This document shows, piece after piece, positions 1 through 64,000 of a stretch of DNA of 64,000 nucleotides. The stretch covers positions 3,100,001-3,164,000 of the forward strand of contig NZ_JAPELY010000001.1 in NCBI RefSeq assembly GCF_026343295.1. Reading direction: 5' to 3'. Positions within the stretch are counted from its first letter, which is position 1, and each line of letters begins with the position of its first letter. The position numbers were made by a program, and so were the translations under genes. The DNA comes from Streptomyces sp. NBC_00083 (GTDB lineage: Bacteria > Actinomycetota > Actinomycetes > Streptomycetales > Streptomycetaceae). The notes under the pieces were generated by a model, which saw nothing but the letters and a program-made list of their open reading frames with translations, was not told where the DNA came from and made no database searches.

Positions 1-577
1 GCCGCAGACGCCGGTCGGCGGGATAGCGCCGGGTGGCGGCGCGCAGATCGCCGACGACCGCGCTCTGCAGCGCGGACCGGGAGGCCGGGGTGTGGCGGAC
101 ACGGCCGTCGGAGGCGACGAAGGCCCGCCACGCGCCATTGCGGTCCCGGCCGTGCCGCTCGCCCATCAGGGCCGTGTACAGCGGATTGGCGAGGAGCAGC
201 GTCCAGGAGGCGTCGGAGACCGCGACGGGCGTCCCGGTCAGCCGGTCCAGCATCCGGTGCACACTCGGCGTGATGTACGCGGGGACCGCGCCCCGGCCCG
301 GCGGCACGAGACCGGCGGCGTGGAACAGCTGCTCGCGTTCGGACGCGGACAGGCGCAACGCCCGGCCGAGCGCCTCGACGACCTGCTCCGACGGGTTGGC
401 CGCCCGGCCCTGTTCGAGCCGGGTCACGTAGTCGACCGAGATCCCCGCGAGCATCGCGAGCTCCTCACGGCGCAGCCCGGCCGCGCGCCGTCGGCCACCG
501 GTGGGCAGGCCCGCCGCCTCGGGGGAGACCCGGTCCCGCCGGTTGCGCACCATCCGTCCGAACTCCGTGCTCGCCAT
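1..577 (-). CDS. XRE/MmyB-type helix-turn-helix regulator, C-terminus cut by window edge
   Basis: Reading from the ATG at 577 on the minus strand, the frame stays open to base 1, so the C-terminus lies outside the window. The N-terminus has the XRE pattern: an RR-rich start, a REELAMLAGIS recognition region around residues 38-48, then DYVTRLEQGR. A stretch typical of the MmyB-like ligand-binding region follows (LFHAAGLVPP and a VPAYITPSVHRML segment). Proteins of this kind in Streptomyces are usually about 270-290 aa, so roughly two thirds is present. It is divergent from the SDR at 679 with about 100 bp between them, the classic arrangement in which this family represses an adjacent oxidoreductase. 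The family assignment is firm; the target is inferred from position. Confidence 0.85.
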   Translation of the reverse strand, partial: MASTEFGRMVRNRRDRVSPEAAGLPTGGRRRAAGLRREELAMLAGISVDYVTRLEQGRAANPSEQVVEALGRALRLSASEREQLFHAAGLVPPGRGAVPAYITPSVHRMLDRLTGTPVAVSDASWTLLLANPLYTALMGERHGRDRNGAWRAFVASDGRVRHTPASRSALQSAVVGDLRAATRRYPADRRLR

Positions 578-678
578 GCCCCCACTGTGCACCGTCGCCC
601 GTGGTTCTTCCTGGTACTGGCGGTCCCAGGACAACGGGACGACTGTCCGACGCCGGTTCCGCGCCGCAGCATGGAGCC

Positions 679-1386
679 ATGACCACCACACTGATCACCG
701 GAGCGAACAAGGGTCTCGGCTTCGAGACCGCCCGCCGTCTCGTGGCCGAGGGCCACACCGTGTACATCGGCAGCCGCGACGCGGAGCGCGGACGGCTCGC
801 CGCGGAACGGCTGGGTGCCCGGACCGTCCGGCTCGACGTCACCGACGACGCGTCCGTGCGGGACGCGGCACGGACCATCGAGGCCGACGGCGGCCTTGAC
901 GTCCTGATCAACAACGCGGGGATCGAAGCGCGGGGAGCCGGGAACACCGTGATCGGCGCCGCGGACGTGACCGCCGACGACATGCGGCGCACCTTCGAGA
1001 CCAATGTCTTCGGACTGGTCCGCGTCACCCACGCCTTCCTTCCGCTGCTGTGCCGCTCCGCCGCCCCCGTCGTCGTGAACGTGAGCAGCGGCCTGGCCTC
1101 CCTGACCCGCGCCACCGACGCCTCCTCGCCGGCGCACGGCTATCCGGGCGTCGCCTACCCGGCGTCGAAGGCCGCGGTCAACATGGTCACCGTGCAGTAC
1201 GCGAAGGCGTTCCCCGCCCTGCGGATCAACGCGGTGGAGCCGGGCTTCACCAAGACCGACCTCAACGGCAACACCGGCCACCAGAGCGTCGAGCAGGGCG
1301 CCGAGATCATCGTCCGCATGGCGCTGACCGGCCCCGAAGGCCCCACCGGCGCGTACGTCGACGCCGAGGGGCCGCTTCCCTGGTAG
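679..1386 (+). CDS. SDR family NAD(P)-dependent oxidoreductase
   Basis: A 235-aa classical short-chain dehydrogenase. The dinucleotide-binding motif TGANKGLG is at residues 7-14, NNAG at 78-81, the catalytic Ser about 137 (VSSG) and the YPASK motif with Tyr160 and Lys164. The frame is open upstream, but the ATG at 679 is chosen because the glycine-rich motif sits the usual few residues from the start. Length and motif spacing match cytosolic SDRs of the carbonyl-reductase kind that act on small ketones or aldehydes; the substrate cannot be read from sequence. It is divergent from the XRE/MmyB-type regulator, which probably controls it. Confidence 0.9.
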   Translation: MTTTLITGANKGLGFETARRLVAEGHTVYIGSRDAERGRLAAERLGARTVRLDVTDDASVRDAARTIEADGGLDVLINNAGIEARGAGNTVIGAADVTADDMRRTFETNVFGLVRVTHAFLPLLCRSAAPVVVNVSSGLASLTRATDASSPAHGYPGVAYPASKAAVNMVTVQYAKAFPALRINAVEPGFTKTDLNGNTGHQSVEQGAEIIVRMALTGPEGPTGAYVDAEGPLPW

Positions 1387-1398
1387 GAGGGGCGGGAC

Positions 1399-2268
1399 TC
1401 ACCAGCGGACGGCCGTGAAGTCGACCGGCCGGGGCCGCAGTCGCCGGGTGCGCGCCGCCAGGTCCCGCAGCCTCCGGGACATCTCGTCGGCGGGCAGCCG
1501 GTGACGGTCGCCGTGGCCCGGCAGGACCCATTCGAAGCGCAGGCCGGGGGCCGTACGGGTCAGGGAGGCGGCCTGCTCCTCGATGGAGTACCAGGTGACG
1601 CTGTCCGCGACGGCCAGGTCACCGGCCGCCCGCGACCAGTAGAAGCTGTCGCCGCTGAAGCAGTACCGGTCGTCGGCGAGGTAGAGCACGCTGCCCCGAG
1701 TGTGGCCCGGCAGGGGCTGCGCGGTGACTCCGTCCGCGACGCGTACGGGGTCGAGCCCCCGGATCACCTCGTCGGCGTCCGGGGCCGCGTCGAGGTCGCC
1801 CTCGTGGATCCACAGGGACGCGCCGAAGTGGTCGGCGTACCGGCGGCCGTGTGCGGCATGGTCGCGATGGGTCAGCAGCACATCGGTGATCCGGCCCGAC
1901 GCGGCGTACCGGTCCGCGAGTTCGGTGTTCCAGCGGGGCGTGTCGATCATCATGGCCGTGCCGCCGGGCCGGCGCAGTAGATAGGAGTTGGCGCCGGCGG
2001 TGTGCGTGGAGTTGTGTCCGCAGATCAGTACGGTGTCGTCCAGGGCCATCGGGAAGGGGTCGAGCGTCCGGTCCGCGCGGCCGGAAGCGGGCCGGATGGA
2101 GCGGGTGGGGCAGGCGAAGACCGCCGCGTGGAAGCGCCGGTTCTCTGCGGCGTCGACGGGCGTGCGCAGGATCTCGGAGCGCCCTTCGACCTCGCCGATG
2201 AGGTCGGGGGCGAATTGCCGGGCCACGTCGCAATTGGTGCACCGTTCGTCCACGTACCAGCCGTCCAT
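1399..2268 (-). CDS. MBL-fold metallo-hydrolase with ferredoxin-like N-terminal domain
   Basis: 289 aa from the ATG at 2268, chosen because GGAGGA lies just upstream; the frame runs further but lacks a ribosome site there. Residues 1-60 resemble the small ferredoxins of actinomycete P450 systems: Cys10 and Cys13 (CTNC) and Cys53 followed by Pro. The rest is a metallo-beta-lactamase fold: His134-Arg-Asp136-His137 (THRDH), PGHTRGS with His189, SGDSF with Asp207, and PGHGDRH with His252. The first metal motif is the shortened THRDH type rather than HxHxDH, so the metal site may differ from glyoxalase II-type enzymes. Only three N-terminal cysteines are seen, so an intact 4Fe-4S cluster is doubtful. 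Convergent with the SDR (12-bp gap). Substrate unknown. Confidence 0.85.
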   Translation of the reverse strand: MDGWYVDERCTNCDVARQFAPDLIGEVEGRSEILRTPVDAAENRRFHAAVFACPTRSIRPASGRADRTLDPFPMALDDTVLICGHNSTHTAGANSYLLRRPGGTAMMIDTPRWNTELADRYAASGRITDVLLTHRDHAAHGRRYADHFGASLWIHEGDLDAAPDADEVIRGLDPVRVADGVTAQPLPGHTRGSVLYLADDRYCFSGDSFYWSRAAGDLAVADSVTWYSIEEQAASLTRTAPGLRFEWVLPGHGDRHRLPADEMSRRLRDLAARTRRLRPRPVDFTAVRW

Positions 2269-2488
2269 GGCGCGTTCCTCCCCAGAAGGTGAACCGGTCC
2301 GGCCGCCGCCCGCGCCGCAATGTGTCGCGTGTGACACATCGACGGTGCGCGCCGAGCGGCCAAGTAGCTTGATCCGAAGCTAAGTTGCTTCGTCGGGCGG
2401 GTCAAACGACGAAGGCGTCGGCGCCCCGCGAACGGCATGAACCGGCCGCTCACGCCGGCGTGCTCCCGGTCGCGCGCGACCGCGCCCG

Positions 2489-3394
2489 TCACGCGTGCGC
2501 GGCGCGAGAGGGATCGAGGACCGAGGCCGCCACGTGGTCACGGAACCAGCGGTGTCCGGGGTCGCCGGAGTTGCGCGGGTGCCAGGCCATGCCGAGGTCG
2601 AGCGGTGCCAGGTCCAGGGGGACGGGGAAGGTGCGCAGCCCGAGCGCGGAGGTGGCGTCGGGCAGCCAGTCCGGCAGGGTGAGCGCGACGAGGTCGCTGT
2701 CGCGCGCGAGCAGCATCGCGCTCGTGTGGGTGGGCACCACGACGGCGATCCGGCGGCTCAGGCCCAATGCGCCGAGGGCGCCGTCGATGGGGCCCAGACG
2801 CTTGCCGAGGCGGGAGATGCCGATGTGGTCGACGGCCGCGAAGGCGCGGGCGTCGATGGGCCGGTCGAAGAGCGGATGGCCGCTGCGGGCGATGCCGACC
2901 AGCGGCATGCGGGCGAGCGCCCGCGTCTGGACCTCGGGGTCCAGATGGCTGAGAACGCCCAGCTCGACATCGACCGTGCCCTGCCGCAGTGCGGGCCCGC
3001 CCTCGCCGGACTCCGGCAGGAACACCACGTCCACGTGGGGAGCCTCGGCCTGCAACCGGTCGGTCAGTGTGCCCGCGAGACCGACCAGGAGCAGCTCGGC
3101 GGTCTGCAGCGTGAAGGTGCGCTGAAGGTGCACGGCCTCGAAACCCGCCCCGGGCCGCAGCACGTTGTCACAGCCGCGCAGCAACGCCCCTACCTCGTCC
3201 CGCAGTTCGAGGGCGCGCGGGGTCGGCACCAGGCCCTGGCCGGCGCGGACCAGGAGGGGGTCGCCGACGGTCCGCCGGAGCTTCGCCAGGGTGCGGCTGA
3301 CCGCCGCGGGCGAGGTGCCGAGGCGCTCGGCGGCGCGAGTCACGCTGTTCTCCTGAAGCAGCGCGTCGAGGACGCGCAGCAGATTGAGGTCCAT
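2489..3394 (-). CDS. LysR family transcriptional regulator
   Basis: 301 aa. The N-terminal winged helix-turn-helix (MDLNLLRVLDALLQ, then VTRAAERLGTSPAAVSRTLAKLR, about residues 3-45) and the following PTPRALEL segment are diagnostic of LysR. The C-terminal 200 residues have the length and GxxPxL-type features of the substrate-binding domain. It is divergent from the beta-propeller/NmrA pair at 3536 and 4640 across a 141-bp AT-richer intergenic region, so that pair is its likely target. Inducer unknown. Confidence 0.9.
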   Translation of the reverse strand: MDLNLLRVLDALLQENSVTRAAERLGTSPAAVSRTLAKLRRTVGDPLLVRAGQGLVPTPRALELRDEVGALLRGCDNVLRPGAGFEAVHLQRTFTLQTAELLLVGLAGTLTDRLQAEAPHVDVVFLPESGEGGPALRQGTVDVELGVLSHLDPEVQTRALARMPLVGIARSGHPLFDRPIDARAFAAVDHIGISRLGKRLGPIDGALGALGLSRRIAVVVPTHTSAMLLARDSDLVALTLPDWLPDATSALGLRTFPVPLDLAPLDLGMAWHPRNSGDPGHRWFRDHVAASVLDPSRAAHA

Positions 3395-3535
3395 GAAACG
3401 CTCCTGAGCTGCATTATTACGTCTGAGTCAACTATTGCGTGCTTATCCTTGCATTGTTGCGGAGGGTCCGGGCGGCGAGAGTGAGGGAGTCGGCGAGAAC
3501 GCCTGACACCCCCTCAGTTCCAGCAAGGAGTTCCC
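3395..3535. promoter_or_regulatory. divergent promoter region between LysR gene and beta-propeller gene
   Basis: This 141-bp gap is clearly more AT-rich than its surroundings (the stretch at 3411-3470) and separates a LysR gene from its likely divergent targets. LysR proteins usually bind T-N11-A dyads in such gaps. Several TGCAT/ATTGC words occur, but I could not identify one unambiguous dyad. AAGGAG lies just before the plus-strand ATG at 3536. Confidence 0.35.
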
Positions 3536-4597
3536 ATGCCGCAGTCCGCGCGCGCCGACCGTGAGGGCGACGTTCTGGCCGTGGTCAGCCAGAGCGGGCC
3601 GACGGTCTCGTTCTACGACGCCGCCTCGGACCGCCACCTCGACACCCTCGAAGTCCCCTGCTCACCGCATGAGTTGTGCTTCGACCCCACGCAGCGACTG
3701 CTGTGGTGCACGACCGCTTACGCGTCGGGCTACTACCACGCCAACACCGGCCGGCGCACCGAGCTGACCGTCATCGACCCCGACACCCGCCGCATCGTCG
3801 AGATCATCGACCTCGCCCCGGAACACGGGCCCCACGGCCTCGCCCTCGACACCGTGCGCAAGCGCCTCTACGTCAGCGTGGAGGGCTCGGCGGACCGTCC
3901 CGGCGGCGTCGTCGTCATCGACACGGAGACCCGGCGCCCCCTGGGCCGGATCGACACGGACGCGCCCGGCCCGCACTGGTTCGTCATCGATCCCGAGGGG
4001 CGTACCGGTTACGCGGCCAACAAGGAGGCGCCGTTCGTCTCGGTCGTCGACCTCGAACGGGACGTGCTGACCGCGAAGGTCGAGGTGCCGGGAAGCGAGG
4101 GCATCGCCGTCTCGCTCGACGGGTCGCTCGTCTACGTCGCCGCGCCGTACGGCGGTTCCTTCGACGCCGACGCCGACCCCGCCGACCGTCCGGCGACCGG
4201 TGTCCGGGTCATCGACGCCCGCACCCACTCCGTCGTCGCCACCCTGCCCACCCACGACATCGTCCTGCCGGTCCACATGACAGCGACGGGGAAACTGCTC
4301 GTCGCGGAGATGCGCAGCGCCTTCGACCCGGCGACCGCGCTGGGACGCCACATGGCGGGCCGCCTCACCGTGTTCTCCGGCCACACCCACGAGCAGCTGG
4401 GCCAACTGGACGTCGGGCTCTGCCCGTTGACCATCACCTCCTCGCCGGACGGCCGTCTCGGCTATGTGGCCGGCGTCGCCTCCTCCACCGTCGACATCGT
4501 CGACCTGGACACGCTGCGCGGCATCGGCCGGCTCGACATCGCCATGCGCGGCGAGGCGGGCGCCCACGGCCTCGCCTACATCCCGCGCCCCGCCTGA
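3536..4597 (+). CDS. YncE/YVTN-type beta-propeller protein
   Basis: 353 aa with repeated blades of about 45 residues: PHELCFDP, HGPHGLALD, GPHWFVIDPEG, SEGIAVSLDGSLVYVA, and TSSPDGRLGYVAGV. Each carries the S/LDG..VYVA signature of YVTN-family propellers (surface layer or YncE-like). No signal peptide is visible, so it is probably cytoplasmic, unlike many family members. Several histidines fall in equivalent blade positions (PHEL, HGPHG, PHW, VHM), reminiscent of the DPP-type or metal-binding propellers; this is only a visual impression. The start is supported by AAGGAG. It is followed 42 bp later by the NmrA-type reductase and probably shares its transcript under the divergent LysR regulator. 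Confidence 0.8.
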   Translation: MPQSARADREGDVLAVVSQSGPTVSFYDAASDRHLDTLEVPCSPHELCFDPTQRLLWCTTAYASGYYHANTGRRTELTVIDPDTRRIVEIIDLAPEHGPHGLALDTVRKRLYVSVEGSADRPGGVVVIDTETRRPLGRIDTDAPGPHWFVIDPEGRTGYAANKEAPFVSVVDLERDVLTAKVEVPGSEGIAVSLDGSLVYVAAPYGGSFDADADPADRPATGVRVIDARTHSVVATLPTHDIVLPVHMTATGKLLVAEMRSAFDPATALGRHMAGRLTVFSGHTHEQLGQLDVGLCPLTITSSPDGRLGYVAGVASSTVDIVDLDTLRGIGRLDIAMRGEAGAHGLAYIPRPA

Positions 4598-4639
4598 CCT
4601 CCGGCACCGACCTCACCATCCGAGAACAGAAGGATCCAC

Positions 4640-5524
4640 ATGTACGTCATCACCGCCCCCACCAGCACCATCGGCCGCGACGTCGTCGCCGGCCTGCTCG
4701 ACCGGGGCGTGCCCCTGCGGCTCGTCGTCCGGGACGCCTCGCGCCTCGCACCCGACGTGCGGGAACGTGTCGAGATCGTCGAGGGCTCGCACGGCGACCC
4801 CGCCGTCATCGACCGCGCGTGCGTGGGCGCCGAGGCCGTGTTCTGGCTCGCGCCGGGCGACCCGTCCGGACCCGACGTCCACGCCGCGTACGTCGACTTC
4901 ACGCGGCCCGCCTGCGAGGCGTTCGTCCGCCACGGGGTCAAGCGCGTGGTCGGGATCTCGGCGCTCGGCCGGGGCACACCGCTCGCCGCACACGCCGGCC
5001 CGGTGACCGCCTCCCTCGCGATGGACGACCTGATCGGCGCGTCCGGCGTGCCCTACCGGGCCGTCACCTGCCCCTCGTTCATGCACAACCTGCTGCACCA
5101 GGCCCGTGCGGTGAAGGAGCAGGGCATGTTCTTCCTGATGGCCGACCCCGATCTGAAGTCCCCGATGGTCGCCTCGCGCGACATCGCCGCCACCGCCACG
5201 CGCCTGCTGCTCGACGACGCGTGGCGCGGCTCCGGCGAGGTGGCCTGCCTCGGCCCCGAGGACCTGACGCCCCTCGACATGGCGCAGACCCTCTCCGACG
5301 TCCTCGGCACGACCATCGGCTACCGGCAGACGCCCGGCCCGGCGCTGAAGGAGCGTCTCATCGGCTTCGGTTCGAGCGAGGCGATGGCACAGGCGATGAT
5401 CGACATGTTCGACGCCAAGAACCAGGGCATCGACAAGGCCGAGCCGCGCACCGAGGAGTCGACGACTCCGACGACGTTCCGGCAGTGGGCCGAGGAGGTC
5501 ATGAAGCCGGCCGTGCGCTCCTGA
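4640..5524 (+). CDS. NmrA/HSCARG-type NAD(P)H-binding protein
   Basis: 294 aa. The N-terminus is a Rossmann fold of the atypical SDR kind: MYVITAPTSTIGRDVVAGLL replaces the usual GATGxxG with an APTSTIG loop, followed by LRLVVRD (cofactor-selecting Arg) and VEIVEGSHGD. There is no catalytic YxxxK, as expected of NmrA-like proteins that sense or bind NAD(P)H; some relatives are quinone or azo reductases. The C-terminal half has the mixed helices typical of this family. AGAAGG precedes the ATG. It sits downstream of the propeller gene, and both are likely targets of the divergent LysR regulator. Confidence 0.85.
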   Translation: MYVITAPTSTIGRDVVAGLLDRGVPLRLVVRDASRLAPDVRERVEIVEGSHGDPAVIDRACVGAEAVFWLAPGDPSGPDVHAAYVDFTRPACEAFVRHGVKRVVGISALGRGTPLAAHAGPVTASLAMDDLIGASGVPYRAVTCPSFMHNLLHQARAVKEQGMFFLMADPDLKSPMVASRDIAATATRLLLDDAWRGSGEVACLGPEDLTPLDMAQTLSDVLGTTIGYRQTPGPALKERLIGFGSSEAMAQAMIDMFDAKNQGIDKAEPRTEESTTPTTFRQWAEEVMKPAVRS

Positions 5525-5562
5525 TCCGGACCGCACACCGGTCCCTGTCGGCCGGGCGGGGC

Positions 5563-5602
5563 GGCCCCGCGCCGGACCTCGGTCCGGAGCGTGCGCGGGG
5601 CC
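5563..5602. terminator. bidirectional nested hairpin terminator
   Basis: A perfect 10-bp inverted repeat (GGCCCCGCGC at 5563-5572 and GCGCGGGGCC at 5593-5602) encloses a second hairpin, CCGGACC/GGTCCGG at 5572-5587. It lies in the 105-bp gap between the convergent NmrA-type gene and the O-methyltransferase gene, so it can stop transcription from both sides. There is no U-tract, as is common in actinomycetes. Confidence 0.7.
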
Positions 5603-5629
5603 GCGCTTGCCCGCGGGGCGCGGTCGCGA

Positions 5630-6721
5630 TCACTGCGCTGCGGCTTCGACGAGGCAGTACGGTGCGGCGCCCGTCAGCGGCGCGACCGACAGGACGCGGA
5701 GCCCGGCCCGATGGCACACGGCGTCGAAGTCCTTCCGGGTGCGCTCCCTGCCGCCCACGTTCACCAGCATGTTGAGGTCGCTCAGATAGGTGATCCCGCC
5801 GTCGGCGGCATGGCCTTCGGCGTCGGTGGCGGCGGTCTCGGGGCGGACCGGCCCCACGATGTCAGGGAGGACCGGCTCCACGACGAGGACGCGGCCGCCG
5901 GCCGGCAGCACCTCGCGGCAGTGGCGCAGAATCGTGACCGCCTGGTCGTCCGACCAGTCGTGCAGCACGCTCTTGATCAGATACAGGTCCGATCCCTCGG
6001 GAACGGAGCGGAAGAAGTCCCCCGCACGGAGCGTGCAACGGTCCCCGAGACGGTGCCGGTCCAGCGTCGTCGGCGCCTGCGCCAGGCCTTCCGCAGTGTC
6101 GTAGACGACCCCCGTCAGCCGAGGATGCGCGTCGAGCACCCCGGCCAGGACGGTTCCCGCGCCGCCCCCGACATCGGTGACGGAGCCGAAGCGGCCGAAG
6201 TCGTAGGCGTGCGGGAGCGCTCCGGCAGCCGCGCCCGCGGCCTGGCTCATCGCCGAGTTGAACGCCTGCGACAGCTCGGGGTGCTGAGCGAGATGGCGGA
6301 AGAAGTCCGTGCCGAAGACCGCGTCGAACGCGATCTCCCCGGTCCGGACGCTGTCGTCCAGATGCTCCCAGGCGCGCAGCGCCACCGGGTCGGTGAACAC
6401 CCGGACAAAGGAAGCGAGCGAGTGGGGGTGGCGCGGGTCGAGGAGAGCGCCCGCGGGCGTCGCCGAGAAGGAACCGCTCGCGTCCTGCACGAGCACGCCC
6501 AGGGCCGCCAGGGCGCGCAACAGCCGCGTCATGGTCTGCGGCTCGGTGCCCGCCTCGGCGGCGATGTCCGCCGCCCGCCGGGGCGTCTCGCCGATCAGCT
6601 CGGGCACCCTCAGGCGCACGGCGGCCCGCAGGGTCTGCGCCGCCATGCCTCCGAAGGCCATCCCGACGATCAGCCGGCGGTCGGCCGCCGGGTCTGCCGC
6701 TCGGACATCGGTGGTGGTCAT
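5630..6721 (-). CDS. SAM-dependent O-methyltransferase (hydroxyneurosporene / carminomycin type)
   Basis: 363 aa, the usual length for this family. The N-terminal dimerisation/winged-helix part (to about residue 100) contains LRVPELIGETPRRAADIAAEAG. The SAM-binding motif is DVGGGAGT at 183-190; the acidic motif is near 208 (VVYDTA), and LHDWSDD with the candidate catalytic base His254 matches the plant COMT/DnrK fold. The start at 6721 overlaps the stop of the AraC gene (ATGA, 6718-6721), so the two are translationally coupled. Such enzymes methylate phenolic hydroxyls in polyketides or carotenoids; none of those pathways is visible here, so the substrate is open. Confidence 0.88.
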   Translation of the reverse strand: MTTTDVRAADPAADRRLIVGMAFGGMAAQTLRAAVRLRVPELIGETPRRAADIAAEAGTEPQTMTRLLRALAALGVLVQDASGSFSATPAGALLDPRHPHSLASFVRVFTDPVALRAWEHLDDSVRTGEIAFDAVFGTDFFRHLAQHPELSQAFNSAMSQAAGAAAGALPHAYDFGRFGSVTDVGGGAGTVLAGVLDAHPRLTGVVYDTAEGLAQAPTTLDRHRLGDRCTLRAGDFFRSVPEGSDLYLIKSVLHDWSDDQAVTILRHCREVLPAGGRVLVVEPVLPDIVGPVRPETAATDAEGHAADGGITYLSDLNMLVNVGGRERTRKDFDAVCHRAGLRVLSVAPLTGAAPYCLVEAAAQ

Positions 6722-7599
6722 GTGGGTCTTCCTCTCGTCGGTGGTGAGGGGGACAGGGCGGCCCGCGGCTGCCGGCCGCCGGCCGTCGCGAGGGACGCGA
6801 GCGCGCCGGGCGTACACCCGGCGAACGCCCGCACGTCGCGGTGGAGATGGGACTGGTCGGCGTATCCGCACGCAAGGGCGACATCGGTGACGCCGTCGCC
6901 CGCGCGCAGCGCCCGGACGGCGACGTCGAAGCGCACCAGCATGGCCGCGCGCTTGGGCGTCAGGCCCACCTGGTCGGTGAACCTGGACCACAGCCGCTTG
7001 CGGCTCCAGCCGCAGGACGCCGCGAGTTCCTCGACCCGTACGCGGCCTCGGCCGGCCACGATGCGGCCCCAGGCGGCCGCGACCTCGGGCGCCATCGAGG
7101 GCGCCCGCGCGGCCCGGCGCACCAGGAACTCGTCCATGAGCGCCAGGCGGTCCCGCCACGACGGCGCGGCCGTCAACCGCTCGCGCAGATGGAGCGCGTG
7201 GCGCCCCCACAGATCGTCAAGTCCCGTGACGGAGCTGCCCAGGTCCTGTGGTGAGACGCCCAGCAGCGCATAGGCGGCCGGTGGCGACACGTGCATCTCG
7301 ACGCACTCCACGCGCTCGCCACGGACGCGGGTCGCGCCCGGTACCAGCGACGCGGCGAAGCCGGTCAGGCGCCGGCTGCCGCAGGCGCCCTCAAGGGTGA
7401 ACGGGGTGTCCCCGAGCCCGATGACGATCACCACCGCGGGCCGCGGAAGCACGTGCTTGTCGAGCCCGGCCGCGGCACGGTCGCGGAACCCCGCCATCCG
7501 TACACCGTGGAGGGAGGCGTCCCCGCGGGGGCGGGCGACCTCCCAGCCCCGCTCGTCGTCGCGGTCCCGGGGCGCGGACCCCACGTCGTAGTTGCGCAT
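6718..7599 (-). CDS. AraC family transcriptional regulator
   Basis: 293 aa from the ATG at 7599. The N-terminal about 170 residues form an uncharacterised sensor domain. The C-terminal about 100 residues hold two helix-turn-helix units (VEELAASCGWSRKRLWSRF and VTDVALACGYADQSHLHRDV) followed by the FAG-TPG pattern that marks AraC/XylS DNA-binding domains. It lies immediately upstream of, and overlaps by four bases, the O-methyltransferase gene, so the two are one operon and the regulator probably controls that methylation step and itself. No strong ribosome site is seen before the chosen ATG. Confidence 0.88.
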   Translation of the reverse strand: MRNYDVGSAPRDRDDERGWEVARPRGDASLHGVRMAGFRDRAAAGLDKHVLPRPAVVIVIGLGDTPFTLEGACGSRRLTGFAASLVPGATRVRGERVECVEMHVSPPAAYALLGVSPQDLGSSVTGLDDLWGRHALHLRERLTAAPSWRDRLALMDEFLVRRAARAPSMAPEVAAAWGRIVAGRGRVRVEELAASCGWSRKRLWSRFTDQVGLTPKRAAMLVRFDVAVRALRAGDGVTDVALACGYADQSHLHRDVRAFAGCTPGALASLATAGGRQPRAALSPSPPTRGRPT

Positions 7600-7670
7600 G
7601 CCCTGAGCGTCCCGGATATCAACGGCCTTGTCTTGAAAGAAAGTTCCCCGGGGCGAAGGCTCTGCCGGTG

Positions 7671-8036
7671 TCACAGACGGGTTGCCGCCGCCAGCCACAC
7701 CGTCACGGCACCCGCCACCAGGAGGATCAGGTTGAGGGCGATGTCGCGTTCCCCGCGCCGCAGATGGAGGCCGGTCGCGCCGATCTGCAGAGCCGCGAAG
7801 CCGGCCGCCGCCACCAGAGCGAGCCAGGGCGCGACGCCGGTCAGCGGCGGCAGGACCAGCCCGGCCGCGCCGAGCACCTCGGTCAGGCCGATGGCCCGTA
7901 CCGCCGCCATCGGAGTGGTGTCCACCCACGCCATCATCGGGCGGAGCCGCTCACGGCTCCGAACGGCCTTGAGGCCGCCCGCGTAGAGATAGAAGAGCGC
8001 GAGGAGACCGGCGACGCTCCAGTAGGCGGTGTTCAC
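7671..8036 (-). CDS. DoxX-like small integral membrane protein
   Basis: 121 aa with four hydrophobic helices (about 8-24, 44-62, 68-84, 97-115). The N-terminal pattern WSVAGLLALFYLYAGGLKA, then RLRPMMAWVD and GLTEVLGAAGLVLP, is typical of DoxX-like family proteins. Its start overlaps the stop of the cupin gene (ATGA at 8033-8036), so the two are co-translated. Function of the family is poorly defined; some members support redox reactions at the membrane. Confidence 0.85.
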   Translation of the reverse strand: MNTAYWSVAGLLALFYLYAGGLKAVRSRERLRPMMAWVDTTPMAAVRAIGLTEVLGAAGLVLPPLTGVAPWLALVAAAGFAALQIGATGLHLRRGERDIALNLILLVAGAVTVWLAAATRL

Positions 8037-8563
8037 GACGCCCCTCCGGGCCCAGCGGCGCCGAACTCCGTGGCAGGTTCAGTGGCGTACCGGCTCATCG
8101 TGCGGAGGGTGGCCCGGGGGTCCGGTTCCTGTCCGCCGGCGATCATGTCCTGGAGGTCCCGGAAGTACTGCACGTACAGGTCAGGCGTGAAGGTGCTGAG
8201 CATGACGGCCGGCTGATCGGTGGTGTTGGCGAAGGTGTGCGGCGCCCCGGGCGGCACCAGGACGAAGGTGCCGGCCGTCGCGTCGTAGTCCCGCTCGCCG
8301 ACGGTGAAGCGTACGGAGCCGGCGATGACGTAGAAGCCCTCGTCGTGCTGGGCGTGGCGGTGTTGCGGCGGTCCCGGTGTGTGCGGCGCGAGGACGGACT
8401 CCGCGAGCCCGAGGCGGTGCCCGGTGTTGCTGCCGTCCTCGAGAACGCGCAGGCGTGTGGTGCCGAGGACGATCGTCTCGCCCTCACCCGGGCCGACCAC
8501 CGACACGGCGGGTTCGGCGGCGGGGGCGGCGATCGGCTCGCCCGGCTTCGGTTCATCAGTCAT
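8033..8563 (-). CDS. single-domain cupin protein
   Basis: 176 aa. The cupin core is clear: PPQHRHAQHDEGFYVIAG (motif 1, metal ligands His-x-His...Glu) and VPPGAPHTFAN (motif 2, His), about residues 67-125. The C-terminal tail (YVQYFRDLQDMI) resembles quercetinase-like or RmlC-like cupins of actinomycetes annotated as quercetin 2,3-dioxygenase-related. It is the first gene of a two-gene operon with the DoxX-like protein, divergent from the LysR gene at 8644 across 80 bp; that regulator probably controls it. Confidence 0.85.
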   Translation of the reverse strand: MTDEPKPGEPIAAPAAEPAVSVVGPGEGETIVLGTTRLRVLEDGSNTGHRLGLAESVLAPHTPGPPQHRHAQHDEGFYVIAGSVRFTVGERDYDATAGTFVLVPPGAPHTFANTTDQPAVMLSTFTPDLYVQYFRDLQDMIAGGQEPDPRATLRTMSRYATEPATEFGAAGPGGAS

Positions 8564-8643
8564 GCACCGATTGCACCGCCGGCACCCGGTGGGCGTCCAA
8601 GACCCTTTCCGCGCAGCCGATACCGCATGGGTATCGTCGCAGG

Positions 8644-9495
8644 ATGGAGCTACGTACGCTGCGCTACTTCGTGGCGGTCGCCGAAGAACTGCACTTCGGG
8701 CGGGCCGCCACCCGGCTGCACATGAGCCAGCCGCCCCTGAGCCGTGCGATCAGGCAGCTGGAGGGCGAGGTCGGGGCCACCCTGCTCGACCGGTCGCCGA
8801 GCGGAGTCGCGCTGACCCCGGTGGGCACGGTCCTGCTCGACGAGGCGCGCGCCCTGCTCGACCACGCGGAGCGGGCACGCGCACGGGTGGTGGCGGCGGC
8901 CGGGGCCGCGCTCCTCACCGTCGGCATCCTGGGCGACAGCACCGACGCGGCAGCCCTGCGCCTGGCGGGTGCCTACCGTCGGCGCCATCCGGACGTGGAG
9001 GTCCGCATCCGCGAGACCGACCTGGCCGACCCGACCTGCGGACTGCACGCCGGGCTCGTCGACGTCGCCCTCACCCGCGGCCCGTTCGACGAAACCGGCC
9101 TGACCGTACGGGAGTTGCGGGAAGACGCGGTCGGCGCCCTGCTGCGCACCGACGACCCGCTGGCGCGGCGCGAGGACGTCCGCCTGGCCGATCTGGCCGA
9201 CCGCCGCTGGTTCCTCTTCCCCGAGGGGACCGACCCGGTCTGGCAGGCGTACTGGAGTGGCGGAGAACCCCGCGAGGGGCCCGTGGTGCGTGCCGTGCAG
9301 GAATGCCGGCAGGCCGTGCTCTGGAACGGGACGGTCGGCCTCACACTCCTCGGACACCGGCCGGGCCGGGGCCTGACCGTGGTGCCGCTCGCCGACATGC
9401 GGCCGAGCCGCGTCGTGGCGGCGTGGAGGGCGGGCGACACCAACCCGCTGATCCGGTCTTTCGTCCAGATCGCGGCCGCCGCCTACGGCGGCTGA
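8644..9495 (+). CDS. LysR family transcriptional regulator
   Basis: 283 aa from the ATG at 8644 (the frame runs further upstream without a plausible start). Classic LysR N-terminus: MELRTLRYFVAVAEELHFGRAATRLHMSQPPLSRAIRQLE at residues 1-40, followed by LTPVGTVLLDEA. The C-terminal domain is of the CbbR/BenM-like effector-binding type. It is divergent from the cupin/DoxX operon, the most likely target. The upstream TACCGC and TACGTA words leave the exact promoter unclear. Confidence 0.9.
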   Translation: MELRTLRYFVAVAEELHFGRAATRLHMSQPPLSRAIRQLEGEVGATLLDRSPSGVALTPVGTVLLDEARALLDHAERARARVVAAAGAALLTVGILGDSTDAAALRLAGAYRRRHPDVEVRIRETDLADPTCGLHAGLVDVALTRGPFDETGLTVRELREDAVGALLRTDDPLARREDVRLADLADRRWFLFPEGTDPVWQAYWSGGEPREGPVVRAVQECRQAVLWNGTVGLTLLGHRPGRGLTVVPLADMRPSRVVAAWRAGDTNPLIRSFVQIAAAAYGG

Positions 9496-9623
9496 ACGCC
9501 GGCTCCCTGGGGCAGCCAGGAGAGGGTCGTGGCGGTCCCGGGCGCCCCGGAGTGCCGCAGGGCCGGAATGCCGCCCGGCTCCTGAACGCGTTCGACGACG
9601 TGGCGGCATCCGACCGCCGCCAC
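9483..9623 (-). pseudogene. possible remnant of a sensor-kinase ATPase C-terminus
   Basis: The 309-bp gap between the LysR gene and the MFS gene carries no intact gene. On the minus strand, about 46 codons ending at 9483 read HVVERVQEPGG, then RHSGAPGTATTLSWLPQ. This resembles the end of NarL-type histidine kinases (MRERVxxxGG...SAPGxGTTVxxxxP), but no N/G1/G2 ATP boxes are present upstream. It is either a decayed 3' end or chance similarity in high-GC sequence; I favour a remnant only weakly. Confidence 0.25.
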
Positions 9624-9804
9624 CAGCAACGCCGCGGCGCCGACGTGCGCGACACGCCGCGCCCCCGCATGCGCCGCGCGCGGCGGAGCAGCAGGGAGAG
9701 TTGCAGCACGTACGCCGCGCACCGGATGCCGATGCCGGTGCTCCGGCAGCACTCCGCACATCGCACATCGCTGGTGCGGAACCACCGACGACGCACAGGT
9801 ACAC

Positions 9805-11445
9805 ATGAACTCAAAGAGGCGGGGGCCCGCACAACCGGGCCGCCGAGGTCGCGGATTCGGTTCGGGAAGCGTGGAGACCGAACGCATGGTGCGGGCGCTG
9901 CTGCGCCGTCGCAAGAAGTCGCTGCACCCCGACGACGTGAAGGTCGCCGACAAACCCGCCGTGCGGCGCGCCGTGTCGGCCGCCGCACTCGGCAACACGA
10001 TGGAGTGGTTCGACTTCGGTGTCTACGCCTACGTCGCCGCCACGCTCGGCAAGGTCTTCTTCCCGTCCAGCTCGCCGGGCGCCCAGGTCATCTCGACGTT
10101 CGCGACGTTCGCCGCGGCGTTCCTGGTCCGGCCGATCGGCGGCCTCGTCTTCGGGCCCCTCGGCGACCGGGTCGGACGCCAGAAGGTCCTCGCCGTCACC
10201 ATGATCATGATGGCGATCAGCACCTTCGCCGTGGGCTTCCTGCCCGGGTACAAGTCGATCGGCCTGGCCGCGCCGGTACTGCTCCTCCTGTGCCGGCTGG
10301 TCCAGGGCTTCTCCACCGGCGGCGAGTACGCGGGGGCCACCACCTACATCGCCGAGTACTCACCCGACCGGATCCGGGGCTTCCTCGGCAGCTGGCTCGA
10401 CTTCGGCACCTTCATCGGATACTCCCTCGGCTCCGGCCTGGTCACGATCCTGACCGGCCTCCTCTCCGAGGACCAGATGGTCGACTGGGGATGGCGGATC
10501 CCCTTCTACGTGGCCGGACCCCTCGGGCTCATCGGGCTCTACATGCGGCTCAGGCTCGACGAGACCCCCGCGTTCCAGGAGGCCGAGGAGCGCGGGCGGC
10601 AGGCGGCGGCCCGGAGCGGCCCCACCTCCGAGGAGGACGAGCGCCTGGAGCAGGCCCGCATGTCGGGCAAGGGCCGTCTCAAGGAGGTGGTGACCCACCA
10701 CTGGCAGGCCATGCTCGTCTGCATCGGGCTCGTGCTGCTCTACAACGTCACCAACTACATGGTGACGTCCTATCTGCCGACCTACATGAGCTCGACCCTC
10801 GGCCAGTCCGAACTCACCGCCCAGCTCCTCGTGCTCGGCACCATGGTGCTCGTCGTCCTCACCATCACTGCCGTCGGCCGCTCCTCGGACCGGTACGGGC
10901 GACGGCCGCTCTTCCTGTGGGGCGGGATCGCGATGGTGATCTTCTCGGTGCCCGTCTTCCAGCTCATCCGGCAGGGTGGCATCCTGCTCCCCGCGATCGG
11001 CTGCGCCGTGCTCGGCCTCTTCCTGGTGTGCTTCGCGGGGACGAGCGCGGCGACCCTGCCCGCCCTGTTCCCCACGCATCTGCGCTACGGCGGGCTGTCG
11101 CTCGCGTTCAACTTCTCCGTCTCCCTGTTCGGCGGCACCACCCCGCTCGTCGCGTCCGCCCTGGTCAACACCACCGGCAACGAACTGGTGCCGGCCTACT
11201 ACCTCATGGTCGCGGGCGTGATCGGTGTGATCTCGGCCCTGTGCCTGCGCGAGACCGCGGGCAAACCGCTCAGCGGGTCGTCGGCCATGGTCGAATCCGA
11301 GGAGGAGGCCCGCGAACTGGTCGCGCGCAGCCGTACCCACGCGGGACGCCGTGCACGCGACGTCTGGCTCCAACTGCGCCAGGGCCATCTGCCGCACCTG
11401 CACCACCACTCCGAGGACAAGGACCGCAAGGACCGGCGCGACTGA
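9805..11445 (+). CDS. MFS metabolite:proton symporter (MHS family, ProP-like)
   Basis: 546 aa with twelve hydrophobic segments. Diagnostic MHS features: GNTMEWFDFGVYAYVA near the first helix, RPIGGLVFGPLGDRVGRQKVL (loop 2-3), RLVQGFSTGGEYAG, and the LDETPAFQ stretch after helix 6. These place it with ProP/ShiA/KgtP-type importers of osmolytes or organic acids. The charged C-terminal tail ends HHHSEDKDRKDRRD; it is not the coiled coil of E. coli ProP, so osmosensing cannot be assumed. An alternative start is the ATG at 9886, which has GGAGA upstream and would remove 27 residues of basic leader; it may be the true one. It stands alone between the LysR gene and the convergent giant gene. Confidence 0.88.
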   Translation: MNSKRRGPAQPGRRGRGFGSGSVETERMVRALLRRRKKSLHPDDVKVADKPAVRRAVSAAALGNTMEWFDFGVYAYVAATLGKVFFPSSSPGAQVISTFATFAAAFLVRPIGGLVFGPLGDRVGRQKVLAVTMIMMAISTFAVGFLPGYKSIGLAAPVLLLLCRLVQGFSTGGEYAGATTYIAEYSPDRIRGFLGSWLDFGTFIGYSLGSGLVTILTGLLSEDQMVDWGWRIPFYVAGPLGLIGLYMRLRLDETPAFQEAEERGRQAAARSGPTSEEDERLEQARMSGKGRLKEVVTHHWQAMLVCIGLVLLYNVTNYMVTSYLPTYMSSTLGQSELTAQLLVLGTMVLVVLTITAVGRSSDRYGRRPLFLWGGIAMVIFSVPVFQLIRQGGILLPAIGCAVLGLFLVCFAGTSAATLPALFPTHLRYGGLSLAFNFSVSLFGGTTPLVASALVNTTGNELVPAYYLMVAGVIGVISALCLRETAGKPLSGSSAMVESEEEARELVARSRTHAGRRARDVWLQLRQGHLPHLHHHSEDKDRKDRRD

Positions 11446-11527
11446 GCCGGCGCCGGCCCCCTCCCGTTTCTCTCCTGCCCGCCCTTCCTGCCCGCCCTTC
11501 CTGTTCGCCCTCCCGTCAGTAGCTCCC

Positions 11528-14500
11528 TCAGCACCCGCCCCCGGCCATCCGCTCCCACGCCTCGGCGAACAGTTCGTGCAGGGGAGCCGTCGGCAGAACG
11601 CGGGCGAAGGGGGAGCGGATCTCGTTCCTCCACAGGGGGCGCACCGTGTACGTCGCCAGCTTCGCCGTCTCCAACGGCAGGTGCGGCGCCTTGAGTTCGG
11701 TCCAGTCGCCCGGCAGGAACAGGGTGCGGCCGGCCCGTGCGCGCTTGGCCTCCGTGACCGTGCCCGTGCCGAGGAGTTCCGCCTGTACCTGCGCGTGCCG
11801 CTTGGCTGTCCAGCCGTTCCACCGTCGTACAGCACGGTCGGTGGGTGCGGCGAGCGCCGACAGCTGGAGGTAGAGGGCCGCCGCGTCCTCGCCCACGCCC
11901 AGTTCGGAAGCCACCTGCCCGACCAGGTCGGGGCAGGAGTGCCGCGGGTCGGCCTCGTACGCCCCCGGGGCCACCGCTCCCGATCCCGCCCGCCGCATCA
12001 TGCGCTCAAGACCGCCGCCCGGCAGGAGGGGCGCGACCCGGGCCAGCTCCTCGGCCAGGCCGGCCTTCTGCCCGACCCGCTGCCACCCCTCGGGGCCGGT
12101 CACCGCCGCGGGCCGCAGGAACGAGGCGCCGCCCGGCGCGCACACGACCAGCGGACCCCGGGCGTACGCGGTCGGCGGGACGGCTCCGGCCTCCGCGCGG
12201 TCGTGCAGCACCACCGGGAGCCGCTCGGGGCCGAACCGCTCCGCGATCCGCTCCGAGGTGTCCTCGATCCGTCCCCCGGAAAGCGCCATCAGGAACTCGG
12301 GACGGTCCAGTTCCGCCCGCAGCCGCTCGTACAGCGCCGTCGCGCCCGCCACCGCGGGGTCGCCGACGGGCCGATCCGTCCACGCCCACACCAGCGCACT
12401 CGCGATCCGCCCGTAGTCGAGTCCGACCCGGGTTCCGTACGGCACGGCACACCCGGCCGGAGCCACGGGAACCACGTCAACTCCCTTGTGGAACCGGGAG
12501 GTTGACAGCTTCCAGTCGGCCGCCTCCACGGTCTGGTCCGCCACGGCGTCGTAACCGAACGCGAGCCGACGCGCCCACACCTCGCCATGGCCCAGGCTCG
12601 CCTCCAGGGCGTCCGCCGCCTCGTCGTCCAGTGCCGGCCGCGCTCCGAGCAGTTCGCGCCACACCCCGGCCATGCGCTCGGCGGCCGACGTCATGCCGCC
12701 GGGCCGCCACAGCTCGGCCGGATCGTCGGGCATGGCCGCGGCGAGGACGGCGCGCCGGCCCGCCTCGCCCAGCCGTGCCCGCACTTCCTGGTACGACTGC
12801 GCCGTCATCGGGGTCGCCTTGTAGGGCGCCCTGCGAGCCAGGGCCAGCTCCTCCTCCCGGTCGTGGTGGCCGACCAGGCCCGCCACCACGAGCCGCGCCA
12901 CGGACCGCCGCACGCCGGTGAGTTCGGCGAAGCGGGCGGCCGCCGACTCCGGCACCGGAACAGGGCCCCGCTCGTCGACCAGGGCCACCAGGGCCCGCAG
13001 CCGGGCGGCGTCGTCGCGCTCCACCTCCACGATCCGGGCCTCGACGCCGGTTGCCGGGGTCGCGTCCGTGTCCGCGTCGGCCGAGGCGGGCGTCACGAAC
13101 CAGCGCGCCGCGCCCCCGACCTGTGCCCGCGCCGACGCCACAGGGATCTCGGCCGCGCGCAAGCCGTCCAACGCGGCGGAACCCGGCGCGCTCCCCGCCC
13201 ACCACCGGCTCCCCGCACGCGCGAACGGCTGATCGGCCCAGGTGTCCAGAAGGGCGAGCAGCGCGGCGCGGGCCCCCTCCGGAGTCGGCGCCACCGCCGC
13301 TCGCCACGCCGCCGCGTCGACGGCGCCGAGCAGCCGCGACCAGTCGGCGGGCGGCGCCGGTGGCGAGAGCCGCCGCACCTCCTCGGGGATCGCCCCGGCC
13401 AGGCAGGCGCCGTCGGCGGCCAGCGCGCTCAACGTGGCGGGCAGGGCGCTGTCCGGGGCGCGGCGCCCCCGGTAGGGAGACTCGTCCGGCAGCAGGCCGA
13501 ACAGCGCGGGCAGCAACTCGGTGTCCGGGGCGGTGCGCCGCGGCAGGGCGGGCGGCGCCTGACTGAGCAGGACCACCCGCCGGTGCAGGTCACGGCGGCG
13601 CCGCTCCACCCGTGCGGCCCGTGCGGCCACCGCCGCCACGGCATCGGCGAGGACCGGATCGGTGACGGCGGGCAGCGCGCGGGCCACCGCCGCGGCCGTC
13701 GCCTCCGCCCCGTCGAAGGCGGCGGTCAGGAGTGTGTCCGCGGTGCGCCGCTCCACCGTGCGCAGCGCTCGGGACCCGGCGGGGTCCCGGGTGCGCAGTA
13801 GGTACCAGAACGCGGGCGGCAGGGCCACGCCGCCGGACACGGTGGCCTGCCGGGGCGGAGGCACCTGCGGATTCTTGGGCGTGCGGTGGCCGTCCAGCTC
13901 CCACAGCAGGACGCCGTCCGCGGTGTAGGCGCGTACGCCCGTGAGGGTCCTGGCCTCGGCGAGGACCACGTCCTCCACCGCGCCCTCGGGCGGTGACCAC
14001 AGGCCCCAGGGCTCCTGTCCGGGCCGGTCGATGTCGAACCTGGCGGCCCGCCCGTCCACGCTCTCCACCAGGAAGTGGTCGGGCGCGTAGTCGCGGTGGG
14101 GGGTGCGGAACGACACTCGGGTGCCGACGAGCCCGGCCCGGGAGCCGAGCGGGGAGTCCGTCAACTCGCTTGGAAGGGGCGCCAGTTGGAGCGCCTCCGT
14201 GGCGGGCTCCATGCGGGTCCCCGAGGGTTCGGCGCCGCCCGGGGTCTGCGCGGCACGGTCCGGGAAGCCGGGCAGCGCCTGCGGTCCCCGCCGCTCTCCG
14301 GTGACCGGGTCGACGACCTCCCACGCCCGTTTCCCGTAGACGGCGTTGGTCCAGATCCCGGAACCGTCACCGAGTTGCAGCTCCTCCCCGTCGATGCCCT
14401 CCGTTCCGCCAGGACGCAGGATCCGCAGGCCGCCGTGCCGCCCGCCGCCGTCGGCGCTCTCGAACTGGAAGCCGTACGCGCCGTCCAGGCTGCCGCCGAA

Positions 14501-16273
14501 CGGCACCAGGCCGCGCTCCTCCTGCGGTGTGAACGGCTCGTCGGGGCGGTCGGCCCAGACAGCGGTGTCGCAGCCGTAGGCGTTCGGCTTGAGTGTCCAG
14601 CTGACCAGGAAGGAGCCGCCCACGTAGTGGACCGCGAACATCGTGGCGTCCGCGGGGATTGCGAACCGGCAGGAGCCCCGGACCCCGTCGGGAGCGACCG
14701 CGTACGCACGGTCGCGCCCGAACACCGTCAGGACCGGCCAGGTCGACGTCACCCCCGCCACTCCCGGCGCCGCCGCGTCGGCCTCCACGCGCGGGGCTTC
14801 CGCGGCGAAGCGCGCGTACACCGACTCCAGTGCGGGCCACGCCAGTTCCTCGGGGAGGCCGGCCGCCAGCGAACGGTGCAGAGCGCCGCCGGCATCCGCC
14901 TCGCCCAGCGCGTCGGCGATCCCGCCGAGCGCCGTCACCGTCGGCCGGTCGAGCAGGATCTCCAGCTCGGCCATCGCCTCCTCGGCCCCCGCCATGCCTC
15001 CGCCCGCCACCGTGTCGACGAGCTTGCCGACCCGGGCGGCCACGCCTCGCGCGATGCCTTCGTTGCCGGGGAGCAGCGTCACCGCGGAACCCGGCCGACG
15101 GTGCGCCAGAGCCCAGTTCGGCAGGAGGTCCGCGTGGACGGTCCCCTCCAGGCGGGGGCCGAAGACGCTGTCCGCGGCGAGCGTCGTGAGATCGCGCCGC
15201 GCGTGCTCGCCCCAGAACCGGATGGCGATGTCCGGGCCGGGATCGACGACGGTGGCCCCCGCCGCGAGCAGCGCGTCCAGGACGTCGGCGTCGAAGCCCT
15301 GGTAGTGGTGCCGGGTGGTGTGCGCCGTCACCGGCGCGCCCGACTCTTTCAGGCACCGCCCCAACCGGCCGACGAGGTCGAGGAATTCGGGCGGCAGGGG
15401 CTGCCGCCCGACACCGCCGCCGGGCTGCGCCGCGTACTGGTACATGCGGATGAAGGTGCCGACCCAGTGGTGCGGCCCGCCTTCCGGCGCGATCCGGCCC
15501 GCCTCCATGGCCCCGGTCGCGCCGCAGCCGATGAGCATCCGCACCCAGGCGCCGCCGTCGGTGGCTCCGGTGGGAAAGACCTCAAGGAGCCCGGCCGTGA
15601 CCGGGTCCGCCGGCGGATGGGCCGTCAGGACGGGGCCGGCGGCGGCCAGCAGCGCGTCCGGCACCGACTTCTCCCGGGTGGCCGACAGGATCTCGCCGAC
15701 CAGCCGCGCCACCTCCTCGTCGCCGTGCCCGGCCGCCCTGGCGGAGGCACGGACCCGGCGCACGAGGTCCGCGGGAAGATCCGCCGACGAGCCGGCCCAC
15801 GCGCTGAGGAACGCGGCCAGCGCCGTGTGCGCCTCGGCCGGCTCCAGCGTGTCGGCGAGGAACCGCTGGTGCGCCCCGAATTCCTTGGCCGGCATGGCAC
15901 CGCCCGCGGCGAACAGCAGCGCGTTGGCCCGCCGGTACGCGGGGTCCACCGGCAGCCCGTGCTCCGCCTCCGCCGCACGCGCCGCCGTGTACGCGCGTCC
16001 GCCCGGCCGGCTCCCGAATCCGATCAGGCGATGACCCACGGTGTCCCAGAACCACGGCAGATGCGCCGGAGGCAGCCGCCGCGCCCGCGCCGCCATCGCG
16101 TCGACGAAGGCGCCGGGCTTCTGCCAGGACCGGCCGAGTTCGGTCCGCATGTCCGCGACCAGGTCGCGCGCGGTCCCGACCGCGTCCGGATCGTGGGCCG
16201 CGGCCCAGTCGGCGTACGTGGTCGAGCCGTGCGAACCGGCGGTCGGCAGCAGGGCGTCAAGGGGGACGATCAT
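11528..16273 (-). CDS. giant (about 1580 aa) protein of unknown function
   Basis: About 1,581 aa from the ATG at 16273 (a GTG eight codons upstream at 16297 is the alternative; neither has a good ribosome site). I do not recognise a catalytic motif. By eye the protein has an alpha-helical first 500 residues, a beta-rich centre (AYGFQFESADGG, WTNAVYGKRAWEVVDP, VLLWELDGHRTPKNP), an Ala/Arg-rich helical stretch, and a conserved-looking C-terminal part rich in aromatic residues (YKATPMTAQSYQEVRARLG, RRLAFGYDAVADQ, WTDRPVGDP). Very large proteins of similar layout are annotated DNA-binding in Streptomyces near MoxR/VWA genes, but that is memory, not evidence. No MoxR or VWA gene is adjacent. It is divergent from the MFS gene at 16441. 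Confidence 0.8.
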   Translation of the reverse strand: MIVPLDALLPTAGSHGSTTYADWAAAHDPDAVGTARDLVADMRTELGRSWQKPGAFVDAMAARARRLPPAHLPWFWDTVGHRLIGFGSRPGGRAYTAARAAEAEHGLPVDPAYRRANALLFAAGGAMPAKEFGAHQRFLADTLEPAEAHTALAAFLSAWAGSSADLPADLVRRVRASARAAGHGDEEVARLVGEILSATREKSVPDALLAAAGPVLTAHPPADPVTAGLLEVFPTGATDGGAWVRMLIGCGATGAMEAGRIAPEGGPHHWVGTFIRMYQYAAQPGGGVGRQPLPPEFLDLVGRLGRCLKESGAPVTAHTTRHHYQGFDADVLDALLAAGATVVDPGPDIAIRFWGEHARRDLTTLAADSVFGPRLEGTVHADLLPNWALAHRRPGSAVTLLPGNEGIARGVAARVGKLVDTVAGGGMAGAEEAMAELEILLDRPTVTALGGIADALGEADAGGALHRSLAAGLPEELAWPALESVYARFAAEAPRVEADAAAPGVAGVTSTWPVLTVFGRDRAYAVAPDGVRGSCRFAIPADATMFAVHYVGGSFLVSWTLKPNAYGCDTAVWADRPDEPFTPQEERGLVPFGGSLDGAYGFQFESADGGGRHGGLRILRPGGTEGIDGEELQLGDGSGIWTNAVYGKRAWEVVDPVTGERRGPQALPGFPDRAAQTPGGAEPSGTRMEPATEALQLAPLPSELTDSPLGSRAGLVGTRVSFRTPHRDYAPDHFLVESVDGRAARFDIDRPGQEPWGLWSPPEGAVEDVVLAEARTLTGVRAYTADGVLLWELDGHRTPKNPQVPPPRQATVSGGVALPPAFWYLLRTRDPAGSRALRTVERRTADTLLTAAFDGAEATAAAVARALPAVTDPVLADAVAAVAARAARVERRRRDLHRRVVLLSQAPPALPRRTAPDTELLPALFGLLPDESPYRGRRAPDSALPATLSALAADGACLAGAIPEEVRRLSPPAPPADWSRLLGAVDAAAWRAAVAPTPEGARAALLALLDTWADQPFARAGSRWWAGSAPGSAALDGLRAAEIPVASARAQVGGAARWFVTPASADADTDATPATGVEARIVEVERDDAARLRALVALVDERGPVPVPESAAARFAELTGVRRSVARLVVAGLVGHHDREEELALARRAPYKATPMTAQSYQEVRARLGEAGRRAVLAAAMPDDPAELWRPGGMTSAAERMAGVWRELLGARPALDDEAADALEASLGHGEVWARRLAFGYDAVADQTVEAADWKLSTSRFHKGVDVVPVAPAGCAVPYGTRVGLDYGRIASALVWAWTDRPVGDPAVAGATALYERLRAELDRPEFLMALSGGRIEDTSERIAERFGPERLPVVLHDRAEAGAVPPTAYARGPLVVCAPGGASFLRPAAVTGPEGWQRVGQKAGLAEELARVAPLLPGGGLERMMRRAGSGAVAPGAYEADPRHSCPDLVGQVASELGVGEDAAALYLQLSALAAPTDRAVRRWNGWTAKRHAQVQAELLGTGTVTEAKRARAGRTLFLPGDWTELKAPHLPLETAKLATYTVRPLWRNEIRSPFARVLPTAPLHELFAEAWERMAGGGC

Positions 16274-16440
16274 GCTGTGGATGGTCGCACGCCCCACTGA
16301 CAGTGCGACAAGTGAGCGAAGCCCGGCGGCGGGAAGGGGCGAACGCAGCCGGACCGCGCGGGCCTTGGCCCCAGGCGTGACGGCGCGCCCGGGGGCGTAC
16401 GGGCGGTGCGGGAGCGCCCCCCGGGGTTACCGTCGGTGGC

Positions 16441-17637
16441 ATGGATCGTGACCTTCGCGGCTGGTGGCCCTGTCTGCTCAGTGGCGCGGTGTTCGCCGTG
16501 TGCATGGCCGGGACCACGCTGCCGACCCCGCTCTACGGTCTCTACCAGGACAAGTTCGGGTTCTCCGAGCTCATGGTCACCGTGGTGTACGCCGTCTACG
16601 CCTTCGGTGTCATCGGCGTGCTGCTGCTCACGGGCAATGTGTCGGACGCCGTGGGCCGGCGGCCGGTGCTGCTGGCCGGCCTTGGGTGCGCGGCGGCGAG
16701 CGCGGTGTGCTTCCTGTGCGCCTCTGGGCTCGGCTGGCTCTTCGCGGGCCGGCTCCTGTCGGGCTTGTCGGCCGGACTGTTCACCGGGGCCGCGACGGCC
16801 TACGTCATGGACCTCGCGCCGCGTGGAGGCGCGTCCAGGGCCACGCTCGTGGCGACGGCCGCCAACATGGGCGGCCTCGGCTGCGGGCCCCTGCTCGCCG
16901 GGCTGCTCGCGCAGTACGCGGCCTGGCCGCTGACCCTGACCTTCGTCGTCCACCTCGTCCTGGTGGCCGCCTCGGTCGCGGTCCTGCTGCGGCTCCGCGA
17001 GACCGTACGGGACCCCCGGCCGCTGCGCAGTGCCCGAACGCAGCGGCCGACCCTGCCCGCCCGGGTGCGCCCGGTGTTCGTGCCCGCGGCCATCGCGGCG
17101 TTCGTGGGGTTCGCGCTGTTCGGGGTGTTCACCTCGGTGAGCCCCGCGTTCTTGACACAGTCCCTGAACGTCAGCAATCACGCGGCCATCGGACTCGTGG
17201 TCGCGCTGGCCTTCTTCGCCTCGACCGGTGGGCAGTTGGCGGTGGGGCGCGTGGGGCTGGCACGCTCATTGCCCCTGGGCTGCGCGGCGCTCCTGGCCGG
17301 CCTCGCGCTGCTCGCGGCGGCGCTCCGCTGGGACTCGCTGTCGCTGATGGTGCTGAGCGCGCTGGTCGGCGGCTGCGGTCAGGGGCTCGCGTTCCGCGGC
17401 GCCCTGTCCGCGGTGGCCGAGGCGTCCCCGGAGGACCACCGCGCCTCGGTGATCTCCACCCTCTTCGTGGTGGCCTACGCGGGGATCTCGGTGCCGGTGA
17501 TCGGCGTCGGCCTGCTGGTGGGGCCGCTCGGCCTCGAAGGCGCGGGCCTGGTCTTCATCGCGTGCATGGCCGTACTGGCCACCGCCGCCGGCATCTACCT
17601 GCTGGTCCGCCCGGTGGAGGCGCGCAACCACGGCTGA
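16441..17637 (+). CDS. MFS transporter, drug-exporter type
   Basis: 398 aa with twelve predicted helices. The loop 2-3 motif appears as GNVSDAVGRRPVLLAGL and helix 5 as GLGCGPLLAGLLAQYA. Size and layout match 12-TM exporters of the YceL/MdfA-like group. The N-terminus starts MDRDLRGWWPCLLSG directly before the first helix; a weak GGTGG precedes the ATG. It is divergent from the giant gene (143 bp) and convergent with the TetR gene. Substrate unknown; the TetR two genes on points at its own divergent SDR, not at this gene. Confidence 0.87.
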   Translation: MDRDLRGWWPCLLSGAVFAVCMAGTTLPTPLYGLYQDKFGFSELMVTVVYAVYAFGVIGVLLLTGNVSDAVGRRPVLLAGLGCAAASAVCFLCASGLGWLFAGRLLSGLSAGLFTGAATAYVMDLAPRGGASRATLVATAANMGGLGCGPLLAGLLAQYAAWPLTLTFVVHLVLVAASVAVLLRLRETVRDPRPLRSARTQRPTLPARVRPVFVPAAIAAFVGFALFGVFTSVSPAFLTQSLNVSNHAAIGLVVALAFFASTGGQLAVGRVGLARSLPLGCAALLAGLALLAAALRWDSLSLMVLSALVGGCGQGLAFRGALSAVAEASPEDHRASVISTLFVVAYAGISVPVIGVGLLVGPLGLEGAGLVFIACMAVLATAAGIYLLVRPVEARNHG

Positions 17638-17682
17638 GCGCCGCGTCTGGGGGTCGCGGTGGACTGCGGGGGGTGTCGCCGC

Positions 17683-18282
17683 TCAGGCCGGGGGTGGGCG
17701 CAGGAGGCTCTCGGTGAGGGTGTCCACCAGCCCGGCGGGGACGCTCGTTCCGGTCAGGGCGCAGTAGACGATCGGGCCCAGGAGGGCGTCCATGGTGGCG
17801 TCCGGGCCGAGCTCCGGCGAGAACACGCCGGTCTCGATTCCGCGCGTGAGCCAGTCGCGCTCCTGGTCACGGCGTGGGCCGAGGTAGCGCTCGCGGAAGC
17901 TCCGGGCGGTGGCCGGGTCGTGCTGCGCCTGCGCGACGAGCGTGAGCAGGACCTTGCCCGCCGGGTCGTCCGTGAGGAACCGCGCGAAGTCGTGGAGGTA
18001 GCCGCGCACGCCCTCCGCGGTGGGCTGCCCCGTCGGGACGGGCAGGCGCTTCTCGCTGTCCTCGATGAGGGTGTCGAGCAGGATCTCCACCTTGGACGGC
18101 CACCAGCGGTAGATCGTCTGCTTGGCGACGCCCGCATGGCGCGCGATCGCCTCGATGGTGAGGCCGCTGAAGCCGTGCTCGACGAGCAGATCGTCTGCGG
18201 CGTGCAGCACGGCCAGGCGGGCGGACTCGTCGCGCCGGGGTCCGGAGCGAGGCCTGCGGGACGGAGGGCTGGCGGCGGGCAT
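17683..18282 (-). CDS. TetR/AcrR family transcriptional repressor
   Basis: 199 aa from the ATG at 18282 (a GTG at 18303 would add seven residues). The N-terminal DNA-binding domain is typical: AVLHAADDLLVEHGFSGLTIEAIARHAGVAKQTIYRWWPSKVEILLD, about residues 25-70, with YRWW at the recognition helix end. The C-terminal part resembles TetR_C_11-like ligand domains (DDPAGKVLLTLVAQAQHD). It is divergent from an SDR, and a perfect 25-bp palindrome at 18323-18347 lies between their starts. Repression of both genes through that operator is the natural reading. Confidence 0.92.
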   Translation of the reverse strand: MPAASPPSRRPRSGPRRDESARLAVLHAADDLLVEHGFSGLTIEAIARHAGVAKQTIYRWWPSKVEILLDTLIEDSEKRLPVPTGQPTAEGVRGYLHDFARFLTDDPAGKVLLTLVAQAQHDPATARSFRERYLGPRRDQERDWLTRGIETGVFSPELGPDATMDALLGPIVYCALTGTSVPAGLVDTLTESLLRPPPA

Positions 18283-18322
18283 GCGAGACACCCTACCCGG
18301 CACCGGGCCGCGAGAAATTGTC

Positions 18323-18347
18323 TAGACGAGACGTCGCGTCTCGTCTA
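18323..18347. promoter_or_regulatory. perfect palindromic TetR operator
   Basis: TAGACGAGACG and its exact complement CGTCTCGTCTA flank a 3-base centre (TCG): 11-bp arms, 25 bp in all. It lies 41 bp before the TetR start and 30 bp before the SDR start, overlapping the likely -35/-10 region of the SDR promoter (TCTACTGT at 18343-18350 could be its -10). A half-overlapping GTCTAGAC (18320-18327) adds a further dyad on the TetR side. Confidence 0.85.
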
Positions 18348-18376
18348 CTGTGGAGAGCCCAGCCACTAGGAGCCAC

Positions 18377-19072
18377 ATGTCCACGTCCTCGGGTCGTCAC
18401 GCCCTCGTCATCGGAGCTTCGCGGGGTCTCGGCCTCGTCCTCGTACGCGAACTCCTCGACCGGGGCTGGCACGTCATCGCCACCACACGGGAGCCGGGAG
18501 GTGGACTGCGAGCGAGCGCCGACGCCTCGGAAGGCCGGCTCTCGGTCGAGCCGCTTGAGGTGACCGACCCCGTCCAACTCGACGCACTGCGTGCCCGCCT
18601 GACGGGACGCCGGATCGACCTGCTCTTCGTGAACGCCGCGATCGACCGGGGCAACCTGCCCATATGCGAGGTCCCGACCGCCATGTTCAACGAGGTGATG
18701 ACCACCAACGCACTGAGCCCGCTGCGCGCTCTGGAGGCGCTGCGCGGACTCGTCGTACCCGGCGGGACCGTCGGGGTCATGTCCTCCGAGCAGGGCAGCA
18801 TCTCGCTCAATACGGAGGGCGGTTACGAGCTGTACAAGGCGAGCAAGGCCGCCCTCAACCAGTTGATGCGCAGCTATGCCACCCGGCACGCAGGGGACGG
18901 GCACACCAAGCTGCTCATCGACCCCGGCCACAACCGCACCCGGCTCGGCGGGCCCGACGCGCCGCTGCTGCCCGAGGAGAGCGTTCCGGCGGTCGTCGAC
19001 GTCCTCGAAGCGCAGGCCGGCGCACCGGGCCTGCAGTTCCTCGACCGCCATGGCGAGACCGTCCCCTGGTAG
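18377..19072 (+). CDS. SDR family oxidoreductase under TetR control
   Basis: 231 aa; AGGAG precedes the ATG at 18377. Cofactor motif GASRGLG near residue 14, then NAAID in place of NNAG, the catalytic Ser in VMSSEQGS, and YKASKAALN (Tyr and Lys of YxxxK). The length and motif set resemble CsgA/YbbO-like SDRs rather than ketoreductases. It is the only gene downstream of the 25-bp TetR palindrome, so it is probably induced by the ligand it acts on, perhaps a reactive carbonyl compound. Substrate not deducible. Confidence 0.9.
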   Translation: MSTSSGRHALVIGASRGLGLVLVRELLDRGWHVIATTREPGGGLRASADASEGRLSVEPLEVTDPVQLDALRARLTGRRIDLLFVNAAIDRGNLPICEVPTAMFNEVMTTNALSPLRALEALRGLVVPGGTVGVMSSEQGSISLNTEGGYELYKASKAALNQLMRSYATRHAGDGHTKLLIDPGHNRTRLGGPDAPLLPEESVPAVVDVLEAQAGAPGLQFLDRHGETVPW

Positions 19073-19128
19073 GGCCCCGGGAGCGGTGTACGGATCGGAG
19101 GGTGTCCGCCGGGCGGCCTGGTCGGCGA

Positions 19129-19503
19129 TCAGCAGGCCCACTTGTTGGACTTCATATAGTGACTCACCGAGTCGGACGTCTTGTACCCCTTCGCGATAGT
19201 CCCGGACGACCCGCGGAACTGCGTAGCCGAGAACCATTCGAAGGCGCAGGAAGCGCCGTGGTTGTACCAGGACTTGAAGGACTGGAAGACCGCGTACTTC
19301 GTCAAGTCGGCGTTTGTGCCCGCGACTTGCTGCCGATGGCCGGTGTAGTTCTGCCCCGACCAGACACAGAAGTAGGTCGAGGGGCAGTCGGCCGCGCCCT
19401 GCGGTACGGCCGCCGCGCCGGCGGCTCCCGCGCTCGCGCCCAGCAGGCCCACGGTCAGCGCGACAGCGCCGGTGACGGATGCGAGTTTCCCGGTCGTGCG
19501 CAT
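19129..19503 (-). CDS. secreted peptidase inhibitor I36 / beta-gamma-crystallin-like protein
   Basis: 124 aa with a clear Sec signal peptide: basic MRTTGK, a hydrophobic core (VTGAVALTVGLLGASAGA), and a probable cleavage after AGAAGA-A. The mature part begins DCPSTYFCVWSGQNYTG and contains four cysteines; the C-VWSxxxYxG pattern marks the streptomycete metalloproteinase-inhibitor (SMI, I36) group. Single-gene unit in opposite orientation to the SDR. Probably exported and active outside the cell as a proteinase inhibitor or small crystallin-like protein. Confidence 0.85.
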   Translation of the reverse strand: MRTTGKLASVTGAVALTVGLLGASAGAAGAAAVPQGAADCPSTYFCVWSGQNYTGHRQQVAGTNADLTKYAVFQSFKSWYNHGASCAFEWFSATQFRGSSGTIAKGYKTSDSVSHYMKSNKWAC

Positions 19504-19771
19504 GCTGCTACCTCCATGAGGATGTGTGGCCGGGGCGGGCCGCGGTGCGGTTGCTCCCTGTGCCGAGCGGAGAAGCTAGTCAGCCACCGAGAGCGAAGCA
19601 ATGCATTCCACATCAAGAGGCGCCAATGACGTGATATCAAGCCGTAAGGGCGCATAGCCAGCTCGAACGGCAGAGCGGGTTTTTCGCGACAACACGCCGC
19701 GAATGAACGCCACATGCCGTGCGATGGGTGTGGTCGGCAGGTCGGCGCCGACCACGGCGCTCACCGGGGAG

Positions 19772-20113
19772 TCAGCTGGCCTGATCCGTTCGGACGCGGG
19801 CCGGCGGCGCTGGGGGAGCTGCGCACATGTGCGGCACCGTCGAGCCCGAGTGCTCCATGGTTGCGTGCCGCTCCATCGGTGAAGATGGCCGGAGTTGGGC
19901 CTCACGCACCAGGTCACAGGTGAGCGGGAGGTGGGTGTCCGTGGTGCGCCGCATCATCCGCAGGTCCGCGTCGGCCAGTGCCGCATGGATGTGGGCGGTC
20001 GCGTCGCGGGGCACGGCGACCCGGAGGTGCCTGATGCGGGCGCCGAGCGCCGTCGGCCACGGGACGGCGTCCGAGCACGCGGCGGTGCTCAGACGCCGCT
20101 CCGCGCGGGGCAC
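19772..20113 (-). CDS. small hypothetical protein overlapping the PBP-like gene
   Basis: 113 aa if started at the GTG at 20113, overlapping the upstream gene's end by 25 bp. The first 75 codons show strong G/C bias at the third position and a plausible helical segment (ATAHIHAALADADLRMMRRTTDTHLPLTCDLVREAQ, read in pieces). The last third is Pro/Ala-rich and looks less coding. I do not recognise a family. It could be the fourth member of the peptide/PBP unit, or not a gene at all. The 268 bp between this and the I36 gene at 19504 show nothing else. Confidence 0.35.
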   Translation of the reverse strand: MPRAERRLSTAACSDAVPWPTALGARIRHLRVAVPRDATAHIHAALADADLRMMRRTTDTHLPLTCDLVREAQLRPSSPMERHATMEHSGSTVPHMCAAPPAPPARVRTDQAS

Positions 20114-21258
20114 ACGCTGCCGAGCCGTGACACCCGCCAGCCGTCCCCCAGCACACCCCCTGCGACGGTGAGCAGAGTTCCCGACCGATCGCGTACCGCG
20201 TGGGACAGGGCCGTCCCGCGCAGGGCCGGATCGGCAGTGAGGGCCTCGGCGAGGGCCGTCACCGCGGTCCGCGCACGGCGCACGGCACACATCTGCGGGT
20301 GTACGGCCCAGACCTGGTGCCCGGTGGCGGCACCGGCCAGCGCGGCGAACGACGCCAGGCCGCAGTCCAGCGGAACGAGCACGGGCCCGGCGCCCCCGAG
20401 GAACTCGGCGAGACGACGCGGCGGCACGAGCACGGCCGGTCCGGAGCCGCGGGCGTCCGACCCGAAGCCGGGATCGGTCGGTCCCGCGCCGGGGATGTCC
20501 GGCCCCGTGACCGGAAGCGTCGACCCCGCGTCGGGGGTCCGCCCCGCGCGGGGGGCGGGCGACTCCGTGCGGGATGCGACCGCCTCGGCTCGACCCCCGT
20601 TCGCCCCGGCCGGGCCCGCGCTCCCCCTGGCCAGTGCCGCCTCCGAGACGGACGCCTCCGAGACGGACGCCTCCGAGGCGGAAGCGCCCGAAGTGGCGGG
20701 CCCCGGACCGGCGGATCCCCGTGCCAGTAGGGGCGGTTCCGCTGCGGGAAGGGCGGGGAGTGCCATGGGTGCGGGCTCCGCTCCAGCGGCGGCCGGCTTC
20801 GCTCCCGGGCTTCGTGTGCGGCCCGGTCGGGAGGCGGTTCTTTCGACGTAGCGCGCCAGCGCCGCCCACTCCGGGCCCCCGTCGCCGGCCACCGTGAGTC
20901 CCGCCGCGCCCAGTGCCGCAGCGGCCTCCATGGCCGTGCGGACCAGTGCCTCTTCGTCGGGCGCCCAGCTCAGCGCGGGCGGGGCCGCCGGAACGAAGGG
21001 CAGCAGACAGGGCAGACCCGCCGCCGCGTAAACGGGCAGCGCCTCGCGGGTGCGCGCCGGGTCGCTGTGTCCGACCACCGCCACATGGCCGTCGCCCGCG
21101 ATGGCCTCCGCCACACCCAGTGTCTCGTCGTGCACGTGCCATTCGGCTGCGTCCGGCCACGTGGCCCGCACCCGGTCCACCTCGCCGAGCAGAACCGTTC
21201 CCCAGACCGTGCGCGGCCCGGTCAGCGGGGCGACGACGGCGATGCTCGGACGCTGCAC
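20089..21258 (-). CDS. cytoplasmic periplasmic-binding-protein-like protein (split type-1 PBP fold)
   Basis: 389 aa. Residues 1-135 read as one lobe of a type-1 (Leu/Ile/Val-binding) substrate-binding protein: SIAVVAPLTGPRTVWG, GVAEAIAGDGHVAVVGHSD, LPVYAAAGLPCLLPFVPA. A low-complexity linker of about 120 residues rich in Ala, Ser, Glu and Pro follows (with repeated SEAS units). The C-terminal 100 residues look like the missing second lobe (AVLVPPRRLAEFLG, GPVLVPLDCGLASFAALAG). There is no signal peptide or lipobox, so unlike ABC transporter receptors it should stay in the cytoplasm. It starts 4 bp downstream of the small peptide gene and is certainly co-transcribed with it. A ligand-sensing role is likely; the ligand is unknown. 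Confidence 0.6.
   Translation of the reverse strand: MQRPSIAVVAPLTGPRTVWGTVLLGEVDRVRATWPDAAEWHVHDETLGVAEAIAGDGHVAVVGHSDPARTREALPVYAAAGLPCLLPFVPAAPPALSWAPDEEALVRTAMEAAAALGAAGLTVAGDGGPEWAALARYVERTASRPGRTRSPGAKPAAAGAEPAPMALPALPAAEPPLLARGSAGPGPATSGASASEASVSEASVSEAALARGSAGPAGANGGRAEAVASRTESPAPRAGRTPDAGSTLPVTGPDIPGAGPTDPGFGSDARGSGPAVLVPPRRLAEFLGGAGPVLVPLDCGLASFAALAGAATGHQVWAVHPQMCAVRRARTAVTALAEALTADPALRGTALSHAVRDRSGTLLTVAGGVLGDGWRVSRLGSVCPARSGV
20638..20682 (-). repeat. 15-bp tandem repeat, three copies, inside PBP-like gene linker
   Basis: Three consecutive copies of CGCCTCCGAGACGGA (the third with one change, GGCGGA). Being 15 bp, each copy adds five residues (S-V-S-E-A type) to the disordered linker without shifting frame. 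Likely to vary in copy number among strains. Confidence 0.8.
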
Positions 21259-21262
21259 CGGT

Positions 21263-21532
21263 TCAGCCCCAGATGAAGGAGTCGCTGCTGTTCACGGGCG
21301 CGGCCGCCCGCACAGCCGCGGAGGCGGACCCGGCGTCGGCCGTCCCGCCGAGGACGAGCACGGCGGCGCAGGCCGCGACGGACGCGGCGGCGGCAACCCG
21401 GATGATCCGCGTGCGGCGCGCGGGCGCCGCGGCAGTCGGCACGACGGATGCGACGGCGGCCGGAGCGGCCGTCGTGGACGAGGCGGTGGCCGCGGTGGAA
21501 GCGATGGGTGTCGAGGCGACGAAGGCAGACAT
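21263..21532 (-). CDS. 89-aa membrane-anchored small protein with aromatic C-terminal tail
   Basis: 89 aa; AGGGGG lies 6-7 bases before the ATG. Layout: an Ala/Thr/Ser-rich cytoplasmic leader (about residues 1-38), a positive patch RRTRIIR, one hydrophobic helix (VAAAASVAACAAVLVLGG), a small-residue stretch that could be a signal-peptidase site (ADAGSASA-A), and a short tail ending NSSDSFIWG at the stop. This looks like a precursor from which a C-terminal peptide of roughly 12-20 residues could be released outside. It is divergent from a LuxR-type regulator and 4 bp upstream of the PBP-like gene. No modification enzyme is adjacent, so a plain peptide signal seems more likely than a RiPP. Confidence 0.65.
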   Translation of the reverse strand: MSAFVASTPIASTAATASSTTAAPAAVASVVPTAAAPARRTRIIRVAAAASVAACAAVLVLGGTADAGSASAAVRAAAPVNSSDSFIWG

Positions 21533-21722
21533 TCGGGTTCCCCCTGGAAGCGATCGGTCGGTGTGTGATCAGCATCTCCCGGAGGCCCATCAGCCGCTAT
21601 GCGCAAGGGAGTTCCGGGACCGGACATGGCCAGAGGCGGACGTACCACCCGCACATCCCGTCCGTATTCCGGACGGTGCTGTCCCACGGAGCAGAATCAT
21701 TTTTAAGATCACCGAAGGAGGA

Positions 21723-21737
21723 GCTCCCCTGGGGAGC
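21723..21737. promoter_or_regulatory. inverted repeat in divergent LuxR/peptide promoter region
   Basis: GCTCCCC-T-GGGGAGC, a perfect 7-bp-arm dyad about 85 bp before the chosen LuxR start and 190 bp before the peptide gene, inside their 291-bp shared gap. AT-rich TCATTTTTAAGATC lies just left of it at 21699-21712. Either an operator for the LuxR-type regulator or a leader hairpin. Confidence 0.4.
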
Positions 21738-21823
21738 AGCCGACGGAATGGGGGCGGACAGGAGTGGACGGACGGCCTGACACACGCACGGACACGCGCG
21801 CGGAGACGCGCAGGGGGACGCCC

Positions 21824-22840
21824 GTGGACGCCCGCGCGAGAGCGCAGGATCTCTATCGGATCGCCCTCGACGACGCCGCGTGGAAGCCGGAAGCCCTCAC
21901 CGAGGACCGGGGATGGAGCGGTACGGAGTTCGCCGAGGCGCTCCAACTCCTGGGCAGGCTCGGCCTGTTCGTGCCGTCGCCCGACACCCGCAACGGCTGG
22001 ACGGCACTGGCCCCCGACACCGCGCTGCGCAACCTCCTCCTCGAAGAGGAGAAGCACACCGGCGCGCTGCTCGGCGCCGTACAGCAGACGCGGTCCGCGC
22101 TCGCACAGGTCGTCGCCGACTTCCAGCCCGTACACGCCCGCGAGCTGTCCTCCGTCCAGATGGAGGTGGTGACGGGCGCCGCCAACGTGTCGGCCGCCCT
22201 GGAGGACGCCTCGCAGCGCGTGGAGAACGAGGTCCTGTCCCTCCACCCCGGCCGCGCCCTGCCCGCCGAAATGGTCGAGGCGGGCCTCGAAAGGGACCGC
22301 CTCGCGCTCGACCGCGGCGTACGCATCCGCACGATCCACCTGGGTTCGGCCGCCGCGGTTCCGCACATGGCGGCCTATCTGCGCCGGCTGGGCGGGGCCG
22401 GCGCCCAGGTCCGCACCGCGCACACGCTGCCGCTGCGGCTCATCGTGGTGGACCGCTCCCTGGCGATCGTGCCGGCCCCGCAGCTCGCGGACGGAGGGAT
22501 CGCCGCGGTGGTCCTGCGCAGCGAGACGCTGGTCGATGTGTTCCGCGGGATCTTCGAGCACTGCTGGGCGGGGGCGAGCGTGCTGCCGGAGACGGCGGGC
22601 GGCGGCGATCTCGGCGACGGCGCGGACGAGGACGGCGCCGAGTGGCGGCCCACCGGACGCCACCGCGAACTGGTCCGGATGCTCGCCGGGGGACTGACGG
22701 ACGAGGCGATGGCCCGCAAGCTCGGGATCTCCGAGCGCACGGTCCGTCGCCTCGTCTCCGAGCTGACCGAACGGCTAGGCGCGGACAGCCGTTTCCAGGC
22801 CGGCGTCAGCGCCGTCCGCCTCGGATGGCTGGACGACTGA
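21824..22840 (+). CDS. TrmB/LuxR-type helix-turn-helix transcriptional regulator
   Basis: 338 aa from the GTG at 21824, preferred because AGGGGG precedes it; a GTG at 21764 would add 20 Arg/Thr-rich residues. The N-terminal about 90 residues look like a TrmB-type winged helix (AQDLYRIALDD...LLGRLGLFVPS, then LRNLLLEEEKHT). The middle is an effector-binding region, and the C-terminus is a GerE/LuxR-like HTH (LTDEAMARKLGISERTVRRLVSELTERLGA). There is no receiver domain, so it is not a two-component regulator. It is divergent from the small-peptide/PBP-like pair, the obvious target. Its 3' end overlaps the convergent EamA gene by 66 bp. Confidence 0.85.
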   Translation: MDARARAQDLYRIALDDAAWKPEALTEDRGWSGTEFAEALQLLGRLGLFVPSPDTRNGWTALAPDTALRNLLLEEEKHTGALLGAVQQTRSALAQVVADFQPVHARELSSVQMEVVTGAANVSAALEDASQRVENEVLSLHPGRALPAEMVEAGLERDRLALDRGVRIRTIHLGSAAAVPHMAAYLRRLGGAGAQVRTAHTLPLRLIVVDRSLAIVPAPQLADGGIAAVVLRSETLVDVFRGIFEHCWAGASVLPETAGGGDLGDGADEDGAEWRPTGRHRELVRMLAGGLTDEAMARKLGISERTVRRLVSELTERLGADSRFQAGVSAVRLGWLDD

Positions 22841-23821
22841 CGCGTCCGGCGGGGATGCCTGCGCGGCGTCCCCCGACCGCCCCCCAGGCGCCATCACCTC
22901 ATCGGTGTCCGGCGTCTCGCGTTCCCGTGGTGCCGCCGTCCGCCCCCATGCGGTGCCCGCGAGGACGAGCAGCGCGCCCAGGAACCCCAGCCATCCCGGC
23001 CGGTCGCCGGCGAGAGCGATGCCCACGACCGCGGCCCACACGGGCTCCGTGCCGAGCAGCAGACTGACCCGCGAGGGAGACGTGCGGCGCACGGCCCACA
23101 TCTGCACGAAGAAGGCGAACAGGGTGCAGAACGCCGACAGGTACAGCAGCCCCAGCCACTCGCCGGCGCCGAAGTCCGCGGCGGCCGCCCACGGGGTGCC
23201 GCCGGTCCCCGGCGCCGCCGAGAGCACTGCGAACACCCCGACGGCGCTGCCGAGTTGGACCGTCGTCAACGACAGGGCGTCCGCGCCCCGCACCGATCGC
23301 AGCCGGGACATCGCCAGGACGTGGACGGTACGGGCGACGGCCGCGCCCAGCATCAGGAGATCACCGAGCGACGGGCTGGTGAAGCCGGCGCCCTGCGTCA
23401 GGAGCACCACGCCGAGCACGGAGAGCCCGGCGGCCGCGAGGAACGACCGGGACAGCGGTGTACGCCGCAGCCGGCTCTCCGCGACGGGCGTGAAGATCAT
23501 GGTGAGGCTGATGATGAGCCCGGCGTTGGTCGCCGAGGTCTGCACGACTCCGTACGTCTCCAGGAGGAAGATCCCGGAGAGGATCAGGCCGAGCAGCCCG
23601 GCCCCGCCGAGCTGGGGGCGGCTCAGGGCCCGCAGCCTGCGCCATCCGGCGACGACCAGCACCGGAAGGACCACCGCGAAGCGCAGCACGAGGACCGCCA
23701 GCACGGTGTGGGTGGTCGTGACGCCCTTGGCGGCGAGATAACTGGAGCCCCACACCACGGCGACCAGCAGGACGGGCAGATCGGTCAACCAGGCCCGGCG
23801 GGCCGCGGTGGTGGTGGTCAT
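22775..23821 (-). CDS. EamA/DMT family exporter
   Basis: 348 aa with ten hydrophobic helices in two EamA repeats (WGSSYLAAKGV start of repeat one; SPSLGDLLMLGAAVARTVHVLAMSRLR start of repeat two; PVWAAVVGIALAGDRPGWLGFLGALLVLAG end). RhtA-type members export amino acids. It is the last gene of the operon argininosuccinate-synthase-like, 2OG-Fe dioxygenase, EamA (33-bp gap), and probably exports that operon's product. The final 40 residues are hydrophilic and lie partly in the overlap with the convergent LuxR-type gene, so its C-terminus and that gene's C-terminus constrain one another. Confidence 0.85.
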   Translation of the reverse strand: MTTTTAARRAWLTDLPVLLVAVVWGSSYLAAKGVTTTHTVLAVLVLRFAVVLPVLVVAGWRRLRALSRPQLGGAGLLGLILSGIFLLETYGVVQTSATNAGLIISLTMIFTPVAESRLRRTPLSRSFLAAAGLSVLGVVLLTQGAGFTSPSLGDLLMLGAAVARTVHVLAMSRLRSVRGADALSLTTVQLGSAVGVFAVLSAAPGTGGTPWAAAADFGAGEWLGLLYLSAFCTLFAFFVQMWAVRRTSPSRVSLLLGTEPVWAAVVGIALAGDRPGWLGFLGALLVLAGTAWGRTAAPRERETPDTDEVMAPGGRSGDAAQASPPDASVVQPSEADGADAGLETAVRA

Positions 23822-23854
23822 CGGGGACTCCTCGACAGGGGGAACGGTCGCTGC

Positions 23855-24583
23855 TCAGAGCGCGGTGTAGGCGATCACCAGGACGTCACGGTGGGCGGCG
23901 AGCCCGGCGTCCACGGGCCGCACCGGCGTCACCGAGTGAAGGGTGCGCCGGTCGTCGCCGAGCAGCAGGTCGCCGGGCTCGGAGAGCGTGGTGGTGAGCA
24001 GGTGCTCGCCCTCGTCGGTGTAGACGCCGCTCTCGCCGCCGGTGACGTTGGTCCGGCCGATCATGAGCGAGGTGATGAAGGTGACGCCGTCGCGGTGCCG
24101 TCCCTCGGGCGCCGGCTGGCCCGTCTGACCCGCGGAGGCGCTGATGCGGTACGGGTGGAGCTTCACGTTCCAGGCGGCGGTGCCGTCCACGGCGGTGAAG
24201 ACACGGCCGAGTTCGACCAGCACCGAGCGCAGCAGTGCGTCGCCCGCGAAGGCGTCGGTCAGCGGGTCGAAGACGCGCTCCACGCCGCCGTTGAGCGGGT
24301 TGATCTCCGACTCCTGGCGGTACGGGGCGTGCGGCAGCAGGGTGAGCGCACCGGCCGCCGGGTCGAGCTCGAACTGGCCGTAGCGGCGGAAGCGGTAGGT
24401 GCCACCGTCGGCCATGTGCGTATCGAGGGTCAGCTCGTCCCAGTGCGCGGCGAAGCGCGCCCAGTCGGTCGCGTCGACTCCGACGAGGGAGGACAGCTCG
24501 GCCGCGGGCATCAGGTGACCGCCCGCCCCGGTAAGGGCGTTGACGGCGGCGACGGCCACGGGGTGGGCAACGGCAGTGGTCAT
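23855..24583 (-). CDS. 2OG-Fe(II) dioxygenase of the BsmA/IDO amino-acid hydroxylase family
   Basis: 242 aa, the normal length for this family. The iron triad is visible: His163 and Asp165 (GRHRDGV) and distal His216 (RRTLHSVTP); Arg222 may hold 2-oxoglutarate. These positions match those of the Bacillus L-isoleucine 4-hydroxylase (IDO) group (PF10014), and the motifs INPLNGG, WNVKLHPYR and GGESGVYTDEG fit that family. It hydroxylates a free aliphatic amino acid in known cases (Ile, Leu, Met, Arg-like). GGAG precedes the ATG. The gene lies between an ATP-dependent ligase-like gene and an EamA exporter, so the hydroxylated amino acid is probably joined to a second molecule and exported. Confidence 0.85.
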   Translation of the reverse strand: MTTAVAHPVAVAAVNALTGAGGHLMPAAELSSLVGVDATDWARFAAHWDELTLDTHMADGGTYRFRRYGQFELDPAAGALTLLPHAPYRQESEINPLNGGVERVFDPLTDAFAGDALLRSVLVELGRVFTAVDGTAAWNVKLHPYRISASAGQTGQPAPEGRHRDGVTFITSLMIGRTNVTGGESGVYTDEGEHLLTTTLSEPGDLLLGDDRRTLHSVTPVRPVDAGLAAHRDVLVIAYTAL

Positions 24584-24683
24584 GGAAGTGCTCCGTAGGC
24601 GTAGACAAGAAAGGAAGAAGGGGGTGGCGGGCGGCGGGGCCGCCCAGGACCGGTCCGGGGCGTCGGGCCCTCGCGGGACCGGG

Positions 24684-25892
24684 TCAGGCCGCCGCGAGGA
24701 CCGTTTCCGTCGTGCGCGTGAACGGCGCCGACTCGGCGGCGATGGCCTGGTCCTCCCAGGCCTCGCGGTCGCGCAGGTAGAGCGGGCGCCCCGCGGTGAT
24801 GGAGCGCGTGTCGGCGCCGCCGGTGCGCAGCCGCCAGGTCACGGTGCCGGTGGTGCGGGACGCGCACGCGTCCATGAACGTCTGGACGGCGAGCCGGAGT
24901 TCACCGAACCAGCGGCCTTCGAGGGCCTCGCGCGTCCACACCTGCTCCAGGCCCCGCTTCTCGCGGATCAGCTCGGCTTCGAGGCAGGCGCTCTCGACGT
25001 GCCGGTAGCTGCTGAGCAGCAGCCAGGCCGCGGGCATCTCGCGGATCTCCAGGACCTTCTCGCCGTGATCGAGGTGTTCGAGACCGGAGTAGCGTCCGAG
25101 GCCGTACGCGCCGACGCGCCGGTTGAGGCGGTCGACGAGCTCCGTCAGGGCGAGCCGCTCCCCGTCGAGGGCTACGGGCAGGCCGTGCTCGAAGGTGACC
25201 GTCAGCTCATCGGTCTCGCCCGGCGCGGCGGTCGGCCGGCTCCAGGCGTACATCTCCTCGGGCACCTCGTGGTGCTCGGGGTCGTCGAGGATGCCCGACT
25301 CGAACTCGCGGCACCACAGGTTCGAGTCGCCGCTGACGATGCGCCCGGCGAGCAGATCGATGCCTGCGGAGCGCAGCTCGACGAGCTTGTCGTCGCGGGT
25401 GACGGGGTCCAGGTCGTACGGGCTGCCGAACGCGCCCCGGTACCCGAGGAGCCGCAGGGCGCCGTTGAGCCGGCGCAGGGTGTTCTGCGAGCGGTTGGCG
25501 GTGTGCAGGACGGCCTGGGCGCCGAGCGAGTGCGCCAGCTCGACAGCGCTGTGGGCGATGAGCGGGCGGCTGAGCGTGGAGCTCACCGGGTGGATGCCGA
25601 GGTAGACGGCCTGGGCGGCGATCGCCGGTGCGACGTACCGGTTGGCGAACTCCTCGCGCCGGTCCAGGATGTGGATCGTGGCGCCGAGCGCCTGGGCGAC
25701 CTGCCGCTTGTAGGTGCTGGACTCGTCCTCACCGATGTCGACGCTCACGGCGTGTACGTCGCGCACGCCCATCCGACGCAGTCTCAGCAGCAGGTACGAG
25801 CTGTCCAGACCGCCGCTGAACAGGGTCACGACGGGGCGGGTGGGATCGAGCTCTTCGAGCTGCGAGAAGGAACGTATGAGCGCGGGACGCAT
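24684..25892 (-). CDS. argininosuccinate-synthase-like ATP-pyrophosphatase
   Basis: 402 aa from the ATG at 25892 (GAGAGG before it). The PP-loop SGGLDSS is at 26-32, followed by the VSVDIGEDE region that binds the adenylate, and later HTANRSQNTLRRLNGAL, which resembles the AHG(C/S)TGKGNDQxRFE citrulline-aspartate loop of argininosuccinate synthase but is altered. The C-terminal third is diverged. Because the canonical citrulline/aspartate residues are not kept, it is probably a pathway-specific ligase that joins an amino donor to a carbonyl or ureido group, not housekeeping argG. First gene of the operon with the 2OG-Fe dioxygenase and EamA exporter (100-bp gap to the dioxygenase). Confidence 0.75.
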   Translation of the reverse strand: MRPALIRSFSQLEELDPTRPVVTLFSGGLDSSYLLLRLRRMGVRDVHAVSVDIGEDESSTYKRQVAQALGATIHILDRREEFANRYVAPAIAAQAVYLGIHPVSSTLSRPLIAHSAVELAHSLGAQAVLHTANRSQNTLRRLNGALRLLGYRGAFGSPYDLDPVTRDDKLVELRSAGIDLLAGRIVSGDSNLWCREFESGILDDPEHHEVPEEMYAWSRPTAAPGETDELTVTFEHGLPVALDGERLALTELVDRLNRRVGAYGLGRYSGLEHLDHGEKVLEIREMPAAWLLLSSYRHVESACLEAELIREKRGLEQVWTREALEGRWFGELRLAVQTFMDACASRTTGTVTWRLRTGGADTRSITAGRPLYLRDREAWEDQAIAAESAPFTRTTETVLAAA

Positions 25893-26077
25893 GGCCTCTC
25901 CAACCTCTGCACTGTTCACACGTCAGAGAATTCCGCCTCCACGAGCCCCGGACAACGCTTTCCCCCCGGCCACGCCCGGCCATGGCCGGACCCGGAAACG
26001 GCAGGGACCGACCGCGCAACGGCGCGCGGAAAGCGGGTGGAAAGCGGGTGGACAGCCTGAGCGCGGACCGGAAACGG

Positions 26078-26112
26078 CTCGGAGCGGCCCCGAAAGTCGG
26101 GACCGCTCCGAG
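26078..26112 (-). terminator. strong hairpin terminator downstream of Aur1-like gene
   Basis: CTCGGAGCGG...CCGCTCCGAG with an inner CCCGA/TCGGG stem: a 16-bp stem interrupted by one mismatch and capped by AAG. It sits 79-113 bp past the stop of the PAP2/Aur1-like gene and before the argininosuccinate-synthase-like operon, separating the two units. Just left of it, the 12-bp unit GGAAAGCGGGTG is repeated twice in tandem (from 26037). Confidence 0.75.
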
Positions 26113-26190
26113 CGGTGAAGGGGGCCGGCCCGCAGGGGCCGTGGAGTGCGGGAGCGCTCCGTCGGGCCGGGGCCCGCGGCGCGCCACGGC

Positions 26191-27546
26191 TCAGACGAGT
26201 TCGGGCTGGGGCTGCGGCTGGGGCCGGCGTACGGGCACCGCGGCGGGTTCCCACTGCTTGACGGTCCTGAGGTAGCGGTGGACCACCGAGGCCACCGCCA
26301 GAACCATCAGGGGCCCGTAGATCCACGGGTGGTGGGCCATCTGCAGCGGCAGGTAGCGGTACGCGACCAGGAGCGCGGTGAAGACGCCCGCGCCGTGGGC
26401 GACGAGCTGGATGGCCGGGCGGTCCCAGCCGTAGGCGAGGGCGCGCAGGCCCGCTTCGACGGTCAGGGTGAAGACGACGCCCGCGATGATGTCGGTGCCG
26501 TAGTGGTAGCCGAAGCCCAGGGTGGCGCCCAGCGTGGCGAGCAGCCAGAGCGCGCCGGCGACCTGCAGCACGCGGGGTCCCTTGCGGGAGTGGATGAAGA
26601 TCGCGGTGGCCCACGCCGTGTGCAGGCTGGGCATGCAGTTGCGCGGGGTGAACTCGTCGAACGGCATGTGCTGCGGGGCGGTGATCGTGGGCGCGGTGTG
26701 CGGCCACAGGTCGGCGACCGCCCAGTGTCCGCCGTCGCCGCCGTAGGCGAAGATCGGCCCCACGACCGGGAAGATCATGTAGATGGCGGGGCCGAGCAGG
26801 CCGATCACCAGGAAGGTGCGGACCAGGTGGTGCGCGGGGAACTGGCGTTCCTTCGCCACGTTGCGCAGCTGGTAGAGCGCGACGCAGACCGCGGCCACCG
26901 CGAGCTGGATGTAGACGTAGTCGAGAATGTGCGAGCCCACGCTGCCGGTGGCCTCGACGATGCGCCCGGCCAGCCAGGACGGGTTGCCCAAGGCGTGGTC
27001 GGCCGTGGCCACGTACTGGTCCAGGACGGTCGGCCGAGTCTTGGAGGTGATGAGGAGCCAGGTGTCACCGGTCTTGCGCCCGGCGACGAGCAGCAGACCG
27101 AGCCCCACACCCTTGAGCAGCAGCACACGCTCGGCGCCGGTCCGACGGGTGAGGGCGATCACCACGCAGGCCAGGAGCACCCACAGCGCGCCGTTGCCGA
27201 ACATCATCTTGGCGTCGACCAGCCACCGGACCAGGAAGAACACCAGATCGATCCCGACCGCGGCGCCGATCGCGATCCAACGCTGCCGCCAGGGGAGCAC
27301 CACCATCATCAACGCCATCCCGGCGTAGAGCAGCGGACCCGACTTGGGGGCGAAGACCACCTCCCGCGCCTGGTTGGTGATCGGCCCCGGCATGCCGTAG
27401 TGGCGGGCGGCGATCTCCAGCATGACGAGGAACGCGAGGGCCACCACACTTGCCGCGGTCCACACGATCACGCGTGGTCGACGCAGGGCGGCGAGCAGCT
27501 GTGCGCGGTTGGTTCGGGCGGATATCCGCGAGGCTATAGGTATCAA
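26191..27546 (-). CDS. PAP2/Aur1-like integral membrane phosphotransferase
   Basis: 451 aa if started at the TTG at 27546; no ribosome site is seen, and the true start may be a later GTG (about residue 26, before the first helix). About ten hydrophobic helices. The lipid-phosphatase signature of the inositolphosphotransferase (Aur1/Ipt1) branch is present: RNCMPSLHTAWA with the nucleophile-supporting His, and GFGYHYGTDIIAG with the second His/Asp pair. Such enzymes move phosphoryl-inositol or similar head groups between lipids. The C-terminal tail is an RRPQPQPQPELV low-complexity run. Single gene, ended by the hairpin at 26078-26112. Confidence 0.82.
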   Translation of the reverse strand: MIPIASRISARTNRAQLLAALRRPRVIVWTAASVVALAFLVMLEIAARHYGMPGPITNQAREVVFAPKSGPLLYAGMALMMVVLPWRQRWIAIGAAVGIDLVFFLVRWLVDAKMMFGNGALWVLLACVVIALTRRTGAERVLLLKGVGLGLLLVAGRKTGDTWLLITSKTRPTVLDQYVATADHALGNPSWLAGRIVEATGSVGSHILDYVYIQLAVAAVCVALYQLRNVAKERQFPAHHLVRTFLVIGLLGPAIYMIFPVVGPIFAYGGDGGHWAVADLWPHTAPTITAPQHMPFDEFTPRNCMPSLHTAWATAIFIHSRKGPRVLQVAGALWLLATLGATLGFGYHYGTDIIAGVVFTLTVEAGLRALAYGWDRPAIQLVAHGAGVFTALLVAYRYLPLQMAHHPWIYGPLMVLAVASVVHRYLRTVKQWEPAAVPVRRPQPQPQPELV

Positions 27547-27923
27547 TTGTTTGGCCCATGTGTTTTTGTCGGACGCCGGTGGTGTGGCCGCTCTTCATGC
27601 CTGGTGGGGCGGGTGCTCGGTGGAGCGTGGGTGATGCGGACGAGCGGTAAGGGTTCGATCATGCTAACGGAGTCGTACAGGAGGGTTACGCCGGTCGAGT
27701 CATCGGCGCCCGGCGGGCCCCCGGGCGACATGGCGGGGACGGGACGGTTCCGTTCGGCTGAACGCAGAGTGAACCGCAGGTCGGAGCGGGGAGGCCGCCC
27801 CGTACGAGGCGACGATGGCGCGATCGCGTCTGGCGGGACGACGCCACTCGGAAAACGCGGTGGCGCAGATCGGGAACCAGGGAGACGCAGCTCTCACGCG
27901 GCGAGGGGCCCATGCGTCACCTT
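27547..27923. other. 377-bp region without a gene
   Basis: Between the Aur1-like gene and the MarR gene. One frame stays open on the plus strand through the whole stretch, but its codon composition is that of a shadow of the high-GC sequence, and no family is recognisable. Short hairpins occur (around GCCCGGCGGGCCCCCGGGC, 27709-27727). I see no promoter I would trust other than the MarR one at the right edge. Confidence 0.4.
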
Positions 27924-27940
27924 GCGTGCGCCCCGCACGC
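27924..27940. promoter_or_regulatory. palindromic MarR autoregulatory site
   Basis: GCGTGCG-CCC-CGCACGC, a perfect 7-bp-arm dyad 12 bp before the MarR GTG. TAGTGT at 27941-27946 immediately follows and is the likely -10, so a protein bound here would block its own promoter. The close spacing to the start suggests a very short or leaderless mRNA. Confidence 0.55.
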
Positions 27941-27952
27941 TAGTGTGCGGGT

Positions 27953-28396
27953 GTGGAAAACGACGTGGGACGACAGATCTCCGAAGCCCTCGGCGTGCTG
28001 CTCAAGCGCAGCACCCGGATCGAGCTGCACCGCACCTTGACCGCCGGCATGGGGGAAGCGGTGAACGAGCTGACGTACCCGATCCTCAGCGGCCTGGAAA
28101 GGACCGGGCCCCGCAGCGCGGCCGACCTCGCCCCCGACGTGGGGCTCGACCGGTCGGGCGTCACCCGCCGCGCCTCCCGGCTCGAAGCGGCCGGGCTCGT
28201 GCGGCGCGAACCCGACCCGGCCGACCGGCGCGCCACGCTGCTCGCGTTGACGGACGAGGGCGAGCGCACCGTGGCAGCGCTGCGCAGGCGCCTGTCCGAC
28301 CACATCGAGGCCGGCCTCGCCTCGTGGCCGCCGGGCGAAGCGGCCGCGTTCGCGCGCTCGCTGCGGCGCTTCGTCACCGAGGGGCCGTTCGGCTAG
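27953..28396 (+). CDS. MarR family transcriptional regulator
   Basis: 147 aa from the GTG at 27953. The MarR winged helix is clear: LTYPILSGLERTGPRSAADLAPDVGLDRSGVTRRASRLEAAGLVRREPDPADRRATLLALTDEGER (read across residues 41-105), with the DPxDRR beta-wing. No ribosome site is present, consistent with leaderless translation. The 17-bp dyad at 27924-27940 covers its promoter and is probably its own operator. It ends 4 bp from the convergent ArgP-like gene. Ligand not known. Confidence 0.9.
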   Translation: MENDVGRQISEALGVLLKRSTRIELHRTLTAGMGEAVNELTYPILSGLERTGPRSAADLAPDVGLDRSGVTRRASRLEAAGLVRREPDPADRRATLLALTDEGERTVAALRRRLSDHIEAGLASWPPGEAAAFARSLRRFVTEGPFG

Positions 28397-28400
28397 GACG

Positions 28401-29342
28401 TCAAGGGGACCGCGGCGCCGTTCGGTCCGGGCCTGAACGAGCCGGATCGTGCAGCGACTCGGCTGCCGCGGCGGCGACGGCCCCGGCCACGAGCGCCAGC
28501 GCCGGCACGTCCAGCTTCCACTGCTGCCAGTACAGCGGCACGGTCAGCCGACGGCCCGGCGCGAACTCCATCAGGGCCCCCGAGCGCACCAGCGGAACCG
28601 CCTGCGGCTCCGGCAGGAGGCCCCAGCCGAGACCGGCGACCACGGCGTCGCAGTACCCCTCCGACGTGGGTACGGAGTGACGGACACGGCTCGCGCCCGG
28701 CCGCTCGGGGGCGAGCGAGCGCACGAAACGGTCCTGCAGTTCGTCACGCCGGTCGAAGACGATCACCGGCGCGTCCGGCAGGCACCGTTCCGGCGGGCCG
28801 TCCGAGAGATGCCGCGCCGCGAACTCCGGGCTCGCCACCGGCAGATAGCGGAAGAGGCCCAGCGGGCGCACCAGACAGCCGGCCACCGGTTGTGCCGACG
28901 ACGTCACCGCCGCCATCACCTGCCCCTCGCGCAACAGCGCCGCGGTGTGCGCCTCGTCCTCGCGGAAGAGCTCGAAGCAGATGGGCGGCGTCTGCGGGAC
29001 ACGGGTCAGCGCCGGCAGGAACCAGGTGGCCAGCGAGTCCGCGTTCACCGCGATCGGCAGCCGCACCGGACCGAAATCATCGGCGATGCCCAGCTCCGCG
29101 TACGCATCGCGCTCCAGCGCAGCCAGCCGGCGCGCGAACCGCACCACCACCTGCCCGGACTCCGTCGGCCTGACCGGCTTCGTACGCATCAACAGCACCC
29201 GGCCGGTGCGCTGCTCCAGCGCCTTGACCCGCTGGCTGACGGCGGAAGGCGTCACGTGCAGCGCCGCGGCGGCGGCGTCGAAGGTGCCCTCGTCGATTAC
29301 GGCGAGCAGCGTGCGGACCTGGTCGAGGGGCAGCTCAGTCAT
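28401..29342 (-). CDS. ArgP/LysG-type LysR family activator
   Basis: 313 aa from the ATG at 29342. The N-terminus (LPLDQVRTLLAVIDEGTFDAAAAALHVTPSAVSQRVKALEQRTGRVLL, pieces from residue 4) is the ArgP/LysG/IciA type, which recognises basic amino acids and activates a divergent LysE/ArgO exporter. The exporter gene indeed lies divergently at 29413. No ribosome site precedes the ATG, so the mRNA may be leaderless. The last about 20 residues (ESLHDPARSGPDRTAPRSP) are a nonconserved tail. This is the classic lysG-lysE arrangement. Confidence 0.9.
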   Translation of the reverse strand: MTELPLDQVRTLLAVIDEGTFDAAAAALHVTPSAVSQRVKALEQRTGRVLLMRTKPVRPTESGQVVVRFARRLAALERDAYAELGIADDFGPVRLPIAVNADSLATWFLPALTRVPQTPPICFELFREDEAHTAALLREGQVMAAVTSSAQPVAGCLVRPLGLFRYLPVASPEFAARHLSDGPPERCLPDAPVIVFDRRDELQDRFVRSLAPERPGASRVRHSVPTSEGYCDAVVAGLGWGLLPEPQAVPLVRSGALMEFAPGRRLTVPLYWQQWKLDVPALALVAGAVAAAAAESLHDPARSGPDRTAPRSP

Positions 29343-29348
29343 CACAGG

Positions 29349-29376
29349 AGCTAATGGTAGGTAAGAAACTTTAGCT
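29349..29376. promoter_or_regulatory. LysG-type operator between LysG-like and LysE-like genes
   Basis: AGCTAA at 29349-29354 and its complement TTAGCT at 29371-29376 enclose an AT-rich 16-base centre in an otherwise GC-rich region. The spacing suits a LysR-type recognition dyad. It lies 7 bp from the regulator's start codon and 36 bp from the exporter's, consistent with activation of the exporter and autorepression. Confidence 0.5.
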
Positions 29377-29412
29377 GTACTAATGCCCTGGGTGATCCAT
29401 AACGTCGAGGGC

Positions 29413-30048
29413 ATGAACAGCGGCATCTTCCCGGCGGCCACAGCCGGATTCACCACGGGCCTGTCCCTCATCGTCGCCATCGGCGCGCAGAACGCGTTCG
29501 TTCTGCGCCAAGGGGTGCGCCGCCAGGCCGTCCTCGCGGTGGTCGGCATCTGCGCCGCGTCCGACGCGGTCCTCGTGGCCGTCGGGGTGGGCGGGCTCGG
29601 AGCCGTGGTCACCGCGTGGCCCGCGGCGCTGACCGCTGTCGGCCTCGCCGGTGGCGGCTTCCTGATCTGCTACGGCGCCCTGGCCGCCCGCCGCGTGCTG
29701 AAACCGGCCGCTGCCGCACAGGGCCTGACGACGCAGGGCGCCTCGACGGGCTCCGTCCGCACCGCGGTGCTCACCTGCCTGGCCATGACCTGGCTCAACC
29801 CGCACGTCTACCTGGACACCGTGCTGTTGCTCGGCTCGGCCGCCGCCGACCGGGGCGCCCTGCGCTGGACCTTCGGCCTCGGGGCGATGACGGCCAGCCT
29901 GGTGTGGTTCGCCGGCCTCGGTTACGGCGCCCGCCTCCTCAGCGGTGTCCTCGCCCGCCCCGCCGCATGGCGCGTCCTGGACACGCTGGTCGCCGTGACC
30001 ATGCTCGCGATGGGCGCGATGCTGCTGGCCCGGACCGTCTGGCAGTGA
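29413..30048 (+). CDS. LysE/ArgO family amino-acid exporter
   Basis: 211 aa from the ATG at 29413; the in-frame ATG at 29383 is an alternative. Five to six hydrophobic helices. Family signature at the N-terminus: GLSLIVAIGAQNAFVLRQGVRR (GAQNAFVLRQG is the LysE/ArgO hallmark), and AMTWLNPHVYLDT in the middle with the conserved Asn-Pro. Exports lysine and/or arginine in known members. Divergent from, and presumably activated by, the ArgP/LysG-like regulator. Confidence 0.9.
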   Translation: MNSGIFPAATAGFTTGLSLIVAIGAQNAFVLRQGVRRQAVLAVVGICAASDAVLVAVGVGGLGAVVTAWPAALTAVGLAGGGFLICYGALAARRVLKPAAAAQGLTTQGASTGSVRTAVLTCLAMTWLNPHVYLDTVLLLGSAAADRGALRWTFGLGAMTASLVWFAGLGYGARLLSGVLARPAAWRVLDTLVAVTMLAMGAMLLARTVWQ

Positions 30049-30088
30049 GCCGCCCTCCGTACCAGTGGGGGACGGGCCCACGCCTGCC

Positions 30089-30736
30089 TCAGGGGCCGGT
30101 CAGCGTCCGGGTCTCGGCCCGGTAGAGCTCCACGGGGTCGAAGCCCATGCCCGCGAAATGGCCGGCGAGTTCGAGGGACAGGATGCCGTGAAGGCGCGTC
30201 CAGAACGCCAGCGCGCGGCTGAGCGCGGTGGCCGGCGCCTTCGGGTCGCGCGCCCAGGCGCGATGCTCCGCCAGATGGTCGTCGAGCGGCGTCGTGGTGG
30301 CAGGCTGCCGCTCGGCCGCGCACGCCGCGAGCAGGACGTCCATGATCTCGGAGGTGGTCCGGACGGTGTCCTCGGGCGCCTCATAGCCGGGTACAGGGGT
30401 GCCGTAAATGAGGAAGTAGCGCTGAGGGTCCTGCAGAGCCCAGTGGCGCATGGCGTCCGCGAGGCCGGCTAGATCGGTGCCGGCCACGGCGTGGGCCCGG
30501 AACGTGTCGGCGAGGCTGCGGTAGGCATCCCGGATGAGTTCGGTGATCAGGTCGTCGCGGCTCGCGTAGTAGCGGTAGAGCGCCGGCCCGCTCACCCCGA
30601 TCTGCTTGGCGATCGCGTTGAGGGACAGCGCCGACGCGCCCGCGCTCGCGATCTGCTCCCAGGCGTGCTTCTTGATCTCTTCGCGCACCTGGGCGCGGTA
30701 CCGCTCCCGGGGAGTCCTTGCTTCCGGCTCGGCCAC
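30089..30736 (-). CDS. TetR/AcrR family regulator with WHG C-terminal domain
   Basis: 215 aa from the GTG at 30736, which has AGGAGG five bases upstream (the GTG at 30751 would put that sequence inside the gene). N-terminal HTH: EIKKHAWEQIASAGASALSLNAIAKQIGVSGPALYRYYASRDDLITELI. The C-terminal half has the LRHWALQDPQRYFLIYGTPVPGYE pattern of the WHG (TetR_C_33) group. It is convergent with the LysE-like gene. Upstream, GTGGTTAGAGGTTATCAC (30775-30792) is an imperfect dyad that could be its operator; the 290-bp gap to the surE gene holds nothing else recognisable. Confidence 0.9.
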   Translation of the reverse strand: MAEPEARTPRERYRAQVREEIKKHAWEQIASAGASALSLNAIAKQIGVSGPALYRYYASRDDLITELIRDAYRSLADTFRAHAVAGTDLAGLADAMRHWALQDPQRYFLIYGTPVPGYEAPEDTVRTTSEIMDVLLAACAAERQPATTTPLDDHLAEHRAWARDPKAPATALSRALAFWTRLHGILSLELAGHFAGMGFDPVELYRAETRTLTGP

Positions 30737-31026
30737 GACCGCCTCCTCCACGCTGGCGACTGCATATCCAGTCTGTGGTTAGAGGTTATCACTGTCACTT
30801 TTGACTCTCACGACATGTCGGTGTGGCAGGAAAGATCCCCTCGGCCCAGCTCCGGAGCCGTCCGGTCTCCCGGCCCGTCAGTCCGGCAGCCGCGCCCCGC
30901 GAGTCGGCCCGGACTCGACGGGGAGCGGTGTGCGGTGCCGCACGGCAGACGGAACCGGATCGGCACCCAGATGTCGTGGGCGCGGGCCGCGGCGCAGCGG
31001 GTGCACGTACGGCGGGCGACGCCTGA

Positions 31027-31932
31027 CTAGGGGCGGAGCCCCGCGAGCAGCGCGCCCGCCCTGGCGACGCCGCTCGGCCCGGCGTTCCAGTCGGCGCTCA
31101 TGGGGCTGATGGCGACCTTGCCGGAGTTCACGGCTTCCACGTCGCCGCCCTTGGCCGGGGGCTGCGGCGCGAACTTCGCGCCGATCTTCCACGTGCCGTC
31201 ACCCGCGTCCGTGAACTCCGGGACGAGAGGTACCTGGGGGTCCTGGAACGTCAGGGCGGCGCCCTTGGCGATGCCCTTCCCGTCCGCGCCGATGACCGGA
31301 TAGTTGATGTTGAGCCCCACGCCGCGGGGCAGCAGGGGCCCCGACTCGGCTCGGTCCTGGAGGCGATGGATGAGCTTGGCCAGGAAGTCGACGGTGGGCT
31401 TCATGGCGTTGACCGTGGCCACCGGGTCGGGCGCGGCGAGTCCGCCCGTGCTGACGGCGATCGCCGGCACACCGGATTCGAGTCCGGCTATGGCGCCGCC
31501 CACGGTCCCGGAGTGGGTGGCCAGACCGGCCACGTTCGGGCCGAAGTTGGTGCCGGAGACCACCAGGTCCGGCGCGCGGCCCCGGAAGACCTCGGCGAGC
31601 CCGAAGGCGACCGAGTCGCCCGGGGTGCCGTCCACCGCCCATACCTTCGCCGCAGGATGCTTCACCGTGAGGCTGGTCCCGCTGAGCATCTTCGTCCCGG
31701 CGCCGCTCTGATTGGTCAAGGGCGCGACGATCGTCACGTCGTAGCCGGCCGAGGTGAGGCGCGCGAAAGCCGCCTGGATGCCGGGCGCGTCATAGCCGTC
31801 GTCATCGGTGAGCAGGATGCGCAGGGGAGCGTGGTGCGCGGGCCGGGGCGACGCCGCCGCCGGGACCGCCGCGGCGACAGCCGGCGTGCACAACAACAGT
31901 GCGGCCAGCGGCAGAGCGCGCTTGCGTCTCAC
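31027..31932 (-). CDS. surE: secreted SurE-type 5'/3'-nucleotidase
   Basis: 301 aa. A Sec signal peptide covers about residues 1-27 (RRKR, then a hydrophobic core, then AAASP). The SurE core follows: RILLTDDDGYDAPGI with metal ligands Asp43 and Asp44, a NQSGAG loop (Ser of the metal site), DGTPGDSVAFGL, and VVSGTNFGPN with Asn129. SurE proteins hydrolyse nucleoside monophosphates; most are cytosolic, and secreted versions are typical of Streptomyces, where they may scavenge phosphate or nucleosides. It follows an MFS gene by 88 bp on the same strand and is probably co-transcribed, with a LacI-type operator at 33491 upstream of that unit. Confidence 0.9.
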   Translation of the reverse strand: MRRKRALPLAALLLCTPAVAAAVPAAASPRPAHHAPLRILLTDDDGYDAPGIQAAFARLTSAGYDVTIVAPLTNQSGAGTKMLSGTSLTVKHPAAKVWAVDGTPGDSVAFGLAEVFRGRAPDLVVSGTNFGPNVAGLATHSGTVGGAIAGLESGVPAIAVSTGGLAAPDPVATVNAMKPTVDFLAKLIHRLQDRAESGPLLPRGVGLNINYPVIGADGKGIAKGAALTFQDPQVPLVPEFTDAGDGTWKIGAKFAPQPPAKGGDVEAVNSGKVAISPMSADWNAGPSGVARAGALLAGLRP

Positions 31933-32020
31933 AATGTCTCCTCGATGTAAGGGAGTTGATGGGACCGGCGGCCGCCCGACCCTCGACAGGCGACCGCCGG
32001 AGCTGTGGGTGTGCGTCGGG

Positions 32021-33328
32021 TCAGCGGACGCTGCGGATCGGGAGGATCGCGAGTGCCCCGATGAGGGACAGCGCGCCGCCGATCAGGAACAGCGCGCTGT
32101 AACCGCCGAACGCGGTGACGATCGCGGAGGCGACGAAGGGGGCGACGATCTGGGGCCCGGCGTTGGCGATGTTGAGGACGCCCATGTCGCGGGCGGCGTC
32201 CTCGGCGCTCGGCAGGACCAGCGTCACCACGGCGGTGTCCACCGCCATGAAGCACCCGAAGGCGAGCCCGTTGAGCGCGCTGAACACGATCATGCCGGTC
32301 CACGTCGGGCTGAGGACGGGAATGACCGTGACGAGCCCCGCCAGCGCCGCCGACGCCCCGACGAACACCTTGCGCCGGTTCCAGCGGTCGGACAGCAGCC
32401 CGCCGACCACGGTCGAGATCGCCATGCACGCCATCGACACCGGCGTGAGGATCGCCATCGCGGCCGCCGGCTCCAGACCGGAGGGAAGTGCGATGTGGTC
32501 CTGGAGGATGTACAGCTGATAGCCGATGACGGAGAAGTAGCCCAGCACCATGAGGGCCCGGCCGATGAAGGCCCACCGGAAGTCGTGGTGGGAGAGGGCC
32601 GACAGAAGCGCCGCGAGCCCCTGGCGCCGCGCCGCGGCCGGCGCGGGAGCCGGCGTCTCGCGCGGCACGTCGCGGAACGAACTGGCCAGCAGCACGGCGG
32701 CCGCCGCGACCAGCGCGCCGAAGACGAGATAGCCCGCGGTGATGCGGTCGGACAACTGGGAGGCGACGAGCACGCCGACGCTGCCTCCGATCGGCAGCGC
32801 CAGCCCCACCAGCGCTGAGGCCGTGCCGCGCCGGGCGACGGGGATCCGGTCGGGGACGATCGCCGTGACCGCCGCTTGGTAGACGTTCATGGTGGCCTGC
32901 ACCAGACACCAGCCGATGCCCACCATCAGCGCGGTCCGTACGTTGCCGAGGAAGGCGAGCCCGGCCAGCGAGGCGAACGCGCCGCCCAGGATCCACGGAT
33001 TGCGCCGGCCGCTGCGGTCGGAGAGCGCGCCGGCGATCGGGTTGAACGCCGTCGCGAAGACCGCGCTCACCCCGCCCACGAGCCCGAGCACGGCGACCTT
33101 GTGCGCCGGGTCGATGTCCGCGATCTGCAGGGGCAGGAGTACGGACCCCACGCCCATGTAGACGGCCAGCATGGAGGCATTGGCGACCAGGAGCAGCAGC
33201 ATGAGCCCGCGCTGCCAGGACCCGACCGGGACGGCATCGGTAGTGGCAGCACCGTCCGAGTCGACAGGGTCGACAGGGGTGGGGGTGTCGCCGGGGCTGT
33301 GGGGCTCGGTGAGTTCGTTCGTGGTCAT
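32021..33328 (-). CDS. MFS transporter
   Basis: 435 aa with twelve hydrophobic segments after an acidic/polar 36-residue leader. Motifs: GALSDRSGRRNPWILGGAF (loop 2-3 motif of the GPH/sugar-like and related MFS), VPDRIPVARRGTASALVGLALPIGG in the middle, and GGLLSDRWNRRKVFVGASA (the equivalent loop 8-9). These are found in MFS importers of nucleoside, sugar or related solutes. No strong ribosome site. Upstream gene of the surE unit; the 14-bp LacI-type palindrome at 33491-33504 lies 163 bp before its start. A joint role with surE, for example uptake of nucleosides released outside, is inference. Confidence 0.87.
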   Translation of the reverse strand: MTTNELTEPHSPGDTPTPVDPVDSDGAATTDAVPVGSWQRGLMLLLLVANASMLAVYMGVGSVLLPLQIADIDPAHKVAVLGLVGGVSAVFATAFNPIAGALSDRSGRRNPWILGGAFASLAGLAFLGNVRTALMVGIGWCLVQATMNVYQAAVTAIVPDRIPVARRGTASALVGLALPIGGSVGVLVASQLSDRITAGYLVFGALVAAAAVLLASSFRDVPRETPAPAPAAARRQGLAALLSALSHHDFRWAFIGRALMVLGYFSVIGYQLYILQDHIALPSGLEPAAAMAILTPVSMACMAISTVVGGLLSDRWNRRKVFVGASAALAGLVTVIPVLSPTWTGMIVFSALNGLAFGCFMAVDTAVVTLVLPSAEDAARDMGVLNIANAGPQIVAPFVASAIVTAFGGYSALFLIGGALSLIGALAILPIRSVR

Positions 33329-33490
33329 GACGGCCGCCGATGGGTGTGTGCCGTATTACGGCTGTCGAAGACGGACATGTCGACTCCTCGGGGACGGAGC
33401 AGAGGGGAAGGAGGAGGGGGAGAGGAGGGGAGAGGGGGAGGGGCCACGGCAGCGAGAGTCGCTCGGGCAGGGAAGAATTTCAGCCAGATG

Positions 33491-33504
33491 GTTACACGTG
33501 TTAG
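33491..33504. promoter_or_regulatory. LacI-type operator site 1 (GTTACACGTGTTAG)
   Basis: Matches the perfect palindrome GTTACACGTGTAAC at 12 of 14 positions. Located 163 bp before the MFS/surE unit (minus strand). One of five such sites in the window; see the LacI gene at 37936. Confidence 0.65.
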
Positions 33505-33758
33505 CGGTGTATGGGCATTGTGTAGCACCCCGTGGGGGAGTGGCGCTAGGGGTGGTGAACGGGAAAGGGTGGGAGGGGACTGGGGGGTTGATCGCCTCGG
33601 AGGGGGTGTGGCCTGCGCGTATGGATGGGGAGCGGGCGTATGGCGTGGCCGAAAAATGTATTGCCCTTGTGTCGGTCGCCGCCTAGGCGCCATACTCACC
33701 GCCGCCGCGCCCTTACTGCTTGTCGCTCACCCATGTGTCATCGGCGGGGCGGATTATC

Positions 33759-33800
33759 GCCTGCTGCCTGCTGCCTGCTGCCTGCTGCCTGCTGCCTGCT
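33759..33800. repeat. 7-bp tandem repeat, six perfect copies
   Basis: GCCTGCT repeated six times (42 bp) in a non-coding stretch. A 7-bp unit would shift any reading frame with each copy, so it is a likely site of replication slippage. No gene is seen whose expression it would obviously switch. Confidence 0.95.
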
Positions 33801-34150
33801 GCGTGGGCCGTGACGTGCCGCCGCATTGATCATGACGGCGCGCGATCGGTGTCACCGTCTATGCGGATATTGGTGGCGGCCGGTTGGGGGCGGGCTGGGT
33901 TCTCCGCAGGGGGAGCCTAGGGGCGTCCCATAAGTGGGCTGCCTCCATGGGGAGTTGCTGCCTTTGAGTTCACCCACGCGTGCAGATCATGCATAGGGTC
34001 GACCGTGCCATCCATGCGGTCTGTCCACCTGCGGGGGCCTCGCAGGTGGGTGCTGTCCCGTCCGTGAGCTGCCCGTACGTGGGCCCTGGGGTGGGGGCGC
34101 CATGGGGGCGCGCCGTCCGTCGGGCTTGCGCACGCTTGGGTGCGGGCCTG

Positions 34151-34349
34151 GTGTTGGCGCCGCCCGTATGTGGTGCCCGCGTATGTGGCGCCCACGTAGG
34201 TGGTGCCCACGCGCTTGGCGTCCTCGCGTGGGGCGCCGCACGCGTGGTGCCAGGGCATGTGGCGTCCTCACATGTGGGGCTCGTACGTGTGGCGCTCGAC
34301 TCCTCCGTGTGGCGCCCGCACGTGTGGGGCTCGCACATGTGAGGCGTGG
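34151..34349. repeat. degenerate 15-bp tandem array, about 13 units
   Basis: Units of about 15 bp with core GTGGYGCYCRC, starting at 34151, 34166, 34181, 34196, 34211, 34226, 34240, 34255, 34270, 34285, 34305, 34320 and 34335; one unit is 14 bp and a 5-bp insertion sits at 34300. Partial similar units extend left to about 34070. Best-conserved are the GTGG and the CAC/CGC end. It lies 170 bp upstream of the PAP2 gene at 34519. No coding role is supported: translation gives pentapeptide strings such as APHTR/CGART on either strand with no start signal. Confidence 0.85.
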
Positions 34350-34518
34350 CCTTGGTTCGCCCCGAAGCCCAGCGGTGACCCCGACTCACCCTTCGTGCCG
34401 GGCCGCGCCCACCCCACCGAGCTACGCGCCCTCCGCTCCTCTCCTCTCCCCACCCGTTCCCTCTCCCCAACTCCACTCCATTCGCCGCCCCTTGCCCTCG
34501 TGACCTGAGAGGTCCGCC

Positions 34519-35232
34519 ATGTTCACCACACCCCCAGTGTTCGCCCCTCCGCCGACCCCCGCGCCGCTCCTTCGTGACCGTCGCCCCGCTCGGCCTCCCC
34601 GGGGCGCCGCGATCGCCGGAGGGGTGCTTCTGCTCTCCGCTCTGGCCGTCGGGCTCACGCTCCGGGGTGGATCGTCCCTGTTCGGCGGCCTGGACGCGCC
34701 CTGGGTGAGGTGGGCGGAGGATCCGGGCGAAGGGGCGGCCACGGACTTCGCCGATGTCCTCGACCGGCTCGGCGGCCCGATCGGAACGCTCATTCCGCTC
34801 GTCCTGGTCGGAGTCCTGTGCGTCTACGGGCGGTGGCGGTCGGGCCTGTTCGCCTTCGTGACCGCCGTCGTCGCGAACGTGGTCGTGGTGCTCCCACTCA
34901 AGCAGGTCGTCAACCGTCCGAGACCGCCCCACCCGCTGGTCCTGGTCAACGACGGGTCCTTCCCCTCGGGCCAGGTGTTCACCACGGTGACGCTCGTGAT
35001 GGTGATCGCGATCGTGGCGTTCCCTCCCCGGGCGAGACGTTGGTGGTGGCCGGTCGGCGCCCTGTATGCCGCCGCCATGATGTGGAGCCGTACATGGCTG
35101 CACGCCCAGTGGTTCAGCGACACGGTCGCCGGCGCCATGGCCGGGGCAGGCACCTGCCTCCTCCTGTGGCGCGCCTTCGCCACCCTGCTGGAACGAGAAG
35201 CCGTACGAGCGGCGGACGCCCGGCTGTTCTGA
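34519..35232 (+). CDS. PAP2 family membrane phosphatase (paralogue A)
   Basis: 237 aa; GAGAGG precedes the ATG. After a Pro-rich leader there are about six helices. The acid-phosphatase signature is complete: KQVVNRPRPPHP (motif 1, Lys...Arg-Pro), PSGQVFTT (motif 2; note Gln where most have His: PSGH), and SRTWLHAQWFSDTVAGAMAG (motif 3, Arg...His...Asp). The missing motif-2 His may lower or change phosphatase activity. It is closely similar in layout to the PAP2 gene at 38984-39670 (shared MMWSRTWLHA-W-SDTVAGA-AGAGT). Probably an undecaprenyl- or lipid-phosphate phosphatase-like enzyme. Confidence 0.87.
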   Translation: MFTTPPVFAPPPTPAPLLRDRRPARPPRGAAIAGGVLLLSALAVGLTLRGGSSLFGGLDAPWVRWAEDPGEGAATDFADVLDRLGGPIGTLIPLVLVGVLCVYGRWRSGLFAFVTAVVANVVVVLPLKQVVNRPRPPHPLVLVNDGSFPSGQVFTTVTLVMVIAIVAFPPRARRWWWPVGALYAAAMMWSRTWLHAQWFSDTVAGAMAGAGTCLLLWRAFATLLEREAVRAADARLF

Positions 35233-35288
35233 GGAGCCGTGTGCGGGAGGAGCGGCGGGCACACCCCCGGCCCGCGACCCCAGTCGAG

Positions 35289-35330
35289 TATGTTGAATTC
35301 TTGACGTTCGGCGAAAATGCGCCATATGGT
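35289..35330 (+). promoter_or_regulatory. promoter 1 of a shared three-promoter set, before carboxylesterase
   Basis: TATGTTGAATTC, TTGACG (-35, 35301-35306), an 18-base spacer, TATGGT (-10, 35325-35330). The spacer contains CGAAAATGCG (35312-35321). The same architecture appears at 43912-43953 and, less exactly, at 41576-41617. It drives the carboxylesterase starting 53 bp downstream. Confidence 0.65.
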
Positions 35331-35382
35331 CGGGGTGCGGGCAGCGCCCTCGTCGCGCAGCCTGGATGAGGAAGGAACGCTC

Positions 35383-36966
35383 ATGGACAACTCACCGGAC
35401 CGGGCCCCCGTCGTCGACCTGAAGGCAGGTCGTCTGCGGGGCGCCGTCGAAGAGGGCGTCACCGTATTTCGGGCGGTGCCGTACGCCACCCCGCCGGTCG
35501 GTCCCCTGAGGTGGCGCCCGGCACAGCCGCACCCGGGATGGAGCGGCGTGCGCGACGCGACCGCCGACGGGCCGAGCGTGCCGCAGATGTACGCGGAGGG
35601 CGGCGACCCCGTCCTCGGCGGCCACGGCTCGCCGCCGTTCGACGAAGACTGCCTCACTCTGAACATCTGGACGCCCGCCGTGGACGCCGGGCGCCGGCCG
35701 GTGCTCTTCTGGATCCACGGCGGCGGCTTCGTGTCGGGCTCGGGCTCCATGCCGATCTACTCCGGCGAGGAGTTCGCGCGGGACGGCGACATCGTCGTGG
35801 TGAGCATCAACTACCGTACGGGCCCGCTCGGTTACCTCTACCTCGGCGACGAGCTCGACGCGGCGGGGAAGGGGCGGGGGGCGGAGGAGGGCGAGGATCG
35901 GCCGTGCGCAACGGGGGCCGGGAACTTCTGGCTCACCGACCAACTGGCCGCGCTGCGTTGGGTGCACGACAACATCACGCATTTCGGCGGCGACCCCGAC
36001 ACCATCACCGTCGCCGGCCAGTCCGGTGGGGCGGTGTCCACGGCCGCGCTGGCCGGCCACCCCGAGGCGCGGGGCATGCTCAAGCGGGTCATCCTGCAGA
36101 GCCCGCCCTTGGGCCTGGACATTCCGGCGCCGGCCGCCTATCTCGAACGCACTGCCGCCTACCTGCAGTTCGCGGGTGCGGCAGACGTCGACGAGCTCCG
36201 CGAACTTCCATGGCCTCGACTCATCGAGGCGGCCGGCGCTCTGTTCGGGCACACGATGCGGTGGGGGTACTGGCCCACACCCTTCCTGCCCGTGCGGGAC
36301 GGCGTCACCCTGCACGAACACCCCGGCCGCACCCTGCTCGACGATGCGGCCGCCGACATCGACGTCATGATCGGCTGGACGCGCGAAGAGGCGAACTTCG
36401 GGTTCGCCCTGGACGCCGGGTACGCCGAGGCGACGCGGGACCAGGTCGTCGCGCGGATCGCCGAAGTCTTCGACACGGATGCCGAGGCGGTGTACGCGGC
36501 CTATGCCCGCACCCGTCCCGGCGCCCGCCCCGTCGACGTGCTCATGGATCTGATCACGGACGAACTGTTCCGGGTGCCCTGTCTCGAACTTGCCGAAGCC
36601 CGAGCCGCTTCGGGGCGGCCGGTCTGGGCCTACCAGTTCGACCTCCCGGCGCCGGTCCACGACGGCAGGCTCGCGGCCGCGCACTGTCTGGAACTCCCCT
36701 TCGTGTTCCACAACTTCGACAAGTGGTCCCATGTGCCGCTCGTCAGGGGGATCGCCCCCGCCGTACGGGACGGACTCGCGGACACCATGCATCAGGCGTG
36801 GATCGCCTTCGTCCGCACGGGCAACCCCAACCACGCCGGCGTGCCCGAGTGGGAGCGGTACGGGGCCGAGTCGCGCGCCACGATGAGGTTCGACTCCGTC
36901 GTGACCTCGGTGAACGACCTGGCAGGCCACTCACGCACGCTGCACGAAGGCCGGCGGAGACCCTGA
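35383..36966 (+). CDS. type B carboxylesterase
   Basis: 527 aa, the usual length for the carboxylesterase/para-nitrobenzyl esterase family. Oxyanion-hole motif HGGG at 112-115, nucleophile Ser214 in GQSGG, the acid residue in the WTREEANF region about 335 and catalytic His in the AAHCLELPFVF stretch about 428. Start at 35383 is supported by AAGGAA. It probably cleaves an aromatic or aliphatic ester: its promoter (35289-35330) is nearly the same as the one that drives the aromatic hydroxylase-reductase at 43981, suggesting it feeds an aryl acid (for instance from a salicylate or anthranilate ester) into that pathway. That link is inference from shared DNA. Confidence 0.9.
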   Translation: MDNSPDRAPVVDLKAGRLRGAVEEGVTVFRAVPYATPPVGPLRWRPAQPHPGWSGVRDATADGPSVPQMYAEGGDPVLGGHGSPPFDEDCLTLNIWTPAVDAGRRPVLFWIHGGGFVSGSGSMPIYSGEEFARDGDIVVVSINYRTGPLGYLYLGDELDAAGKGRGAEEGEDRPCATGAGNFWLTDQLAALRWVHDNITHFGGDPDTITVAGQSGGAVSTAALAGHPEARGMLKRVILQSPPLGLDIPAPAAYLERTAAYLQFAGAADVDELRELPWPRLIEAAGALFGHTMRWGYWPTPFLPVRDGVTLHEHPGRTLLDDAAADIDVMIGWTREEANFGFALDAGYAEATRDQVVARIAEVFDTDAEAVYAAYARTRPGARPVDVLMDLITDELFRVPCLELAEARAASGRPVWAYQFDLPAPVHDGRLAAAHCLELPFVFHNFDKWSHVPLVRGIAPAVRDGLADTMHQAWIAFVRTGNPNHAGVPEWERYGAESRATMRFDSVVTSVNDLAGHSRTLHEGRRRP

Positions 36967-37000
36967 GGCGCAGCCGCTGTGCAAGCCGGCCCTCCAGTCT

Positions 37001-37014
37001 GTTACACGTGTAGG
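37001..37014. promoter_or_regulatory. LacI-type operator site 2 (GTTACACGTGTAGG)
   Basis: 12 of 14 positions match the perfect palindrome; only the right end differs. It lies 35 bp past the carboxylesterase stop and 254 bp before the HAD-like gene. The 301-bp gap around it holds no gene; a site so far from a start may act by looping or may mark a promoter of the HAD-like gene. Confidence 0.6.
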
Positions 37015-37267
37015 CTCACGGCCCCGTCACGGGGCGGGACCACGAGACTGCCGGGGACGGGAACGGGTGGGCCAGGGGCGGACGTGGCTGCAAATCCGTA
37101 CGGGATCAGCAAAGAGCCGGCCCCCTCACCCCGCCCTCGTGAGAGCGGAGTCGGTGTTCCACAACCACCTTGATAACCAGGGAAGTTGGCGCGGAGCGGT
37201 GTCGGGCTCGGGCAGCGGTGTCCCCGCACGCCGCTGCCGCGGGATCCGGCGGACCTGTCCTCCTGCC

Positions 37268-37786
37268 GTGACCGGAACCGCTCAGCTCGCACTGCTCTTC
37301 CTCGATGTCGATGGGCCAGTCATCCCGTTCGGCGCGGCGTCCCAGCCGTACCCGACCTACGCGGCCGACCCCGAACTGCCGTGCGCCGACGGGAATCCGC
37401 TCGTGGCCAGGATCAACCCCGAACACGGGCCCCGGCTGGCGGCGCTGCCGTGCGATCTGGTCTGGGCCACGACCTGGATGGCGGACGCCAACGCATGCGT
37501 CGCGCCCCGCCTCGGCCTGCCGCAGCTGCCCATGGTGGAGTGGCCGGAGCCGTCCCGCACCGATGAACAGGACGCGCGGGACGGGCTGCACTGGAAGACG
37601 CGCGCCCTGGTCTCATGGGCCGCGGGGCGCGCGTTCGCCTGGGTCGACGACGAAATCACCGACGCCGACCGGTCCTGGGTGGCCGCCCACCATCACGGCC
37701 GGGCCCTGCTCCACCGGGTCGATCCCCGCCGTGGCCTGACCGACGGTGACTTCGTGACGCTCGACTCGTGGCTACGACGGCAGTAG
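37268..37786 (+). CDS. HAD-like protein
   Basis: 172 aa from the GTG at 37268. Motif 1 is LFLDVDGPVIPF with Asp13 and Asp15; WATTWMADAN resembles motif 2 (Thr), and WVDDEITDAD the motif 4 acidic pair. These short HAD proteins are common in Streptomyces, and their substrate is unknown. The reading frame is open well upstream, but GTG 37268 is the first start that puts the HAD motif at the normal distance. It lies just upstream of the lacI gene but ends before that gene's promoter palindrome, so they are likely separate units. Confidence 0.8.
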   Translation: MTGTAQLALLFLDVDGPVIPFGAASQPYPTYAADPELPCADGNPLVARINPEHGPRLAALPCDLVWATTWMADANACVAPRLGLPQLPMVEWPEPSRTDEQDARDGLHWKTRALVSWAAGRAFAWVDDEITDADRSWVAAHHHGRALLHRVDPRRGLTDGDFVTLDSWLRRQ

Positions 37787-37873
37787 CCCGCCTGGTGAAG
37801 TCCCGCCGGACGCAGGCCCCCGAGCCCCTGCCCTCCGGCTGCCTGACCGGCGCCGCACTGCGAACCACCTCGC

Positions 37874-37887
37874 GTAACGCGTGTAAC
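37874..37887. promoter_or_regulatory. LacI-type operator site 3, autoregulatory (GTAACGCGTGTAAC)
   Basis: 12 of 14 positions match the palindrome; it sits 49 bp before the lacI start and is enclosed in a wider CCACC...GGTGG dyad (37866-37892). A LacI-family gene with such a site in its own promoter is strong circumstantial evidence that this protein reads the motif. Confidence 0.75.
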
Positions 37888-37935
37888 GTGGTGGGTGCCA
37901 CCGAATGGTCGGCTGCGAGGAGTGAGAAGGACGTC

Positions 37936-38955
37936 ATGGCCGAAGCGAAGCCCCCCACACCAGCCGCCGCACCCGCCATCACCAGCGCGGACGTGGCCCG
38001 GCTGGCCGGGGTCTCCCGGGCCACCGTCTCCTTCGTACTCAACAACACGCAAGGGCACCGGGTCAGCGACGGCACCAAGGCCCGGGTGCTGGCAGCCGCC
38101 AAGGACCTCGGGTACGTACCGCACGCGGCGGCGCGATCCCTGCGGGCCGGGCGCAGCAACCTGGTTCTCATGCCGGCCTCGGTCTCCGCCATCGGCCGTC
38201 TGGTCAGTGACTGGGTGGACGACCTGCACAGCGAACTCGACCGGCACGGGTACACCACGGTGCTCCACGCAGGCCGCTTCCCGGACCCGGTCGCCGCCGC
38301 TCGGTCCTGGGCCGAGCTGAGGCCGGTCGCGGTCCTCGCGATGGACGGCGACCGGCTCACCGCGCAGGCCGCGGACGTGCTGCGGCGAGCCGGCATCCGC
38401 GGCCTGCTCGCCTTCGCCTCGCAGCCTGCGGAGGGCGTCTACACCGTGCCGTTCGACCACGCCTCCATCGGCGCGGCTGCCGCCGGACACCTCATCGCCC
38501 GGGGGCGCAACAGGATCGCCGTGGTGATGCCACAGGAGCGTGGACTCCAGGCGTTCGCAGGGCCCCGGCTGGCCGGTGCCCAAGCCGTCGCCGCCCGGCA
38601 CATGGCGACCGTGACGCCCGTGGACCTGGCCTACTCCAGCGCGTCCGCCACGGCTCTGGCCAGGCGATGGGCCGCGTTGGACCTGGACGCCGTGTTCGCC
38701 TTCAACGACGAGTACGCCGCGCTGCTGATGCACGCGCTGCGGGCCGAGGGCATCTCGGTACCGGACGACGTGGCGGTCGTGGGCTCCGACGACCTGGTCC
38801 TCTCGGAACTCCAGCAGCCTCCGCTCACCACGATCCGGCTCGATCTGCCCTCCGCGGCCTGCATCGCGGACACCCTGCACGAACTGATCGAGAAGGGCAC
38901 CGCGCCGCCGGTACCGGGCATGGAAGCCGTGCTGGTCCACCGTCGGACCTCCTGA
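37936..38955 (+). CDS. LacI family transcriptional regulator
   Basis: 339 aa; GAAGGA precedes the ATG. HTH at about residues 15-36 (TSADVARLAGVSRATVSFVLNN), hinge helix HAAARSLRAGRS at about 60-71, then a PBP-type sugar-binding-like core (VLHAGRFPDP; IRGLLAFAS; FAFNDEYAALLMHALRAEGISVPDDVAVVGSDD; LTTIRLDLP). The hinge ARSLxxGRS is the one that inserts a Leu into a central CpG, and the repeated motif GTTACACGTGTAAC has exactly that centre. It probably represses itself, the alpha/beta hydrolase (40804), the MFS/surE unit, and the ABC operon at 51591. Effector unknown. Confidence 0.92.
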   Translation: MAEAKPPTPAAAPAITSADVARLAGVSRATVSFVLNNTQGHRVSDGTKARVLAAAKDLGYVPHAAARSLRAGRSNLVLMPASVSAIGRLVSDWVDDLHSELDRHGYTTVLHAGRFPDPVAAARSWAELRPVAVLAMDGDRLTAQAADVLRRAGIRGLLAFASQPAEGVYTVPFDHASIGAAAAGHLIARGRNRIAVVMPQERGLQAFAGPRLAGAQAVAARHMATVTPVDLAYSSASATALARRWAALDLDAVFAFNDEYAALLMHALRAEGISVPDDVAVVGSDDLVLSELQQPPLTTIRLDLPSAACIADTLHELIEKGTAPPVPGMEAVLVHRRTS

Positions 38956-38983
38956 GCACCGCCCTCCTCCGCCGGCGGCGCCG

Positions 38984-39670
38984 TCACCCCTCGCGTGCCA
39001 GCCGGTGCCGGAAGACCCACCACAGCATCAGCGCCGTACCCGCACCCGCCGCGGCTCCGGCGACCGTATCGCTGAGCCAGTGCGCGTGCAGCCATGTGCG
39101 GCTCCACATCATCGTTGCCGTAAACAGTGTGGCGACCACCCACCACGTACGCCTCCGCGCGGGCGGCACCAGCAGCGCACCCACCATGACCACGAGCATC
39201 GCCGCACCCGTGGCATGTCCCGAGGGGAAGGAACCGTGGTCCACCCGGACCAGCGGGTGGGCCGGGCGCGGCCGGTCCACCAGGTACTTGAGGGCCTGCA
39301 CGACCACGAAACTCGCCGTGATGTAGGTGACGAGCAGATAGCCCACCGATGCCCAACGGCGGCGCACCACCAGGTAGATGAGGAGCGCGAGGGGTACGAC
39401 CACACCCAGCGGGCCGCCGAACCAGTTCAGCACCGCGGCCACGGCGCCGTAGACGCCGCCGTGCGGGCCGCCCATCCACGACAGCCACCGGTCGTCGAGC
39501 CCCTGGAAGAAGGGGTGCCGGGGATCGGTGTCGACACACGCCCCCAGGACGACCGTGACGAGGAGAAGGACGGCCCCCAGTCGCAGAGCCCCGGGCCCTG
39601 GTGGGACCGGCGCGGCTCCGCGGCGGTGGCCCGCCGCGGAAGTGACTGAGGAGTCGAGTGTGCGGGACAT
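38984..39670 (-). CDS. PAP2 family membrane phosphatase (paralogue B)
   Basis: 228 aa from the ATG at 39670 (upstream in-frame leader lacks a start signal; GAGAGG lies about 10 bases before this ATG). Six helices. Complete signature: KYLVDRPRPAHP (motif 1), PSGHATGA with the His that paralogue A lacks (motif 2), SRTWLHAHWLSDTVAGAAAG (motif 3). A Cys near residue 45 (VVLGACVD) in a hydrophobic run recalls a lipobox but is inside a membrane helix. Convergent with lacI, 28 bp apart. Close similarity to the PAP2 protein at 34519 suggests a local duplication, the esterase/HAD/lacI block now lying between the copies. Confidence 0.88.
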   Translation of the reverse strand: MSRTLDSSVTSAAGHRRGAAPVPPGPGALRLGAVLLLVTVVLGACVDTDPRHPFFQGLDDRWLSWMGGPHGGVYGAVAAVLNWFGGPLGVVVPLALLIYLVVRRRWASVGYLLVTYITASFVVVQALKYLVDRPRPAHPLVRVDHGSFPSGHATGAAMLVVMVGALLVPPARRRTWWVVATLFTATMMWSRTWLHAHWLSDTVAGAAAGAGTALMLWWVFRHRLAREG

Positions 39671-39868
39671 GTGCGTGGGCCTCTCGAAGCCGGGTGTTCC
39701 GGCGACCGGATGGGATGGGGGCCGGCGGATGGGGACCGGCGGAAGGCGCCGGAGGTAGGGGAGGAGCGTGAGGTGGGCGGACGGGTGCAGTGGTGCGGGG
39801 GCGCCGGCCGGGCCCCCGCGCCACGGCATGTGTGCGCCCCACACAGCGAGGGTGCCGACGGGGCTCGG

Positions 39869-40804
39869 TCAGGCGCCCAGGTGCCGGGCGAGGAACGCCA
39901 CGCCCCTGGCCACGATGGACGGGATGTCGGCCGAGCCGAGGAAGATGTGGTCGGCCCCCTCCACGGGCTCAAGGGTGACCTCGCCGCCGGCCTCCTCGAG
40001 CGCCTGGGCGAAGACCTCGCTCTGGCTGTACGGGACCAGCCCGTCCACCGTTCCGTGCACCAGGAGGAACGGCGGGATGTCCGGCCCGTGGGCGTACGTC
40101 GTCGGACTCGCGATCCGTGCCAGCTCCGGCCACTCCTCGGGGGTTCCGCCGAGGAGCGTGGCGAACGGATTGGGGAACGACGAGCCCGGCGGTATGGGCA
40201 TCGGATGCGAGAGGAGCGCCACCAGTTCGTGGACCCCGTACCAGTCCACCACCGCGCTCACCGAGGTGGAACCCGTGGCCACACCGTCGGTGCCTTCGAG
40301 GGCGGGGCCGCCGGGGCTGTCCGGACCCACGACCCCGGCGAGCGCGGCGAGATGGCCGCCGGCCGACTCGCCCCAGACCCCGATCCGCTCCGGGTCGATG
40401 CCGAACGCGTCGGCGAAGTGCCGTACGTACCGGATGGCGGCCTTCACGTCGTGGAGCTGGGCCGGGAAGGGCGCCTCCATGCTGTGCCGGTAGTCGATGG
40501 AGACCAGTGCGAACCCGGCGCCGAGAATCGCCCCGTGCAGGAGCTCGGCCGGGACGGTCGGCGGGGGATAGCGGCGGTCGCCGTCGAGCCAGCCGCCGCC
40601 GTGGATCCAGATGACGGTGGGGAGGGGGCCGGCGGCCTGCGGCACATGGACGTCGAGCAGCCGGGGACGGTAGCCCGGGGTCGTGGCGTAGGTGACCCCG
40701 TCGAAGTGGCGTACCCCGTCCTCGGACACGGTGGCCGGCACGGGCTGCCCGTAGGGCGGAGGAGGCCAGGTCAGGTCGAGTCCGGCCGGAGGAGATTGCG
40801 TCAT
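39869..40804 (-). CDS. alpha/beta hydrolase (HGGG / GESAGG type)
   Basis: 311 aa. Oxyanion motif HGGGW at 68-72, nucleophile Ser147 in GESAGG, then PFLLVHGTVDGLVPYSQS with the acid residue and ADHIFLG with the catalytic His. This set is the BD-FAE/hormone-sensitive-lipase-like group that hydrolyses esters. No signal peptide. It lies alone on the minus strand; the perfect 14-bp LacI-type palindrome at 40956-40969 is 152 bp before its start, so it is likely repressed by the LacI protein. Substrate not deducible; the 65 bp between it and the sequence upstream of PAP2-B have no feature. Confidence 0.87.
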   Translation of the reverse strand: MTQSPPAGLDLTWPPPPYGQPVPATVSEDGVRHFDGVTYATTPGYRPRLLDVHVPQAAGPLPTVIWIHGGGWLDGDRRYPPPTVPAELLHGAILGAGFALVSIDYRHSMEAPFPAQLHDVKAAIRYVRHFADAFGIDPERIGVWGESAGGHLAALAGVVGPDSPGGPALEGTDGVATGSTSVSAVVDWYGVHELVALLSHPMPIPPGSSFPNPFATLLGGTPEEWPELARIASPTTYAHGPDIPPFLLVHGTVDGLVPYSQSEVFAQALEEAGGEVTLEPVEGADHIFLGSADIPSIVARGVAFLARHLGA

Positions 40805-40955
40805 GGAGGCCCTTTCACGGCGGTTCGCCGCGATGCACGGCGAGCAGAGCGACGCGTCGGCTCGGGAGGGTTCGGGCGGTGACGACGGCGCCTGGAGCGG
40901 CGTTCGTAACGTTTGTCCGAAATCCTTGCGTTCCGCGGCGCGAGATGCCTAGCAT

Positions 40956-40969
40956 GTTACACGTGTAAC
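40956..40969. promoter_or_regulatory. LacI-type operator site 4, perfect palindrome GTTACACGTGTAAC
   Basis: Perfect 14-bp dyad (16 bp with the flanking T/A). It is the best site of the five, between the divergent alpha/beta hydrolase (40804) and the anti-sigma-type ATPase (41078). A half-site GTTACACG follows at 41034-41041. Confidence 0.8.
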
Positions 40970-41077
40970 AACAAGTTGGAAGCGGCTTGCTGCCAGGAGT
41001 TCTAAGGCAACATGGCTTGTTTGCGCAAGGTCGGTTACACGAGCGATCAGGCTTCTTCCCCCCTTCGGGAGCCCCTC

Positions 41078-41542
41078 ATGCTCACTCATCCCCCCTCGCT
41101 CGAGAGCCCCACGCCGCAGCCCTCGGCGCCCCGCTCTCCGTCCGGTCACTCCTGTGCCCACTGGTCGCTCGCGCCGACGGTCGAGCACGTCCCGCTGGTC
41201 CGGGCCCGCGTTCGCGCCGCCCTCGACAGGTGGCGCATACCGGCCGAGGTCGCGGACGCGCTGCTGCTGGTCACGAGCGAGCTGACCACCAACGTGGTGC
41301 GGCACGCCGCCGGCGTCACCGACCGGCTGCGCGTCACCGTGACCCTCACCGCGGGCTGGCTGCGGCTCGATGTCACCGACGGCGACCCCGTCCTGCCGCA
41401 GGCCCGGACCCCGCACCCCGGTGCCGAGAGCGGCCGCGGCGTGGGCATCGTCGAGTTCCTGGTCGCGGACGCGCGCGGCGAGATGTCCGCCCACGCCGAC
41501 GCGTACGGGAAGACCGTCCGAGTGCGGCTCCCCGTCGCCTAG
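41078..41542 (+). CDS. HATPase anti-sigma-factor-like (RsbW-type) protein
   Basis: 154 aa from the ATG at 41078 (GGGAGC upstream; a longer frame begins at 41012). A GHKL ATPase lobe of the RsbW/SpoIIAB-like kind common in Streptomyces: LVTSELTTNVVRHAAG (N box), LDVTDGDP (G1), and a SGRGVGIVEFLV segment (G2). Family members bind sigma factors or act as serine kinases. It follows the LacI site at 40956, so it may share the hydrolase's regulation, but its function is otherwise unlinked to the neighbours. Confidence 0.82.
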   Translation: MLTHPPSLESPTPQPSAPRSPSGHSCAHWSLAPTVEHVPLVRARVRAALDRWRIPAEVADALLLVTSELTTNVVRHAAGVTDRLRVTVTLTAGWLRLDVTDGDPVLPQARTPHPGAESGRGVGIVEFLVADARGEMSAHADAYGKTVRVRLPVA

Positions 41543-41575
41543 GAGGTGTCGACGGGGGCCGTTATCAAAATGGCG

Positions 41576-41617
41576 TGTCGTGCAATATTGACGCTCGACA
41601 ATTCAGCGACATACTTG
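41576..41617 (+). promoter_or_regulatory. promoter 2 of the shared set, before aryl-CoA ligase
   Basis: TTGACG (41588-41593), 18-base spacer, TACTTG (41612-41617). CAAAATGGCG, which sits in the spacer of promoter 3, lies just upstream here at 41566-41575. The spacer keeps the TCG and terminal CA of the other two. Start codon 40 bp downstream. Confidence 0.55.
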
Positions 41618-41656
41618 CTTCATTCTCCCGCTGCCCCCCGATTGAGGTGCCGCCCC

Positions 41657-43285
41657 ATGGAGCTCTCCCCGTCCGCGCACGCCGACTCCTTCTGTCGTGA
41701 TCGGCTCCCTCCCTTCTCGCTCTGGCCCGAACTGCACTTCGATCTACCGGAGTTGCAGTACCCGGACCGGCTCAACGCGGCCCAGCGCCTGCTCGACGAC
41801 GCGGTCGAGCGGTGGGGCCCGGACCGCCCCTGTCTGCTGACGCCCACCGAACGCTGGACCTACGGCGACCTCCTGCGGCGCGCCAATCAGGTGGCCCGTG
41901 TCCTGACCGAGGACTTCGGAGTCAGGCCCGGACACCGGGTCCTGCTGCGCGGCCCGAACAACCCCTGGCTCGTGGTCACATGGTTCGGTGTGCTGAAGGC
42001 GGGCGCTGTCGCCGTCACCACCATGCCGCTGCTTCGCGCGAGCGAACTGTCGGAGCTGAGCGCCATCAGCCGCCCGTCCGTCGCCGTGTGCGACCACCGC
42101 TTCCTCACCGAACTCGCCGCCGCCGACGTATCGGGGATTCCCGTCATCGCCTACGGGGGCGACGGCGAGGACGACCTGGCGCGGCGCTGCGCCGACGCGA
42201 GCGGCGCGTTCACCGCCGTCGACACCGCCGCCGACGACGTGGCCCTCATCGCGTTCACCTCCGGCACGACGGGCCGCCCGAAGGCCACGCTCCATTTCCA
42301 TCGGGACATCCTGGCCAACGCGGACACATTCTCGCGCCACGTGCTGAAACCCCGTCAGGACGACGTGTTCACCGGCACACCACCCCTTGCGTTCACCTTC
42401 GGGCTCGGCGGCCTGGTGGTCTTCCCGCTGCACGTCGGGGCGTCGACGCTGCTGATCGAGCAGGCGGGCCCCGAGCGGCTGGCCGACCTCGTCGCCGAAC
42501 ACCGGGTGACCGTGCTGCTCACCGCTCCCACCGCCTACCGGGCGATCATGGCGGCGGGTGCCGCGGGCAAGCTCGCCGGAGTGCGCCGGTGTGTTTCGGC
42601 GGGTGAGGCGCTGCCCGCGCAGGTGTGGGAGGAGTTCCACGCCGCCACCGGGCACCGCATCATCGACGGCATCGGCGCCACGGAGATGCTCCACGTGTTC
42701 ATCTCCGCCGCCGACCAGGACATCCGCCCCGGCTCCACCGGCCGGCCGGTACCGGGGTTCCGGGCCCGGATCGTGGACGAGCGGGGGGACCCGGTGCCCG
42801 ACGGGCAGCCCGGTCTGCTGGCCGTCACCGGCCCCACCGGCTGCCGGTACATGGACGACCCGCGCCAGAGCACGTATGTGAGACACGGCTGGAACGTCAC
42901 GGGGGACACCTACATACGTGATGCCGAAGGCTACTTCTGGTACGTGGCCCGCAGTGACGACATGATCGTCTCGTCCGGCTACAACATCGCGGGGCCCGAG
43001 GTCGAGAAGGCCCTCGCCGTCCACCCCTGGGTCGACGAGTGCGGAGTCGTCGGCGTCCCGGACGCCAAGCGCGGCATGCTCGTCACGGCATATGTGGTGC
43101 TGCGCAAGGGAGTTGAGGCGGGCGAGGCGACCGTCACAGAGCTCCAGAACCATGTCAAGCAGACCATCGCGCCATACAAGTATCCGCGCGCGATCGAGTT
43201 CGTCGCCGAGCTGCCGCGCACCACCAACGGCAAGCTCCAGCGCGGCGAACTGCGCCGGCGAGCGGTCGGCTCCGCCGCGTCGTAG
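41657..43285 (+). CDS. aryl-CoA ligase (2-aminobenzoate/benzoate-CoA ligase type)
   Basis: 542 aa. ANL-superfamily AMP-binding motif TSGTTGRPK at 201-209, IGATEMLH near 334, TGDTY, DDMIVSSGYN, and the catalytic Lys526 in TNGKLQR. Length and the DPRQSTYVRHGWNVTGDTYIRDAEGYFWYVARSDDMI block resemble 2-aminobenzoate-CoA ligases (AbmG type) and related benzoate ligases; salicylate is also possible. It activates the ring acid to its CoA ester in the first committed step. GAGG precedes the ATG. Transcribed from the promoter at 41576-41617, together with the thioesterase 118 bp downstream. Confidence 0.88.
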   Translation: MELSPSAHADSFCRDRLPPFSLWPELHFDLPELQYPDRLNAAQRLLDDAVERWGPDRPCLLTPTERWTYGDLLRRANQVARVLTEDFGVRPGHRVLLRGPNNPWLVVTWFGVLKAGAVAVTTMPLLRASELSELSAISRPSVAVCDHRFLTELAAADVSGIPVIAYGGDGEDDLARRCADASGAFTAVDTAADDVALIAFTSGTTGRPKATLHFHRDILANADTFSRHVLKPRQDDVFTGTPPLAFTFGLGGLVVFPLHVGASTLLIEQAGPERLADLVAEHRVTVLLTAPTAYRAIMAAGAAGKLAGVRRCVSAGEALPAQVWEEFHAATGHRIIDGIGATEMLHVFISAADQDIRPGSTGRPVPGFRARIVDERGDPVPDGQPGLLAVTGPTGCRYMDDPRQSTYVRHGWNVTGDTYIRDAEGYFWYVARSDDMIVSSGYNIAGPEVEKALAVHPWVDECGVVGVPDAKRGMLVTAYVVLRKGVEAGEATVTELQNHVKQTIAPYKYPRAIEFVAELPRTTNGKLQRGELRRRAVGSAAS

Positions 43286-43403
43286 CCCACGGCGACGGGC
43301 CCGGCCGCCGACGGACACCCGCCGCGCTCCCTCGTCGCCCCGGCGCCCGCTCGCCGCAAACCCCTTGTCACTGAGCCGTCCCGGCCAGACGAAAGGCACC
43401 ACC

Positions 43404-43895
43404 ATGCCCAAGACCGCCGCCCCCCACGGGGAGCCCGCCCCCGCCGAGAGCCCCGCCGCCGGAGGAACGCCCGGCGCACACCTGCCCAGTGTCGTGGTCG
43501 AGAGCCGCGTGGAGTGGCAGGACACCGACGCGGCCGGCCACTACCACCACTCCACGGTGGTCCGCTGGGCCGAGGCCGCCGAGGCCGTCCTGTTGCGGAG
43601 GCTGGGCCTCGCCCGCCTCTTCGGCAGCATCCCCCGGGTCCGCTTCGAGGCCGACTACCACGCGCGGCTCTGGTTCGGCGAAAGGGTGCTGACCGAACTG
43701 CGGGTCACCAAGGTCGGCACCAGCTCCCTCCACTACGCCTTCACGGTCAGGGGCGAGGGGGACGAGGCCGCAGCCACCGGACGCATGATCATCGCTCACT
43801 CCGCCGCCCGGTCCACCGCATCCAGCGCCTGGCCCGGCGACGTGCGTGAACTCCTCACCACCGCCGGCCCCCAGGCCCCGGAGCTGTACGCGTGA
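43404..43895 (+). CDS. 4HBT-type acyl-CoA thioesterase
   Basis: 163 aa from the ATG at 43404. After an Ala/Pro-rich leader the hot-dog motif VEWQDTDAAGHYHHSTVVRWAEAA (Asp and Gly of DxxGHxxxxxxxRW, about 36-60) is that of 4-hydroxybenzoyl-CoA thioesterase-like proteins. Similar genes accompany 2-aminobenzoyl-CoA and salicylyl-CoA pathways, where the enzyme frees CoA from the hydroxylated product or from dead-end thioesters. Here it would release gentisate or 5-hydroxyanthranilate for the ring-cleaving dioxygenase. It ends 17 bp before the promoter at 43912. Confidence 0.87.
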   Translation: MPKTAAPHGEPAPAESPAAGGTPGAHLPSVVVESRVEWQDTDAAGHYHHSTVVRWAEAAEAVLLRRLGLARLFGSIPRVRFEADYHARLWFGERVLTELRVTKVGTSSLHYAFTVRGEGDEAAATGRMIIAHSAARSTASSAWPGDVRELLTTAGPQAPELYA

Positions 43896-43911
43896 CCGGC
43901 GAGCGCCGCAA

Positions 43912-43953
43912 TATGTTGCATGCTTGACGGTCGCCAAAATGGCGGCATATGTT
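43912..43953 (+). promoter_or_regulatory. promoter 3 of the shared set, before the hydroxylase-reductase
   Basis: TATGTTGCATGC, TTGACG (43924-43929), 18-base spacer with CAAAATGGCG (43935-43944), TATGTT (-10, 43948-43953). Nearly the same as promoter 1 over 42 bp. The GCCaaaatGGC in the spacer is itself a dyad. AGGAGG and the GTG start follow 27 bp later. Confidence 0.7.
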
Positions 43954-43980
43954 GTTCGTGGAAACACTAGGAGGTACGCC

Positions 43981-46377
43981 GTGCGCGTAGCAGTTATCGG
44001 AGGAGGGCCCGGCGGGCTGTACTTCGCGGCCCTGGCCAAGCAGCTCTCCCCGAGTTGGGACATCACCGTGTGGGAGCGCAACGCGCCGGACGACACGTTC
44101 GGATTCGGCGTGGTCTTCTCCGACGAGACGCTCGACGGCATCGCGCAGGCGGACCCCCGCGTCTTCGACGCCATGTCCGCGGAATTCGCGCGCTGGAGCG
44201 ACATCGACGTCCGCCACCGGGGCCAGGTCCTCACCTCGGGCGGCCACGGCTTCGCGGCGCTCGGCCGCAAGCGGCTGCTGCAGATCCTCCAGCAGCGGTG
44301 CGCGGCCCTGGACGTCGACGTCCGCTACCGCACCCAGGCGCCGCCGGTCGAGGAACTCTCCGCCCGGTACGACCTGGTGGTCGCGGGCGACGGAGTGCGC
44401 TCGGCGACACGCGCCACCTTCGCCGACACCTTCCGGCCCGAACTCGACGAGCGCACCTGCCGTTACATGTGGCTCGGCACCGACAAGGTCTTCGAAGCTT
44501 TCACCTTCATCGTCGCCGAAGGGGAGTTCGGGACCCTCCAGGTCCACGCCTACCCCTTCGACGACAGCCGCTCCACCTTCATCGTCGAGATCGACGAGGA
44601 GTCCTGGCGGCGCGCCGGTTTCGACGCGTTCGCGGACCGCGACCACCCGCCCGGCACCAGCGACGAGGACAGCATCGCGCTGTGCGAGCGCATACTCGCG
44701 GACCACCTCGACGGACACCGGCTGCTGCCCAACAACTCCAAGTGGATCCGCTTCACCACGGTCCGCAACGCCACCTGGCGCCACGACAACGTCGTGCTGC
44801 TCGGCGACGCCGCCCACACCGCGCACTTCTCCATCGGCTCCGGCACCAAGCTCGCCATGGAGGACTCGCTCGCACTCGCCGCCTGCCTCCACGAGCACCA
44901 GGACGTCGCCACGGCGCTCGCCGCGTACGAGAGCGAACGCAGGCCCGTCGTCGAGTCGACCCAGCGCGCCGCGCAGGCCAGTCTCGAATGGTTCGAGAAC
45001 GTCGGACGCTACACCGGCCAGGACCCGCACCAGTTCGCGTTCAACCTGCTCACCCGAAGCCGCCGGGTCACCTACGACAACCTTCGCGTACGCGACGAGG
45101 CGTTCACCCACGCGGTGGACGCCCGGCACGCCGCGGAGGCGGCGGCGGACCTCGCCGGGCCCGGCCCGGCGGACGCCCCGCCGATGTTCCGCCCCTTCCG
45201 GCTGGGCGGTCTGCGTCTGCGCAACCGGGTCGTCGCCCCGCCCGTCGCCCTCTACACCGCGCGCGACGGCGTGCCGGGCGACTTCGAACTCGTCCACCTG
45301 AGCACCCAGGCCGTCGGCGGCTCGGGCCTGGTGTTCGCCGGCATGACCGCCGTGAGCGCCGACGCCCGTGCCACCACCGGCTGCCCCGGGCTGTACACGG
45401 ACGAACAGGAAGCCGCCTGGCGGCGCATCGCGGACTTCGTCCATGAGCAGTCGGACGCCCGGCTGGGCATCCAGCTCACCCACGCGGGCCGCCGCGCCGC
45501 AGCCCAGCCACCCCGCCCCGGCGATGTCAATTATGCCTCTGAACAAGGCAGTTGGCCCTTGGTCGCGGCCTCACCGCTACCGTGGAACGAGAACAGTTCC
45601 GTCCCGCGTGAGGCCACCCGCGCGGACCTGGTCGCCATCACCCGCGACTTCGTCACCGCCGCCCGGCGCGCCGACCGCTGCGGCTTCGACGCCCTGGAAC
45701 TCCAGCTCGGCCACGGCCATCTGCTGTCCGGGTTCCTCTCACCGCTCACCAACACGCGCACCGACGCGTACGGCGGCGATCTGGCCGGGCGGATGCGCTT
45801 CCCGCTGGAGGTGCTGCGCGCGGTCCGCGCGGTCTGGCCCGCGGGCAAGGCGCTCCTCGTACGGATCTCCGCCACCGACTGGGCCGACGGAGGCACCAGC
45901 GAGGCGGACGCCGTCGAGATCGCGCGCCGGCTCGCCGAGGCCGGTGCGGACGCCATCGACGTGTCCACCGGCGAGGTCGTCGCCCATGAACGCCCCCGCT
46001 ACGGCCGCAGTTACCAGACGCCGTACGCCGACCTCATCCGCAACGCGACCGGCGTCCCGGTCGTCGCGGTCGGCGCGATCTCCACGTACGACGACGTGAA
46101 CTCGATCATCCTGGCCGGCCGTGCGGACCTCTGCGCGGTGGGCCGCGCCCAACTCCACGATCCGCTGTGGACGCTGCACGCCGCGGCGGCCCAGGGGTAC
46201 CGCGGCCCCGCCGCCCCCTGGCCCACGGCGTGGCGGGCCGGCAGCGGGCGCCCTCCCGGCGCGCGCACCGACCGTGTCCCGCCCCGCCTGCACCTGCTGC
46301 GGCAGCCGCCCGCTCCCGTGCACCAGCGCTGGCTTCCCCCGGCCCGCGCCACCGCCCTGCAGAGCGCGGCCCACTGA
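43981..46377 (+). CDS. bifunctional salicylyl-CoA 5-hydroxylase / flavin oxidoreductase (2-aminobenzoyl-CoA monooxygenase-reductase type)
   Basis: 798 aa from the GTG at 43981 (AGGAGG upstream). Domain 1, about residues 1-395: FAD-dependent aromatic hydroxylase with VIGGGPGGLYF (4-14), FGFGVVFSDETLDGI, and VVLLGDAAHTAHFSIGSGTKLAMED. Domain 2, from about 403: old-yellow-enzyme-like NADH:flavin oxidoreductase (MFRPFRLGGLRLRNRVVAPP, GIQLTHAGRR, LGHGHLLSGFLSPLTNTRTDAYGGDLAGRMRF). Exactly this fusion is known as 2-aminobenzoyl-CoA monooxygenase/reductase from Azoarcus and as a salicylyl-CoA 5-hydroxylase fusion in other bacteria. It hydroxylates C-5 and can partly reduce the ring. The last 60 residues (VPPRLHLLRQ... 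ending SAAH) are Pro/Arg-rich and look unlike the usual end. Start of the main catabolic operon. Confidence 0.9.
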   Translation: MRVAVIGGGPGGLYFAALAKQLSPSWDITVWERNAPDDTFGFGVVFSDETLDGIAQADPRVFDAMSAEFARWSDIDVRHRGQVLTSGGHGFAALGRKRLLQILQQRCAALDVDVRYRTQAPPVEELSARYDLVVAGDGVRSATRATFADTFRPELDERTCRYMWLGTDKVFEAFTFIVAEGEFGTLQVHAYPFDDSRSTFIVEIDEESWRRAGFDAFADRDHPPGTSDEDSIALCERILADHLDGHRLLPNNSKWIRFTTVRNATWRHDNVVLLGDAAHTAHFSIGSGTKLAMEDSLALAACLHEHQDVATALAAYESERRPVVESTQRAAQASLEWFENVGRYTGQDPHQFAFNLLTRSRRVTYDNLRVRDEAFTHAVDARHAAEAAADLAGPGPADAPPMFRPFRLGGLRLRNRVVAPPVALYTARDGVPGDFELVHLSTQAVGGSGLVFAGMTAVSADARATTGCPGLYTDEQEAAWRRIADFVHEQSDARLGIQLTHAGRRAAAQPPRPGDVNYASEQGSWPLVAASPLPWNENSSVPREATRADLVAITRDFVTAARRADRCGFDALELQLGHGHLLSGFLSPLTNTRTDAYGGDLAGRMRFPLEVLRAVRAVWPAGKALLVRISATDWADGGTSEADAVEIARRLAEAGADAIDVSTGEVVAHERPRYGRSYQTPYADLIRNATGVPVVAVGAISTYDDVNSIILAGRADLCAVGRAQLHDPLWTLHAAAAQGYRGPAAPWPTAWRAGSGRPPGARTDRVPPRLHLLRQPPAPVHQRWLPPARATALQSAAH

Positions 46378-46391
46378 ACCCGGAGGGACCC

Positions 46392-47447
46392 ATGGAAACC
46401 CTGCCCCGCTTCACCGCGGCCGCCGTCCAGGCCGCCCCCGTCTACCTCGACCCCGACGCCACCGTCGACAAGGCCCTCGCCCTCATCGCCGAAGCGGCGG
46501 CGGGCGGCGCCACCCTCGTCGTCTTCCCCGAGGTGTTCATCCCCGGATATCCGTACTGGAACTGGACGATGAACCCGGTCCAGGGCTCGCCCTGGTTCGA
46601 GCGCCTGTACCGCTCGTCCATCGATGTGCCCGGCCCCCATGTGGACGCCCTGCGCGCAGCCGCCCGCCGGCACGGTGTCGTTCTCGTCATCGGCGTCAAC
46701 GAACGCGACCCAGACCGCCTCGGCACGCTCTACAACACGCTCCTCACCATCGGCCCCGACGGTGAACTGCTCGGTGTGCACCGCAAGTTGGTGCCCACCT
46801 GGGCCGAGAAGCTCACCTGGACCGGCGGCGACGGAAGCTCCCTCACGGTGCACTCCACCCCCGTCGGACGGCTCGGCGCGCTCGCCTGCGGCGAGAACAC
46901 CAACACGCTCGCCCGCTTCGCCCTCCTCGCCCAGGGCGAACTCGTCCACGCGTCCTGCTACATCTCGCTCCCCGTCGCCCCCGCCGACTACGACATGGCC
47001 GACGCCATCGCGGTGCGCACCGCGGCGCACAGCTTCGAGGGCAAGGTGTTCTCCGTCGTGGCCTGCTCGACCATCTCTCCGGAGATCGCCGACACCATCG
47101 CCGGCGACGACGAGGAGCTGCGCCGCACGCTGGCCCGCCCCCGCAGCGCGCTGTCCGGCATCTTCGGGCCCGACGGGCGTCCCGTCACCGAGCCGCTCGT
47201 GGACGACGAGGGCATCGTCTACGCGGAGATCGACCTGGCCAGATGCATCCAGCCCAAGCAGATGCACGACATCCTCGGCCACTACAACCGCTTCGACGTC
47301 TTCCAGCTCCACGTCGACAACCGCCCCCGCCCCCCGGTGACCTTCGCGACCGACCCCGCTCGCGCGTCGGCGCCGCCGGCCACGGCGCCCCTGGCCGCCG
47401 AGCACGACGGCACCACCAATCCCGGTACCAAGAAGGAGGACGCATGA
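46392..47447 (+). CDS. nitrilase-family carbon-nitrogen hydrolase
   Basis: 351 aa. Catalytic triad Glu47 (FPEVFIPGYPYW), Lys132 (HRKLVPTW) and Cys166 (LACGENTN), as in true nitrilases of about 340 aa; the PGYPYW loop and E..HRK spacing support nitrilase over amidase. It may make the aromatic acid from a nitrile, or remove a nitrogen later in the path. The ATG follows GGAGGG; its stop overlaps the dioxygenase start (ATGA, 47444-47447), so the two are translationally coupled, which argues that nitrile or amide hydrolysis belongs to this pathway. Which C-N bond is cut cannot be told from sequence. Confidence 0.85.
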   Translation: METLPRFTAAAVQAAPVYLDPDATVDKALALIAEAAAGGATLVVFPEVFIPGYPYWNWTMNPVQGSPWFERLYRSSIDVPGPHVDALRAAARRHGVVLVIGVNERDPDRLGTLYNTLLTIGPDGELLGVHRKLVPTWAEKLTWTGGDGSSLTVHSTPVGRLGALACGENTNTLARFALLAQGELVHASCYISLPVAPADYDMADAIAVRTAAHSFEGKVFSVVACSTISPEIADTIAGDDEELRRTLARPRSALSGIFGPDGRPVTEPLVDDEGIVYAEIDLARCIQPKQMHDILGHYNRFDVFQLHVDNRPRPPVTFATDPARASAPPATAPLAAEHDGTTNPGTKKEDA

Positions 47448-48556
47448 CCACCGAGCAGGACGACACCATGCTGGGCCGTGCCCGCGTCAGCGACACCCCG
47501 GAACTCACCGCCTACTACGGCGAACTCGCCGAGCTCGACGCGGGCGCGCTGTGGACCGTCGCCAACGACATCGAACCCTGGTACCCGCAGCCCAAGTCCG
47601 TGCCCGTGCTGTGGCGTTACGACGAACTGCGCCCGCTGGTCCACAAGGCGCTGCACCTGGTCGAGGCCGATGACGCGGGACGCCGCGTGGTCATGCTCGT
47701 CAACCCGGGCCGCAAGGACGTCAGCGCCGCCGCCGGACTCCTCTACACCGGGCTGCAGATCATGGGCCCGGGGGAGGCCATGACCGCCCACCGCCACCAG
47801 GCGGCCGCGCTGCGCTTCGTCCACGAAGGCACCGGTGCGTGGACCGTCGTCGACGGCCAGAAGCTGAGGGTCGGGCCCGGCGACTTCGCCATCACGCCCA
47901 ACGGCACCTGGCACGAGCACGGCAACGAGAGCGAGGACGCCCCCGTCATCTGGCAGGACGGCCTCGACATACCGCTGGTCAACTCCCTGGACGCCGGTTT
48001 CTACGAGGTCCACCCCGACCTCTACCAGGCACCCGGCAAGGTCATCAACTCCTCGGTGCTCAGCTACGGCGGAAACCTGCTGCCCTACGGCGTGGAGAAG
48101 TGGACCCGTCCCTACTCGCCGCTGCTCGCCTTCCCCTGGGAGCCGACGTACGAGGCGCTGCGCAACCTGGCGAAGGCGAGCGCGGGCTCGCCCTACGACG
48201 GGGTCATCGCGGAGTACACCAACCCGCTCACCGGCGGCCCGGTCATGCCCACGATGGGCGCCCACCTGCAGTTGCTGCGGGCCGGCCAGTCCACCCGGGC
48301 ACACCGCCACACCGGCTCGGTCATCTACACCGCGGCCAAGGGACACGGCTACTCCGTCGTCGCGGGACAGCGCTTCACCTGGAAGAAGGGCGACATCTTC
48401 TGTGTGCCCTCCTGGGCCTGGCACGAGCACCACAACCTCGACCAGGACGAGGACGCCTGCCTCTTCTCCTTCAACGACTTCCCCGTGATGCGCTCCCTCG
48501 GCTTCCACCGCGAAGAGGCCTACACCGACAACGACGGCCGCCAGAGAGCCGGTTGA
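47444..48556 (+). CDS. gentisate 1,2-dioxygenase-type bicupin
   Basis: 370 aa, bicupin, the length of gentisate dioxygenases. First cupin: AHRHQAAALRFVHEG and TWHEHGNE with ligands His116, His118, His157 (and His159). Second cupin: AHRHTGSVIYTAAKGHG and WAWHEHHNLDQDED. The first-cupin HRH...H set is the Fe site in this family; the ring is cut between the carboxyl-bearing and the adjacent hydroxylated carbon. 5-Hydroxyanthranilate and 5-nitrosalicylate dioxygenases belong to the same family, so the true substrate may be gentisate or its 2-amino analogue. GGAGG precedes the ATG. Confidence 0.88.
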   Translation: MTTEQDDTMLGRARVSDTPELTAYYGELAELDAGALWTVANDIEPWYPQPKSVPVLWRYDELRPLVHKALHLVEADDAGRRVVMLVNPGRKDVSAAAGLLYTGLQIMGPGEAMTAHRHQAAALRFVHEGTGAWTVVDGQKLRVGPGDFAITPNGTWHEHGNESEDAPVIWQDGLDIPLVNSLDAGFYEVHPDLYQAPGKVINSSVLSYGGNLLPYGVEKWTRPYSPLLAFPWEPTYEALRNLAKASAGSPYDGVIAEYTNPLTGGPVMPTMGAHLQLLRAGQSTRAHRHTGSVIYTAAKGHGYSVVAGQRFTWKKGDIFCVPSWAWHEHHNLDQDEDACLFSFNDFPVMRSLGFHREEAYTDNDGRQRAG

Positions 48557-48700
48557 GCCGCGGCGCCGTGCCGTGGCCGCCGGCCCTGACACCGGAGGCG
48601 GCACGGCGCCGCATCACACCAGGGGCGGTTCCCACCCCGCGCCGCCCCTGTACCGGGGTGGCCGCCGGGCACAGGGCCCCGCGGTCGCCCCGCCCCACCC

Positions 48701-48719
48701 CATGTGTCCCGCACACATG
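48701..48719. promoter_or_regulatory. inverted repeat with 15-bp periodicity before FAH gene
   Basis: CATGTGT-CCCGC-ACACATG, a perfect 7-bp-arm dyad, followed by two further 15-bp units each ending CCCG or TCCG before CACA (48713-48742). It lies 46 bp before the FAH-type gene in the 208-bp gap after the dioxygenase. Either an operator/leader hairpin or a small outlier of the 15-bp repeat family seen at 34151. Confidence 0.45.
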
Positions 48720-48764
48720 GGCATCCCGCACATGCATGTTCCGCACACCTGCAAGGAGCCCCCG

Positions 48765-49676
48765 ATGCGACTGGTGACCTACACCCTCAACGACGACGGA
48801 CCGCACCTGCTCGGCGCCCAGCTCGACGACGACCACATCGTCGACTTCGCCGTCCTGTCCGAGCGGACCGGCGTACGCCTTCCCCTCGACCTCCTGTCGT
48901 TCGTCCGCGCCGGAGAGCCCGCGCTGGAGGCGGTACGACGGCTCCTGGCCGACGGCCCGGCCGGCGCGCCCGCCGAAGCGCTGCGCCGCACCGGTGAGGT
49001 GTCGCTGCGCGCCCCGCTCCGCCCCGGCAAGATCATCGGGGTCGGGCTCAACTACGTGGAGCACGTCGCCGAGTCCAGCCGCAGCCTCGACACCGACAAG
49101 GAACTGCCGCCCCGCCCGGTGCTCTTCAGCAAGCCCGCCACCGCCGTCACGGGGCCGGGCCGGCCGATCCTGCACAACGCCGACCTGACCACGCAACTCG
49201 ACTGGGAGTGCGAACTCGCCGTGGTCATCGGCCGCAGCGCCTTCCGCGTCAGCGAGGAGGAGGCGTACGGCCACATCTTCGGCTACAGCATCCTCAACGA
49301 CATCAGCGCCCGCGACCAGCGCCGCTCGGGGCAGTGGTTCTTCTCCAAGGGCCAGGACTCCTACGCGCCGTTCGGCCCGGCCGTGGTCACCGCAGACGAG
49401 CTGAGGGACCCCATGGCGCTCGACCTGTCGCTGCGCGTCAACGGCGTCGTCAAGCAGAAGTCCAACACCCGGCACATGCTCTTCCCCATCGCGCGCCTCA
49501 TCGCCGACATCTCCTCCGGCATGACCCTGGAACCCGGCGACGTCATCGCCACCGGCTCCCCCTCGGGCGTCGGCGCGGGCATGGTGCCGCCCGAGTTCCT
49601 GCACCCCGGCGACACGGTCGAAGCCACCGTCGAAGGCATCGGCACCCTCACCAACCCCGTGATCGACGCCCGCTGA
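48765..49676 (+). CDS. FAH-family hydrolase (probable maleylpyruvate / fumarylpyruvate hydrolase)
   Basis: 303 aa; AAGGAG before the ATG. The FAH core is clear: KIIGVGLNYVEHV, LDWECELAVVIG with metal ligands Glu148 and Glu150, NDISARDQ with Asp about 179, and VIATGSPSGVGAGM. In gentisate routes these proteins hydrolyse fumarylpyruvate or, in the isomerase-free branch, maleylpyruvate itself. No maleylpyruvate isomerase (GST-like or DinB-like) is present in the cluster, and a maleate isomerase follows, so direct hydrolysis of maleylpyruvate to maleate and pyruvate is the better reading. Confidence 0.87.
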   Translation: MRLVTYTLNDDGPHLLGAQLDDDHIVDFAVLSERTGVRLPLDLLSFVRAGEPALEAVRRLLADGPAGAPAEALRRTGEVSLRAPLRPGKIIGVGLNYVEHVAESSRSLDTDKELPPRPVLFSKPATAVTGPGRPILHNADLTTQLDWECELAVVIGRSAFRVSEEEAYGHIFGYSILNDISARDQRRSGQWFFSKGQDSYAPFGPAVVTADELRDPMALDLSLRVNGVVKQKSNTRHMLFPIARLIADISSGMTLEPGDVIATGSPSGVGAGMVPPEFLHPGDTVEATVEGIGTLTNPVIDAR

Positions 49677-49722
49677 CCCTTCCCGACGTCTCCTGACACA
49701 CTTTCACGAAGGACCACCCACC

Positions 49723-50499
49723 GTGCCGCACCCCACCTACCGCATCGGCCAGATCGTGCCGAGCTCCAACGTCACCATGGAGACCGAGGTCCCGGCCATC
49801 CTCCGGGCCCGCGAGACCGTTGCACCCGAACGCTTCACCTTCCACTCCAGCCGCATGCGCATGACCCATGTCACCCCGGAGCAGCTCAAGGCCATGGACG
49901 CCGACTCCGACCGGTGCGCGGTGGAACTCTCCGACGCCCACGTCGATGTGCTCGGCTACGCCTGCCTCGTGGCGATCATGAGCATGGGTCTCGGCTACCA
50001 CCGCACCTCCGAAACCCGTCTGCACCGGCGGACGGTGGAGAACGGCGCGCCCGCCCCCGTCGTCACCAGCGCCGGGGCACTCATCCACGGCCTGAACACC
50101 CTGGGGGCGAAGAAGATCGCGCTGATCGCCCCGTACATGCGGCCGCTCACCCGGACCGTCGTGGACTACCTCACCCACGAAGGCATCGAAGTCCTCGACT
50201 ACACCGCCCTCGAAATACCCGACAACCTCGACGTGGCCGCCCACGACCCCGCCCGCCTGCCCGGCCTCGCCCGCGCCCTCGACCACAGCGACGCCGACGC
50301 CGTCGTGCTCTCCGCCTGCGTGCAGATGCCCTCGCTCGGCGCCATCGACGAAGCCGAACAGCTCCTCGGCAAGCCCGTCGTCTCCGCGGCCGTCTGCACC
50401 GCCCACCAGATGCTCCGGGCGCTCGGCCTGCCCGCCGTCGCCCCGGGAGCCGGGCACCTCCTGTCCGGTGCGTACGCGGAGGCGCCGTTGGCCCGCTGA
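49723..50499 (+). CDS. maleate cis-trans isomerase (Asp/Glu racemase superfamily)
   Basis: 258 aa from the GTG at 49723 (AAGGA upstream). The two catalytic cysteines are in place: Cys81 (YACLVAIM) and Cys199 (SACVQMPS), at the spacing of known maleate isomerases (MaiA/NicE), with VPSSNVTMETE at the N-terminus. It would turn maleate into fumarate for the citric-acid cycle. Combined with the FAH-type hydrolase before it, this gives a cofactor-free end to ring degradation. Most gentisate pathways end with fumarylpyruvate or with a maleate hydratase, so this pairing is uncommon. Confidence 0.87.
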   Translation: MPHPTYRIGQIVPSSNVTMETEVPAILRARETVAPERFTFHSSRMRMTHVTPEQLKAMDADSDRCAVELSDAHVDVLGYACLVAIMSMGLGYHRTSETRLHRRTVENGAPAPVVTSAGALIHGLNTLGAKKIALIAPYMRPLTRTVVDYLTHEGIEVLDYTALEIPDNLDVAAHDPARLPGLARALDHSDADAVVLSACVQMPSLGAIDEAEQLLGKPVVSAAVCTAHQMLRALGLPAVAPGAGHLLSGAYAEAPLAR

Positions 50500-50603
50500 C
50501 CACCCGCCAAGCCCCGACGGCGCGCCCGGCCGCCCTCCACCCGGACGGCGCGCCCGGCCCGTGGTGTCGATAGGATCGCGACCGCACACCACGGAAGGCG
50601 ATC

Positions 50604-51428
50604 ATGTCGGAAAGCCCGCTTCGGCCCAGCTCGTTGATCAACACGATCTACGGGGCGTTCCTGCGTGGCCTCGGCGGCTGGGTCTCCATCGCCGACCTGA
50701 TCACCCTGATGTCCGAACTGGACGTCGAGGGCCCGGCGGTGCGCTCCGCGATGTCCCGTCTGAAGAAGCGCGGCGTCCTGGAGCCCGAGCGGCGCGGCGC
50801 CACCGGCTACGTGCTGAGCCCGGCCGTCCACGCCGTCTTCGACGAGGGCGACCGGCGCATCTTCAACAGCCTCGAACCGGCCGCCCTGAGCGACGGCTGG
50901 GCGATGGCCGTCTTCTCCGTCCCGGAGTCCGAACGCTCCTCGCGCTACCAGCTGCGCACCCGGCTGAGCTGGCTCGGCTTCGGGAACATCGCCCCCGGCG
51001 TGTGGCTCGCGCCCGGCCGGCTGCTCGACGACGCCCGAGCCATGCTCGTACGCCTGGAACTCAGCGACTACGTCCACCTCTTCGCCGCCGAGTACGCCGC
51101 CTTCAGCGACCTGCGGACCAACGTCAGCACCTGGTGGGACTTCCCGGCGATCCAGACCCAGTACGCGGCCTTCGCCGACACCTACGGCCCCGTCGCCGAG
51201 CGCCTGGCACGGCCCGGCGACATCGACCCCGCCGACGCCTTCCGCAGCTACGTGCCGATGCTGACCCAGTGGCGGCGGCTGCCCTACCTCGACCCGGGCC
51301 TGCCCACCGAGCTGCTGCCCCCCGACTGGAACGCGGTCACGGCGCGCCCCATCTTCCAGCGCCTGCACGACGTGCTCGCCGAGCCGAGCAGGCGTCACGT
51401 CCAGCAGATCACCGGGCTCCAGGCGTAG
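50604..51428 (+). CDS. PaaX family transcriptional regulator
   Basis: 274 aa. N-terminal winged helix: SSLINTIYGAFLRGLGGWVSIADLITLMSELDVEGPAVRSAMSRLKKRGVLEPER; the middle has YVLSPAVHAVFDEGDRRIF, and the C-terminal domain has the ERSSRYQLRTRLSWLGFGNIAPGVWLAP pattern of PaaX. PaaX proteins repress phenylacetate-type catabolism and usually sense an aryl-CoA thioester; here the effector could be salicylyl-CoA or 2-aminobenzoyl-CoA. It is the best candidate to read the repeated promoter at 35289, 41576 and 43912. Own promoter is not marked by that motif. Last gene of the catabolic block on this strand. Confidence 0.9.
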   Translation: MSESPLRPSSLINTIYGAFLRGLGGWVSIADLITLMSELDVEGPAVRSAMSRLKKRGVLEPERRGATGYVLSPAVHAVFDEGDRRIFNSLEPAALSDGWAMAVFSVPESERSSRYQLRTRLSWLGFGNIAPGVWLAPGRLLDDARAMLVRLELSDYVHLFAAEYAAFSDLRTNVSTWWDFPAIQTQYAAFADTYGPVAERLARPGDIDPADAFRSYVPMLTQWRRLPYLDPGLPTELLPPDWNAVTARPIFQRLHDVLAEPSRRHVQQITGLQA

Positions 51429-51486
51429 CAGCGCAGGCTCTCCGGAACCGCACACCGTTTCGTGCTTCCCCTCTGGACGGATCGCG

Positions 51487-51500
51487 ATAACACGTGTAAT
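51487..51500. promoter_or_regulatory. LacI-type operator site 5 (ATAACACGTGTAAT)
   Basis: 11 of 14 positions match the perfect palindrome, keeping the ACACGTGTAA core. It lies 91 bp before the ABC permease start and 59 bp past the PaaX stop, in the position expected of an operator for the five-component ABC operon. Confidence 0.65.
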
Positions 51501-51590
51501 CAAGTGTCCTGAAACCATCGCTCCGCTGCCGGGCGCGGATCCCCAAGTCCTGGCCGACCGACCCATTGCACCACTCCCTATGAGGTGAGC

Positions 51591-52538
51591 ATGGCAATCC
51601 TCCGGTTGGTGGCACGACGACTCCTCTCGTCCGCGCCCCTGTTGTTCCTCGTGTCCGCACTCACCTTCGTCCTGGTGTCCCTGGTGCCCGGAGATCCCGC
51701 CCGAACGATCGTGGGCCAGCACGCGACGGCCGAGCAATATGCCGCCGTACGAAGCCAGTTGGGGCTCGACGACTCCTTGCCGGCGCAGTACTGGCACTGG
51801 ATGGCGCACGCCCTCCACGGCGACCTCGGCTCCTCCCTGTTCAGTGGGGAAGCGGTGACCGCGGTCCTGAACGCACGACTTCCCGTGTCGCTCTCCCTCA
51901 TCGTCGCGGGCACCCTCGTCTCCGGGATCCTGGGCGTCTCTCTGGGCGTGCTCACCGCGCGCCGGGGTGGATTTCTCGTCAGGATCGTCGACGGTCTCTC
52001 CCTCGTCGGTCTCGCGGTGCCGGCCTTCTGGTTCGCGCTCGTCCTGATCGCGGTCCTCGCCGTGAAGCTGCGGTGGTTCCCGGTCACCGGATACGTGCCG
52101 CTGACCGAGGATCCGGTCCAGTGGGCCCGCTGCCTCGTGCTGCCCGTGGTGTCGCTGTCCCTCGGCACCGTCGCCATGATCGCCAAGCAGACCAGGGACT
52201 CGGTCCTCGACACCCTCGGCCGGGACTTCGTCCGTGTCATGCAGGCCAACGGCTTCTCCCGCCGCTCCATCCTCTACCGGCACGTGCTGCGCAACGCCGC
52301 CCTGCCGGTGGTGACCGTGCTCGGCGTGGTCCTGATCAGCCTGCTCGCCACCGCCGTGTTCGTGGAGACGGTGTTCGCCATGCCCGGCCTCGGCCTCCTG
52401 ACCCAGCAGGCCACGATCCAGCACGACATCCCCGTCATTCAGGGAGCCGTTCTCTACATCACCGTGCTGGTCGTCGTGGTCAACCTGCTCGTCGACCTGA
52501 CCTACCGCCAACTCGACCCCAGGGTGCGTACGTCATGA
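51591..52538 (+). CDS. oligopeptide-type ABC transporter permease 1
   Basis: 315 aa from the ATG at 51591 (GAGG upstream). DppB/OppB pattern: an N-terminal helix followed by VLVSLVPGDPARTIVGQHATAEQYAAVRSQLGLDDSLPAQYWHWM, then six helices and the EAA loop GRDFVRVMQANGFSRRSILYRHVLRNAALPVVT. Its last four bases overlap the next gene's start (ATGA, 52535-52538). First gene of the importer operon controlled by the LacI-type site at 51487. Confidence 0.9.
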   Translation: MAILRLVARRLLSSAPLLFLVSALTFVLVSLVPGDPARTIVGQHATAEQYAAVRSQLGLDDSLPAQYWHWMAHALHGDLGSSLFSGEAVTAVLNARLPVSLSLIVAGTLVSGILGVSLGVLTARRGGFLVRIVDGLSLVGLAVPAFWFALVLIAVLAVKLRWFPVTGYVPLTEDPVQWARCLVLPVVSLSLGTVAMIAKQTRDSVLDTLGRDFVRVMQANGFSRRSILYRHVLRNAALPVVTVLGVVLISLLATAVFVETVFAMPGLGLLTQQATIQHDIPVIQGAVLYITVLVVVVNLLVDLTYRQLDPRVRTS

Positions 52539-54490
52539 ACCGGACCACCGCGGCGACCGCCGCTCCCACCCCCGCACCCACCCCCGCACCCGCCTCCTCC
52601 GGCCCCGGCCTGGCCCGGCGCGTCCTGCGACGCCCGGCCGGGGCGCTGAGCGCCGGCTGGCTCGTCCTCCTGACGCTCGCCACCACCGGGGCGTCCGTGA
52701 TCGCCCCGCACGGCCCGCTCGACCAGGACCTCGGCAGCGTCCTCGCCGGACCCTCGGGCGGCCACTGGCTCGGCACCGACAACCTCGGCCGTGACCTGCT
52801 CAGCCGACTGCTCTTCGGCGGACGCTCCACCCTGCTGGCCGTGGCCGAGGCGCTCGCCGTCTACCTGCTCATCGGTGTGAGCCTGGGGCTGGCGTCCGGA
52901 TACCTCGGGGGCTGGGCCGACCGGATCACCACCCGGGCAGCGGATCTCCTGTTCGCCCTGCCCGGCATCATCATCGTCCTCGTGGTCCTGTCGGTCTTCC
53001 CCGGCAATCTGCATGCCGCGATGGTCACCTTCGCCGTCCTCGGCAGTCCGGGCATGATGCGCGTCCTGCGCTCCCAAACCCTCGGGATCCGTGGGGAGTT
53101 GTATGTCGCGGCCGCCAAGGTCGCGGGGCTGACGTCCGGTCGGATCCTGCGGCGGCACGTCCTTCCGCGGCTGACCAGCACGGTGATCGTGCAGGCGGCG
53201 CTCTTCGCCGCGATCGTCGTCATCATCCAGGCGGGACTCGGCTTCCTCGGCCTCGGCGCGCAGCCGCCGGACCCCTCCTGGGGCGGCCTCGTGGCCGACG
53301 CCTCGCAGATCATCGACCGTGACCCGTGGATGCTGGTCCCCGCCGGTGTGCCGCTGGTCCTCACCGTGCTGGCCCTCGGCATGCTCGGCGACACGATCCG
53401 GGACGCGGCCATCGCACGCTGGTCCGTCCCGCAGATGGCGGGACCGCGGACCGCCCCGCCGATCCGAGCGGGCGCCACCCCCTCCTCGGCCCCCGAGGCC
53501 GCCGACGAACCCGACCCGGACGCGCTGATCTCCGTACGCGGCCTCTCCGTGGAGATCGCCGGGACACCCGTCGTGCAGAACGTCAGCTTCGACGTACGGG
53601 CGGGTGAAACCCTCGGCGTGGTGGGGGAGTCGGGGTGCGGCAAGTCGGTCACCTCCCTCTCACTCCTCGGGCTCGTCCCGGGCGGGGGACACATCTCGGG
53701 CGGGCGCGTCGTGTTCGACGGCACCGACCTGGTCGGCGCGCCCGCAGCCCTCGGCGCCGTCCGGGGATCGCGGATCGCGTACGTCTCGCAGGAGCCGATG
53801 GTCGCACTCGATCCCACGTACACCGTCGGGCAGCAACTCGGCGAAGCCGTCCGGCACCACCGGCGGCTGCGCGGCCAGGCTCTGAGCGCACGGGTGACGG
53901 AGCTCCTGACGATGGTCGACATCCCCGATCCGGCGGCCGTCGCGCTGCGCCATCCGCATCAGCTCTCCGGCGGCATGGCCCAGCGCGTCGCCATCGCGCT
54001 CGCCCTCGCCGGCGACCCGGAGCTGCTGATCGCGGACGAGCCCACCACCGCGCTCGATGTGACCGTGCAGGCGGAGATCCTCACGCTGCTGCGCACCCTC
54101 CGCACCGAGACCTCCCTCGCGGTGCTCATCGTCACGCACGACTGGGGCGTGGTCGCCGACCTGTGCCACCGGGCGGTCGTGATGTACGCCGGGCAGGTCG
54201 TGGAGCAGGCCGGTGTCGAGGCCATGTTCGACCAGCCGCTCCACCCGTACACGGCGGGGCTTCTGGCCGCCAACCCCCACTTGGCGAGTGAAGGAGAGGC
54301 CCTGCCCACCATCCCCGGCGCCGTGCCCGCCCCGCGCGACTGGCCCTCGGGCTGCCGCTTCGCGCCCCGCTGCACCCTGGCCACCGGCCGGTGCACCGAC
54401 CGGGCGATCACCCTGACACGACCCGCGCCGGGCCGGCTCACCCGCTGTGTCCACTCCTCGCAGCTCCTCCCGGAAGGCGCCGACTCATGA
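52535..54490 (+). CDS. fused oligopeptide ABC transporter permease 2 and ATPase
   Basis: 651 aa. Residues 1-300 are a DppC/OppC permease: [21 protein letters not shown], six helices, EAA loop [28 protein letters not shown] Pro/Ala-rich linker (300-328) joins it to a DppD-type ATPase from about 330: Walker A GESGCGKS near 364, LSGGMAQR near 478, and LLIADEPT near 500, with the Cys-containing C-terminal region of oligopeptide ATPases ([14 protein letters not shown]). Normally these are separate proteins; the fusion fixes their ratio one to one. ATGA overlaps with both neighbours. Confidence 0.9.
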
Positions 54491-55563
54491 CAAGCCCGCC
54501 CGTCCTGGACATCCGCGACCTCAGCGTCGTGTTCCCACAGGGCCGTCGCCTTCCCCCGCTGCACGCCGTGGACGGCGTCTCCCTGAGCATCGCGCCGGGC
54601 GAGACGGTGGGCCTCGTCGGCGAATCCGGATCGGGCAAGTCCACGATCGGGCGTGCCGTCCTCGGCCTGGCCCCCGTGCACGCCGGCCGGATCGACTTCG
54701 AGGGCACCGACATCACCCGTGCCCGGCCCCGCGACAGGCGAGAGCTGAGCGCCCGGCTGCAGGTGGTCTTCCAGGACCCGTACTCCTCCCTCAACCCGGC
54801 CCGGACGATAGGCCAGACCCTCGCCGAGCCGCTGCTCGTCCACCAGAGCCTCGACGCACGCGCGACGGCGCTCCACATCGCCGACATGCTGCGACGGGTC
54901 GGCATGCCCGCCGACACCGCGAGCCGCTACCCCGGTCAGTTCTCCGGCGGGCAGCGTCAGCGCATCGCCATCGCCCGCGCCCTCATGCTCCGCCCGAGCC
55001 TGGTCATCTGCGACGAACCGGTCAGCGCGCTCGACCTGTCCATCCAGGCCCACATCATGAACCTGCTGGGCGAGTTGCAGCGCGAGCTCGGCCTGGGCTA
55101 CCTCTTCATCGCGCACGACCTGTCCGTCGTGCGCCACCTCTCGCACCGCATCGTGGTCCTGCACCGCGGCCAGGTCATGGAGTCGGGCCCGGCGCCCGCG
55201 CTGTACGCCGACCCCGTCCACCCCTACACCCGCGCGCTTCTCGACGCCGTACCCGAACCCGACCCCCGGGCCCAGCGCGCCCGCAGGCCGGCCCGGTCCG
55301 CGGCCGCCTCCACCGGCGCGCCCGCACCGGGCGGCTGCACCTTCGTCCACCGCTGCGCGCACGCCGTGGAGGTGTGTCACCGCGAGCGGCCCGCTCTGCT
55401 GCCGCTGCCCGGCGCGGGCGCCGACTCCGGACAGCGGCTCGTGGCGTGCCACCGGTCCGCGGAACTGCGCGCACCGGCCGGTGCGAGGAACGACCCACCC
55501 GGCGATCTGCCCACGGCTGTGGGCCCCACAGGTAAGGAAGCGCCATGCCCAGCAAGCGAATGA
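54487..55563 (+). CDS. oligopeptide-type ABC transporter ATPase
   Basis: 358 aa. DppF/OppF family: Walker A GESGSGKS (43-50 region), Q-loop [12 protein letters not shown], signature FSGGQRQR, Walker [13 protein letters not shown], and the Cys motif [10 protein letters not shown] near residue 294. It starts in an ATGA overlap with the fusion gene and overlaps the following lipoprotein gene by 19 bp. Works with the fused ATPase to drive uptake. Confidence 0.92.
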
Positions 55564-57125
55564 CCCAGCGCGTGACCCGGCGCACGACCGGCGGCCTCGC
55601 GGCACTCGCGATGCTCGCCGTCGGCGCCACGGCCTGCTCGGGATCCGGCGCGGGATCCGGCGCGTCCGGCCACGGCCAGGGGGACACGCTCACCGTGGTC
55701 TCCCTCAGCGCGCCGGCCAGCCTCGACCCCGCGAAGGCGAACGTCGGCTCCGACAACTGGTTCGTCAACCTCACCTACGACACCGTCCTGCGTCAGCGGA
55801 GGGACGGGACGGCGGGGCCGGGCCTCGCCACGACGTTCGGCTATGTGGGCTCCGGCAACACGGAGTTCGAGTTCACCCTGCGCGGCGGCCTCAGGTTCGC
55901 CGACGGCAGCGCGCTCGACGCCAAGGCGGTGGCGAACTCCCTCGACTACAGCCGCAAGAACGGCCTCAACGTCTCCTGGACCTCGGCGATCGCCTCCGTG
56001 ACCGCGACCGGGCCCCTCACCGTACGGATCCACTGCTCAAGCCCCAACCCCATGCTGCCCCAGCTGCTGACCCAGCTCCTCATGATCGGCTCGGTGATCA
56101 GCCCCAAGGGCCTGGCCCGGCCGGGACTCATGGGCACCCAGTCGTTCGGGGCCGGCCCCTACGTCCTCGACGCGGCGAACAGCGCGTCCGGAGACCACTA
56201 CACGTACAGGCCCAACGCGAACTACTGGGACAAGACGAAGATCCACTGGAAGAAGGTGGTCATCAAGGTCGTGTCCAACCCCAACTCCGCGCTCCAGGCC
56301 GTCAGGACCGGCCAGGCGGAGGTGATGGGCATCTCGGCCAACCAGGTCGACACAGCGCGCGCCGGCGGTCTCGACGTGGTCGGTTCGCCCAACGCGGTAC
56401 TCGGCCTCAACCTCGCCGACCGCAACGGGAGTTCGGCCAAGCCGCTCGCCGACGTACGGGTGCGGCAGGCGCTGAACTACGCCGTCGACCGCGACGCCAT
56501 CACCAAGGCCGTCGTCGGGGGCCACGGTCACTCCACCGACGAGATCTCCCTGCCCGGCCTCGACGGATACGCCGCCGACTACGACCGCCACTACACCTAC
56601 GATCCGGCGAAGGCCATGCGCCTGCTCGCCGAGGCGGGGTACCCCCACGGCTTCCCCCTGAAGGTCGAGACGCAGGGGTTCTTCGGCGTCGACCTCGTCA
56701 CGCAGGCCGTCGTGGAGCAGTGGAAGAAGATCGGCGTCACCGCGGAGGTCACCACCGACACCAGCATCGGTCAGTGGCTCACCAACGCGACCTCCAAGAA
56801 GTTCCCCGTCCTCGGCTTCGGCTACGGCGGCGCCACGACGTACGCCCTGTCCCTCGACTGGATGCTGCCGCACCCCACGGCCTTCAACCCCTTCGCCACG
56901 TCGGACCCCAAGCTCACCGGCGTGCTCGCGGCCGCGGCCGCCGCCGCACCGGACCGGCAGGGCGCCCTCTACCAGGACGCGATGCGCTACGCCGTCGACC
57001 AGGCGTGGTTCGTCTCCGTCATGCGCATGGACGGCCTGTACGCCTACAACGGCAAGAAGCTGACCGGCTTCGACGTCAAACCCGGCTACCTCCCCGACCT
57101 CGCCTGGGAGGTGGCGCCCAAGTAG
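55545..57125 (+). CDS. family 5 solute-binding lipoprotein
   Basis: 526 aa; AAGGAA precedes the ATG. Lipoprotein signal: basic start, hydrophobic [14 protein letters not shown] with lipid-bearing Cys31. The mature chain is a class C binding protein of the DppA/OppA type: [70 protein letters not shown]. It captures the substrate for the ABC importer. With LacI control and a place next to an aromatic cluster, the ligand may be other than peptides (family 5 proteins also bind sugars, nickel, opines and glycosides). Confidence 0.9.
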
Positions 57126-57158
57126 AGCCATGGTGGGCGGAGTTGGAGCCACGACTCG

Positions 57159-57186
57159 GGGGTGCGGGGGGAGGGGCCCGCACCCC
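57159..57186 (+). terminator. hairpin terminator after ABC operon
   Basis: GGGGTGCGGG (57159-57168) and CCCGCACCCC (57177-57186), a perfect 10-bp stem with an 8-base loop, 34 bp past the last stop. It closes the transporter operon. The rest of the 303-bp gap to the methyltransferase shows nothing else. Confidence 0.8.
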
Positions 57187-57428
57187 GGAGGGTGGGGGAG
57201 GCGCAGGCGCGCCTCGGAGGCGTACAACCTTCCGGCGCAGCGCTCAAGGGAAGGCGTCCGAGCCGGGGTTCGGGGCGGCGGGGCGGAACTAGTCGAGGTG
57301 ACGGCGTCGCACCGGCTCCCGGCCCTCGCGCCGGCGACGCGCGGGCTCGCCCGCACCCGCTTCGACGGGGTCACCGGGCGTCAGGAAAGGGCGAGTTGGG
57401 GCCGGTCCGGCTGGACTACCGTGACCGG

Positions 57429-58067
57429 ATGACTTTCGACGGCTGGCTCGCGGACACCCGTGCCTCCTACGACACCGTGGCCGCCGACTACGCCGACCTG
57501 GTGCGCGACCTTCTCGATCGGACGCCCTACGAGCGGGCGGTCCTCGCGCTCTTCGCCGGCCGGGTGAAGTCCGCGGGCCCGGTCGCGGACGTGGGCTGCG
57601 GGGCCGGGCGGGTCACGGCCCATCTGCGGGACCTGGGCGTGGACGCGTTCGGCATCGACCTGTCCCCGGCGATGATCGACGTGGCCCGGCGGGACCACCC
57701 CGGCCTGCGGTTCGAGGTCGGCTCCATGACGGACCTCGGCCTCGCCGACGCGTCCGTGGCCGGACTGATCGCCTGGTACTCGCTGATCCACGTCCCCGAC
57801 GACGAGCTCGACCCGGTCCTCCAGCACTTCCGGCGCGTGGTGCGCCCCGGCGGACCGCTGCTGCTGGCCTTCCACGCCGGCGACGGGACGAGGCTGAAGA
57901 CGCGGGGCTACGGCGGTCATCCCATGAACGTGTACGTACACCTGCGCCGGCCCGCCGACCTGACCGCCCGGCTCGACGCCGCGGGCTTCGCCGTCGAGGC
58001 GCAGATGAGCCTTAGCTCGGCGGAGAGCGACGCGGGAGCGATGCTCCTCGCGCGCCGGATGCCGTGA
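57429..58067 (+). CDS. class I SAM-dependent methyltransferase
   Basis: 212 aa from the ATG at 57429. SAM-binding motif I VADVGCGAGRVTAHL near residue 53, DAFGIDLSPAMID motif, then FHAGDGTRLKTRGYGGHP. This is the small YcgJ/UbiE-like group with unknown substrates, common in Streptomyces. It stands between the ABC operon and a convergent phosphotransferase-fold gene, and no operon partner is seen. Confidence 0.85.
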   Translation: MTFDGWLADTRASYDTVAADYADLVRDLLDRTPYERAVLALFAGRVKSAGPVADVGCGAGRVTAHLRDLGVDAFGIDLSPAMIDVARRDHPGLRFEVGSMTDLGLADASVAGLIAWYSLIHVPDDELDPVLQHFRRVVRPGGPLLLAFHAGDGTRLKTRGYGGHPMNVYVHLRRPADLTARLDAAGFAVEAQMSLSSAESDAGAMLLARRMP

Positions 58068-58171
58068 CCGCCGGGGCGCCGCCCCGGCTCAGGAGTGACG
58101 GGCCGCCGCGCGCCACGCGCAGACAGGTCAACGTGTCGGGTCTGGCGTCGCCTTGGTGCTCGGCCAGGGGA

Positions 58172-59119
58172 TCACTCGGCGTCGACTGACCTCGGCAGGC
58201 CCGCGCGCCACCAGTATCGTCCCGCGACGAGTTCGTCGAGGGAGAGCAGCCGGGTGGAAAGCAACTGGGCCTGGGCGTCGGAGTGTTCGAGCGCGATGCG
58301 GAGATCCGATACGAGGTGCGCCGTCTCGCGGATCTCGCACGCGGCCCTGAGCGAGGCGACCGGGGTGTGCGTCGCGCGCGACACGACGTCGAGCACCGTC
58401 TCCAGGTGGGGGCCGCTGAACCGGACCAGGAACATCCAGTCGTCGGCCGGTTCGCCGAAGCGGGCCCACTCGAAGTCCAGCAGGGCCGTCACGTCCGCGT
58501 CCCGCGCGAGCCAGTTGCCCCAGTGGCAGTCCGCGTGGACCGGCACGTGGGCGCGAGCGTGGTGGGGCGCGCGCTCCGCCAGCGCCCGGAGGCCGTCGAG
58601 GAGGGGCCGGGGCACGGTCCCGTGACGGTCGAGGCGGGCGAGGGCGTCCACGTCGGCGACGAGTGCCTCGCGGCCGGTGAACCCGCCGTGGTCGAGCGGC
58701 TCGGCGAGCAGTTCGGCGACGGGGCCCGAGGGCGTCCATGTGTGCAGGGCGAGGAGGCGTTGGACGGCTTGCTCCGCCAGCGCGCGGGCGGTCGCACGGT
58801 CCACGCCGGGCAGGTGGATCCCGGGCGCCGTTCCCGGCACGCGGGCGTAGCAGGCGTAACGGATGGGCCGGGTGCCCAGCCGGTGGACGCCGCTGTCGAG
58901 CAGAGGGGCGGTGAGTCCGGCCGGCAGATGGGGTGCGAGGGCGATCTCGCGGTTCAGGCGCGCGTGGCCGTCGGCCTCGATGAGCTTCACGACGGCGTCC
59001 GCGCCGACGTAGACGTGGTGGGAGCTGCTCGGTGCGGTGCTCATGTGCCCCGGGTCGTGCCCCAGGGCTGCCGCGGCGATGGAGCGGGCGGCATCGTGTG
59101 CGTGCCGTAGGTCGGTCAT
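58172..59119 (-). CDS. aminoglycoside phosphotransferase-fold kinase
   Basis: 315 aa. The APH/choline-kinase core is visible: an N-lobe with SHHVYVGADAVVKLIEADGHARLNRE (Lys and Glu), VHADCHWGNWL (catalytic loop, HxDxHxxN) and LLDFEWARFGEP (DFG-equivalent DFE). It phosphorylates a small hydroxylated molecule; antibiotic resistance is possible but not shown. Single gene, divergent from the CPT-like gene across 333 bp. Confidence 0.85.
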   Translation of the reverse strand: MTDLRHAHDAARSIAAAALGHDPGHMSTAPSSSHHVYVGADAVVKLIEADGHARLNREIALAPHLPAGLTAPLLDSGVHRLGTRPIRYACYARVPGTAPGIHLPGVDRATARALAEQAVQRLLALHTWTPSGPVAELLAEPLDHGGFTGREALVADVDALARLDRHGTVPRPLLDGLRALAERAPHHARAHVPVHADCHWGNWLARDADVTALLDFEWARFGEPADDWMFLVRFSGPHLETVLDVVSRATHTPVASLRAACEIRETAHLVSDLRIALEHSDAQAQLLSTRLLSLDELVAGRYWWRAGLPRSVDAE

Positions 59120-59452
59120 GGGGTACTCCAGGCGTGGACGTTCGTGTGCCGGTGGAGTCGGCCCGGACCGCGGCGCGGCTCCGCCGTAGCGCGTCTCGCT
59201 TCCCGCCGGAAACGATCATGTGAGGGCCCCACACTACAGCGCGGGCGGCGGTGGGGGACGGGAGCGGGGGAGGGATGGTCGCGCCGAGCGGCCGATCGCG
59301 TAGGTCTGCCGAACGTGTCTGTGCGGTAAGGGAGTTCAGGCGTTCTGCCGCACTTGGATCGAGCGAAGTGCGGGGCATCGGGCGCGGCCCACCTGATCGA
59401 GCCCACGTACCATCAGGCGCGCCCGAAGTGCACCGAAGCGGAAGGAACACCC
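59120..59452. other. 333-bp divergent intergenic region
   Basis: Separates two phosphotransferase-type genes. No gene, array or convincing dyad was found. AAGGAA lies just before the CPT-like start at 59453. Confidence 0.4.
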
Positions 59453-60121
59453 ATGGCAGCAGCGCCCGTTCCGGCACCGATCACCCCGAGCCTGCACTCG
59501 ACGGGTGAGGCGCCGCCCGCCGGGGGATTGATCATCTTCCTGAACGGCACGTCCAGTTCGGGCAAGTCGAGCATCGCGAGGGAGCTTCTGCCGATCCTCG
59601 GCGACACCTGCTTCTCCATGCCGGTGGACGCGTTCCACGCCCTGCGGACCACCCCGCCGGACCTCTCTCCCGACCGGCTCGCCGACGTGCTCAAGCGCAC
59701 CTGGATGGGCTTCCACCGGGCCGTGGCGGGGATGGCGGCCGGCGGCAACAATGTCGTGGTCGACCATGTCCTCAGCGAACGATGGCGCCTGTTCGACTGT
59801 CTCTCCCTGTTCGTTCCCCAGGACGTCGTGCTGGTCGGTGTGCGCTGCCCCCTGCCGGAGCTGGAACGGCGTGAACGAGAGCGTGGTGACCGGCCGCCAG
59901 GGCTGGCCGCGCGGCAGCTGGCGCAGGTGCACGCCCACGGCGTGTACGACATCGAATGCGACACCGGCACCAGCAGTCCGCTCGACTGCGCCCGGCAGAT
60001 CAGGGACTTCCTGCCGCACCGTCCGACCCCGACCGCCTTCGAGCGTCTGAAGTCGCTTCCGCACGAGGAGATCCGTAGAGGCGTGGCCCATAAGGGTGGG
60101 ATTTGTAATATTAACCAATAA
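59453..60121 (+). CDS. chloramphenicol-phosphotransferase-like P-loop kinase
   Basis: 222 aa from the ATG at 59453, supported by GAAGGAA. Walker A NGTSSSGKSS at 31-40, then DAFHALRT (Asp as general base in CPT), NNVVVDHVLSE, and VGVRCPLPELERRERERGDR. This is the CPT family, which gives chloramphenicol self-resistance in one producer but mostly has unknown substrates. Its last 12 codons (KGGICNINQ) fall in a strikingly AT-rich patch, unlike the rest of the gene, as if the 3' end had been replaced. Confidence 0.85.
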   Translation: MAAAPVPAPITPSLHSTGEAPPAGGLIIFLNGTSSSGKSSIARELLPILGDTCFSMPVDAFHALRTTPPDLSPDRLADVLKRTWMGFHRAVAGMAAGGNNVVVDHVLSERWRLFDCLSLFVPQDVVLVGVRCPLPELERRERERGDRPPGLAARQLAQVHAHGVYDIECDTGTSSPLDCARQIRDFLPHRPTPTAFERLKSLPHEEIRRGVAHKGGICNINQ

Positions 60122-60202
60122 ACCCGGCATGCCTCGACGCGCTGCCCCGTCCCTTCGGTGACCATCTCTCCGCACAGTGCTATCGGCGGAAGGGGTATCG
60201 GG

Positions 60203-61723
60203 ATGGGGCTCCCGCGCGGTTGTCCGGCCGCTCGGCGCACGGTGCTCGTGGTCGCGTTCACGGCCGTCGCCACCCTGCCCGGCTCCCTCGCGGGGTTGCC
60301 CACGGCCCGCGCCGGGGGCGTGGGGGAGCACAGCCTGCGGCTGACGGTGACCGTGAACACCCGCCCGGGGCTCGGTGCCCTGCGGCCCGGCATCCGGGTG
60401 GGCGCGCCGGTGGTCAAGGTGTACCGGGTGGCCAACCTCGGGGAGGCCGACCTGTCCACGGTCCGGCTGACCGACCCGGCCGTACCGGGTTCGCTCATCC
60501 ACTGCGCCAACGGCTCCGGCCACCCCGGATATCTGCGGGCCCTGTCGAGCACCGTGTGCTCCGCCGAGTTGCCCGCCGCCCCCGGCACGCACACCGGCTG
60601 GGTCGTGGCGACGGGGGTGGTGCCCTCGCTCGCGATGCGGATGCGGGCGTCCGCGCGGAGCGGTTACGGCGGCGTCGCGGGCGCCCTCACCCTCACCGAG
60701 AGCGCGCGACTGCTCAGCTTCACCGAGGCCGAGATCGGCTATGTGGTGACCAACCCCGGGAACAGGACGGTGTACGGCATCGCGCTGGCCGACCCCGTGC
60801 TGGTACCCGGCCCGCTCGACTGCGCCGGCCGTCAGGACATCCCGGAGCTGGGCCCTGGCGCGTCCGCCACCTGCACGGTGCGGGTGCGACGCGACCCCGG
60901 TGCCTACCGCAGCGCGGCGACGGCCACCGGAAGCGACCGCACGGACACCCTGGACCCGGAGGGGCGCAGCACGCCCCCGCCGGTCCTCAGCGCGCGGGCT
61001 GACGCGGAGTTCGTCCTTCCGGCGCTTCCGACGGCCCCGGCCGCGCCGGAGCCCCTGCCGCGCGCCGTGCCTCCCGGCCGCTCGTCGGCCGAGGCCCCGC
61101 CGCCCGCCGGTTCCGGCCGTCCGGGCGGACGCGGTCCCGGCGTCCCGGGCACGTCCCGTGGAACCGCTCCGGGTGCGGGCACGGCTGCCGGGCCGGGCGT
61201 ACGCGCCGGCGCCGGGGGGCCGGCCGGGACCACCCCCGGCGGGGCCGGGGCGCCTGCGGGTGCGGGTGCTGTCGCCGGTGCGGGTGGCGCTGCCGGGGCC
61301 GCCGGCCCGGCGGGTCCGGCCGGTGGCGCAGGCCCCGCACCCGGCGGCCCGCCCGGTCCAGGTGCTGCCGGGGTGCCCGGCGCCGCGGCCGGTGCGGGCG
61401 CGGCAGCCGGACCCGGCGCACCCGTGGCGCCCGCCGCGCCCGCCGTACCGGCGGAGCCGAACGTGCCGGGCGGCGACAGCCCGGCCCGGCCGCCCGGCAC
61501 CGGCGTCGTCGGCCCCGTACCGGTGGGCCCGGCCCGGCCGCCGGGGACGGCGCGTCCTCCCCGGTCGGCGGTGGCGCAGCCCCCGGTGCCGTCGCCCTCG
61601 TTCCTCGGCGCCCTGCAACGCCACGCGCAGGCGCACCCCGGCCTGTCCATCGCGGCACTGCTGCTGCTCTTCCTCCTGCCGGCCGCCCTCGCGGCGGTGC
61701 TGCTGGGCTCACGCCGCCCCTAG
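60203..61723 (+). CDS. secreted cell-surface protein with collagen-like Gly/Ala/Pro region
   Basis: 506 aa from the ATG at 60203, which has AAGGGG upstream (earlier GTG at 60158 possible). Signal peptide about residues 1-37 (RTVLVVAFTAVATLPG...ARAGG). Residues 40-270 contain two beta-sandwich-like repeats with four cysteines in pairs, resembling DUF11-type adhesive modules (VYRVANLGEADLSTVRLTD; EIGYVVTNPGNRTVYGIALAD). Residues 290-460 are a Gly/Ala/Pro low-complexity stalk. One C-terminal helix (IAALLLLFLLPAALAAVLLG) followed by SRRP anchors it in the membrane. No sortase LPXTG is seen. 15 bp upstream of, and probably co-transcribed with, the DUF4239 gene. Confidence 0.8.
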   Translation: MGLPRGCPAARRTVLVVAFTAVATLPGSLAGLPTARAGGVGEHSLRLTVTVNTRPGLGALRPGIRVGAPVVKVYRVANLGEADLSTVRLTDPAVPGSLIHCANGSGHPGYLRALSSTVCSAELPAAPGTHTGWVVATGVVPSLAMRMRASARSGYGGVAGALTLTESARLLSFTEAEIGYVVTNPGNRTVYGIALADPVLVPGPLDCAGRQDIPELGPGASATCTVRVRRDPGAYRSAATATGSDRTDTLDPEGRSTPPPVLSARADAEFVLPALPTAPAAPEPLPRAVPPGRSSAEAPPPAGSGRPGGRGPGVPGTSRGTAPGAGTAAGPGVRAGAGGPAGTTPGGAGAPAGAGAVAGAGGAAGAAGPAGPAGGAGPAPGGPPGPGAAGVPGAAAGAGAAAGPGAPVAPAAPAVPAEPNVPGGDSPARPPGTGVVGPVPVGPARPPGTARPPRSAVAQPPVPSPSFLGALQRHAQAHPGLSIAALLLLFLLPAALAAVLLGSRRP

Positions 61724-61738
61724 TCCCAAGGAGCCCAG

Positions 61739-62494
61739 GTGTCCTCTGCCGTACAGGCCCTCGCCATCATCCTCGCGGTGGCCCTGGTCGCCGCGGCGAC
61801 GGTGGTGGCGAAGCACCGCTTCTTCCCACCGGATCCCGCCGACGAGCCGCGCGAGGACGTCGCCGAGTACATCTCGATGATGGTGGGCGTGCTGTACGCG
61901 CTGGTGCTGGGGCTCGCCCTCGTATCGGTGTGGGAGACCAGCGACAACGCGTCCTCCCACGTGCAGGCGGAAGCCGGCGCCCTGCACCAGACGTACTTGG
62001 TCGCGGATGCCCTGCCGGCCGAGGGACAGAGCCGGGTGCGCGCCATCTCCCAGCAGTACGCCGAGCACGTCGTCGACGCGGAGTGGCCGAGAATGGCGGC
62101 CCGCGAAAGCCTCGGCCCCGGCGGGTGGACGCTCCTCGCCGAACTGCGGGCCGCGACCCGGGTACCGGCCAACGCCACCCCTGCCCAGCAGATCGCGGCC
62201 CAGGAACTGCTGGCACAGCTGGGCACGCTCGACGAGGCACGGCGCGGACGCGAGCAGGACGCGCAGAGCAGCCTCTCGCCCGTCCTGTGGGTCGGACTGA
62301 TCCTGGGCGGTGTGCTGACGGTGGCCTTCATGTTCCTCTTCGGCATCCAGCGCAACGCCACCCACATCGTGATGGTCATGGGCCTCGCCGCACTCATCAC
62401 CTTCCTCGTGCTGCTCATCCACGAACTGGACTCGCCGTTCGGCGGCTACCTGGGCACGGACACCTCGGCGTTCACCCGCCACTTCCCCGGGTGA
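61739..62494 (+). CDS. DUF4239 family membrane protein
   Basis: 251 aa from the GTG at 61739 (AAGGAG upstream). Hydrophobic segments at about 8-24, 47-65, 182-200 and 208-228, with EYISMMVGVLYALVLGLALVSVWE typical of the bestrophin-like DUF4239 group. Function unknown; a role as a small channel has been proposed for relatives. It follows the surface-protein gene closely and overlaps the convergent LtrA gene by 23 bp. Confidence 0.85.
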   Translation: MSSAVQALAIILAVALVAAATVVAKHRFFPPDPADEPREDVAEYISMMVGVLYALVLGLALVSVWETSDNASSHVQAEAGALHQTYLVADALPAEGQSRVRAISQQYAEHVVDAEWPRMAARESLGPGGWTLLAELRAATRVPANATPAQQIAAQELLAQLGTLDEARRGREQDAQSSLSPVLWVGLILGGVLTVAFMFLFGIQRNATHIVMVMGLAALITFLVLLIHELDSPFGGYLGTDTSAFTRHFPG

Positions 62495-63698
62495 GCCGGC
62501 GCTCGTACACGATCGGCCACAGCACCACGAGGACGAGCAGCCAGACCGTCGTCACCGTCGCGAGGCGGGCTCCGAACCCCGCCAGGAGCAGGGGCAGCGC
62601 GCAGCACGGCAGGGAAACGTACAGGAGCGGGCGGTGTGCCCCGTCCGCCCGACCCGCCCGTTCCGCCCGTCCCGGCCGGGCGAGGGCGCTGAGCAGGAAG
62701 TAGCCGGACAGGGCCGAACACAGCAGCCACCGGGTGGCGTTCGGCAGGGTCTCCAGGTGCCCGACGGCGGCCCCGAGGGCGGCGGCCAGCGCGGCGAGGC
62801 AGCCCGCCACGAAACAGTGCAGGGGCAGCGCCGCGCGCGTGGGCAGGACGCCCGCCGCGAGATGCGGCACCCCCGCGTACCCGTGCCGGAACGACAGGGC
62901 CCACACCGCGGTGAGGAGGGCGAACGCGGCGACGGAGAAGCCGTACAGCTTCCGCTCCCACTCCACGTCGGCGGCGGCCTCGATCACCTGTGCCACCCCC
63001 TCGCCCAGCACGATGATGATGAACAGGCCGAGCCGCTCGCTGAGATGCTCCGTCTGCGACCGCGCGAACGACAGGCTTCCGGCGCGGACCCGGCCCGGCC
63101 GCCGGCCCTCACGGCGTTCGCGCCGCTCATGGGCCGCCTGGTGCTCGACGATCTCGCGCGCGGACACGGCGAAGGTGACGTACAGGTCCAGGACGACGCC
63201 CAGGGCCCACAGCCAGTGGCGGGCGGGGTCGTGCACCCAGAGGGAGACGATCCACGGAGTCACACCGAGCGACATCTGCGCGGCCGGCCAGTCCACGAGG
63301 ACCTGACGCCGGTGCTGCCAGGCCCGGTTGGCGACCACCCGGGTCAGGACGTACGCGAGGGCGAAGACCCGGGAGCTCTGGTCGTTCCCCTCGTGCACAC
63401 CCGGCACCGCGGCCGCCATGACGGCCATGCCGAACATCGCGACCAGCACGGTCCGGGTGTGCGTGCCCGCGTCGGCCACGTCGGCGTAGAGGGTGAAGCA
63501 GATCCACGCCGTCCAGAACGCGAGGAAGAGCAAGGCGTAGAGGCCGACGTCGGCCGGGCCGGGTGTGCCGTGCAGCAGGTGGGCGATCTGCGCCACGCCC
63601 GCGACGGCCACGAGGTCGAAGAACAGCTCCAGCCAGCTCGCGTGCCGGTCCTCGGGCGACGGCGCCCGCGCAGCCGTCCCGGCCGAATCGTCGCTCAC
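62472..63698 (-). CDS. low-temperature requirement A (LtrA) family membrane protein
   Basis: 408 aa from the GTG at 63698 (GGGAG upstream; earlier starts are possible but the leader is low-complexity). Signature ASWLELFFDLVAVAGVAQIAHLL near the start, then about ten helices with ERLGLFIIIVLGEGV near residue 213. LtrA family; function is undefined although first linked to growth at low temperature in Listeria. Its 3' end overlaps the convergent DUF4239 gene. Confidence 0.9.
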   Translation of the reverse strand: MSDDSAGTAARAPSPEDRHASWLELFFDLVAVAGVAQIAHLLHGTPGPADVGLYALLFLAFWTAWICFTLYADVADAGTHTRTVLVAMFGMAVMAAAVPGVHEGNDQSSRVFALAYVLTRVVANRAWQHRRQVLVDWPAAQMSLGVTPWIVSLWVHDPARHWLWALGVVLDLYVTFAVSAREIVEHQAAHERRERREGRRPGRVRAGSLSFARSQTEHLSERLGLFIIIVLGEGVAQVIEAAADVEWERKLYGFSVAAFALLTAVWALSFRHGYAGVPHLAAGVLPTRAALPLHCFVAGCLAALAAALGAAVGHLETLPNATRWLLCSALSGYFLLSALARPGRAERAGRADGAHRPLLYVSLPCCALPLLLAGFGARLATVTTVWLLVLVVLWPIVYERRLTRGSGG

Positions 63699-64000
63699 AC
63701 CACTCCCATCGCCGGTGGGCCGCCCCTGCCCGACGCGTCGCCCGGACGGAAGACGACAGTGCCACACCACGACCGGTGCCGCTGGTCCGCTCTCGTGTCC
63801 CGTGGCGAACGGGTGGTGGACACGCGGCGGGGCCGGCGCCGGAGCCGCGTCGGGAGCGGGGTTCGTCTTCGGCCTCGCCCGCAGGGCAGGCACACGTCAT
63901 GGCGCGGTCGTGGCGGGCCGTGCGACGACGGTGTCCGGGCCCCGGCGTGCCGCGGCCGGGCTTCGGGGTTACGACGTAGACAGCACAGCACAATGTCCGT
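63699..64000. other. 302-bp terminal stretch without a recognisable gene
   Basis: Upstream of the LtrA start. Several frames stay open because of base composition, but none has a start signal or known motif. The next gene presumably lies beyond the window. Confidence 0.4.

Follow-up and report, generated by a model that had tools for sequence, protein, structure and literature searches.

The window, meaning the whole 64,000-nucleotide stretch of Streptomyces DNA that was analyzed, carries an operon on its plus strand that includes a gene for an aryl-CoA ligase (41657..43285). This protein scores 377.9 bits against the benzoate-CoA ligase family TIGR02262 (cut-off 375.25), and we propose anthranilate as its substrate. 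It is followed by a 4HBT-fold acyl-CoA thioesterase (43404..43895; above the gathering scores of PF13279 and PF03061), a candidate 5-hydroxyanthraniloyl-CoA thioesterase, and by a two-domain FAD monooxygenase/OYE protein with a GTG start (43981..46377; PF01494 plus PF00724). The latter belongs to the salicylyl-CoA 5-hydroxylase family PRK08255 (1104.4 bits vs a cut-off of 1078, a family score that may or may not set it apart from aminobenzoyl-CoA monooxygenase) and is a putative anthraniloyl-CoA 5-hydroxylase. Next come a nitrilase-superfamily hydrolase with a C-G-E-N active-site motif (46392..47447), proposed to be a maleamate/maleamylpyruvate amidase, and a bicupin ring-cleaving dioxygenase of the PDB 3bu7 clade (47444..48556; 524 bits to 3bu7), proposed to be a 5-hydroxyanthranilate 1,2-dioxygenase. 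Downstream lie a fumarylacetoacetate-hydrolase-family (FAA) C-C hydrolase (48765..49676; PF01557, 241.2 bits), which may act on maleamylpyruvate or maleylpyruvate, and a maleate cis-trans isomerase (49723..50499; 353 and 349 bits to PDB 4fq7 and 4fq5). The active-site Cys of the isomerase is kept (the Cys of SACVQMPS; the 4fq5 sequence has Ala in its place). A PaaX-family regulator with three PaaX Pfam domains (50604..51428) completes the set. Members of this family often sense aryl-CoA compounds, putatively the ligand here as well.

The nitrilase and dioxygenase reading frames are both open and complete (351 and 370 aa) and meet in the sequence AAGAAGGAGGACGCATGACC. The TGA of the first and the ATG of the second share ATGA at 47444..47447 on the plus strand, an overlap that the initial annotation had described and that can be read directly in the sequence, and a ribosome-site-like AAGGAGG lies directly upstream. 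The two products may thus be made together, as that annotation had held. Overlaps of -4 are frequent within operons, and by itself this one tells little; it is ordinary, unlike the association of the genes. Among 80 related loci, the two genes are adjacent on the same strand in 58, with a -4 overlap in 48, gaps of 13-45 bp in 3, and no spacing call in 7. They lie on opposite strands in a further 20, so function does not need co-translation, though the linkage is kept.

The nitrilase matches PF00795 (CN_hydrolase) with 142.4 bits (gathering cut-off, 23.2), which places it in the nitrilase superfamily, and falls short of the Nit6803-type family TIGR04048 (240.4 vs 502.6 bits). The triad Glu47/Lys132/Cys166, annotated earlier as intact, is present at those positions together with the second catalytic Glu, Glu139. 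Branch-1 nitrilases have a C-W-E motif at the catalytic Cys. The window protein instead reads CGENTN, as do all 88 members of the dioxygenase-linked clade, itself included. Since CGE is likewise found in 6 of the 10 nitrilases unlinked to the dioxygenase (the remainder read CWEN or CWEH), the motif is no marker of an amidase, and the CAE of the solved nitrilase 6zby indicates that C-W-E is not strict. Relatives with CGEN that lack the dioxygenase group outside the linked nitrilases. The closest solved relatives by sequence are nitrilases, not amidases, which counts against an amidase, and enzymes of that branch are usually poor on amides. For the EBC191 nitrilase, the cited section of PMC6930498 describes amide product only in traces when a bulky or charged residue occupies position 165, beside Cys164.

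The dioxygenase does not reach the gentisate 1,2-dioxygenase cut-off of TIGR02272 (319.7 vs 442.1 bits). It has two three-His sites, HRH116/H157 and HRH287/H327, and carries the residues expected of a gentisate dioxygenase, namely the three iron-binding His and the substrate-contacting Gln, Arg, His, and Asp, roles that we took from the relevant section of PMC10306065. With positions mapped by eye on the alignment and 3 fragments left out of the linked set, H116, H118, H157, Q105, R124, H159, and D172 are kept in 85 of 85 linked dioxygenases and 11 of 11 distant ones. The clade retains the residues that contact the carboxylate and the 5-hydroxyl group in salicylate dioxygenase, so the sequence is compatible with gentisate as a substrate. 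Comparison of the active sites revealed clade-specific residues, including E158 and Q171, none of which distinguishes a 2-OH from a 2-NH2 substrate. Two observations count against the proposed anthranilate route: the clade's Ruegeria pomeroyi member is PDB 3bu7 itself, deposited as gentisate 1,2-dioxygenase and reportedly active on gentisate, and no homologue of the nitrilase was found on the plasmids of Cupriavidus taiwanensis (L095) and Sulfitobacter alexandrii (L100), whose dioxygenases also belong to the clade. In favor of that route, clade members from Tistrella, Aminobacter, and Novosphingobium share a single 19-kb region with nitrilases that belong to a distant CWEN branch.

We surveyed 150 Streptomyces genomes for these genes. 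The nitrilase was detected in 14, and dioxygenases of the clade at ≥70% identity were found in the same 14, with the matched stretches of the two no more than 42 bp apart in every case. Dioxygenase homologues occur in 41 genomes; those of the other 27 reach only 35-52% identity and come without this nitrilase. The maleate isomerase (≥70% identity) is present in the same 14 genomes, within 2.4 kb in 13, and a close hydroxylase (≥78% identity) in 13 of the 14. As the sampled genomes are related, this match does not represent 14 independent events.

The nitrilase/dioxygenase pair recurs across Actinomycetota and on proteobacterial plasmids, accompanied by the FAA hydrolase and usually by the maleate isomerase. 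In 80 actinobacterial loci with varying gene orders and strands, we found the dioxygenase in 80, the FAA hydrolase in 78, and the maleate isomerase in 72; all seven proteobacterial loci opened contain the nitrilase and these three genes. Counting against the proposed route, only one of these seven (L097) has the hydroxylase, and 8 of the 80 have neither ligase nor hydroxylase within the locus DNA.

The modules upstream vary, and their predicted functions fit (5-hydroxy)anthranilate. Three of the 80 loci (L061, L064, and L086) pair the hydroxylase with an indolepyruvate-type oxidoreductase and have no ligase within the locus DNA, and a Cyclase-family protein (PF04199, isatin hydrolase fold) lies near some loci. 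One locus (L043) combines a tryptophan 2,3-dioxygenase, adjoined by a separate alpha/beta hydrolase, with a kynureninase-like protein and an AndR-like (anthranilate) regulator. No homologue of the indolepyruvate-type oxidoreductase or of the cyclase-fold protein, both known from the auxin-degradation (iad) locus, was found in the window at E 1e-6. We also considered whether the Ruegeria pomeroyi cluster lies beside the auxin-binding MarR protein 3CDH; both MarR proteins there are others, 3BOQ and 3E6M. At the Rhodococcus opacus locus (L076), the core cluster is joined by the hydroxylase and the thioesterase, and neither ligase nor oxidoreductase was found, which counts against the route. A 1171-aa protein at this locus is protein kinase/MalT-like and not a fused indolepyruvate oxidoreductase; L076, L085, and L088 were not counted as oxidoreductase-bearing.

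Taken together, the operon probably serves to degrade anthranilate to fumarate and pyruvate, as judged from sequence; the amino group would stay on the ring until ring opening, and the nitrilase-superfamily enzyme would act as an amidase after cleavage. The CoA ligase would form anthraniloyl-CoA, the two-domain monooxygenase would hydroxylate C5, and the thioesterase would release 5-hydroxyanthranilate. The bicupin dioxygenase would then cut between C1 and C2, converting the C2 amino group to a carboxamide and yielding maleamylpyruvate, whereas in gentisate the C2 hydroxyl becomes a carboxylate. Removal of pyruvate by the FAA hydrolase would give maleamate. The nitrilase-superfamily enzyme would hydrolyze the amide of maleamate, or earlier that of maleamylpyruvate, leading to maleate and ammonia, and the maleate isomerase would produce fumarate. 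Because C1-C2 cleavage of 5-hydroxyanthranilate would yield an amide, the nitrilase-like enzyme is most likely an amidase acting on maleamylpyruvate or maleamate. The proposal builds on which genes are present and what families they belong to, on the catalytic residues and the linkage observed, on the lack of nitrilase and maleate isomerase in the salicylate-type clusters examined, and on alternative upstream modules suited to anthranilate. From these we infer all of the substrates, that the nitrilase-like enzyme is an amidase, and whether pyruvate removal or amide hydrolysis comes first.

The initial annotation had suggested that the nitrilase might remove the ring nitrogen after cleavage of an aminated ring, from an enamine or an amide. 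Nitrogen removal after cleavage is supported by the gene's association with a single dioxygenase clade and, in most cases, with a maleate isomerase, as well as by the upstream modules. The enamine had to be given up on chemical grounds: after C1-C2 cleavage the nitrogen sits on the newly formed acyl carbon, making the product an amide and neither an enamine nor a nitrile. The idea that the nitrilase deaminates 5-hydroxyanthranilate to gentisate was likewise rejected, as the carbons attacked by this family are those of nitriles or amides.

The same annotation had offered an aromatic nitrile as the start of the pathway. A true nitrilase could supply the acid that the pathway degrades by hydrolyzing a nitrile of aromatic or indolic type (2-aminobenzonitrile, 2-hydroxybenzonitrile, or indole-3-acetonitrile), as the solved relatives might suggest; related clusters with an indolepyruvate-type oxidoreductase and MarR regulators, as in iad loci, would suit indole-3-acetonitrile. 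We consider this unlikely. The gene stays with the dioxygenase and FAA hydrolase even where ligase, hydroxylase, and oxidoreductase are missing, and in the eight loci without ligase and hydroxylase it remains with the lower pathway, which leaves a nitrile start unsupported. The uniform replacement of CWE by CGE in the linked members, though shared by some unlinked nitrilases, and the position of dioxygenase-free CGEN relatives outside the linked group also argue against it.

Amide hydrolysis could instead occur upstream of ring cleavage, on anthranilamide, salicylamide, or an N-acyl anthranilate. This would likewise require amide chemistry, and the tryptophan/kynurenine route of L043 has a formyl group that needs removal. 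That locus, however, already has its separate alpha/beta hydrolase, and the nitrilase goes with the lower pathway in loci whose upstream genes differ, making this reading highly improbable. An ordinary salicylate-to-gentisate route, with the nitrilase-like protein as an accessory whose function is unrelated or has been lost, would agree with the hydroxylase score, the conserved gentisate-contacting residues checked, and the deposited name of 3bu7. It is nevertheless quite improbable, given the conserved nitrilase catalytic residues, the near-perfect linkage, and the different make-up of five Streptomyces clusters of the salicylate type, whose hydroxylase has one domain and which lack both the nitrilase and the maleate isomerase.

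The preferred anthranilate route can tentatively be extended, in what we regard as a nearly even call, to a widespread pathway of Actinomycetota and proteobacterial plasmids. It would open 5-hydroxyanthranilate directly and later release ammonia through a nitrilase-branch enzyme turned amidase, serving as a shared outlet for the anthranilate that arises from tryptophan, isatin, or indoleacetate. Members of the 3bu7 clade would then bear the wrong name and be 5-hydroxyanthranilate 1,2-dioxygenases. If true, this would supply genes for an anthranilate route glimpsed in a 1968 study, account for a nitrilase gene among the genes of ring cleavage, and put right the naming of two enzyme clades across many genomes. 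Among the papers listed by full-text literature searches, conducted largely outside subscription papers, none was seen to describe such a route. As cited in the relevant part of PMC4539516, Cain (1968) described 5-hydroxyanthranilate as an intermediate in Nocardia opaca. Conversion of anthranilate to gentisate, which counts against our proposal, is attributed to Cain (1968) in the same part of PMC4539516 and, for Alcaligenes, to Claus and Kutzner (1983) in the corresponding part of PMC8383072.

Several known systems resemble parts of the operon. The window enzyme has its sequence family and Glu-Lys-Glu-Cys residues in common with the nitrilase branch of PDB 8uxu, 6zby (NitA), and 3wuy and differs in having Gly, not the usual Trp, after the catalytic Cys. 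The salicylyl-CoA/gentisate (sdg type) pathway, a label and salicylate assignment that we assume for the five control clusters, shares the ligase, flavin hydroxylase, cupin dioxygenase, and FAA hydrolase, and two of its clusters (L186 and L187) also have a PaaX-type regulator. All five encode a dioxygenase of 36-38% identity, two a mycothiol-dependent maleylpyruvate isomerase, and the one ligase scanned is of the dihydroxybenzoate-adenylating type. The window departs from such actinomycete clusters in its two-domain hydroxylase, nitrilase, and maleate isomerase.

The nicotinate/nicotine lower pathway comprises 2,5-dihydroxypyridine dioxygenase, N-formylmaleamate deformylase, maleamate amidase, and maleate isomerase. 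The final steps, maleamate to maleate to fumarate, would be shared, as is the maleate isomerase family; the window's isomerase is 70% identical to a homologue on the Shinella HZN7 plasmid, which also bears nicotine dehydrogenase. The ring is a pyridine in that pathway and would be a benzene here. The amidase slot is filled there by an isochorismatase-fold protein, presumably of the maleamate-amidase type, and in the window by a nitrilase-superfamily protein. Homologues of the isochorismatase-fold protein occur in 7 of 10 other genus regions with a related maleate isomerase, in none of the 87 nitrilase-dioxygenase loci, and nowhere in the window. For the three remaining Shinella proteins of this lower pathway, the 87 loci contain no homologue at E 1e-8. 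If true, a nitrilase-branch enzyme doing the work of maleamate amidase would represent one family replacing another at the same step.

The 2-aminobenzoyl-CoA monooxygenase/reductase of Azoarcus evansii and Arthrobacter Rue61a has the same two-domain make-up, and in that pathway a flavoenzyme attacks anthraniloyl-CoA, as proposed here. The cited part of PMC3534580 describes formation of 5-hydroxyanthraniloyl-CoA when NADH is limiting, and that of PMC4539516 a non-aromatic product followed by beta-oxidation, with no ring-cleaving dioxygenase mentioned in that part. The Nocardia opaca route has the same intermediate, 5-hydroxyanthranilate, and the species, currently named Rhodococcus opacus, carries the core cluster. 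In the portion of the literature cited above, that route is described as passing through gentisate, whereas the window route would lose its nitrogen after ring cleavage.

The window lies in a genome of 7.8 Mb and contains a same-strand run of genes encoding an aryl-CoA ligase, a thioesterase, a two-domain hydroxylase, a nitrilase-superfamily hydrolase (46392-47447, + strand, 351 aa), a bicupin dioxygenase (47444-48556, + strand, 370 aa), an FAA hydrolase, a maleate isomerase, and a PaaX regulator. Reading both frames confirmed the ATGA overlap that the initial annotation had described between the nitrilase and dioxygenase genes. The catalytic residues it had listed as intact (Glu47, Lys132, and Cys166) are indeed present in the nitrilase, together with Glu139. 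A candidate peptide-type ABC transporter, read from translations, follows the PaaX regulator (about 51585-57128, + strand). The source genome also carries a second homologue of the first half of the hydroxylase (G000, C2:1645140-1646258; 62% identical, open frame of 1073 aa). Of 150 genus genomes, 140 contain homologues of this half (E up to 1e-60), and it therefore represents an oxygenase broadly kept within the genus.

Cupin gentisate dioxygenases break the ring between the carboxyl-bearing C1 and C2. Cleavage at this bond would convert a C2 hydroxyl to an acid and a C2 amino group to a carboxamide. 5-Hydroxyanthranilate would thus yield maleamylpyruvate and then maleamate, and because the cleavage product would be an amide, an amidase would be needed. 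Among the proteins examined, the nitrilase is the only recurring amide-type hydrolase in loci where it is linked to the dioxygenase.

We searched for each protein separately in 150 genus genomes, including the source genome. The nitrilase was detected in 14 (E up to 1e-120) and the dioxygenase in 41 (E up to 1e-50), with ≥70% identity in 14 and only 35-52% identity in the remaining 27. The 14 genomes with the nitrilase are the same as the 14 with the ≥70% dioxygenase, and the matched stretches are ≤42 bp apart in all 14. A chance figure of 1/C(150,14) for this match takes no account of common ancestry and is not a true probability. Maleate isomerase was found in 22 genomes (E up to 1e-40), and copies with ≥70% identity are confined to the same 14. 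In 13 of these the isomerase lies ≤2.4 kb from the pair; in the other it is 232 kb away, adjoining an FAA hydrolase. Of the 14, 13 also have the hydroxylase at ≥78% identity. In a thinner sampling of the phylum (296 genomes), the dioxygenase matched in 10 (E 1e-60), exceeding 46% identity in the source genome only, and four further nitrilases (43-51%) lacked such neighbors.

A scan of 84,980 species genomes returned at least 571 nitrilase relatives, of which we analyzed the best 80, a biased sample because these are the best scoring. All 80 are titled Actinomycetota (69-91% identical over the best segment), and the closest named relatives among the matches listed are Streptomyces. At ≥40% identity and within the extracted DNA, these 80 loci contain the dioxygenase (80), FAA hydrolase (78), maleate isomerase (72), hydroxylase (71), thioesterase (70), ligase (67), and PaaX (59); 15 of the loci are shorter than 20 kb and lie at contig ends. 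The nitrilase and dioxygenase genes lie on opposite strands in 20 of the 80, and the ATGA overlap occurs in 48 of 58 same-strand adjacent pairs. Such an overlap is commonplace in operons, and the gene association is much stronger than the overlap. Eight proteobacterial plasmid records carry the nitrilase at 60-80% identity, all with the dioxygenase (partial in one). All seven proteobacterial loci inspected contain the nitrilase, dioxygenase, FAA hydrolase, and maleate isomerase, and one (L097) has the hydroxylase. None of these neighbors was found at nine loci with nitrilases of 42-56% identity (L009-L012, L099, L131-L134). At two of them, from Bradyrhizobium/Rhizobium, CGEN nitrilases directly adjoin a molybdopterin-dependent oxidoreductase (L133, 6916-9068; L134, 7986-10012), and such an oxidoreductase is also close in L132.

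As controls, we used five genus regions in which a distant dioxygenase (36-38%) lies within about 5 kb of a 50-52% hydroxylase. All five contain an FAA hydrolase, an adenylating-ligase homologue (27-29%), and a hydroxylase with an FAD domain and no OYE domain; the nitrilase and maleate isomerase were absent from all five (E 1e-6). Both were also absent from 11 loci with distant dioxygenases (L115-L120, L122-L126) and from L191, whose dioxygenase is 52% identical. Among other control neighbors scanned, mycothiol-dependent maleylpyruvate isomerase occurs in L188 and L190. From the isomerase content of the controls and the window cluster, we infer that isomerization seems to precede C-C hydrolysis in gentisate-type clusters and to follow it in the window cluster. 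The sole control ligase scanned (L189) most resembles dihydroxybenzoate-adenylating enzymes (615 bits, below the 723.55 cut-off). The isochorismatase-fold marker matches weakly (30%) in L190, and the deformylase marker matches over a short stretch in L188.

The upstream genes vary. Ligase and hydroxylase occur together in 66 of the 80 loci, with an indolepyruvate-type oxidoreductase as well in L070 and L087. Three have hydroxylase and oxidoreductase without ligase (L061, whose oxidoreductase sits at the boundary of the extracted DNA; L064; and L086), two have hydroxylase alone (L076, L088), one has ligase without hydroxylase, and eight have neither within the extracted DNA. That several clusters show no hydroxylase counts against the proposed route; they may take in a substrate that already carries the hydroxyl group, or their hydroxylase gene may lie outside the cluster. 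The oxidoreductase is also present in five of the seven proteobacterial loci (L093, L097, L098, L127, L128); alpha subunits scored 275 and 272 bits, below the curated indolepyruvate oxidoreductase cut-off of 650.9. It is accompanied by a Cyclase-family protein in L086, L087, L064 (partial), L097, L098, and L127, shown for L086, L087, and L098 as PF04199 (isatin hydrolase fold). Aryl-CoA could be supplied by either the ligase or the oxidoreductase, and we infer isatin to isatinate to anthraniloyl-CoA as a feeding route. Kynurenine formamidase is likewise the annotation given to IadI from the auxin locus of Variovorax (PMC12633357). L043 encodes a tryptophan 2,3-dioxygenase (above the Pfam cut-off; NCBIfam 280 vs 390.7), a kynureninase-like protein (210 vs 246.4 bits; frame possibly incomplete), and a regulator nearest AndR (173 vs 350 bits); L050 has a tryptophan dioxygenase and a similar regulator. 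Both contain the nitrilase, dioxygenase, FAA hydrolase, and maleate isomerase, with no hydroxylase in the extracted DNA, and possibly serve 5-hydroxytryptophan or 5-hydroxykynurenine. These upstream modules are more consistent with a ring bearing an amino group than with salicylate. In L079, the nitrilase-dioxygenase core is near two flavin-reductase-domain proteins, a luciferase-type monooxygenase, and a thiamine-diphosphate enzyme, which suggests yet another upstream module. In L093, on the Ruegeria pomeroyi megaplasmid, MarR proteins adjoining the cluster are PDB 3BOQ and 3E6M. An R. pomeroyi iorA (SPOA0111) mutant appears under auxin signaling in excerpts of a fitness study (PMC10041152), though this need not be the iorA of L093.

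In a tree of 41 of 101 nitrilases, with long branches flagged by the program, 28 dioxygenase-linked CGEN nitrilases (named for the catalytic Cys motif) form one group (bootstrap 92, SH-aLRT 93, just below the 95/80 mark). An unlinked Polaromonas nitrilase adjoins this group, and other unlinked CGEN proteins fall outside. Three linked nitrilases (Tistrella, Aminobacter, Novosphingobium) lie far off in a CWEN branch, which we read as probably reflecting a second recruitment event next to this dioxygenase clade. L094, L096, and L101 lack maleate isomerase and combine, in one region, a same-clade dioxygenase with a CWEN-type nitrilase, an FAA hydrolase, and a flavin-reductase-like protein; they may represent a second pathway variant. 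Gly, an unusual residue, follows the catalytic Cys where Trp is usual, and does so in 6 of 10 unlinked relatives as well. In EBC191 nitrilase, bulky residues next to this Cys gave mere traces of amide, according to excerpts of PMC6930498. These variants indicate that the position matters and are no proof that Gly makes an amidase.

The initial annotation had offered two roles for the nitrilase, a pathway start from an aromatic nitrile or nitrogen removal after ring cleavage. Gene content, linkage, and the controls point to nitrogen removal, whereas the nitrile start finds no support; the initial interpretation is thus borne out in part. Several points count against nitrogen removal after cleavage. 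The closest solved proteins are nitrilases, the Ruegeria dioxygenase is PDB 3bu7, deposited as gentisate dioxygenase, and two members of its clade have no nitrilase on their plasmid. Excerpts of PMC10306065 also describe a different monocupin, 5-nitrosalicylate dioxygenase, as inactive on 5-hydroxyanthranilate. The Ruegeria enzyme is reported to have two iron sites. The window dioxygenase may also have two, since its C-terminal cupin retains HRH...HEH; Gln replaces the second His of this cupin in 8 of 85 linked relatives. Anthranilate degradation through gentisate, a further point against the proposed route, is attributed to Cain 1968 and to Claus and Kutzner 1983 in citing passages of PMC4539516 and PMC8383072, respectively. 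Among the papers listed by full-text searches of a collection with few subscription journals, none described the maleamate route, which may nevertheless already be in print.

Nitrogen removal by the nitrilase can be compared with a Shinella plasmid that carries nicotine dehydrogenase. An isochorismatase-fold homologue occurs in none of 87 nitrilase-dioxygenase loci. Ten other regions of the genus have a maleate isomerase at 52-61% identity, and seven of them carry the homologue; contig ends truncate two of the three without it. On the Shinella plasmid, the maleate isomerase is 70% identical to that of the window and lies beside such an isochorismatase-fold protein, which we take to be of the type known for maleamate amidase.
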